In this document: piece after piece, positions 1 through 36,523 of the stretch
Layout: each line of letters opens with the position of its first letter
Numbering within the stretch: the first letter of the stretch is position 1
From: Candidatus Neomarinimicrobiota bacterium
GTDB lineage: Bacteria; Fidelibacterota; UBA8477; JABMPR01
Length of the DNA: 36,523 nucleotides
Reading direction: 5' to 3'
Assembly: GCA_034716895.1 (NCBI GenBank)
Contig: JAYEKW010000125.1
Span: 1-36,523 of the forward strand
Program-made: the position numbers and the translations under genes
The notes under the pieces: model-generated
Databases searched by the model: none
Told to the model about the DNA's origin: nothing
Seen by the model: the letters and a program-made list of their open reading frames with translations, nothing else

Positions 1-272
1 TGGCAAAGGCACTGTTTGCTGTAGATGAGTTGGTGGGGTTTATTTTTGCAGTCACCTATGTCCGACCTAACAGGGCCGTGAAAGAGGTTGTCCCCAAATC
101 AATTCGCAAGAAGCTGAAACAAAAATCCTTTGCTGCCAGTGTGAATCGGGCTGATATCGCAAACGGAATGCTGGCTCTTGAGCTGGATGAGAATGAACAT
201 TTTCAATTTGTAGTAGAGGCTCTGGCAACTGTTGCTGAAGAGATTGGTTTAGCAGGAGTCCCTCAGAAATAA
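1..272 (+). CDS. HD-domain phosphohydrolase, C-terminal part (partial)
   Basis: The reading frame is open from the window edge (first full codon at base 3) to a TAA at 270-272, giving 89 residues of a protein whose N-terminal part lies outside. The visible part has the pattern 'AVDELVGFIFAVTYVRPNR', then a Lys-rich stretch ending in 'KSFAASVNRADI', and finally an acidic helix. This is the usual C-terminal tail of small HD/HDIG-domain metal-dependent hydrolases of about 180-190 residues. The metal-binding His-Asp residues would be upstream and cannot be seen, so the substrate is unknown. The gene converges on the Nudix gene at 571-1182, with an inverted-repeat element between them. Family assignment is from recognition of the tail only and is moderately secure. 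Confidence 0.65.
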   Translation, partial: AKALFAVDELVGFIFAVTYVRPNRAVKEVVPKSIRKKLKQKSFAASVNRADIANGMLALELDENEHFQFVVEALATVAEEIGLAGVPQK

Positions 273-303
273 ACGATCTTTATCAAGCCTGGATGATTAG
301 CAG

Positions 304-567
304 CCCACAACTTAAGAGGCTGTGTGAGAACTTCATTGCGCCGGAATAATTGCTTGCTAATATTATCTTTAGTTATCTACGTATCGTACTGTTACTATTG
401 ATACTTACCCCAGGCTTCAGCCTGGGGGTTATAAAAATATTAAAAAGGAGGGCTTTAGCCCAACAATACTGGGCTAAAGCCCATAGAACCAGTAGGTTAT
501 CATACCCCCAAGCTAAAGCATGGGGTAAGCGTTGTCCCTATTCTCACACAGCCTCTTAAGTCGTGGG
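304..567. repeat. 264-bp element with 27-bp terminal inverted repeats and REP-like hairpins
   Basis: Bases 304-330 and 541-567 are reverse complements over 27 bp with one mismatch. Between them lie three palindromes. A hairpin at 408-427 has stem CCCCAGGCT. A 12-13 bp stem-loop at 450-482 has arms GGGCTTTAGCCC and GGGCTAAAGCCC. A third G/C-rich repeat at about 503-528 resembles the first in inverted orientation. No protein of transposase character is encoded inside. The structure fits a non-autonomous mobile element (MITE) or a pair of REP-like sequences of the kind moved by IS200/IS605-related REP transposases. It sits exactly between two convergent genes, and the inner palindromes could also act as a transcription barrier for both. 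No second copy was seen in the window. Confidence 0.75.
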
Positions 568-570
568 TTT

Positions 571-1182
571 CTATTTGGATATTATCTCCTTGAATTCACT
601 CAAGATCATGGCTGTTGCTCCCCACACCTTGTGCCCGTTGATCTCGAAATAGGGGATCTTCCAGCCCCTTCCTGCAAAATGATGAGTCTCAAACTGGCTT
701 TCAATATTTCTCAAGGTTGATAATGACACACTGAATATCTGTTCCACTTCCCTGGCATCCGGGGTCAGGATTGGCCTGGAGTGTATGTATCCAACCACTG
801 GTTGGACCAGGTATCGACTTACCGGGATGGGTAATGGACTGGTCAATCCCAGAATTTCCACTGCTTCTGCCTTGAGGTCGATTTCCTCCTCCGCTTCACG
901 CAAGGCTGTTTCAATATCACTCTCAGTGCCTTCCTGTCGACCGCCTGGTAGAGCGATCTGACCACTATGAGCAAAACCATCCACACTCCGTTTGATAAGG
1001 GGAAAGTGCCATTCATCATTGTGAGGATAGAGGGCGATCAAGACAGAGGCAGGTTGCAGGTCTTCAGGAATCCCATCACGGTGGCGTCCTTCCGGCATGA
1101 GAGTGCTTTGAGCAGGCCAACCAGGTAAGGGTTTGCTGAGGTTTTCCCTTAGATCATCAATTATACGCGAGAGAGCCATCAA
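571..1182 (-). CDS. Nudix hydrolase, CoA pyrophosphatase type (NudL family)
   Basis: This 203-residue protein has the CoA-pyrophosphatase signature 'LIKRS...HSGQIALPGG' at residues 62-81 running straight into a Nudix box at about 80-103 (G-x5-E-x7-REAEEE). The Nudix-box glycine after the glutamates is replaced by Asp, a tolerated change. Family members hydrolyse CoA or related acyl-CoA diphosphates to 3',5'-ADP and phosphopantetheine derivatives using Mg2+ or Mn2+. Length matches the family. The start ATG overlaps the stop of the upstream MFS gene by 4 bp (ATGA), so the two are translationally coupled. It is the last gene of the long minus-strand run starting at pilM. Enzyme class is secure; the exact substrate is inference. 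Confidence 0.85.
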   Translation of the reverse strand: MMALSRIIDDLRENLSKPLPGWPAQSTLMPEGRHRDGIPEDLQPASVLIALYPHNDEWHFPLIKRSVDGFAHSGQIALPGGRQEGTESDIETALREAEEEIDLKAEAVEILGLTSPLPIPVSRYLVQPVVGYIHSRPILTPDAREVEQIFSVSLSTLRNIESQFETHHFAGRGWKIPYFEINGHKVWGATAMILSEFKEIISK

Positions 1183-2423
1183 TCTGCCGTTCTAATACTT
1201 TTCATTGATAGTCCCAGGAGACCGGTCAAGGTTGCTCCGATCCCGATCATGAGAAAGATAAGCCGCGGAGATATCCATTCAGCCATGATACCGGTAAGGG
1301 CTACTGAAAGTGACATGACTCCAATTACCGCTAGATTGACCATTGAGAAGACTCGACCCTGCATATTACCAGGGACGATGGAATGAATGAGGGTGGTTCG
1401 AGTTACTTGAATGAAGGGAATCCCCAGTGAATGGATAAAAACGATAGTGATGGTTAACCAGAAGGGATCAATCGCCAGTTTGCCTACCCAGAAAAGTGGA
1501 ATGAAGGTCAATCCATCATAGATCAGACCTAACATAAGCCATATTCCCTTTTTGTATCTTGTGGCCAGTCGGTAAACTCCAAAAGTGGCCAGGAGCATTC
1601 CCACTCCATAGCTGGACTCGATAAAGGCGAAATCCTGACCGCTTCCATCCCACACCTCTTTGATGAGCAGGGGAGTTCCCACCACTGCTGGTCCCATGAT
1701 AAAGAAATTATTCAACGCTGTGATCAGGATGATCCAAAGTAGCCGTCGATCTTGAATCGTGACATATTTCAAACCCTTTTTCAATTCTGCAAGATGTCGG
1801 CTTTCAAAGTTGACCGCTCTGGGGCTTGAGCGTCGGTAGGATATGAGAAAGATCATCACAAAAGAGACCATAAACGTTGCAGCATCCAGGAAAAAGAGGT
1901 TTATAATGCCCAGAGCACTCAAGAGCATTCCGGCACCAAAGAGACCCACAAAGTAAGCTAGATATCCGGTGGACTGCATGAGCGCATTGACTTTGAATAG
2001 ATCAGGTGTTTTAACAAGTTCAGGAATTATTGCATCGCGGGACGGGTTGAATAGGGTTCCAAATGAAGCCGCAGCGAACACGATTACAGCCAGTACCCAG
2101 GGGGATAGCAATCCAATCGAGTAAACAACGGGAATGAGCAGGATCAGAAAGAAGCGTGCCAGGTCACTGATCAGCATAAGCGTACGTCGGCGGTAGTAAT
2201 CGGCTAATACGCCGGAAAAGAGTCCAAATAGTAAGGCTGGAAAGGTTGCGGCGAAAGCGATAAATCCGGTTTGTGATGGAGAACCGGTGATGTCCAACAT
2301 AAGCCAGATAACAGCCATATGGGTAATGCTGTCGCCTGCCTGGGAAACAAGTTGTCCCACCCAGAGAAAAGAAATATTACGATTTACAAGGAGTCGGTTT
2401 GGTGCCGATGCAGGATCTGTCAC
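1179..2423 (-). CDS. Major facilitator superfamily exporter (DHA3-like)
   Basis: This 414-residue, strongly hydrophobic protein has about twelve predicted membrane segments. The N-terminus 'FLWVGQLVSQAGDSI' and the loop 'SGVLADYYRRRTLML' (MFS motif A, about residues 73-87) are typical of the drug:H+ antiporter-3/macrolide-efflux and EntS-like branch. It probably exports a small amphiphilic compound by proton antiport in the inner membrane; the substrate cannot be told from sequence. Translation seems to begin with GTG, and no strong Shine-Dalgarno sequence is visible. The gene begins 18 bp after the histidine-kinase stop and overlaps the Nudix start, so it is likely read through from the pil operon. 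Family call is secure. Confidence 0.85.
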   Translation of the reverse strand: MTDPASAPNRLLVNRNISFLWVGQLVSQAGDSITHMAVIWLMLDITGSPSQTGFIAFAATFPALLFGLFSGVLADYYRRRTLMLISDLARFFLILLIPVVYSIGLLSPWVLAVIVFAAASFGTLFNPSRDAIIPELVKTPDLFKVNALMQSTGYLAYFVGLFGAGMLLSALGIINLFFLDAATFMVSFVMIFLISYRRSSPRAVNFESRHLAELKKGLKYVTIQDRRLLWIILITALNNFFIMGPAVVGTPLLIKEVWDGSGQDFAFIESSYGVGMLLATFGVYRLATRYKKGIWLMLGLIYDGLTFIPLFWVGKLAIDPFWLTITIVFIHSLGIPFIQVTRTTLIHSIVPGNMQGRVFSMVNLAVIGVMSLSVALTGIMAEWISPRLIFLMIGIGATLTGLLGLSMKSIRTAD

Positions 2424-2441
2424 AAAGCGATCGATGGAGAC

Positions 2442-3950
2442 TTATTGATCATCCGCAAGGGGCAGGAGTATGTCAAAAGTCGTTCCCACTCCGAGAGTGC
2501 TTGATACACTAATAAAACCATGGTTGGCTTCAATGATCCCTTTGACTATCGGTAAGCCCAGGCCGGTGCCCACGCCTTCACTTTTCGTAGTGAAAAAAGG
2601 TTCAAAAATCTTTTGCAAATGGGTCGTAGAGATACCGGTTCCTGAATCAGTGAGTGATAGCTTGACAAATTCACCCTGGGGTGCAGTTTTTGTCCGTCGT
2701 CCGGGAGCGGTGTGTGATTCCTTGGAGAGACTGAGCGTTAAATTGCCTCCCTCAGGCATGGCATCTCTGGCATTGATGATCAGGTTGATAAAGGCTTGTT
2801 CAAATTGTTTACTGTCAGCGTAAACGAAAATCTGGTTCGATTCAGTGTGGATAAGGACTGAGATCGAGCGCGTACAGATCGCTTCCACGATCTCCTGTCG
2901 CTCTTGCAGAAATTCGTTTAGGTCAAAGATCACAGGTGCTTGTGCGTCAGGTTTGCGACTGAACTTGAGCAACTGTTGGATCACACTGGCACTGTGTTTG
3001 GAGTAGGTCTGAATATTTTGTATATATTTATATACTTCGTGATCCCGGGGAAGTCTCATGGCACAGATATCGGCATAACCCATGATGGTAGTGAGCTTAT
3101 TGTTGAGCTCATGAGCAATTCGGCTGGCCATGATCCCGATAACTTCCATTTTTTGAGACAACTGAAGCTGTTGCTGCAAGATGCGAAGTTGAGTAACATC
3201 CTGAACTGTCCCTTCATAGTATTGCAGTTTCCCTGAGTCATCCCGGTAACCCTGAATGTTTTCCAATACTGCTATGGCTTCCCCATCCTGCCGTTTCCAT
3301 TCAGATTCATGGAGATGAACCAGGTCGTGTTCATTGACCAGGTCCAGTAGTTTATCACGATCCTTGGGATTGACATAATTAAGATCTGCGATCTGTTTAC
3401 CGGATAGATTGGTACCTTCGGGATATCCCAGGATATCTAAAAATGCCGGATTGGCCAGGATCACCCGTTCATCGTTACTCACCCGATAATAGCCATTCTG
3501 CATGGTGGTGAAAATACCCTTGAACAGATGATTCGCTTCTTCCAGGGCTTCCTGATAGACGCGCATACTGATCTCTTCCTTAAATCGCAACAGGGAGATC
3601 TCGATCGCTGCCCGGAGGTTGTCAGGTTGAATCGGTTTAAGTAAATAGCCAAATGGTTCTGTGGTTAAAGCCTGCTTCAGAGTTTCTTCTTCGTTATCCG
3701 TTGTGAGATAGATGATAGGGATATGAATATGATCTGAGATCTTTCGGGCTGCTTCAATACCAGCCCTGCGGGTCTCCATTACCACGTCCATGATAATGAC
3801 ATCCGGTTTTAATTCCAGGGCCATTTTCTCAGCTTCGCTCTGTGATGCAGCCGTCCCGGCGAGTTCATACTGCATGGATTGTAGCATGAGCGTTAAATAC
3901 TTCCGCAATGACGGGTCATCATCTACGATCAGAATTCGGATATGACTCAT
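2442..3950 (-). CDS. Rec-PAS-histidine kinase
   Basis: This 502-residue cytoplasmic sensor protein has no membrane segment. An N-terminal receiver domain (residues 4-120) has the acidic cluster D10-D12, phospho-acceptor D55, T83/T84 and K105. A PAS domain follows (about 140-255), then a HisKA domain with phosphorylatable H280 in 'RIAHELNN'. The HATPase_c domain at about 375-495 has the N-box ('NLIINARDAMP'), G1 'DSGTGI', F-box 'FEPFFTTK' and G2 'GTGLGLPIV'. The order Rec first, kinase last suggests that its own activity is set by phosphotransfer from another kinase. No cognate regulator is adjacent in the operon. It starts 30 bp after pilQ, so it probably belongs to the pil transcription unit and may feed the PilR-like activator at 19494-20879; that link is inference. 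Confidence 0.9.
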   Translation of the reverse strand: MSHIRILIVDDDPSLRKYLTLMLQSMQYELAGTAASQSEAEKMALELKPDVIIMDVVMETRRAGIEAARKISDHIHIPIIYLTTDNEEETLKQALTTEPFGYLLKPIQPDNLRAAIEISLLRFKEEISMRVYQEALEEANHLFKGIFTTMQNGYYRVSNDERVILANPAFLDILGYPEGTNLSGKQIADLNYVNPKDRDKLLDLVNEHDLVHLHESEWKRQDGEAIAVLENIQGYRDDSGKLQYYEGTVQDVTQLRILQQQLQLSQKMEVIGIMASRIAHELNNKLTTIMGYADICAMRLPRDHEVYKYIQNIQTYSKHSASVIQQLLKFSRKPDAQAPVIFDLNEFLQERQEIVEAICTRSISVLIHTESNQIFVYADSKQFEQAFINLIINARDAMPEGGNLTLSLSKESHTAPGRRTKTAPQGEFVKLSLTDSGTGISTTHLQKIFEPFFTTKSEGVGTGLGLPIVKGIIEANHGFISVSSTLGVGTTFDILLPLADDQ

Positions 3951-3980
3951 GGGTAACCTGTCTTCCTGATAGATCGGAAC

Positions 3981-5291
3981 CTATTTTAATGATTTAAGAA
4001 AATCTTTGGGAATACGCTCTAGTTCGTTGCGTTTTACGCTATTGCGGTAAACATCAACTATCTGAGGTGTCAGCATAACCAGTAATTCAGTTTTTTTCTT
4101 GGCCACCTGGGTTGATTTGAATAATTCTCCGATGAGGGGAATGGATCCTAATATGGGAACCTTCTGAACATTTACCACGTCGGATTCCTGCATCAGACCA
4201 CCCAACACAACCGTTTGCCCATTTTTGACGATAACCTCCGTCATCGCTCGTCGCGTGGAGATGATGGGAATACCATCCGGGGTCAGTCCCTGTTGGAAAT
4301 TAGCTTGAGGCTCCAGTCGAATTGTCACTGTTGAATCATTATTAACATGCACCCGGATAGAAAGTTTTACTGTTGCGTTCTTAAATTCATAGGAAACCAT
4401 TCCGAATTCATTCAGTTTCGGATAAGGGATCTGGTCACCCACTTCGATCTCAGCTCTTTTATTGTCCAGGACCATGAGATGAGGGGTTGAGAGTAAATTG
4501 AGATCGTTACTTTGTGATAACATCCCCAGCATCACATCGATATCCAGGGCAACAATACCAATCCCAAAACCGGCAGCAATGTCCGGCAGCACAGGAATGA
4601 TCAGTGGGTCAATGAAGGTATTGTCACGGTAGCCAAAATTGGTCCCGAAAACGCTGCTTTCTCCTTCAGAACCATCCTGGGATGTAAACCATTGAATTCC
4701 TCGTTCGTGATCATCGGATACGGATACTTCAACGATGGCTGCCTTGATCTTAACCTGTTGTGTATGCACATCCAGGTTTTCCATGAGCTTGGTCAATTCC
4801 GCGACCTGGCCAGGGGTATCCTGGATGATCACCATGTTGGTTCTTTCATCTCCATAGACTTTCCCAAGATCCGGAGTAACAAAGGTACGGATGGTTTCGG
4901 CCAGATCTCTCGATTCGGAAAATTGGCAGGTATAGGAGGATATCCTGGTGGGTATGGCAATATCGTCCTTATGCGTAACCAGGTATTTCCCTGAATTTCC
5001 TAGCTGTTGGAACCCCAGGTCATAAAGCTCAGTCATAATGGATAGAGCTTCCAGGGGGGCGATATCCTGAAGGTCCAAGGTGATCTTATCGGTTCTTATC
5101 TCCGGGTCAGAGATAAATATCATGCCACTTTTCTCACTCAGGATCCGGAGGACATTTTCTAATCTCACTTCTTTTACGGTGATGGATATTTTTTCTCCCC
5201 GGCTTTGTGAATGAACCAGGGGAGGCATAAATATACATAGACTAAGTAGGGTCAATCCGACGAATCTAAGCAAAACAGTTCTTGATTTCAT
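3981..5291 (-). CDS. pilQ: Type IV pilus secretin PilQ
   Basis: This outer-membrane secretin forms the gated ring through which the pilus leaves the cell. The start at 5291 (MKSRT...) is chosen because GAGGAG lies 5 nt upstream, while the longer in-frame start at 5324 would overlap pilP and has no such support. The protein then has 436 residues: a signal peptide (about 1-28, ending near VHSQS), an STN/N0-like domain, one secretin N1 domain with 'DERTNMVIIQDTP', and the secretin core. The core includes 'STPHLMVLDNKRAEIEVGDQIPY' (split here across about residues 280-302) and 'VPILGSIPLIGELF'. It is shorter than proteobacterial PilQ (about 700 residues) because AMIN domains are missing. One base separates its start from the pilP stop. 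Confidence 0.93.
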   Translation of the reverse strand: MKSRTVLLRFVGLTLLSLCIFMPPLVHSQSRGEKISITVKEVRLENVLRILSEKSGMIFISDPEIRTDKITLDLQDIAPLEALSIMTELYDLGFQQLGNSGKYLVTHKDDIAIPTRISSYTCQFSESRDLAETIRTFVTPDLGKVYGDERTNMVIIQDTPGQVAELTKLMENLDVHTQQVKIKAAIVEVSVSDDHERGIQWFTSQDGSEGESSVFGTNFGYRDNTFIDPLIIPVLPDIAAGFGIGIVALDIDVMLGMLSQSNDLNLLSTPHLMVLDNKRAEIEVGDQIPYPKLNEFGMVSYEFKNATVKLSIRVHVNNDSTVTIRLEPQANFQQGLTPDGIPIISTRRAMTEVIVKNGQTVVLGGLMQESDVVNVQKVPILGSIPLIGELFKSTQVAKKKTELLVMLTPQIVDVYRNSVKRNELERIPKDFLKSLK

Positions 5292-5292
5292 G

Positions 5293-5844
5293 TTACTCCT
5301 CGATAACAATAGAAAAGATATCATCGTTATTGGCTAGAAAAATTATCGTGTCTTGAATTGTCTGGACAGTATAACCCTGGATCAGGTCACCCTGACCGTA
5401 AATGTCACCATTCAATATGGCATACGGATTTGAACGATCCCAGATTATACCGGTCATTGAGATCTTTGGCCGTACGATACGCTTTTTGCGTTTTTTAGGT
5501 TTTTTGGTGGTCTTCTTCTTGGGTTTCGCTTTGGGCTTTTCTTTGGGCTTCTCCTCTGGAGGAGGTGCTACATAGACCTTGGTAAATGGATTCCGCAAGT
5601 CCTTGATCGATTCTTTTGCATTGAGAGTATCAATGGCTTCGACGAACTGTAACTCTTCGATAAGAGGTGATGAAACTGTACGAATCGTGATTTGCAAAGT
5701 CTCCAGATCCAAAGCCAATGAGTTTCCTACTTGGTTGGAAATATTGCTCGAGAATAAGGTCTTATACGAGCCTGTGTACCAGAGCATACCTGAAATGAGG
5801 ACAACAAGTCCCAATAATACGGGTAAGAATTTATTTTGGGTCAC
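5293..5844 (-). CDS. pilP: PilP/GspC-like pilus alignment protein
   Basis: This 183-residue protein has one N-terminal membrane helix (about residues 8-26), a periplasmic linker, and a striking Lys/Pro-rich tract at about residues 91-128. The C-terminal homology-region fold is about 55 residues ('ISMTGIIWDRSNPYAILNG ... GQGDLIQGY'). This HR domain is shared by PilP and GspC and links the inner-membrane PilN/O complex to the secretin. Unlike typical PilP it shows no lipobox Cys but a transmembrane anchor, as in GspC. Its position between pilO and pilQ decides for a PilP role. The start overlaps the pilO stop by 4 bp. The basic linker may contact peptidoglycan; this is inference. Confidence 0.8.
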   Translation of the reverse strand: MTQNKFLPVLLGLVVLISGMLWYTGSYKTLFSSNISNQVGNSLALDLETLQITIRTVSSPLIEELQFVEAIDTLNAKESIKDLRNPFTKVYVAPPPEEKPKEKPKAKPKKKTTKKPKKRKKRIVRPKISMTGIIWDRSNPYAILNGDIYGQGDLIQGYTVQTIQDTIIFLANNDDIFSIVIEE

Positions 5845-6419
5845 TTCTTGCCCTCCTGGGGTACCAGGACAGACAGGATCAGATCGTATCTGGCAAAGCT
5901 TTTGCGATCGAGGGGTTTGATAGACATGTTATCAATTAATATCCACTCAGTATGATTTTCCAGGAGATCCAGAAAACCCAGAAAATCGGGAAAGCGTCCG
6001 ATCATGCTCAGCCGGATCAAATGTGATTGATAATCTTTACCAATATTTCTGAACTTGTTCATTGGCTCAAGTGTGATCACTTTTAACAGGGCGGTAGTAC
6101 AAAACTTATCGATCACCGGGAAGATGGCATTTACCCTGGTATTCTGAAGGAGGCGGGACTTGAATACCCCTTCCAGGGAATCCAGTTCGCCCAATTGAAC
6201 GTTCAGATTGGTAATAGCCATTTCAATATCCAAGCTGACCAGGTCAATGTAGGTTTCAGCCAGTTGATTTTGCCTGAGGACAGCTTCGTCGTAGCGTTGG
6301 CTTTCCGGTAGAATAAGAACTTGCAGGGAGGAGCCGGTGAAGGCAAAATAAAGCACTATAGAAGTAACCACCCATTTCATCTGTACCGCTTCTACCCAGA
6401 ATTGTAATTGCTTTTTCAT
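5841..6419 (-). CDS. pilO: Type IV pilus inner-membrane protein PilO
   Basis: This 192-residue protein has a single N-terminal transmembrane segment (about residues 14-36), a helical stretch, and a C-terminal ferredoxin-like domain with 'YQSHLIRLSMIGRFPDFLGFL', the usual PilO pattern. It pairs with PilN in the inner membrane and periplasm, and couples the cytoplasmic PilM ring to PilP and the secretin. Sequence divergence is high, as is common for PilO, so the call rests on topology, size, the C-terminal pattern and gene order pilM-N-O-P-Q. The start overlaps the pilN stop by 4 bp and its stop overlaps the pilP start by 4 bp. Confidence 0.85.
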   Translation of the reverse strand: MKKQLQFWVEAVQMKWVVTSIVLYFAFTGSSLQVLILPESQRYDEAVLRQNQLAETYIDLVSLDIEMAITNLNVQLGELDSLEGVFKSRLLQNTRVNAIFPVIDKFCTTALLKVITLEPMNKFRNIGKDYQSHLIRLSMIGRFPDFLGFLDLLENHTEWILIDNMSIKPLDRKSFARYDLILSVLVPQEGKK

Positions 6420-7018
6420 TTGTACAGCCCCAGCGAAAAAACAAGTTTCAATCGATCATCTTCTTTATAGATGCGGTTATTCTCAACTTTAATTTCAGAG
6501 TAGTTGGTTGAGATGGGTAGGCTGAAAAGCAGGTTGCTCCTGAAATTATCCACTGAAAGAATATCCCGGTTACCACCCTCGATATAGGTATATCCCTCGA
6601 TAGTCAGGTCTGGACCACCTGTCTGTTTTTTTTTCTTGTTTTTTTGTTTGGTCAGAATTTTTGAAATGACCAGATCAGGAGGTAGTGCTTTTGTGATGTC
6701 TATGAGCATCTTTCTCCAGACACTGGGCCGGTTCCTGGGTTGCAGGAATAGGTCGGATTGCTTTCTGAGTCGATTTCTAACGCCGATCTTACGTTCCAGG
6801 AAAAGCATTCGGGGTTCTACACTGGAAATTTTGCCTTCAATGCCTGCGTTTATCCCTTCAAACACCTCAGCCATATATATCTGGCTTTGATGGGTTCGGA
6901 AGAGGATAAAAAGGGTTGCCCCAAATATGATCAAATAGAGGAACAGGGAGAAGCGTTTAAGGTGTCGTTTAACGCGTTGATCTGCTGTTGTGCTGAGGAA
7001 GTTAAGCTGAAATTCCAT
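6416..7018 (-). CDS. pilN: Type IV pilus assembly protein PilN
   Basis: This 200-residue bitopic inner-membrane protein begins 'MEFQLNFLS', the short cytoplasmic motif equivalent to the INLLP sequence that docks into PilM. A membrane helix follows at about residues 25-44, then a periplasmic coiled coil and a ferredoxin-like domain with 'LPPDLVISKIL' and 'LTIEGYTY'. A lysine run near residue 124-131 is a local oddity. It forms heterodimers with PilO. The gene starts one base after the pilM stop and overlaps pilO by 4 bp, so tight co-translation is expected. Confidence 0.88.
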   Translation of the reverse strand: MEFQLNFLSTTADQRVKRHLKRFSLFLYLIIFGATLFILFRTHQSQIYMAEVFEGINAGIEGKISSVEPRMLFLERKIGVRNRLRKQSDLFLQPRNRPSVWRKMLIDITKALPPDLVISKILTKQKNKKKKQTGGPDLTIEGYTYIEGGNRDILSVDNFRSNLLFSLPISTNYSEIKVENNRIYKEDDRLKLVFSLGLYK

Positions 7019-7019
7019 G

Positions 7020-8063
7020 TTACCTCAGGGCTAATCCAATAGCAGTTGAAAACTGATAGGCGTTTGAGGTGGTGATCTCCATATCCGGAAAATGTTCTGG
7101 GATAGGATCCCATATCTCGGCTGGAATTTCCATAATATCTTCGGAAAGTGTTATAAAGGAACGGATAAATGAATCATTGAGCAGACCACCGGTGACATAC
7201 AGTTTTTCAGTTTTTTGTCCAGTGTTGTAAAAATGGCGGAAATTCAGTTTTCGGATAGTCAATGCAAGTTCTTTAAGTTGATTTTCAATTTTCGGGTTTT
7301 GCATATAAAGAGTGGTGATGGGATCCCCATTCGAGCTTAACTCAAGTACGCCCCGTCGAAGATATTCCACTTCAACAAACGGAATACCTGCAACTTTTGA
7401 GATGGTGCGATTTAAGGTGTTTCCTCCAAAGGGGAGATACAAGAATTCCGGATGTTGAGCCGGGTCAACAATAGTATAGTGAGAGCTGTTACCACCAAGC
7501 TGTAAAATACCAATGGTCTCTGACATCTTAGGATTCGAACGATAAAACAGGTCAACGGTAGGAAGTGTGCTGGTCTCCAGGAGCTTCAAACTGGTTGAAA
7601 GCGATTTGAATACCTTCTGCAGCCATTCGATTCGGTTCTTCTTTATGACAGCCAGGAGAATATTGATCTTCTTCTTTTGATTCTGGGGAAGCAGCGCATA
7701 GTCAAAATCATATTGATCAGCCGGGTCTGCTAATAGTGGAGCAAGCTCCCAAAAAAGGGCTTGTTTTATCTCATGGGAAGCGATCTGGGGGAGTTGTAGA
7801 AAAAATAGATTCTGATAGGACGAACTCAAGCCAACGTTTATGTCAGCTCGTCGGTAAGGTGTTTCCGAGAGCAGGCTTTTGATGCCGTTCATGATGTGAG
7901 TTTCATTAACCTCACGAATATCCTTTACCACATCTTCTTCCAAAAAGTCATACTTAAGTAATTGTGATTGGTTCCGGTTTTTCTTTTTTACATAGTAGCA
8001 GGCCAGCTTAATGGAGTTGTTACCAATATCGATACCAATCTTGATTTTTTTTTGTTTACTCAT
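7020..8063 (-). CDS. pilM: Type IV pilus actin-like ATPase PilM
   Basis: This 347-residue cytoplasmic protein of the actin/FtsA fold has the phosphate-1 loop 'IGIDIGNNSIKLA' at residues 9-21. Later it has 'IGILQLGGNSSHYTIVD', the second phosphate loop, and a C-terminal 'LYVTGGLLND' adenosine loop. PilM forms a ring under the inner membrane and binds the PilN N-terminus. The start codon at 8063 has no convincing Shine-Dalgarno sequence, but no better in-frame start is visible. It is the first gene of the pilMNOPQ operon and is preceded by a 431-nt spacer. Confidence 0.92.
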   Translation of the reverse strand: MSKQKKIKIGIDIGNNSIKLACYYVKKKNRNQSQLLKYDFLEEDVVKDIREVNETHIMNGIKSLLSETPYRRADINVGLSSSYQNLFFLQLPQIASHEIKQALFWELAPLLADPADQYDFDYALLPQNQKKKINILLAVIKKNRIEWLQKVFKSLSTSLKLLETSTLPTVDLFYRSNPKMSETIGILQLGGNSSHYTIVDPAQHPEFLYLPFGGNTLNRTISKVAGIPFVEVEYLRRGVLELSSNGDPITTLYMQNPKIENQLKELALTIRKLNFRHFYNTGQKTEKLYVTGGLLNDSFIRSFITLSEDIMEIPAEIWDPIPEHFPDMEITTSNAYQFSTAIGLALR

Positions 8064-8494
8064 GTCAGCTAAACGCTTGGTTTTATTCTTTCGATCAAAT
8101 GATTCACTTCCTTTGTTGAGTGTAGCTTACGAATATAGAAATGCCCATGGATGTTTCTATTCAAAAAGCTTGAAATTTATATGAATATCAAGACCCATTT
8201 GACTAGGACAGACTCACGATTTTAGCAGTAATACCTGGATTCGTTAGATCCTGGAGTGGGTTTCCAGGAAACCAAGTTCGGGTAAGTATTTTTTTCTGCT
8301 CATAGAGCAGGTTTTGAGTATCACAAGACTTTTTACGAATAGATATCTGGAATCAGGATCATGGTTTTGAATGCCATGGATTGTAAAATAGATATTCGGG
8401 TTAGGCTGTCAAATATAAACGTCAATTCATCCCCGTAGCAATATTACGGTTAAACTTGTTGTACTGGGCGATCGGATCGCCTGTTATTGCAGAA
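8064..8494 (-). other. Non-coding leader region upstream of pilM
   Basis: This 431-nt spacer separates the pilin at 8495 from pilM. It holds a candidate sigma-70 promoter (8385-8412) and two small hairpins on the presumed leader transcript. One hairpin is CCTGGA/TCCAGG at 8250-8268, the other CTGCTC/GAGCAG at 8296-8310 beside a T-run. No protein-coding frame of substance is visible. If the promoter is right, the pilM mRNA carries a leader of about 315 nt, long enough for RNA-level control. A GC-rich palindrome at 8467-8481 follows the pilin gene but lacks a U-run. Confidence 0.4.
8385..8412 (-). promoter_or_regulatory. Candidate sigma-70 promoter for pilMNOPQ
   Basis: On the minus strand TTGACA (8412-8407) is followed after 16 bp by TATTTT (8390-8385), a perfect -35 hexamer and a 4/6 match at -10. 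No sigma-54-type box was found upstream of pilM, unlike the pilin genes. The start of transcription would be near 8378. Support is by eye only. Confidence 0.35.
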
Positions 8495-8911
8495 TCAAAT
8501 CTCGCCAGTAAGGGTACCGGACTGGTTTAATGTTCGTACAGAATTAGGAGTTGACCCAGATTTACAGGTTATGGTGAAACTTGATCCATCGGTACACAGG
8601 TAAGTATAGGAGGAGTCTGAAAAATATTTACCACTGATCTCACCATGCTGCATGTCATTCCAGGTTGCACCCACCACAAAGCTAGCAGGGTTGGTGATGG
8701 GATAGTTACCATGCTTGCTGGAATAGACTCGTAGCTGTGTTCTTATGCTGCAGAGGTTAGCATCTGCTTCACATAGTCGTGCCTTATTGGTATTGCCGTT
8801 GTAGATCGGAATAGTTACAGCAGCCAATCCACCAATGAGAAAAAATATAATCATTAGCTCTAGCAGAGAAAACCCGATCAAGTCGTATATTTTTCTGAAT
8901 AAGTCTCCCAT
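8495..8911 (-). CDS. Type IV pilin, divergent paralogue with four cysteines
   Basis: This 138-residue prepilin has a 13-residue leader ending in Gly, then 'FSLLELMI' with Glu at mature position 5, so a PilD-type peptidase should cut between G13 and F14. The hydrophobic helix is altered compared with the two sister pilins ('IFFLIGGLAAVTIPIY'). The globular part shares the family pattern 'VGATWND...GKYFxDSSxTYxxTDG' and 'RTLNQSG'. It has two extra cysteines just after the helix ('RLCEADANLC') plus a C-terminal pair, four in all. AGAGGAG lies about 8 nt before the ATG. It has its own sigma-54-type promoter (8982-8995). It may be a minor or alternative subunit of the same filament. Confidence 0.9.
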   Translation of the reverse strand: MGDLFRKIYDLIGFSLLELMIIFFLIGGLAAVTIPIYNGNTNKARLCEADANLCSIRTQLRVYSSKHGNYPITNPASFVVGATWNDMQHGEISGKYFSDSSYTYLCTDGSSFTITCKSGSTPNSVRTLNQSGTLTGEI

Positions 8912-8981
8912 GTCGTATTCTCCTCTCAGTTTGATATATTCTCTCGAATTTTATCAAATAAGCATAACCACTTTTGTAGTG

Positions 8982-8995
8982 TCAAATGATATGCC
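8982..8995 (-). promoter_or_regulatory. Sigma-54-type promoter of the pilin at 8495-8911
   Basis: On the minus strand the sequence reads TGGCATATCATTTGA when the T at 8996-8995 side is included, that is TGGCAT-N5-TTGA. The -24 box matches TGGCAC but for the last base, and the -12 box is TTGA rather than TTGC. Spacing between GG and TG is the required one. Predicted transcription start is near 8970, leaving a leader of about 59 nt with a good ribosome site. Confidence 0.65.
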
Positions 8996-9115
8996 ATTTC
9001 AAAATGGTTGTTCATAAAAGCATAATAAATAACAAGATGAGTACATCTGTTTCCAAATGAGCATCTGTAAGCTATCAATAAACTGTAATTATATTATTGC
9101 ACCGTCAATATTACC

Positions 9116-9133
9116 TGTAATAATTAAAAGGCA
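9116..9133 (-). promoter_or_regulatory. Candidate activator-binding dyad (TGC-N12-ACA)
   Basis: The minus strand reads TGCCTTTTAATTATTACA, 13 of 18 positions identical to the dyad upstream of the pilin at 15047. It ends 121 bp upstream of the T of the sigma-54 -24 box. The position suits an NtrC-family enhancer site. In A/T-rich DNA a single match would mean little; the shared spacing at three promoters is the argument. Confidence 0.4.
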
Positions 9134-9496
9134 AAGTATAAAATAATATATATTATATAAAAAATATTATAGCAACTATAGGTAAAGCTTGCTTTCTGGA
9201 AAAGGATAGGGCTGTTGTCTTTCCAACTGAGGAAGTATAGATGTCGGTGATATATCCACGGTCTTATGCAGAGGTGGTGCGTAACAGGATAAACCAGATA
9301 TGACAGTTGCGGTTGTATTCCACGAGGTCAGGAGAAGAGAAGTGGATATTGTGGAATGGAGCGTTAGCAGAAAAGTAAGATAAATATGCTGCGCATTCTA
9401 AAGTGAAATTGAGATTAATTAACTTAACAGAGGTTTAGCCAGCTGTGCATAGAGGGCTATCTGTAGGATGTCTGTTACAGGGGAGTGTATCGGTTA

Positions 9497-9910
9497 TTAA
9501 AGACCACCAGCCAGGACACCAGATTGATTCAAGGTTCGTGGGGAAAGTAATTCTGATCCAGGAGCGCAGCTGATGGTAAAAGCGTATCCATCAGTGCAAT
9601 GATAAGTGTAGGAGGAGTCAGTGAAATATTTGCCGGTCATTTCGCCGGTCCTAATATCATTCCAGGTGGCACCTATTACGTAGCCGGCGGGATTAACGGT
9701 GGGGTATTCATCATGCGCGGACTGATATACCCTAAGATCGGATCTAATGCTACCCAGGTTCACATCAGCTTCACTCATCCGGGCTTTAGTGGCATTATTG
9801 CTATAAATCGGTACGGCGATAGCGGCCAGGGTGCCGATGATCACAATAACGATCATTAATTCAACCAGCGAGAAACCGGTGATATCATTTCTTATCGTCA
9901 TGTGGCTCAT
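9497..9910 (-). CDS. Type IV pilin (major-type paralogue)
   Basis: This 137-residue prepilin has a 12-residue leader ending in Gly and the mature N-terminus 'FSLVELMIVIVIIG', with Glu5. The start at 9910 is supported by GGAGG seven nt upstream. The globular domain contains 'GYVIGATWNDIRTGEMTGKY' and a C-terminal Cys pair in 'YHCTDG...TISC', likely a D-region disulphide. By eye it is about 75% identical to the pilin at 15047-15445. It lies 67 bp downstream of the PilX-like gene at 9978-10919 and no promoter is evident in between, so the two are probably co-transcribed from the sigma-54 box at 11015-11030. It is a filament subunit once processed. Confidence 0.92.
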   Translation of the reverse strand: MSHMTIRNDITGFSLVELMIVIVIIGTLAAIAVPIYSNNATKARMSEADVNLGSIRSDLRVYQSAHDEYPTVNPAGYVIGATWNDIRTGEMTGKYFTDSSYTYHCTDGYAFTISCAPGSELLSPRTLNQSGVLAGGL

Positions 9911-9977
9911 TTTTTAGCCTCCAGGAGGTTTAACGAACTCTAGAAAAGTGTCGAAGTCAGCGACTATGAAGACTTCC

Positions 9978-10919
9978 TTAGGATTGGATAGATTTCTTTG
10001 CCCACTTATTGATTCTCCAGCGACCGATCTGTTTGGGCCAATCATAGTGAGAACGCTCACCAAACCCATGAGTCCACTGGTAGTAGTCATTATTTTCAGT
10101 ATCCAGGAAATCAAAATTATTGCTCATGGAAACGATACGTCCAACGATGGGACCTGAAACAGTACCGTTCCGCAGGAAGATTGTCTGTTTACAATAAATG
10201 GCACCTAAAATAGTTTCGTTACCTGCGGGGCTATAGAGATCAAAGCTTTGCCATGGGTGGGTGAAGACCAGTGCAGGCAGAGCACCGGTTGAATCTGCTG
10301 GTGGTGCGGTTATGTAGTTATCGCCTTTAAAAAAGACCATAAAGCCGGTGAAAACCAAGGTGCTGTTATTTAGTGTAATATCTTCAATTGCAATGAAGTT
10401 GCCAGTAAATATGTGGATTCCCTCTGTAGTGAGGTCAGCAGCATCGAATGTTTTCCAGTTATCAGTATGGATCTCTACAGCATTATCATTAAAGTAGTCC
10501 ATATCAACCTGGGGTAAGAATCCAAAGCCACCACGAGCCCTGTGTTCATCACTTAGTCCGTCGTTGTTACCATCTAGATCGATACTCTCCTCGGCAGCAA
10601 TACCTCGATCAAAATGAGTATCTTCGGAAAGATCCAATAATATTTCGGATTCCATTTGAAACCTATCAACATTCACTGATAAGACCTGGGTAGTGGAATC
10701 CCAAATTGCTGTTACACCATCCGAAGAAAAATTCACCAGGGAGTCAACACCCGAATTGATCTTCCATAGAGCCTTATTAATAGAAGATTCAACAGTATAT
10801 TGCAATTTAATATTATTGACAGTTTCCATTGAAGTAGAACTGGATAAATAGGAGATATTCAGAACGGCAACACCGGTGAATGAGAATACTACAAAAACCA
10901 TAATGACTGCAACTAACAT
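9978..10919 (-). CDS. PilX-like pilus-associated protein, copy 1
   Basis: This 313-residue protein begins with the hydrophobic helix 'MLVAVIMVFVVFSFTGVAVL', resembling the mature N-terminus of PilX/GspK-type minor pilins. It shows no leader peptide or Gly-Phe-x3-Glu cleavage motif; an in-frame stop lies 12 codons upstream. The rest is predicted largely as beta strands, with repeated hydrophobic/Gly steps near the C-terminus ('ILGAIYCKQTIFLRNGTVSG') like beta-solenoid minor pilins. It has a close paralogue at 11311-12264; N- and C-terminal parts are about 80% identical, while the middle (about residues 145-205) is much more variable. The function is probably tip or priming component; this is inference from family and context. 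Confidence 0.7.
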   Translation of the reverse strand: MLVAVIMVFVVFSFTGVAVLNISYLSSSTSMETVNNIKLQYTVESSINKALWKINSGVDSLVNFSSDGVTAIWDSTTQVLSVNVDRFQMESEILLDLSEDTHFDRGIAAEESIDLDGNNDGLSDEHRARGGFGFLPQVDMDYFNDNAVEIHTDNWKTFDAADLTTEGIHIFTGNFIAIEDITLNNSTLVFTGFMVFFKGDNYITAPPADSTGALPALVFTHPWQSFDLYSPAGNETILGAIYCKQTIFLRNGTVSGPIVGRIVSMSNNFDFLDTENNDYYQWTHGFGERSHYDWPKQIGRWRINKWAKKSIQS

Positions 10920-11014
10920 GATAGATCTTCTAACTCTGCAACCACAATTGTATCAACTGTTTGCATTGTGTTTGGGCTAATTGTGATTTTAACATTCATA
11001 CTGCAGCATATATT

Positions 11015-11030
11015 TCAATATACGTGCCAA
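11015..11030 (-). promoter_or_regulatory. Sigma-54-type promoter of PilX-like copy 1
   Basis: The minus strand reads TTGGCACGTATATTGA: a perfect TTGGCAC -24 box, N5, then TTGA for the -12 box. Of the four boxes in the island this is one of the two with a perfect -24 element. The start of transcription should be near 11003, 84 nt before the ATG at 10919. Confidence 0.7.
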
Positions 11031-11074
11031 TGAAATAGGAAATTTATAAAACAATAAAATACAATATGTTATAC

Positions 11075-11092
11075 TGTTCCATAAATAAGACA
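11075..11092 (-). promoter_or_regulatory. Weak candidate activator dyad (CTGT-N12-ACAG)
   Basis: The minus strand reads TGTCTTATTTATGGAACA, flanked by C/G that extend the dyad to CTGT-N12-ACAG. It resembles the dyads of the other three units in its T-rich core, but it lies only 46 bp from the -24 box, so its role is doubtful. Confidence 0.25.
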
Positions 11093-11250
11093 GTGCCTGA
11101 AATAGAAGCATTCCGTAAATTTTATATTACATATGCGATTGCATGGGTAGTATATATAAGACAGGTATTGATTATTGGTTGATACGAATATTTATATTAC
11201 GCAGCTAAGATAAATATATATAAGTAGATAGCGGAAATTATTCTACATTG

Positions 11251-11282
11251 TAAAAGAACCTCATTGCTGTGAGGTTCTTTTA
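11251..11282 (-). terminator. Intrinsic terminator after PilX-like copy 2
   Basis: A perfect 13-bp stem (11251-11263 with 11270-11282) encloses a 6-nt loop. On the minus strand the right arm ends in TTCTTTTA, giving a U-rich tail. It begins 28 bp after the stop of the gene at 11311-12264 and closes the pilW-peptidase-pilX unit, separating it from the next sigma-54 promoter. The A-rich left arm could make it work in both directions. Confidence 0.8.
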
Positions 11283-11310
11283 CTTGATCAAATGTGGTAT
11301 TCTGGTATTA

Positions 11311-12264
11311 TTAGGTTTGCAGCTGTTTCTTGATCCACTTCTGAATTCTCCAGCGACCGATCTGCTTAGGCCAATCATAATGATGACGATGACCAAATCC
11401 ACGAGTCCACTGGAAGTAATCGTTATTTTCGGTGTCAAGAAAATCAAAGTTTTCACTCATGGAGACAATCCGTCCAACGATGGGACCTGAAAAGTTACCA
11501 TTTTGAAGATAGATGGTGTTTTTGCAGTAGATAGCACCAAGGATTGTCTCATTCCCATAAGGGCTGACTAGATTCAGAGTTTGCCAAGGGTGAGTGAGTA
11601 CCAGAGCAGGTAAAGCTCCAGTTGAATCTGCTGGAGGAGCAGTGAAATGATTCTCGTCCCAGATCCTGATATGGTGCCCTGTCAATACAATGGTTCCGGA
11701 GTTAAGGATAACATCTTCCAGCGTTACATAATTACCTTCAAAAATATGAATTCCATCAGCAAGGGTCATGTTAGCAAATGATACACCACTGTACCATGAA
11801 CCACTCTCCGTGTGAACTTCCACAGCATTCTCGTAAAAATATTCCATATCCACTTCCGGTAAGAATCCGAATCTGCCTCTAGCTCTGTGATCGTCACTTA
11901 GGCCTGTAATATTTCCATCGAGATACACTTCTTCTTGGGCGGCAATACCACGATCAAAGTGGGTATCCTCAGAGAGGTCAAGCAGAATCTCCGATTCCAT
12001 CTGAAATTTATCAACATTTACAGAAAGTACTTGCGTACTGGAATCCCAGACGGTGGTGATTCCACCAGAGCTGTAGTTAACTAATGAATCGGCACCACTA
12101 TTGATTCGCCACAATGATTCATTGACAGCGGATTCAACAGCGTATTGTAACTTAATGTTATTAATCGTCTCCATTGAAGAAGAGCTGGATAAGTAGGAAA
12201 CATTCAACACAGCTACTCCGGTAAAAGAGAAGACCACAAATACCATAATTACTGCGACTAACAT
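11311..12264 (-). CDS. PilX-like pilus-associated protein, copy 2
   Basis: This 317-residue paralogue of the protein at 9978-10919 starts with the same 'MLVAVIMVFVVFSFTGVAVL' helix. The ATG at 12264 is chosen because GGGG lies 7 nt upstream and both copies then start at the same residue; a TTG five codons earlier is possible. The segments 'ILLDLSEDTHFDRGIAA', 'APPADSTGALPALV' and 'SGPIVGRIVSMS' are the same in both copies, while the centre differs in sequence and length. It starts 4 nt after the peptidase-homologue stop, in one operon with that gene and the PilW-like pilin. Probably a minor pilin or filament-associated protein in the periplasm or outside; the exact role is unknown. Confidence 0.7.
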   Translation of the reverse strand: MLVAVIMVFVVFSFTGVAVLNVSYLSSSSSMETINNIKLQYAVESAVNESLWRINSGADSLVNYSSGGITTVWDSSTQVLSVNVDKFQMESEILLDLSEDTHFDRGIAAQEEVYLDGNITGLSDDHRARGRFGFLPEVDMEYFYENAVEVHTESGSWYSGVSFANMTLADGIHIFEGNYVTLEDVILNSGTIVLTGHHIRIWDENHFTAPPADSTGALPALVLTHPWQTLNLVSPYGNETILGAIYCKNTIYLQNGNFSGPIVGRIVSMSENFDFLDTENNDYFQWTRGFGHRHHYDWPKQIGRWRIQKWIKKQLQT

Positions 12265-12268
12265 TTTA

Positions 12269-13039
12269 TTACCCCACAATCGTTGACTGATAAAAGGTTA
12301 ATATTTCTTGTCCCCATAAAAGAGCAATCAAGCCCGCAGCAGCCATGAGTTCACTAAACTGCGGCATAGCTTCGTCAGAACGCTTATTAAAATATTTTAC
12401 ATTAATGCTGCCAATTACTGCACCACCCGCTAAAGCAAAGAAAAGAGCAATTAATCCGAGTTCCATTCCAAGGAAAAGGCCAAGCAAGGCACCCAGCTTG
12501 ATCTCGGTCAATTCAAAAGTGCTGTCGTCCGTTGCGAAAATTTTCACAAGGTTATACAAAGCCAATGCAGCAATACCGAGAAGCATACTGATTGCTGCTT
12601 CAGGGAAACGGTCAGGATTATAAGCCAGGAAATGTATCACTGCCAGCATACCCATAATCATGAGAAGACTATCGTGTATTTCACGTTTTTCTTTTATAAG
12701 GAAGATTATACCAATAAGAGCCATTCCGTAGAGCATGGCCATTGAGCCCTCAAAACTCCATCCGAATTTCCAGATATAAAATGCAACCCACGCGAATTCA
12801 AGAAAATCAACCAGGAGTTTACGGATGGGCAGGGTTGCATTACAATAAGGACATTTACCGCGGTTCCGAAAATAACTCCAGAAGGGTAACATGTCATTCC
12901 ATGACAGTTTAGTAGCGCAAGATGGACAGTAGGGAGTCGGAGTAGAATAGTTACGCTTTTTAGGAGTTTGGTCAATCGTGTTATTACTGAGAATAGCAAA
13001 AACGCAGCCGAGGATAATAATACCGAAAAGGTTTAACAT
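12269..13039 (-). CDS. Prepilin-peptidase homologue with both catalytic Asp positions changed
   Basis: This 256-residue polytopic membrane protein has the PilD plan. The N-terminal zinc-finger domain has CxxC pairs C38/C41 and C63/C66 around 'LPFWSYFRNRGKCPYC', and an A24-type peptidase domain follows. In active PilD the first catalytic Asp lies in 'LIDxxxxxLPD'; here the aligned segment is 'LIKEKREIHD', with Lys at 116. The second lies in 'GxGDxKLxAxxG'; here it is 'ELTEIKLGALLG', with Glu at 179. The 'GSFLNVVIxR' N-terminal motif is also lost. Fold and context are clear, but proteolysis looks unlikely, so a working PilD should be elsewhere. It might chaperone, methylate or bind prepilins; that is speculation. 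It lies 3 bp downstream of the PilW-like gene. Confidence 0.75.
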   Translation of the reverse strand: MLNLFGIIILGCVFAILSNNTIDQTPKKRNYSTPTPYCPSCATKLSWNDMLPFWSYFRNRGKCPYCNATLPIRKLLVDFLEFAWVAFYIWKFGWSFEGSMAMLYGMALIGIIFLIKEKREIHDSLLMIMGMLAVIHFLAYNPDRFPEAAISMLLGIAALALYNLVKIFATDDSTFELTEIKLGALLGLFLGMELGLIALFFALAGGAVIGSINVKYFNKRSDEAMPQFSELMAAAGLIALLWGQEILTFYQSTIVG

Positions 13040-13042
13040 CTC

Positions 13043-13561
13043 CTAATTCCTCAAAGTAATTGACCACTCACAGGCGAGGGTATCGCCGGCGGAGCTCAAA
13101 TTCATGCTGAGGTTTAATAATTTGCTGTGATTACCATTGCGCTCTGTGAAAACCAGTTCAGATACTTCGCAGTCTACAGGAGTATGAGTAGTCGAATCGA
13201 TCATCCATTGCAGTGAGCCACCGGTGATGCCCAAGTGATAAACTGTCGAGTCAGCATCTACAGATCTAAGGATACTTCCAGTTGTACTTGTTGTTGAACT
13301 GGCTTCAGCTGCTGCATCAACGAAAATCTGCATTGAGTCGCTGACGGTAGTCGTAAGCTTGGTACGAACGTATCTATCTATTAGAACTTGATCGTAGCCT
13401 AGACCAACTCTGACATTTGTTTGAGTCAGTTGTGAACGGCTGAAAACGATGACTGAACCAAATCCCATGATCAAGATCATGCTGGCAGTCATAGCAGAAA
13501 TAAGTTCAACCAAAGTAAAGCCTCGGCTGTGTGACCAAGTAGACCTGGTCTGATTTCGCAT
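13043..13561 (-). CDS. PilW/GspJ-like minor prepilin
   Basis: This prepilin has a basic leader ending 'SHSRG', then 'FTLVELISAMTASMILIMGF', with Glu5. A start at 13561 (172 residues) is preferred over a GTG at 13585, because the latter lies only about 2 nt from the predicted sigma-54 transcription start. The rest is a Ser/Thr-rich globular domain with a C-terminal pair of cysteines ('VDCEVS', 'LACEWS'). By size, leader and neighbours it resembles PilW/GspJ minor pseudopilins that prime filament assembly. It is the first gene of the unit pilW-peptidase homologue-pilX. Confidence 0.8.
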   Translation of the reverse strand: MRNQTRSTWSHSRGFTLVELISAMTASMILIMGFGSVIVFSRSQLTQTNVRVGLGYDQVLIDRYVRTKLTTTVSDSMQIFVDAAAEASSTTSTTGSILRSVDADSTVYHLGITGGSLQWMIDSTTHTPVDCEVSELVFTERNGNHSKLLNLSMNLSSAGDTLACEWSITLRN

Positions 13562-13598
13562 TTGTGTTTGTCCGATTCTCATCACGAACCATATAGAG

Positions 13599-13613
13599 TC
13601 AAATGCTATGCCA
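13599..13613 (-). promoter_or_regulatory. Sigma-54-type promoter of the pilW unit
   Basis: The minus strand reads TGGCATAGCATTTGA. The 15 bases agree with the box of the pilin at 15047 (TGGCACAGCATTTGA) in all but one position. The -24 GG and -12 TG are correctly spaced. Predicted transcription start is near 13587. Confidence 0.65.
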
Positions 13614-14581
13614 CTAACCAGAAGGCATGATTAATGCAATATATACATATAGTTAACTATGTAATATTATGATTCATGGCTAAAATATGTAATAAATATT
13701 ATGCCGATATTATCATGTATTGAGAAAATATGTCATATAAATACAACATGACAACCCTTGCTGACTTGGTTATTGCTAAATAATGATACAATAAATGTCA
13801 ATTATTGCAGAGATAAGCATTGTTAACTCTATATAAAATAATACGATATATAATCGTCATATTTTGTTACCCTCCAAACCATATGAAAGATAATCCGCTT
13901 GAGTCATCCCCGATAAATAAATCATTATAATAAAATATGTAGTAATAATATTACACATTTATGGTTTTTTCTCAAACTGCAGAATTGAGTATGTGGAGTA
14001 TAAATCTAGTATTAGGATTATAAATATCGACAAGTGCGCTCCAAATAAAATTGTTTCATGTAAGGATTGATGGACTGCGGGAATAATACTGGTGATATCT
14101 GACCTGCGTTTGCACCAATGGAATAGGATCATTTGATAAAACTTGTCATGGGCTGATTGGTTTCAGCAAGCTGTTTCTACTCTATTACTGAATATGTAAA
14201 GGTTTTGGTGCCCGGCAGTAGGAAGTCCCCCGTTGACGACAGTTATTATTCCCGTTTTGTAAGGGGCAATAATGATAGACTGTTTGGATCAGAAAAGGAG
14301 ATTCGGATGAATTAAAATGCATTTACAGGCGCTTGTAGTGAACTAATACCAATTGTATTTTCAAATGGCACTATCAATTCAAAAGATTATTTCGGTTATC
14401 AATCTTCAAGTTTTTAGACTGTCTGCGCGGAGAAATATGAACGAACAGTCTGACGTGATGGTCTTTAATATAAACAGACACAAAGTCTATTCTCACACGA
14501 AGGGAGCAAATAGATCAGTTTTGTTTGGAAATAAAAAGAGTAAGAGAGAAAAAAGAAGGTGAACGACTAATTGGATCTAGA
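13614..14581. other. 968-nt AT-rich region without a recognisable gene
   Basis: The left quarter is the upstream control region of the pilW unit and includes the dyad at 13731-13748. The rest, up to the stop of the PilV-like gene at 14582, is non-coding as far as can be seen. A 69-codon frame at 14353-14562 has no family likeness. A partly symmetrical segment near 14244-14273 (ATTATTCCC and GGGGCAATAAT) could be a weak stem. The length is unusual beside the tightly packed pilMNOPQ operon and could hide a small RNA or decayed genes. Confidence 0.4.
13731..13748 (-). promoter_or_regulatory. Candidate activator-binding dyad (TGTT-N8-ATGACA)
   Basis: The minus strand reads TGTTGTATTTATATGACA. 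It shares 14 of 18 positions with the dyad at 15676-15693, including TGTT at one end and ATGACA at the other. It ends 118 bp upstream of the T of the -24 box. A longer dyad TGTCAT-N11-ATGACA (13731-13753) overlaps it. Confidence 0.5.
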
Positions 14582-15001
14582 TCAGTAGGTCCAACTGCGC
14601 TCTTCAGAAAAACTGCAACTTAAGCTATCCGTCACGTTATCTGCACTAAACCAGGCAAAAGAAATTGTGACATCCAGATAATCTGGGATCGAGGTATCTG
14701 CAGGAGCAAGTCCGTCAGAAGTGTCATCTATCCCCGTGACAAATGTAGAACGGTACCCCTGAATCCCATTGAGGGTCAGGGGTACCGAAGATTCTGGTAA
14801 ACTGTCTTGAAGTGATTCGTAACCTAGGTCAATGGCCTTTTCCATGCGTGAAGCCATGTTGGCATAAGCGAGTTGAGAGCGAATACCTCTTTCGATCTCA
14901 AAGCGACTCACTGTGTAATACTGAGCAGTGCCTAGTACAATTATAGCAAGTAATGTGGCAGAGATCAGTACTTCAACGAGAGTGTAGCCCTGGTTATTCA
15001 T
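14582..15001 (-). CDS. PilV/GspI-like minor prepilin
   Basis: This 139-residue prepilin has the very short leader 'MNNQG' and the mature start 'YTLVEVLISATLLAIIVLG'. Tyr replaces Phe at position 1 and Glu5 is kept. A TTG three codons upstream is an alternative start. 'LISATLLAI' is typical of PilV/GspI-type minor pilins, and the size agrees. It lies 45 nt downstream of the major-type pilin at 15047 and is most likely in the same transcript. No terminator is obvious behind it. Confidence 0.8.
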   Translation of the reverse strand: MNNQGYTLVEVLISATLLAIIVLGTAQYYTVSRFEIERGIRSQLAYANMASRMEKAIDLGYESLQDSLPESSVPLTLNGIQGYRSTFVTGIDDTSDGLAPADTSIPDYLDVTISFAWFSADNVTDSLSCSFSEERSWTY

Positions 15002-15046
15002 TTGCTTCAAAGAACCTATTGCCAGATAATTAACCTGATCTACCGT

Positions 15047-15445
15047 TTACTCTAAACCACCAGCAAGTGTTCCGGCCTGGTTCAGGGTACGGTCTGATCT
15101 AAGGATGTCGCCAGCGGCACATGTAATCGTATAGTTGGAACCATCAGTGCTGAGATAGGTAAAAGAAGAATCAGTAAAATATTTACCAGTGATCTCACCA
15201 GTTCTGATATCATTCCAGGTAGCTCCAATAACATAACCGGCAGGACTTACTGTTGGATACTCACCATTCTCACCATAAAAAACACGAAGCTGGGTCCGAA
15301 TGCTACCAAGTGAAGCATCAGATTCACTCATTTTAGCTTTAGTAACATTATTATTGTAGATCGGCACAGCAACGGCAGCCAATACACCAATAATTACAAT
15401 TACGATCATTAACTCAACTAACGAAAAACCACTATTCTTTCTCAT
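15047..15445 (-). CDS. pilA: Type IV pilin, probable main subunit
   Basis: The start at 15445 is fixed by GAGGAGG about 8 nt upstream; a longer frame to 15526 has no such signal. The 132-residue prepilin has the 6-residue leader MRKNSG, a classical class-III leader, then 'FSLVELMIVIVIIGVLAAVA' with Glu5. The globular domain shares 'GYVIGATWNDIRTGEITGKY' with its sister at 9497-9910. It holds only one cysteine ('YTITC'), so the disulphide of the sister pilins cannot form within the subunit. The best leader, best ribosome site and a strong sigma-54 box make it the likeliest major pilin; which copy dominates is inference. Confidence 0.9.
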   Translation of the reverse strand: MRKNSGFSLVELMIVIVIIGVLAAVAVPIYNNNVTKAKMSESDASLGSIRTQLRVFYGENGEYPTVSPAGYVIGATWNDIRTGEITGKYFTDSSFTYLSTDGSNYTITCAAGDILRSDRTLNQAGTLAGGLE

Positions 15446-15542
15446 TTTAGTATCCTCCTCTAGGATGTTTGTTTCAATGTCTTTAAACATTTTTTTGTTA
15501 ATTTGTGTTAAATATTCTGTTCTCATAACGGCTGCAGTAGTT

Positions 15543-15558
15543 TCAAATGCTGTGCCAA
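15543..15558 (-). promoter_or_regulatory. Sigma-54-type promoter of the main pilin unit
   Basis: The minus strand reads TTGGCACAGCATTTGA: perfect TTGGCAC, N5, then TTGA. Predicted start of transcription is near 15531, giving an 86-nt leader to the ATG at 15445. A sigma-54-controlled pilin gene under a PilR-type activator is well established in Pseudomonas. Confidence 0.72.
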
Positions 15559-15675
15559 CACCGAGATAATTTTATAAGTACATGCAAAACAATATGATAT
15601 ATGTGTAATAAAAAAATTCACCGTCAGCTTTATGTAAGATATATCCTGCAACATGAGATCACTTTCAACTAGAAG

Positions 15676-15693
15676 TGTCATAAATAAATAACA
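15676..15693 (-). promoter_or_regulatory. Candidate activator-binding dyad (TGTT-N8-ATGACA)
   Basis: The minus strand reads TGTTATTTATTTATGACA. It ends 119 bp upstream of the T of the -24 box and is the best form of the motif shared by three promoters of the island. The plus strand holds GTGTC, which recalls the (C/G)TGTC element described for Pseudomonas PilR, but such a short match is weak support. Confidence 0.5.
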
Positions 15694-16170
15694 TCTATTT
15701 ATATCGGATAGGCTAAAACAGTAAGAATATGGCACAAATACTGATAATAATAGATACTAATATTGCTATAACATCATATATAACAATAATATATGAATGT
15801 GTCATATTCTGTTTGCAGAATGATAGTATTTGGACTAAAGAAATTTGATTCTTGGTTGACGATAAGGTGAAACCAAGAGGTGTGTAATAATAATACTACT
15901 TACATGCTTTAAACAAAATCAGTTTATAATATCATATGGAAGGTTAGATAAAATAATAAAAGGGACTATAAATTGATAATACATGCTATAAAAGTAATTC
16001 AAGAATATTGCAGTGATTTTCTCATCCTTAAAATTAGGAAACAGACCATATCAAAGAATACTGATGACTTCTAACGTGACGTAGCCTTGTCATCTTGCTG
16101 TTATATTAAGTTGGCCTGAAATAGCCGGTTGCATCAGGAGTCATCACCTCGCAGCAGTGTAAGTTCTTTT

Positions 16171-16276
16171 GCCACGAAGACACCCATCTTCGCTGGAAGA
16201 GCTACGCCGGACAAGCAAAGGCTCAAAGAGCCATTCAGGGATTTTATAGAACATAGTGCCTTAGTGACTTTGTGGC
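16171..16276. repeat. Short inverted-repeat relic (GCCACGAAG...TTTGTGGC)
   Basis: The left end GCCACGAAGACAC and the reverse complement of the right end (GCCACAAAGTCAC) match at 10 of 13 positions. The inner right end reads 'GTGCCTTAGTGACTTTGTGGC' in part (about 16255-16276). This resembles a dispersed non-coding repeat common between genes of many environmental bacteria. It is about 106 bp and has no gene of its own. Confidence 0.5.
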
Positions 16277-16518
16277 TATATATATGTAAAATATACTTAC
16301 GGATAACATGGGCCGGTTTAATAAGTATGGATGATAAACGCGGATCAAATCTGCAATAATGCCAATCAGGCTTCCAAATTAGCCATAACTAATCCGCCCC
16401 TAGCCCCTTCCATCAGCGTTTTACTACACCGAGATAAGCCGAGGAGGGGACTTGGTTTGCCTAACGGTTCACACTTTAAAAATCACTTATGGACAGCATA
16501 GAACTGAAACTGATATTG

Positions 16519-17742
16519 CTAATGAATGGCTGAGCTCATCTGGAATATGGGTAAATAAAGGGTTACAATGATGATACTGACGACCACGCCCAATCCACCC
16601 ATAACAATTGGTTCAATAGTTTTTGAAAGTTTATCGACTGCAGTATTAAAATCAGCTTCATGAAATTCAGATATCTTTTCCAGCATGATGGCCATTGCAC
16701 CTGATTTTTCACCAACTCCTATCATCGAACTAACCATAATTGGAAAAACATCATCGTATTTTGCCAATTGCCCACCCAAGCTGCGGCCGTGAGCAACCTG
16801 TGTGGAAACATTTTCACAGATCTCTTTTATATAAACATTATCTGATGTATCACCTGCAATTTTCAGTGCGGTGATGATTGAAACTTCAGCCCGAATTAAA
16901 ACTGATAAAGTTTTGGCAAACCTTGCGATCAATGATTTATGTATGATATGACCGGCAACGGGAGTTTTAAAGATGTGTTTATCAATGAAATATCTGCCCT
17001 TTGTCGAGGTCTTGAAAGCCCTGAAGCCTATCCATAAACCTCCACCAATAATTGCTTCCAGTATTATGTGGGTGCTCATGAATTCACTGATGTTAATCAT
17101 CACTTGAGTGGATGCAGGAAGCTCAGCACCAAAACTGTCGAAAATATCAGCAAATTTTGGCATAAGCCCAAACATAACACCTGCCAATACTACTCCGAAG
17201 AAACCGGCAATGAATTTTGGATAACTGACTGCTGAGCTAAGACGCTTACGAACATCATCTTCTTTTTCAATGTATATGGCTATCTGACTAAGGATCTGAT
17301 CCAGACCACCACCCATTTCCGCAGCATTTACCATGGAGATGACGAAACCGGGAAAAATATTTCGGTGTTCAGATAATGCCTCTGAAAAGGGATGCCCTGC
17401 TTTAACAAATATTAGAATCTCACCCAGAGCATTTTTGAAATTTTTATCTTCAAATTGGAGTTGTACAATAGAAATGGCATCAACCAGTTGAATTCCAGCA
17501 TCCAGCAACGTAGACAGCTCTCTGAAAAAGATGACCTTAAGTGTGGGGTCAACCTTGGGCGGTGTGAGGTTTATCTCACTGAGTTTCCAAGAGCGCTTCT
17601 TTCGACGTACAGGTTCAACACTAACCGGTCTGAGACCCATCTTGCGCAACTCTGCACTGACTTCCTCCCTGGTGAAGCCGCCTAGAGTGCCCTCGCGACG
17701 TTTACCCTTTTCATCAACGGCTATGTATCGAAAATTTCCCAT
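16519..17742 (-). CDS. pilC: Type IV pilus platform protein PilC
   Basis: This 407-residue inner-membrane protein of the GspF/PilC family has two T2SSF domains (about residues 70-195 and 272-395), each with 'LSxLLxAG'-like and 'GExSG'-like elements ('LSTLLDAGIQLVDAI', 'GVGEKSGAMAIMLEKI'), and three expected membrane helices. It converts PilB rotation into pilin insertion. The N-terminus 'FRYIAVDEKGKRREG' is standard. It begins 5 nt after the pilB stop. The C-terminus ends just after 'TLYLPIFQMSSAI', as expected for the full family length. Confidence 0.93.
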   Translation of the reverse strand: MGNFRYIAVDEKGKRREGTLGGFTREEVSAELRKMGLRPVSVEPVRRKKRSWKLSEINLTPPKVDPTLKVIFFRELSTLLDAGIQLVDAISIVQLQFEDKNFKNALGEILIFVKAGHPFSEALSEHRNIFPGFVISMVNAAEMGGGLDQILSQIAIYIEKEDDVRKRLSSAVSYPKFIAGFFGVVLAGVMFGLMPKFADIFDSFGAELPASTQVMINISEFMSTHIILEAIIGGGLWIGFRAFKTSTKGRYFIDKHIFKTPVAGHIIHKSLIARFAKTLSVLIRAEVSIITALKIAGDTSDNVYIKEICENVSTQVAHGRSLGGQLAKYDDVFPIMVSSMIGVGEKSGAMAIMLEKISEFHEADFNTAVDKLSKTIEPIVMGGLGVVVSIIIVTLYLPIFQMSSAIH

Positions 17743-17747
17743 ATTTG

Positions 17748-19352
17748 CTAGGCTACCCTGATAATCTCATCCAAAGTGGTTAGGCCACGACGAGCTCGAT
17801 CAAGCCCCTCGTGAAAAACTGATAATGTTCCAGCTTCCTCTGCTGCCTTGCGTATCTCTGCTTCAGAAGCATCATTAATTATAAGCTCCTTTATAGTTGC
17901 ATCCATAAACAAAATTTCGTGTATACCAAAACGCCCCCAATATCCAGAGCCGGAACACTGTTTGCAACCCTTTCCCTTATAATATGTGTCTTTCGAAATA
18001 TCAATATTATGTCGATTCAAAAAAAGTTTAATATCTATTGAGGGTTCGACAGGTACCCGACAATTCGTGCAGACCCTTCTTACCAGGCGCTGAGCGACAA
18101 TGACTGAAATTGAAGAAACAATCAAGTACTTATCAATGCCCATATTTATCAGGCGAATGATAGTTGCTACTGAACTATTTGTATGAAGGGTACTGAGGAC
18201 AAGGTGTCCAGTGAGAGCCGCCTTAATGGCGATCTCCGCCGTTTCCAGATCACGAATTTCACCAACCATGACAATATCTGGATCCTGCCGGAGAATTGAA
18301 CGTAGTGCTGAAGCGAAGGTTAAACCTACTCCCGGTCGAGCTTGAACCTGGTTGATTCCAGAAAGCCGGTACTCTACCGGATCTTCAACAGTAATGATAT
18401 TTAACTGCGGGCTATTAACAAAATTGAGAATTGAGTAAAGGGTGGTAGTTTTACCTGACCCTGTAGGTCCGGTCACCAGGATCATGCCTGTAGATGCTCT
18501 GGCTTTTTCCTTTAGCTGGTTAAGCTTTTTCTCGGGGAAGCCAAGGTCATCAATATTCAGGGAGATAGAACCCTGATCCAAAATACGCATAACGATCTTT
18601 TCCCCGTATATACCAGGGATGGTAGAGCACCTTACATCAACGCTACGCCCCATGATCTTAAATTTTACACGACCATCCTGGGGTACCCGTCGTTCTGCAA
18701 TGTCAAGATCGGCCAATATCTTGATACGTGCGATCACACCAGACTGCAACCGACGATTTGCCGGTGGGAACTCTCTTAACATGCCATCAATTCTAAGCCG
18801 GATTCTGAGATTATTTTCCTGAGGTTCAATGTGAATATCACTGGCTCGCTCTTGAATAGCCTGAACCAGGAGTGAGTTGACAAATACAACAGCCGGAGCA
18901 TCAGTGGCTTGCGTTCGCAGGATATCGATGCTGTCTTCATCGATTTCTTCCTCTTCTTCCAACTCATCCTCTACTTCAACCAGATCTTGTAGAGTGTCTT
19001 CAAAAGCATTTTTATCTGAGAAAATCGTTCCGATGGCAAATTCAATGTCATCCGGATCAGCCCAGACCGTTGTGACCTCCTTCTGGATCTTGCTTCGAAT
19101 GATCTGAAGGGCTATCATATCCAGAGGATCAGCCATGGCCAGAACAACTGTACCATCTTCCAGCTCTTCCACGGGGACGAGACGATGGAATTGACATACT
19201 TCTTCCGATATCTTCAATGCTGCACTGGTGGCAAAAGAGGCGATTCCCTTAAGATTTGTCCGGCTAAGACCAAAAGTACCATAAATCTCAGTGATACCCT
19301 TGGCTTGGATAGTGCTAATACTAGGGGTTGATTCTTTTTTGACTAATTCCAT
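17748..19352 (-). CDS. pilB: Pilus extension ATPase PilB
   Basis: This 534-residue hexameric ATPase powers pilin polymerisation. It has Walker A 'GPTGSGKT' at 295-302, an Asp box around 'ILADLDIAERRVPQDGR', Walker B 'DPDIVMVGEIRD' at 357-368, a His box 'GHLVLSTLHTN', and a four-Cys zinc site C428/C431/C463/C466, a mark of PilB/GspE rather than PilT. The N-terminal MshEN-like domain is short, and a very acidic linker lies at about 126-142. Immediately upstream an in-frame 15-codon frame (19400-19353) ends with TAA that abuts this ATG. The ribosome site (GAGAAAATAA) is weak. It forms a pair with pilC. Confidence 0.93.
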   Translation of the reverse strand: MELVKKESTPSISTIQAKGITEIYGTFGLSRTNLKGIASFATSAALKISEEVCQFHRLVPVEELEDGTVVLAMADPLDMIALQIIRSKIQKEVTTVWADPDDIEFAIGTIFSDKNAFEDTLQDLVEVEDELEEEEEIDEDSIDILRTQATDAPAVVFVNSLLVQAIQERASDIHIEPQENNLRIRLRIDGMLREFPPANRRLQSGVIARIKILADLDIAERRVPQDGRVKFKIMGRSVDVRCSTIPGIYGEKIVMRILDQGSISLNIDDLGFPEKKLNQLKEKARASTGMILVTGPTGSGKTTTLYSILNFVNSPQLNIITVEDPVEYRLSGINQVQARPGVGLTFASALRSILRQDPDIVMVGEIRDLETAEIAIKAALTGHLVLSTLHTNSSVATIIRLINMGIDKYLIVSSISVIVAQRLVRRVCTNCRVPVEPSIDIKLFLNRHNIDISKDTYYKGKGCKQCSGSGYWGRFGIHEILFMDATIKELIINDASEAEIRKAAEEAGTLSVFHEGLDRARRGLTTLDEIIRVA

Positions 19353-19493
19353 TTATTTTCTCAGTGCAGAAAAGATTGTCAGCAATTCTTTACGCTTCAT
19401 AATCTAAACGGCATTGTGGGAATGTGAAAAGGTGAATATGGGAGATTGTGTCGCTATTTTATTACAGACACAGATTTACTCGCCAAAATCGAG

Positions 19494-20879
19494 TCAATTC
19501 TGTATGCCCAGTTTTTTTAGCTTTAAATGCAGATGCTGCCGACTCAAACCGGCTGATTGTGCAGCCTTGCTGATGTTTAGCTCTGCCTGTTGTAATAGAG
19601 CCTGGAAGTATAATTTTTCAAATTCCTCCTTGGCTTCTGCATACGTTTCCACGTGCTGTTCATTCTGAAATAGCATCGCAGTTCCTCCGTGGAGAAGATG
19701 GGCAGGCAGATCTGAAACGGCGATGGTATCATCCTTACACATGATCATCGCATTCTCAAGAACATTTACCAATTCACGAATATTACCGGGCCAATCATAG
19801 GTGTTAAAAACTTGGAATGCCTTGGGTGCAATTCGGGTGACACTCTTGCCCATCACACTGGAAAGTCGTTTTAAGTGATACTCAATGATCACTGGCAAAT
19901 CCTCTTTGCGATCCCTAAGTGGTGGGATTTCAATATGAAAAACATTTAGTCTGAAATATAGATCCTCACGGAATCGACCGATTTTAACCAATTCTTCAAT
20001 ATTTTGATTCGTTGCAGCAACAACGCGGAGCTTTAATGGTATTTCCACACTGCTGCCAACACGACGAATGGCACTGGTCTCTAAAACGCGTAGCAATTGT
20101 ATCTGAAATTCTGGTGTCGTTTCAGTGATCTCATCCAAAAAGATAGTTCCGTTATGCGATTCTTCGAACACCCCGCTCCGACGCTCATTGGCTCCAGTAA
20201 ACGAGCCTTTTTCATGTCCGAATAAAGTACTTTCCAAAAGAGTGCCTGGAATACTGCCACAATTGATAGGGATAAATGAACCCTTTGCATTACGGCTCTG
20301 TGAGTGGATCAGACGGGCAGCAACTTCCTTACCGGTTCCAGATTCACCGGTTAGCAATACAGTTGTATTATAGTCGGCTACGGTTGTGATTTTTTCCAGG
20401 ATCTTCTGCATGACAGCAGAGTGAGCTTCAATGTCAAGATAATCAGTGTGCCGCTTCAACTCTTTGCGAAGTGCTATATTTTCACTGCGGATGCGTTTCT
20501 CTGATAACCCACGTGTGATTCTGATCTGAAGTTGGTTAAGATCAATAATCGGTTTGGCCAGGTAGTCATAAGCACCATGCTGAATACATTTCACGACAAT
20601 GTCAGTATCTTGAATAGCACTCACCATAATGATGATAATCTCTGGACTACTCTGCTTAAATTGTTCCAGTAGTTTTAAGCCACTTATGCGCGGCATATTG
20701 ATATCCAATACAGCAACATCAATATCCTCTTGTTCAAAGATCTCTATGGCAACTTCAGGGGTGATAGCTGTGAAAATCTTGTATCCCAGATCCCCCAGGA
20801 AATTCTCAAAAAGATGAGTAATATCCGGTTCATCATCAACGATCAGGATTTGGGCGATGGATTTTACTTTGGCATTCAT
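19494..20879 (-). CDS. NtrC-family sigma-54 activator (PilR-like)
   Basis: This 461-residue response regulator has a receiver domain (about 10-125, phospho-acceptor D59, K109) and an AAA+ domain with Walker A 'GESGTGKE' at 178-185. The sigma-54 contact loop is 'GSFTGA' at 225-230 (usual GAFTGA with A to S), and Walker B is 'GTIFLDE' at 244-250. A Fis-type helix-turn-helix ends the protein ('NISKAAQSAGLSRQHLHLKL'). AGGTGA precedes the ATG. It sits upstream of pilB and pilC, beside four sigma-54-type promoters in the pilin island, so it is the natural activator of the pilins. No PilS-type membrane kinase is in the window; the Rec-PAS kinase at 2442-3950 is a possible partner. Confidence 0.92.
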   Translation of the reverse strand: MNAKVKSIAQILIVDDEPDITHLFENFLGDLGYKIFTAITPEVAIEIFEQEDIDVAVLDINMPRISGLKLLEQFKQSSPEIIIIMVSAIQDTDIVVKCIQHGAYDYLAKPIIDLNQLQIRITRGLSEKRIRSENIALRKELKRHTDYLDIEAHSAVMQKILEKITTVADYNTTVLLTGESGTGKEVAARLIHSQSRNAKGSFIPINCGSIPGTLLESTLFGHEKGSFTGANERRSGVFEESHNGTIFLDEITETTPEFQIQLLRVLETSAIRRVGSSVEIPLKLRVVAATNQNIEELVKIGRFREDLYFRLNVFHIEIPPLRDRKEDLPVIIEYHLKRLSSVMGKSVTRIAPKAFQVFNTYDWPGNIRELVNVLENAMIMCKDDTIAVSDLPAHLLHGGTAMLFQNEQHVETYAEAKEEFEKLYFQALLQQAELNISKAAQSAGLSRQHLHLKLKKLGIQN

Positions 20880-21075
20880 ACAATTCTCACCTGCATATTT
20901 TTAAGTCACTTTATTCAGTCGAACAAGAAACATTGTCAGACAGTACATAGTATATAAAAAAAATGACTAAATGTGTAGTATATATACGACAAATGTAAGA
21001 TTTTATTTCCCAAGTGAGAATTGTCACATTAGCGGACTTCGAAAAGGTCTTCAGCCTCCACTAAGTAGAATAATA

Positions 21076-21555
21076 TTATTTATTTACAGTTTTAGATAGT
21101 AGTGGGTTTGCCGTTAAGCAGGTTTCCCACCAACCCAAACCGGTTGGATCCATGAGATGTTTTAGAGTAGTTTGACTTAAAACATGATCAAGTACAGATT
21201 GAATAGCGCACCAGAAAGAACGTACCGTACAATGATCAAAATGGGCGCATACTTCACCAGTTCCAGAAAAGTGATCACAAAAACCTACTCCAAATAATTT
21301 GCCGCCCAAAACCTCAAACACATCACTAAGCACAATTTCATCTGCTGGTTTGGCTAAAGTATATCCACCATCTTTGCCGCGACTGCTCTCCACAAAACCG
21401 TTGATCCGTAGAATCCGAACTAGTTTGGCCGTATTGGCTGTGGTTAGCTGCTCAGCCTGACTGATGGCTGAAATACTACTTCCACCACTACCAGTTTCTC
21501 GCCCGATATGCAGTAAACAACGGATACCATACTCTTCCTGGGCACTGATCTTCAT
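21076..21555 (-). CDS. Rrf2-family Fe-S regulator of the suf operon
   Basis: This 159-residue winged-helix repressor begins 'MKISAQEEYGIRCLLHI', has the helix-turn-helix 'TTANTAKLVRILRINGFVESSRGKDGG' (about residues 38-64) and three conserved cysteines C93, C103 and C109, which in IscR/SufR-like proteins bind a [2Fe-2S] or [4Fe-4S] cluster. Spacing between the first two Cys is wider than in E. coli IscR. As the last gene after sufB-C-D-S-U-sufT it probably reports cluster supply and controls the operon. A 187-bp repeat-bearing spacer separates it from sufT, so it may have a separate promoter. No clear ribosome site is seen at the ATG. Confidence 0.88.
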   Translation of the reverse strand: MKISAQEEYGIRCLLHIGRETGSGGSSISAISQAEQLTTANTAKLVRILRINGFVESSRGKDGGYTLAKPADEIVLSDVFEVLGGKLFGVGFCDHFSGTGEVCAHFDHCTVRSFWCAIQSVLDHVLSQTTLKHLMDPTGLGWWETCLTANPLLSKTVNK

Positions 21556-21589
21556 GCAGCTATTGATCCATTTATGGAAAACCAGTTAA

Positions 21590-21665
21590 CTACCCTTCGA
21601 TCTTGCTCAGGACAGGCGCCGAATGCAGAGCGAGGCATTGAACTTGTCGAAATGGACGCATGGAC
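21590..21665. repeat. Dispersed repeat relic (CCTTCGAT...GCTCAGGACAGG...TTGTCGAA)
   Basis: The stretch holds 'CCTTCGATCTTGCTCAGGAC' and 'TTGAACTTGTCGAAATGG', parts of a non-coding repeat that occurs between genes in many environmental bacterial genomes. It lies between sufT and the Rrf2 gene, inside the presumed operon. Short translated frames across it are not real genes. A similar trace (CCCTTCGATACGATC...CACTCAGG) is at about 29578-29615. Confidence 0.45.
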
Positions 21666-21742
21666 TATTATTTGCCCCCATGGTAAGCGACTTGAGAAGA
21701 TTCTTTGCAGAAGATCAACATATTCAGTAACTATTTTCAATT

Positions 21743-22078
21743 TTAAAGCAATCCCAACTGCAACAGCCCAGCTTCAGTAATCATATCTTTGTGCCACTGG
21801 GGTTCCCAGACCACTTCGACATCTGCAAACTCCAGTTCATCCACTTCCTGTAAGATCTGTTGTTTGACAGAGATCGGTAAAGAACCGGCGACCGGACAAT
21901 TGGGGGCCGTTAAGGTCATCTTGACATACGCTTCCAGCTCTTCTGTGACGGTAACATCATAGATTAAGCCCAGGTCGTAGATATTTACTGGAATCTCCGG
22001 ATCGAAAATTGTTTTGATGGTCGCTATGATCTTCTCTTCAATTTCTTTCAGATCAATTTCAGGGATATTGTCATGCAT
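21743..22078 (-). CDS. sufT: MIP18/DUF59 Fe-S maturation protein SufT
   Basis: This 111-residue protein of the MIP18 (DUF59, PaaD-like) family has 'DPEIPVNIYDLGLIYDV' at about 26-42 and 'LTAPNCPVAGSLP' at 56-68, with the conserved reactive Cys at 61. Such proteins help deliver clusters during Fe-S protein maturation, and in many bacteria are encoded at the end of suf operons as SufT. The position after sufU supports that role. Start at 22078 is the only sensible ATG. The 82-bp gap to sufU holds a short repeat-like trace (about 22095-22118). Confidence 0.9.
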   Translation of the reverse strand: MHDNIPEIDLKEIEEKIIATIKTIFDPEIPVNIYDLGLIYDVTVTEELEAYVKMTLTAPNCPVAGSLPISVKQQILQEVDELEFADVEVVWEPQWHKDMITEAGLLQLGLL

Positions 22079-22160
22079 AATAGGGTCCAGTTTTAACCAC
22101 AGAGCTCACAGTGAACACTCCGATTGCAAATTGTTTCGTGGAAAAGTTCATCGAATTGTT

Positions 22161-22616
22161 TCAATTTTCTGTTTGGGTTGTTTCATCAGTGCTGTCAAGG
22201 GCATTCATGAGCGTATGCCATGAAAGACTGGCGCATTTAACCCGAGCCGGAAATTCTTGGACACCGGCAAAAATGCCCAGCTTACCAAGGCTTTCCAACT
22301 CTTCAGCATCAAGTGGTTTACCAGTAACCAGATCATGAAAATGTTTAAAAATATTTTTTGTATCCACGACTGTCCTACCCTTCAGGAACTGAGTCATCAA
22401 ACTGGCTGATGAAGTGGAAATGGCACAACCACTGCCGATGAAAGCAATATCCTTGATCATTCCGTCTTCAATATCCAGGAAAAGTTCAAGCTTATCGCCG
22501 CACAGTGGATTGTACCCATTGGCGTGATGCGAGCATGGTTCCAACTTTCTAAAATTCCGGGGATTTTTATTGTGATCCAGGATGACTTCCTGGTATAGCT
22601 CTCGTAGTTCTGACAT
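22161..22616 (-). CDS. sufU: SufU sulfur-transfer/scaffold-like protein
   Basis: This 151-residue SufU/IscU-fold protein has zinc ligands in 'NPLCGD' (C39, D41), 'GSGCAISTSSASLM' (C64) and 'RVKCASLSWHTL' (C128). The insert between the second and third Cys is the SufU form rather than IscU. It accepts sulfur from SufS and passes it to SufBCD. The start overlaps the sufS stop by one base (TGATG). The acidic, Gln/Thr-rich C-terminal tail is slightly longer than usual. Confidence 0.94.
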   Translation of the reverse strand: MSELRELYQEVILDHNKNPRNFRKLEPCSHHANGYNPLCGDKLELFLDIEDGMIKDIAFIGSGCAISTSSASLMTQFLKGRTVVDTKNIFKHFHDLVTGKPLDAEELESLGKLGIFAGVQEFPARVKCASLSWHTLMNALDSTDETTQTEN

Positions 22617-23833
22617 CAGCCCATGAGCTCCTTTACTTTCCGGATGGCTGCAGTAATTGCATCCACTTCCGCTTTGGTGTTATAAAAGCAGAGCGATACT
22701 CTAGTTGTGGCTGGGATATTAAAACAATCCATTACCGGTTGGGTACAATGATGGCCGGTGCGTACTGCCACACCTTCCATATCCATGATTGTCCCAATAT
22801 CGTGAGGGTGAACGCCCTCAAGCACGAATGAAATTACACTGCCTTTGTGAGCTGAAGTTCCAATGATCCGCAATCCATCAATTGTCTCGAGTTGCTCAGT
22901 TGCGTAATGCAACAGCTTTTGCTCGTAATCATCGATCACTGCAATACCCAGCTCTGAGACATAATCAAGGGCGGTTGCCAAACCAATGGTCCCCTCTATG
23001 TTTGGTGTGCCAGCCTCGAACTTATGGGGGATATCATTGAACTTGGTTCTCTCGAAACTTACATCAAGGATCATATCGCCACCGCCTTGATACGGTTGCA
23101 TACTCTGTAGATGTTTTTCCTGCGCATACAGGGCACCGATCCCGGTGGGACCATAGATCTTGTGTCCGGAAAATACAAAGAAATCACATTCCAGAGCCTG
23201 GACATCAATGGGAAAGTGAGCAACAGATTGAGCACCGTCTATCAAAACAGGAATATTTCGAGTGTGAGCCTGCTTAATAATTGTGGAAACATCATTGATA
23301 GTTCCCAGAGAATTGGACATATGCGTGACTGCCACTAACTTGACCTTTTTACTCAGGAGCTGTGGTAAAAGGGAAAGATCCAATTCACCATTTTCCAATA
23401 GGGGAATGATTTTGAGCTTGGCTTGTTTGCGCTCAGCCAACATTTGCCAGGGCACTATATTGGAATGATGTTCCATTTCCGAGATCAGGATCTCATCGCC
23501 ATTTTCCAACAGTGGTTCCAGGAAACTGGAAGCTACCAGATTAATTGCCTCGGTTGCTCCTCGTACGAAAACGATTTCCCTGGTACTTCCGGCGTTGATG
23601 AAATTTTTGACCGTTTCACGGGCTCCCTCATACAGAGCTGTTGATCGTTGACTGAGGAGGTGGACTCCCCTGTGAATATTTGCATAGCTATGGGTATATA
23701 GATCACTGATGGCATCGATTACCTGCTGAGGCTTCTGGGTTGTGGCGGCATTATCAGCATAAACCAAAGGTTTACCATGAACCTGGATCTGTAGAATGGG
23801 GAAGTCATTACGGATTTTCTGAATATCAAACAT
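22616..23833 (-). CDS. sufS: Cysteine desulfurase SufS
   Basis: This 405-residue PLP-dependent group-II cysteine desulfurase releases sulfur from L-cysteine as a persulfide. PLP-binding Lys is K225 in 'FSGHKIYGPTGIG', and the catalytic Cys is C363 in 'VRTGHHCTQPVM'. The N-terminus 'YADNAATTQKP' and 'SEMEHHSNIVPW' are diagnostic. Length agrees with the family. It overlaps sufD by 8 bp and sufU by 1 bp. Confidence 0.96.
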   Translation of the reverse strand: MFDIQKIRNDFPILQIQVHGKPLVYADNAATTQKPQQVIDAISDLYTHSYANIHRGVHLLSQRSTALYEGARETVKNFINAGSTREIVFVRGATEAINLVASSFLEPLLENGDEILISEMEHHSNIVPWQMLAERKQAKLKIIPLLENGELDLSLLPQLLSKKVKLVAVTHMSNSLGTINDVSTIIKQAHTRNIPVLIDGAQSVAHFPIDVQALECDFFVFSGHKIYGPTGIGALYAQEKHLQSMQPYQGGGDMILDVSFERTKFNDIPHKFEAGTPNIEGTIGLATALDYVSELGIAVIDDYEQKLLHYATEQLETIDGLRIIGTSAHKGSVISFVLEGVHPHDIGTIMDMEGVAVRTGHHCTQPVMDCFNIPATTRVSLCFYNTKAEVDAITAAIRKVKELMG

Positions 23834-25154
23834 GGTCTGATCCGATCCTATCTAAGCGCCTGGCAATCTCTTCCTCGACATAACCCCTGAGTGTTTCGAT
23901 TTGGATGTCTTGAGTGATCTCCACCGAAAAAGCACGTGTAAGCATTAAAACCGCATCAGTACGGGAAATTCCCCTGGACTGGAGATAGAATAGGGCATCA
24001 TCATCCAATTCTCCCACGGTAGCTCCATGGGTGCATTTAACATCGTCGGCGAAGATCTCTAATTGAGGCTTTGTATCAACTCGGGCATCCCGGGAAAGCA
24101 GCAGGTTTTTGTTGGATTGCTGGGCATCAGTTTGTTGAGCATGTTCTCGAACCAATACCATTCCATTAAAGACACCGCGAGAATTGTCATTCATGATTCC
24201 ACGAAAATGCTGGTCACTTCTGCAGTGAGGATGAGCATGATCCATGTAGGTGCGGATATCCAGGTGCTGTGAACCATCTCCTAAATAAAGACCTCGCAGA
24301 TCTGCTGTTGCTCCGGGTCCGGCAAAAGTAACTTCAAGATTTGAGCGGGTCAAACGGGACCCCAACAGATACTGGTGAGCTTTCAATATGGCAGAGCCTG
24401 CAATCTCAACTGCTGTATTGGATACATGGTCGGTCTCCTCAGATTCCAGGCCGATCTTAACCAGATCCAGACCGGCTCCTTCCTGCAATTGGATGATGTC
24501 AGATGGAACCGTAACGGCTTTTACGCCTGCCGTTGAGGCAAACTGTTGAATAATCTTTAGGCGACTGTTTTGCCCGATACGGATCACATGCAGAGGATTT
24601 GAGAAGGAAGCAGAGTTGTTGGCAGAACTGAGATACAGTATGTGGAGGGGTTTCTCGATCTCAACATTCCCAGCTAATTCAATAAACAGACCTGAGTGGG
24701 ATAGTCCGAGAGTAATATGATGAAAGATGTTATCATCAGTTAATTTTGCGTTACGAATGCTTTTTTCAGCTCGTTGACGCGCTTCTGGATCAAGCGTGGA
24801 CATGAGTTTGATCTTGAGGCCTGCTGGCACTTCAGAGGATAGATCTACTGAAAGTTCACTGGCGAAAACACCATTCACAAACACAAGCTGGAGGGCCTTT
24901 GGGACGGCTTGTTTGAGTTTCTCCAATAAGGGGAGATTCACCTGATCTTTGGTTGCTGGTTCAAGTGTACGCGAAAAAAGGTTATGCAGAGGTGTGTTGC
25001 GCCACTCCTCATCTTTGCGGGTTGGAAAATCCCCTGAATCCAGTACTGCCAGCGAAGGCTGACGCAACTCAGATGAAAGGGTAAAACTCTGGTCAGAATC
25101 GGAATAAACCTGATCCTGAATCCAATTTTTGAAATTATTCACTGTTTCAGACAC
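23826..25154 (-). CDS. sufD: Fe-S assembly protein SufD
   Basis: This 442-residue member of the SufB/SufD family has an N-terminal helical part with 'PTRKDEEWRNTPL' and a long right-handed beta-helix. The conserved C-terminal stretch includes 'DDVKCTHGATVGELDDDALFYLQSRGI' (within about residues 367-395), in which the Cys-x-His is typical. It forms the SufBC2D scaffold on which clusters are built. It starts 14 nt after the sufC stop. Confidence 0.95.
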   Translation of the reverse strand: MSETVNNFKNWIQDQVYSDSDQSFTLSSELRQPSLAVLDSGDFPTRKDEEWRNTPLHNLFSRTLEPATKDQVNLPLLEKLKQAVPKALQLVFVNGVFASELSVDLSSEVPAGLKIKLMSTLDPEARQRAEKSIRNAKLTDDNIFHHITLGLSHSGLFIELAGNVEIEKPLHILYLSSANNSASFSNPLHVIRIGQNSRLKIIQQFASTAGVKAVTVPSDIIQLQEGAGLDLVKIGLESEETDHVSNTAVEIAGSAILKAHQYLLGSRLTRSNLEVTFAGPGATADLRGLYLGDGSQHLDIRTYMDHAHPHCRSDQHFRGIMNDNSRGVFNGMVLVREHAQQTDAQQSNKNLLLSRDARVDTKPQLEIFADDVKCTHGATVGELDDDALFYLQSRGISRTDAVLMLTRAFSVEITQDIQIETLRGYVEEEIARRLDRIGSDHV

Positions 25155-25168
25155 TTCAACTGCTCCGT

Positions 25169-25927
25169 TCAGGATGAGGTTCCGGCTGTTTCTAATAACC
25201 AGTCGTAACCGCGCTCCTCCAGCTCCAGTGCCAACTCTTTGGTGCCTGATCTAATAATACGTCCGTTGGATAAAACGTGGACGTAATCAGGGACAATATA
25301 GTCCAGCAAACGTTGGTAATGGGTAATGACCACAAAGGCATTCGATTCTGAACGTAGTTTATTAACACCGCTGGCGACGATACGAAGAGCATCAATATCC
25401 AGTCCAGAATCCGTTTCATCCAGAATAGCAAGAGTAGGATCGAGTACAGCCATTTGCAGGATTTCATTGCGTTTCTTCTCTCCACCGGAAAAACCTTGAT
25501 TGACCGGCCGTCGAAGCAGATCCTCTTTCATCTCAACCAGAGCCATTTGTTTTTTGATCAGGCTCAGAAAGTCAATGGCATCCAGCTCCTCCTCACCGCG
25601 ATGTTTACGGATCTCATTGAGAGCTTTTTTCAGAAAAGAAGTATTATTGACCCCTGGAATTTCGATTGGATACTGAAAAGCCAGAAAAAGACCCTCTCTG
25701 GCACGAATCTCAGGAGCCATTTCAAGCAGGTCAAGCCCCTTATAATGAGCTGAGCCCTTGGTTATGGTGTATCCTTCACGACCGGAGAGAACATGGGCCA
25801 GGGTGCTTTTTCCTGAACCATTGGGACCCATGATGGCATGAATTTCACCTGGATTGACTTCAAGACTCAAGCCATTGAGGATCGGTTTATCCTCAATAGA
25901 GACATGCAAATCTTTAATCGATAACAT
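25169..25927 (-). CDS. sufC: Fe-S assembly ATPase SufC
   Basis: This 252-residue ABC-type ATPase has Walker A 'GPNGSGKST' at 34-42, a signature 'GFSGGEKKRNEILQM' at about 145-159, and Walker B with the SufC-specific 'ILDETDSGLDIDAL'. It powers conformational change of the SufBC2D scaffold and is cytosolic. All catalytic motifs are intact. A 192-bp non-coding insertion, partly repeat-derived, separates it from sufB. Confidence 0.96.
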   Translation of the reverse strand: MLSIKDLHVSIEDKPILNGLSLEVNPGEIHAIMGPNGSGKSTLAHVLSGREGYTITKGSAHYKGLDLLEMAPEIRAREGLFLAFQYPIEIPGVNNTSFLKKALNEIRKHRGEEELDAIDFLSLIKKQMALVEMKEDLLRRPVNQGFSGGEKKRNEILQMAVLDPTLAILDETDSGLDIDALRIVASGVNKLRSESNAFVVITHYQRLLDYIVPDYVHVLSNGRIIRSGTKELALELEERGYDWLLETAGTSS

Positions 25928-25969
25928 TTATTTAAATTCTCCTAAACTTCTAACAAACCAGTAGTATGC

Positions 25970-26110
25970 TTTATTCCCCCCGCCGCAGAGGTTTCTTTAT
26001 TGTGCTTTTTCAGGTGCCCATCAACGTTTTCATTTCTTCTCTTGGAGCACTGACCAGTTTCTGGCAAATTTGCATAAGCACTTCTCTGCGCCCTTGTGTC
26101 TTTGCGAGAG
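25970..26110. repeat. Dispersed repeat relic between sufB and sufC
   Basis: The sequence contains 'GCCGCAGAGGTTTCTTTATTG' in part and 'CTCTGCGCCCTTGTGTCTTT', fragments of the common intergenic repeat family of type 'CTCTGCG...TTGTGTCTTTGCG'. It has no coding content and splits an otherwise compact operon. Ends are approximate. Confidence 0.45.
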
Positions 26111-26119
26111 CAATGCCCT

Positions 26120-27616
26120 TTATCCAACCGAACCTTCCAGACTGACTGCCATCAGGGCCTGAGCTTCCACGGCAAATTCCATGGGTAATTGCTGAAAGAC
26201 CTCCCTGGCATAACCCGAGACGATCATTCCTACAGCATCTTCAGTAGAAATGCCTCTTTGATTCAGATAAAATATTTGGTCTTCACTTACCTTTGAGGTA
26301 GTTGCCTCATGTTCAACTTGGGCAGATGGGTTTTCGATCTCCAGATAGGGATAGGTATGGGCGCCACACTGATCCCCGATGAGAAGTGAATCACACTGTG
26401 AATAGTTACGGGCGTTTTCAGCTTTACGGTTCACTTTAACCAGTCCCCGATAAGCATTACTGCTCTTTCCGGCTGAGATCCCTTTGGAAATGATCAAACT
26501 ACGAGTGTTCTTTCCCTGGTGGATCATTTTGGATCCTGTGTCTGCCTGTTGAAAATTATTGGTCAGGGCAACGGAGTAGAATTCTCCCACTGAATAGTCA
26601 CCCTTAAGAATACAACTGGGATATTTCCAGGTAACTGCTGAACCGGTTTCAACCTGAGTCCAGGATATTTTCGACCGTGTACCAGCACATAGTCCACGCT
26701 TGGTTACAAAATTATAGATACCACCAACACCTTCTTTATTCCCGGAGTACCAGTTCTGAACAGTGGAATATTTGATCTCAGCATCATCCAGGGCGATCAG
26801 CTCTACAATGGCAGCGTGCAATTGATTCTCATCTCGCATGGGAGCCGTACAGCCCTCCAGATAACTCACATAACTGCCCTTGTCGGCAATGATTAGAGTG
26901 CGTTCAAATTGGCCTGTTTTGGCTGCATTGATCCGGAAATAGCTGGAAAGCTCCATGGGACAGCGCACGCCAGGGGGGATGTAGACAAAACTACCGTCGC
27001 TGAAGACTGCAGAGTTCAAGGTGGCATAAAAATTATCGGTATAGGGTACCACCGTGCCCAAATATTTTTTGACCAGGTCAGGATGCTCCTGAATGGCTTC
27101 GCTCATGGGGCAAAAGATGATGCCCAGATCATTGAGCTTATCTTTGAAGGTTGTGGCGACAGAAACACTGTCAATAATGGCATCCACCGCAACTCCTGCC
27201 AAAAGCTCACGTTCTTCCAGGGGTACACCCAGTTTATCAAAAGTAGCCAGCAGTTCCGGGTCAACTTCATCCAGACTTTTGGGAGCGTTTTCGTTTTTGG
27301 GAGCGGCATAGTAGTAGAGGTCATCAAAATCGACTTCGGAATAGTTCAGCTTGGGCCAGGTGGGCTCTTTCATCTTGAGCCAATGCCGGTAGGCTTTAAG
27401 TCGCCATTCGGTCATGAACTCGGGCTCATGCTTTTTAGCCGAGATCATGCGCACGATGTTCTCATTCAAACCAAGAGGGAATTCTTCCATCTCGATCTCA
27501 GTCACAAAGCCGTATTTGTATTCCTGGTTTGTAATATTCTGGATGGTCTGCTGATCATCGCTCAAGGACTTTTCAGGGGTGTTTTCGGGGGTCAATATTT
27601 GCTCTTTCTTCTCCAT
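26120..27616 (-). CDS. sufB: Fe-S assembly protein SufB
   Basis: The start at 27616 (MEKKEQIL...) is preferred over a longer frame to 27685, giving 498 residues, near the usual 470-490. It has '[16 protein letters not shown]', '[20 protein letters not shown]' (in part) and '[20 protein letters not shown]', followed by '[12 protein letters not shown]'-like ('[15 protein letters not shown]') and '[20 protein letters not shown]'. These are hallmark SufB sequences with its conserved cysteines. It is the core scaffold subunit and first gene of the operon. No good ribosome site precedes the ATG, so translation may start on a nearly leaderless mRNA. Confidence 0.95.
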
Positions 27617-27626
27617 GTTCGTCGCA

Positions 27627-27654
27627 AGTAAAGCATATTGTACAAAAAAGTCAA
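27627..27654 (-). promoter_or_regulatory. Candidate promoter of the suf operon
   Basis: The minus strand has TTGACT (27654-27649) followed after 16 bp by TTTACT (27632-27627); TACAAT at 27642-27637 is an alternative -10 without a matching -35. Either choice puts the transcript start within about 15 nt of the sufB ATG. Support is weak. Confidence 0.3.
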
Positions 27655-27748
27655 GATTAAAAAATGTCCCATCTTGACAATTCAATCATGGGTGGATTAT
27701 CATACAGCAATGATTATGTTTGAAGCTCAAAATGGAGCAAAATTTAAA

Positions 27749-28282
27749 ATGATTATTAGAGCCTATAAAGGGATAACCCCCAAAATCCACCCAGATGCCT
27801 GGATCGCAGAAAATGCAGTTATCATTGGTGATGTGGAAATTGGTGCCGGAACCAGCGTCTGGTATAATGTGGTCATCCGCGGTGATTTGCACCAGATCAG
27901 GATCGGTGAGAACGTCAATATCCAGGATGGAGCCATTTTACATGTTGAATCTGGAGACGGTCCCTGTTTGGTGGGCGATCGGGTGACAGTGGGACATCAA
28001 TGCATTGTCCATGGATGTATCGTGGAAGATGATGCGCTCATCGGGATGGGAGCAACCATTCTGAGCTGGGCAAAAATTGGTGCTGGAGCACTGGTGGCAG
28101 CCAGCGCGTTGGTCAAGGAGCATGAGCAGGTTCCCTCCCGTACCTTATGGGCAGGAATCCCTGCCAAACAACGTGGAGAGGTGGGGCAGGAGATGTTTGA
28201 TCGGATGCGTGAAGGTTGGCAGCATTACCTCGCACTATCACAAAATTACCGGAGAGATGATGATACCCTATCAGATCATTGA
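27749..28282 (+). CDS. Gamma-carbonic-anhydrase-like hexapeptide protein
   Basis: A left-handed beta-helix trimer protein of 177 residues when started at 27749 (MIIRAYKGITP...), the family-typical N-terminus; an ATG at 27710 is possible. It has 'NIQDGAILHV' and 'VTVGHQCIVHGC', placing three zinc-ligand histidines at 65, 83 and 88 with the 5-residue spacing seen in the archaeal enzyme Cam. Members of the YrdA/CaiE/PaaY-type group are often annotated so; true CO2 hydration is not certain because the catalytic loop of Cam is missing. It overlaps the next gene by 23 bp and is divergent from sufB. Confidence 0.88.
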   Translation: MIIRAYKGITPKIHPDAWIAENAVIIGDVEIGAGTSVWYNVVIRGDLHQIRIGENVNIQDGAILHVESGDGPCLVGDRVTVGHQCIVHGCIVEDDALIGMGATILSWAKIGAGALVAASALVKEHEQVPSRTLWAGIPAKQRGEVGQEMFDRMREGWQHYLALSQNYRRDDDTLSDH

Positions 28283-29564
28283 ACGGAAAGCCAGAGGTGA
28301 AGTGCTCTCTGATGCTGAAATAACCAACTTCATAGATGCTTATAATGCCGGTAGTATTCCAGATTATCAGATGTCAGCCCTACTCATGGCAATTTTTATT
28401 AAAGGAATGAATACGGCCGAGACCCTGGCGTTAACTAAGGTCATGTTGGAGTCCGGCGAACGAATGGACTTCTCAGGTGCACCTGGATTTGTAGCTGATA
28501 AACATAGTACTGGCGGTGTGGGGGATAAGGTTTCCATTTTATTGGCTCCTATTCTGGCGGTGTTAGGTATTCATATTCCCATGATATCCGGTCGTGGTCT
28601 GGGACACAGTGGCGGAACCCTGGATAAATTGGAATCAATTCCGGGTTTCAATGTTAATCTGGATCTGGATACCTGGCATGATCTGGTTATTCAAGATCAT
28701 GTTGGTCTGATCGGGCAAACTGGCAACATCTGCCCTGCTGATAAAAAATTGTACTCGTTAAGAGATGTGACTGCCACCGTGAGATCGATTCCCTTGATCT
28801 CTGCCAGCATCATGAGTAAAAAGATCGCTGAAGGTATTCACGGACTGGTTCTGGATGTGAAGACTGGTAATGGCGCCTTTATGCAGACGGTGGCAGAATC
28901 TCAGACGCTGGCCAGAAGTCTGGTTTCTATTGGCAAGGGCTACGGAATCAAAACCACCGCCTTGATCACGGATATGAATCAACCTCTGGGATATGCCATT
29001 GGCAATTGGCTCGAGATGAAAGAATCAGTCCGGGGACTCCAGGGTCAGGGGCCAGCGGATCTCATGGAAGTAACCTACGCCCTGGGAGCTGAGATATTGA
29101 GAATGGCCGATCCTGGTTTGTCACAGTCTGCCGCTATCGCAATGCAGCAAAAAGCAGTGGATAATGGCACAGCATTCGAGAAGTTGCTGAAGATCACTGA
29201 GTTACAGGGAGGAGACCCACACGTTCTGGAAAATTTGGAGGCCTATCCTTCTACAAAATTCAGTAGGTCCATCCGGGCAGATCGCTCAGGCTACCTGGCT
29301 CTAGTAGATACCATGGCACTGGGCTTTGCCGGTATTCAACTGGGAGCGGGTCGGCGGGTGATCAGTGATGAGATCGATTATGCCAGTGGGTTATATATCC
29401 ATCGAAAACTGGGTGACAGGGTCGAAGCAGATGATGAATTACTGACACTGTTTTCCAATGACGAGAGCGCCCTGGAAGAAGTAGGGAGCCAGATGGCTCA
29501 AGTATTCAAGATCACCGATGAGATTCCTGAAGTCCCTCCATTGATCGTGGAACGCATCGAATAG
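28260..29564 (+). CDS. Pyrimidine-nucleoside (thymidine) phosphorylase
   Basis: This 434-residue enzyme splits thymidine, deoxyuridine or uridine with phosphate to the base and (deoxy)ribose-1-phosphate. It has the phosphate-binding 'KHSTGGVGDKVSI' at 81-93 and the family signature 'SGRGLGHSGGTLDKLESIPG' at 110-129, then 'SIMSKKIAEG' and 'DVKTGNGAFM'. The ATG at 28260 is chosen because GGAGAG lies suitably upstream; an ATG at 28257 is too close. It overlaps the carbonic-anhydrase-like gene. Whether it is the thymidine-specific (DeoA) or broader (Pdp) form cannot be settled by eye. Confidence 0.93.
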   Translation: MIPYQIIERKARGEVLSDAEITNFIDAYNAGSIPDYQMSALLMAIFIKGMNTAETLALTKVMLESGERMDFSGAPGFVADKHSTGGVGDKVSILLAPILAVLGIHIPMISGRGLGHSGGTLDKLESIPGFNVNLDLDTWHDLVIQDHVGLIGQTGNICPADKKLYSLRDVTATVRSIPLISASIMSKKIAEGIHGLVLDVKTGNGAFMQTVAESQTLARSLVSIGKGYGIKTTALITDMNQPLGYAIGNWLEMKESVRGLQGQGPADLMEVTYALGAEILRMADPGLSQSAAIAMQQKAVDNGTAFEKLLKITELQGGDPHVLENLEAYPSTKFSRSIRADRSGYLALVDTMALGFAGIQLGAGRRVISDEIDYASGLYIHRKLGDRVEADDELLTLFSNDESALEEVGSQMAQVFKITDEIPEVPPLIVERIE

Positions 29565-29663
29565 CTCGAGAACAGACCCTTCGATACGATCTTCGTTCCA
29601 CTCAGATCACTCAGGGTCCCACCCCTCTCCCCAAAAAACTCACAGAACTCAAAAACTCATCAG

Positions 29664-31892
<2,229 letters not shown>

Positions 31893-31934
31893 TTAAAGGT
31901 CCTCGTGTAATAACGTTGGTAGATTGGGTGTGAA

Positions 31935-31948
31935 TGTCAGATCTGACA
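31935..31948. promoter_or_regulatory. Perfect 14-bp palindrome upstream of icd
   Basis: TGTCAGATCTGACA is a perfect dyad 43-56 nt upstream of the icd ATG, in the shared upstream region of icd and the ABC-F gene. Size and position suit a dimeric repressor operator. A second inverted repeat (CCATTCT/AGAATGG, 31958-31982) lies next to it. No regulator could be assigned. Confidence 0.4.
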
Positions 31949-32180
31949 CAGAACTGCCCATTCTGTAAAAAATGGAGAATGGTTCATTCATCTCCGGCGC
32001 TGAAAATAGCTGGGAAATGACCAGAGCAAAATTGTTTCGGAGTTAAATTGAGGAAAAATCAGAATTCAGTACGGACAATTCTATTGAATATCACTCACTT
32101 TTCCAGTTTGAACCGCCGTTTTCATCACCTATATGTTGCCCGATGATGAAAGATGAGCTTAATGAGGATAGAATTGGAAT

Positions 32181-33767
32181 ATGATCAGTACGCATAGTGT
32201 TAGTTTAACCTTTGGAGGGCAGAAGCTCTTTGAGGATGTAAATATTAAATTTACTCCTGGAAATTGTTATGGATTGATCGGAGCCAATGGTGCTGGTAAA
32301 TCAACTTTCCTCCAACTGCTTGCAGGTGAGATCGAGATGCAAAAGGGTCACGTTGCCATAGGATCGGGTGAACGTCTGTCCGTTCTGAAGCAGGATCAGT
32401 TTGCTTACGATGAACATTCCGTTTTGGAAACGGTTCTCATGGGGAATGAAACACTTTATCGCATTATGAAAGAAAAAGATGCGATCTATATGAAGCCTGA
32501 TTTTTCTGATGCAGACGGTATGAAAGCAGCTGAGCTTGAGGGCGAATTCGCTGAGATGAATGGGTGGGAGGCGGAGTCCGAAGCCCAGATCCTCTTGGCT
32601 GGTCTGGGACTTAATGCCAGCTATTCTGACCGTCTCATGAAGGAATTGAGAGGGTCGGAGAAGATAAAAGTGTTGTTAGCTCAGGCTATTTTCGGCGATC
32701 CTGATATTCTACTGTTAGATGAGCCAACCAACCACCTGGACATTCAGGCCAAAGACTGGCTTGAGCATTTTCTACTCAAATTCGCCAATACAGTTATTGT
32801 GGTTTCACATGATCGGCATTTTTTAAACAAGGTTTGTACTCAAATTGCGGATATTGACTATGGAAAGATAACCACATACGCTGGCAATTATGATTTCTGG
32901 CGTCAGTCCAGTGAGTTGGCCAGAAACTTAAGAAATAACCAGAACAAGAAGGCTGAAGAGAAAGCCAAAGATCTCAAGGCCTTTATTGCCAGATTCTCCG
33001 CCAACGCATCCAAGTCAAAACAGGCCACTTCAAGACAGAAGCAACTCGAAAAGCTGGAGTTGGGGGATATGCCGATTTCGACCAGGAAATATCCTTATAT
33101 CCATTTTGAGCCAAATCGCGAAACGGGGAAGGATATTTTGAGTGTGGAAGGCCTCTCCAAATCCATCGAAGGCAAACTGGTTCTGGACAATATCTCTTTC
33201 ACGCTTAATAAAGGTGACAAGACCATATTTCTAGCGGAGAATGAGGTGGTAACGACCACTCTCTTCAATATTCTGTCTGGAGAACTGGAAGCAGATAAGG
33301 GCAAAGTGACTTGGGGTATTACAACTTCTCAATCCTATTTCCCCAAAGATAATGCAAAATATTTTGATGCTGGGAAATACAATTTGATTGACTGGCTCAG
33401 GCTTTATTCACCTGATCAGCATGAACCCTATATTCGGGGGCTATTGGGACAGCTGCTTTTCTCCGGTGAAGATGCCTTCAAAAACACCAGGGTCTTGTCT
33501 GGTGGGGAGCGAGTGCGTTGTATGTTTGCCAAAATGATGGTGTCTGGAGCAAATGTTATGCTGTTTGATGGTCCGACCAATCACCTCGATCTGGAAAGTA
33601 TTACTGCCATCAACGAAGGGCTTATGCGTTTCAAAGGCAGCATCTTGTTTACCTCTCATGATCATGAATTCAATCAAACCGTTGCAAACCGGGTCATTGA
33701 CCTGGATGCTGGCGTATTGGACGAGAATTTCATGAGATATGACGAATATCTGGGGCTGGAGCTTTAA
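32181..33767 (+). CDS. ABC-F ATPase (YkpA/YbiT-like) with one degenerate nucleotide site
   Basis: This 528-residue soluble protein has two ABC domains and no membrane segment. Domain 1 has Walker A 'GANGAGKST' (34-42) and Walker B 'LLLDEPTNHLD' (D180, E181), but a variant signature 'LRGSE' (156-160). A basic linker follows (about 245-300). Domain 2 keeps 'LSGGE' (440-443 region), but its Walker A is 'AENEVVTTT' (352-360, no Lys) and Walker B is 'FDGPTNHLD', with Gly464 in place of catalytic Glu. The two composite sites would thus be one intact and one degenerate. ABC-F proteins act on the ribosome in translation control or antibiotic protection. The Gly and variant signature may be normal for this subfamily. 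Confidence 0.9.
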   Translation: MISTHSVSLTFGGQKLFEDVNIKFTPGNCYGLIGANGAGKSTFLQLLAGEIEMQKGHVAIGSGERLSVLKQDQFAYDEHSVLETVLMGNETLYRIMKEKDAIYMKPDFSDADGMKAAELEGEFAEMNGWEAESEAQILLAGLGLNASYSDRLMKELRGSEKIKVLLAQAIFGDPDILLLDEPTNHLDIQAKDWLEHFLLKFANTVIVVSHDRHFLNKVCTQIADIDYGKITTYAGNYDFWRQSSELARNLRNNQNKKAEEKAKDLKAFIARFSANASKSKQATSRQKQLEKLELGDMPISTRKYPYIHFEPNRETGKDILSVEGLSKSIEGKLVLDNISFTLNKGDKTIFLAENEVVTTTLFNILSGELEADKGKVTWGITTSQSYFPKDNAKYFDAGKYNLIDWLRLYSPDQHEPYIRGLLGQLLFSGEDAFKNTRVLSGGERVRCMFAKMMVSGANVMLFDGPTNHLDLESITAINEGLMRFKGSILFTSHDHEFNQTVANRVIDLDAGVLDENFMRYDEYLGLEL

Positions 33768-34155
33768 AACTTCACTATAGTGGAGAACATCACCCATGAT
33801 GCCGACATGGGGTTGAAATTCCCATCAGGAGCTTTAACGATCACAATATGAACGGGCTCAGGGTATTTTGCAGATCGAGTTTCACGGTATGGCCGAATTA
33901 TTTTCACGGAATAATATTAATCATTTACCCAAATATTGCTATCAACAAAATATCATCTTTGACTTAGTTAAGCATAAGTGTGATGTATAATTAATAATTT
34001 CATTTCTGATATTTTTGACTTTAGCAAAGAAAAAGTTGGTCTTAGGCCTAATTCAAACTAAATTTTTGCGGTTTAGCAATCATTGGGTCTCACAATGAGT
34101 GTGCATACTAAAAATATTTGATAGCTTTTAAATAAAAATGATAGGGGAAAACACA
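33768..34155 (+). other. Spacer between ABC-F and marR-like gene
   Basis: No gene is visible in these 388 nt. The second half is A/T-rich and has a perfect TATAAT at 33986-33991 without a well-spaced -35. A direct terminator for the ABC-F gene is not obvious. CATTG/CAATG symmetry near 34080-34097 might be an operator for the MarR protein; weak. Confidence 0.35.
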
Positions 34156-34611
34156 ATGGATGTAAAATTAAAACAACAAGCTGCGGTGATCACTGAGCTT
34201 ACCTTTGACCTGCTGCGTTGCTGTGAAGCAAAAGAAAAACTATTTGCCAAGGAGCATGGACTCAAAGTCGCAGAATTTCGCTGTTTGAGAATTATTGAAG
34301 CAGGCAAAACATATTCAGTACAGGAACTGGCCAGCAGTATGCATTTGTCACCCAGTCGTCTCACCCGTATCATCGATGGTCTTTTTGCTGAAAAACTGGT
34401 GGATCGTGTACAGAGTATTGAAGACCGTCGCTTTGCGAAGATCAGTTTGACGAACAAAGGGCAAACTCTGGTAGGAAAGCTTAAAGAAGAATACGCGGAC
34501 CTGCATGGGGAAATGCTGAAAGATCTATCAGTAAGTGATCGGGATAAGATCTATGAAGGCATATCTTTAATGCAAGGTCTGGTCAGTGTTTGGTTGGTGA
34601 AAAACGCCTGA
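34156..34611 (+). CDS. MarR-family transcriptional regulator
   Basis: This 151-residue protein starts at 34156, where AGGGGA lies 7 nt upstream; an ATG at 34138 has no ribosome site. The winged helix-turn-helix has 'YSVQELASSMHLSPSRLTRIIDGLFAEKLVDR' (split at about residues 55-86) followed by the wing 'SIEDRRFAKISLTNKG', the typical MarR 'DRR' element. It should bind DNA as a dimer and respond to a small ligand. It is a single gene followed by a strong terminator; its target is unknown. Confidence 0.9.
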   Translation: MDVKLKQQAAVITELTFDLLRCCEAKEKLFAKEHGLKVAEFRCLRIIEAGKTYSVQELASSMHLSPSRLTRIIDGLFAEKLVDRVQSIEDRRFAKISLTNKGQTLVGKLKEEYADLHGEMLKDLSVSDRDKIYEGISLMQGLVSVWLVKNA

Positions 34612-34632
34612 TCTAATTTAAATGAGTTTATA

Positions 34633-34661
34633 AAAGTCCGGTATTACGCCGGACTTTTTTT
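34633..34661 (+). terminator. Intrinsic terminator after the marR-like gene
   Basis: A 9-bp perfect stem (AAAGTCCGG at 34633-34641 with 34649-34657) encloses a 7-nt loop and is followed by a run of seven T. It lies 22 bp after the stop codon at 34611. The A-rich 5' arm makes it potentially bidirectional. Confidence 0.92.
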
Positions 34662-34727
34662 ATTTTCATCCCGGAACATCCGCTTGGGACGGGATTTGAT
34701 AGAAGGCGATGATATGGAAAACTGGCT

Positions 34728-35189
34728 ATGATCAAATTGGCAACATTATGTTATCTCATGGATGGCGATAAGACCTTGATGCTGCACAGGGTCAAAAAAG
34801 AAGGTGACATGCATTGGGGTAAATGGAATGGGCTGGGTGGAAAAATTGAAAATGGTGAAACCCCTGAAGCCTGTGCCATCCGAGAAGTGCTGGAAGAGTC
34901 CGGGTTAACTGTTTCTGATCCGCAACTAAAAGGATTTATCACTTTTCCAAATTTTGATGGTCAAAATGATTGGTATGTTTTCGTCTATCGTTTTACTGAT
35001 TTTGAGGGTGAATTGATTGGCTCGCCTGAAGGGTATCTGGAGTGGATCACCAATGAAGGATTGTCTGAACTGCCGTTGTGGGCAGGAGATCGGATCTTCA
35101 TGAAGTGGTTAGATCAGCCCAGAATGTTTTCGGCAGTTTTTAAATATGATGCAGGAAGACTTCTTGATTGGAACGTCACTTGGCATTAA
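34728..35189 (+). CDS. MutT/MutX-type Nudix hydrolase (8-oxo-dGTP diphosphatase-like)
   Basis: This 153-residue protein has a complete Nudix box at 38-60 (G38-x5-E44-x7-REVLEESGL). The preceding 'MHWGKWNGLGGKI' fits the MutX/MTH1-like 8-oxo-dGTPase group, and length matches. It probably cleans the nucleotide pool of oxidised dGTP by pyrophosphate release. It follows the terminator of the marR-like gene and so has its own promoter. The substrate is inferred from family. Confidence 0.85.
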   Translation: MIKLATLCYLMDGDKTLMLHRVKKEGDMHWGKWNGLGGKIENGETPEACAIREVLEESGLTVSDPQLKGFITFPNFDGQNDWYVFVYRFTDFEGELIGSPEGYLEWITNEGLSELPLWAGDRIFMKWLDQPRMFSAVFKYDAGRLLDWNVTWH

Positions 35190-35431
35190 TGTGCAATCCA
35201 ATGGAAGCAACCTATTCATTCAGCGAAAATGCTCAGTGAAATGGCGAAGGCGACAAATGTCAACAACTGCAATTTAATTGGAAGATGACATTATTTTGAT
35301 CAGGATCACTGATAGCTCTTTTAAGTAAATGTTTGTTATGAATATGGATAAACTGGATAAATCAAAAACTTTGTGTCTCATCCCGCTCTACGTCTTGTCG
35401 GCATTTGAGACCATCTGTTCCGGGGAACAAA

Positions 35432-36523
35432 ATGAATATTATTAAGAAATTTGTTTGGCGACTTCTGATCATGAGTATTCTGGTATCTACCACCTATGCT
35501 CAGATAAGATCCATCTCCGGCACCATTCGTGATACTGTAACTTTAGAACCATTACCCTACGCCAACCTGATGATCAAAGGGACCTATTTGGGGGGTACAT
35601 CCAATGTGGATGGCTATTTCTATCTCAGCGGCCTGGATCATGACAGTCTTGAGGTCGTCTGTTCCTACATAGGCTACATTACCTATAATCAAAAATTTCG
35701 CTTTGAAGATGAAACGCACATAATCATTCCCATCGCCATGCGGTCACAGATATTGGGTGGTGAGGAAGTTTTGGTGGAAGATTCGTTGCTGATTACACCT
35801 GAGTTCAAGATCAGCGCCCAAATTCCCATTCTGGATCAACTTGTGCCGATCGACTTGAAAGATGATGAGGATCTGGGGTCAGAATCATTTTCGTATGAAC
35901 TATCTGCGCCCATTCAGTGGTTGCATCCTACTGGTGAATTCACCCATTACATAATTGATGGGGTTCCAGTAGAAAACAGCAGGCATCTGTACAATGTCTA
36001 TCCCGCTTTTAATCTGGATGCCGTCAAGCACATAGAAAACCATTCCGCAGGAAATATCAGGCAGCCCTGCACGGAACACGTGGGTGCGACCGAATTGATC
36101 TATCGTGAAGGAAACCGCTCTGAAACAGATGTTCGAGCCATCCTGGGTCTGGTAGAGAGCGGGCTAACAACCTCTGGTCCTCACCCGGCTGGTGGTTCCT
36201 GGTATTTTTCAGGTCGCAGGGTTGATTTTGACGCTATTTATTCTCTCAGCGCTACCCAGACAGACAGTGTTTACCGTCGTTTCAGGCCGGATTATTATTT
36301 CTATGATCTTAATGGCAAGATCACTTTCGATGTAAGTCAGGATACCAAAATATCCGGCAACATGTATCTTACATTTGATAAGCTCCATTGGTTGGGTGAT
36401 CAAGGACGCAGTGCTCATTCAAGTTGGTATAATGGTTTTATGTCGGCACGCATTCAACATCGTTTCAATCCACGTATGTTGACCCAAACGCATCTCTTCA
36501 GAAAGACCTACCATAGCTTTTTG
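35432..36523 (+). CDS. TonB-dependent-receptor-like outer-membrane protein, N-terminal part (partial)
   Basis: An open frame runs from ATG at 35432 to the window end (364 codons, no stop). It starts with a signal peptide (MNIIKKFVWRLLIMSILVST..., cleavage near 'TYAQ'), then a carboxypeptidase-regulatory-like beta domain ('ISGTIRDTVTLEPLPYANLM ... SNVDGYFYLSGL'), common at the front of Bacteroidetes-type TonB receptors. A plug-like region follows ('YIIDGVPVENSRHLYNVYP...VKHIENHSAG') and the first beta strands of a barrel ('YYFYDLNGKITFDVS', 'GFMSARIQHRF'). No clear TonB box is seen. Ligand is unknown. CGGGGAAC just upstream could serve as ribosome site. The gene is cut by the window edge. Confidence 0.8.
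   Translation, partial: MNIIKKFVWRLLIMSILVSTTYAQIRSISGTIRDTVTLEPLPYANLMIKGTYLGGTSNVDGYFYLSGLDHDSLEVVCSYIGYITYNQKFRFEDETHIIIPIAMRSQILGGEEVLVEDSLLITPEFKISAQIPILDQLVPIDLKDDEDLGSESFSYELSAPIQWLHPTGEFTHYIIDGVPVENSRHLYNVYPAFNLDAVKHIENHSAGNIRQPCTEHVGATELIYREGNRSETDVRAILGLVESGLTTSGPHPAGGSWYFSGRRVDFDAIYSLSATQTDSVYRRFRPDYYFYDLNGKITFDVSQDTKISGNMYLTFDKLHWLGDQGRSAHSSWYNGFMSARIQHRFNPRMLTQTHLFRKTYHSFL

Follow-up and report, generated by a model that had tools for sequence, protein, structure and literature searches.

A conserved prepilin-peptidase homologue lacking both catalytic aspartates, from a type IV pilus operon of Candidatus Neomarinimicrobiota

The protein described here, which we call pseudo-PilD, is closest to the bifunctional prepilin peptidases/N-methyltransferases of the PilD/GspO type (A24A), with which it shares full-length homology, a zinc module of four cysteines with a Gly-Lys pair, a similar size and a place in a type IV pilus operon. 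However, both catalytic aspartates and the GxGD motif of these enzymes are missing from it, GSFLNVVIYR and FGPF are for the most part lost, and it coexists with an intact PilD. The short prepilin peptidases TadV, FlaK and PibD keep the two aspartates and have no zinc domain; they share with pseudo-PilD the common ancestry of the GxGD-type membrane protease core, but pseudo-PilD is their reverse, with the zinc domain kept and the aspartates absent. In PilD, N-methylation and cleavage are normally united in one protein. The zinc bound by PilD of P. aeruginosa is required for N-methylation and not for cleavage, and changes at its four cysteines affected methylation and left protease activity unaffected (PMC3584216); methylation also depends in part on a glycine and a basic residue next to the third cysteine, according to the work of Pepe and Lory as cited there. 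A review places N-methylation in this N-terminal domain (PMC4471445), and the role of pilin N-methylation is given as unknown (PMC3584216). A different kind of precedent is provided by the iRhoms, inactive rhomboid pseudoproteases which, like pseudo-PilD, are conserved relatives of a membrane protease without key catalytic residues (PMC3149277). Their fold is unrelated, and their clients belong to eukaryotic signalling, whereas the clients of pseudo-PilD are likely to be pilins. A literature search, outside of which most subscription journals lay, brought up no report of an inactive prepilin peptidase or of a pseudoenzyme of this kind, and no text on what Asp-to-Glu changes do in prepilin peptidases. 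To our knowledge, no pseudoenzyme of the prepilin peptidase family has been described earlier, and pseudo-PilD would be the first.

The window, that is, the whole stretch of 36,523 nucleotides that was analysed (contig JAYEKW010000125.1, assembly GCA_034716895.1), contains a pilus locus in the order pilB-pilC, pilA, pilV-like, pilW-like, pseudo-PilD, pilX-like (two copies) and pilM-N-O-P-Q, in which the names were assigned by motif, order and homology. All genes and residues of the window that are given coordinates below lie on the minus strand. Genes for a PilC-like platform protein and a PilB-like ATPase (16519..19352, names inferred from sequence and order) are followed by those for a PilA-like major prepilin (15047..15526, assigned by motif), a PilV-like minor prepilin (14582..15010) and a PilW-like minor prepilin (13043..13585), whose leader, GFTLVEL, is normal and whose gene ends 3 bp upstream of the pseudo-PilD gene (12269..13039, 256 aa). 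The latter is separated by 3-5 bp from the pilW and pilX-like genes. Downstream of it are a leaderless PilX-like pilin (11311..12264), whose start Met falls on position +2 of the mature pilin in orthologues that have a leader, and a PilM-like protein (7020..8063), encoded by the next core gene of the operon. The open reading frame, its strand and its coordinates were correct in the preliminary description of this DNA, and the co-encoding with a PilW-like prepilin and a leaderless PilX-like protein was likewise confirmed, the leader being absent here and throughout the genus. The region 8495-12264 contains a tandem duplication of the PilX-like pilin, the second copy (9978..10919) being 72% identical to the first and also leaderless, together with additional PilA-like genes. 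In another species (G012), a transposase-like ORF (L038:18899-19351) adjoins a truncated pilQ-like ORF (18536-18877).

The relationship of pseudo-PilD to the A24 enzymes was established by profile methods. The protein matched Pfam A24_N_bact (PF06750, E 5.5e-16) and did not match Peptidase_A24 (PF01478) even at E 1, and a profile-profile alignment with canonical PilD by hhalign extended over 254 columns with probability 100 and E 1.1e-42; together with a tree in which it is nested among operon PilDs (99/98), this demonstrates common ancestry. The profile alignment is free of gaps through both catalytic sites. It places the first catalytic Asp (FIDIDH) on Ile115 (codon ATA, 12695..12697), so that the earlier assignment of this site to Lys116 was off by one and Lys116 is ruled out as the catalytic position, and the second (GxGD) on Glu179 (codon GAG, 12503..12505), as had been proposed. 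The claim that neither catalytic Asp is present stands in spite of the error. At the +2 position, where many active enzymes have Asp or Glu, pseudo-PilD has Glu117 (12689..12691), which is invariant in all 13 full-length orthologues. In place of GxGD the window reads E-L-T-E, with both glycines absent in 13/13, and of FGPF the first Phe alone is retained, while six fully conserved canonical positions of the protease core are kept. The zinc module (residues 31-75, 12815..12949) is preserved as first noted: Cys38, Cys41, Cys63 and Cys66 form a CxxC...CxxC site present in every full-length copy (13/13), and the Gly61-Lys62 pair ahead of the third cysteine is equally constant, with Gly-His in the fragmentary copy of genome G020. 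The reported loss of the N-terminal GSFLNVVI motif was borne out for the most part, since residues 15-26 (12962..12997) read AILSNNTIDQTP in place of the canonical GSFLNVVIYRxP, with Asn19, Ile22 and Pro26 retained. Thus, AILSNNTIDQ stands where canonical enzymes have GSFLNVVIYR, and most orthologues have A-I-[LI]-S-N-x-x-I-D-[RQ], in which Asn is invariant and Ile nearly so. An AlphaFold model from ten sequences was of moderate quality, reached pLDDT 77 and pTM 0.73 (pLDDT 47 with a six-sequence input) and gave no meaningful Foldseek match in the PDB and BFVD, and sequence searches of the PDB returned chance matches only; because Foldseek gave nothing meaningful, the residue mapping relies on sequence profiles.

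Among 245 genomes of the phylum, which are fragmented and incomplete, pseudo-PilD was found in 14 species from six families: the window's species, five more of its genus (70-83% identity), three in another family of the same order and five in four further families. One copy outside the genus, that of G020, is split across two contigs, hence the 13 full-length copies. None of the full-length members scored worse than E 1e-93, and the full-length matches that came after them, at 1e-38, were canonical enzymes; a search beyond the phylum with two exact patterns retrieved only relatives of the window's own genus group. Asp occurs at neither catalytic site in any of the 14 orthologues, whereas every canonical copy in the alignment carries both. 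Outside the genus, all eight copies have Glu at both sites, and in the six copies within it the first site is occupied by Ile, Thr or Leu and the second again by Glu. Residues Glu117 and Glu179 are invariant and Asp123 nearly so. When conservation of the two residues originally singled out was compared, Glu179 held throughout and Lys116 varied (Lys, Glu or Asn within the genus). Since the changes recur in 14 species, they are not due to chance or sequencing error, and on this recurrence together with the selection described below, random decay was rejected as well.

Within the window's genus, synonymous sites are saturated, so that no dN/dS can be given, and protein identity is kept at 65-82%, much as for intact PilD when the same species are compared. 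Two closer pairs gave dN/dS values of 0.04-0.09 and 0.15-0.30. Furthermore, twenty positions are invariant in the pseudo-PilD clade and rare in active enzymes, including W84, W94, Y162 and N163 in the membrane part, and wherever the locus of an orthologue is complete, its frame is open and intact. Because of the saturated synonymous sites with kept identity, the low dN/dS and the invariant positions, the comparison of sequences indicates strong purifying selection after a long stem, and the gene product is judged to be a constrained protein and not a pseudogene. Pseudo-PilD is thus a homologue in which the catalytic residues were lost and which selection has maintained, as expected of a pseudoenzyme.

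Pseudo-PilD arose from the PilD that the type IV pilus operon itself encoded. In the arrangement pilA-pilV-pilW-X-pilX-pilM, the slot X is occupied by an intact pilD in family f31 and in G043 (family f5), and by pseudo-PilD in the carriers. In two trees, the pseudo-PilD clade, itself supported at 100/100 and separated by a very long stem (~2.7 changes per site), was joined to the operon PilDs with support of 98/96 and 99/98, and a topology in which the pseudo-PilD copies grouped with the second PilDs was rejected (p-AU 1e-5). The shared slot, the grouping in the trees and the rejection of the alternative topology are the reasons for deriving the pseudo form from the operon's own enzyme.

The cutting of prepilins appears to be provided for elsewhere in the carriers. 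A search of the window's genome for a second, intact PilD found two intact A24 proteins, one with FIDIDH and GLGD (L001) and one GspO-like and next to GspF (L002), and another intact A24 protein is present in all 14 carriers. Where the operon encodes an intact PilD, this is the sole peptidase in eight of nine species (in one of the nine, G231, PilD and PilM are on different contigs), and the difference between carriers and operon-type species in having an extra peptidase gave a Fisher p of 2e-5, with relatedness ignored. The GspO-like peptidase, located at L002:1195-1962 beside the GspF-like gene, has the cysteines and both Asps and is itself without the GSFLN motif. A PilD-like protein on a contig from a viral collection (L201:950-2080) has a large insert ahead of GxGD and an altered cysteine pair (TACC).

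These results point to an unrecognised, non-cutting role in pilus building. The reading that we favour, to which we give a probability of about one half, is that pseudo-PilD is a protease-dead descendant of the operon PilD, selected for a non-cleaving job on the minor pilins of the operon; for the window's genus, the broader statement that a PilD derivative without proteolytic activity has been maintained and acts on pilins is quite probable. In such a scheme, the separate intact PilD would cut the prepilin leaders, pseudo-PilD would bind (pre)pilins through its retained membrane core, and the zinc domain would perform or position N-terminal methylation of the minor pilins, in particular of the PilX-like one, or else pseudo-PilD would dock the minor pilins for the assembly complex. 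We tentatively propose methylation as the retained chemistry: it is favoured over pure docking because the zinc module is retained, and weakened because most of GSFLNVVIYR in the same N-terminal domain is lost. The preliminary description had suggested a pseudo-enzyme dedicated to prepilins, for chaperoning, N-methylation or docking, and of this the conserved, dead-looking PilD relative with a link to minor pilins is well supported by the lack of Asp in 14 species, the intact PilD elsewhere, the operon position and the selection, whereas "dead" is a deduction, since both catalytic positions are Glu outside the genus. This is also a point against our favoured reading, as with Glu at both sites catalysis there could have been changed and not abolished. 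A protein that has the zinc domain, lacks the protease dyad and is accompanied by an intact PilD would offer a direct route to separating methylation, chaperoning and cleavage.

Alternatively, pseudo-PilD could carry out no chemistry at all and act purely as a scaffold or regulator. By binding to prepilins or to the intact PilD, for instance in a heterodimer or as a decoy, it would order the assembly of minor pilins. The close spacing to the pilW and pilX-like genes, the retained canonical core positions, the new invariant residues in the membrane part and the precedent of iRhom pseudoproteases, which act on the clients of active rhomboids (PMC3149277), are all consistent with this, but a scaffold would have no special reason for retaining four cysteines and Gly-Lys, even if a structural zinc site could explain them, and we regard it as possible yet rather unlikely. 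Gene loss bears on another explanation. Eight or more species of the genus carry pilW, most of them pilX and pilM as well, and lack the pseudo-PilD gene, of which no remnant was found in the complete locus of G011. Since these species keep their pilus genes, pseudo-PilD is not essential to the pilus machine, and such losses would also be expected if it were a functionless relic of the old operon pilD decaying towards deletion. However, the open frames, the strong purifying selection and the clade-wide new invariant residues already disfavour decay, and it is very improbable.

The possibility that pseudo-PilD is still a protease was considered as well. Glu-Glu would replace Asp-Asp outside the genus, and within it Glu117 or Asp123 would pair with Glu179, as the constancy of the double Glu in the eight outside copies, the invariance of Glu117 and Glu179 and the near-invariance of Asp123 would allow. 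Position 115 is, moreover, one of only 6 columns that are fixed outside the genus and vary freely inside it, where the PilX-like leader is gone. In contrast, the GxGD glycines are lost and FGPF is reduced, an intact peptidase is always present alongside, and bacterial and archaeal enzymes cannot do without the two aligned Asps, their other conserved Asps being dispensable (PMC2913515), so that continued proteolysis is improbable.

Outside the genus, the leader of the PilX-like pilin ends in Gly. Within the genus this leader is gone, because the start Met there aligns with mature position +2. The loss of the leader and the drift of the first-site Glu thus fall in the same genus, a coincidence for which a link is suggestive only, since there is one evolutionary event per trait. 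If they are connected, the copies outside the genus may be di-Glu proteases of the GXGD type dedicated to the PilX-like leader, so that in the genus the leader was lost, the first Glu then drifted and the gene was finally deleted in several species; we consider this more specific history a long shot. The series Asp-Asp, Glu-Glu, X-Glu and gene loss, beside the loss of the PilX leader, would nevertheless make a testable case of co-evolution. In many genomes of the genus there is a second pilV-pilW-pilX cluster (L188 (G000:C237), L187, L182 and L196), with no pilD gene within the stretches read, and its PilX-like protein also starts leaderless. In G011, a sister species, the PilX-like pilin is present in three copies.
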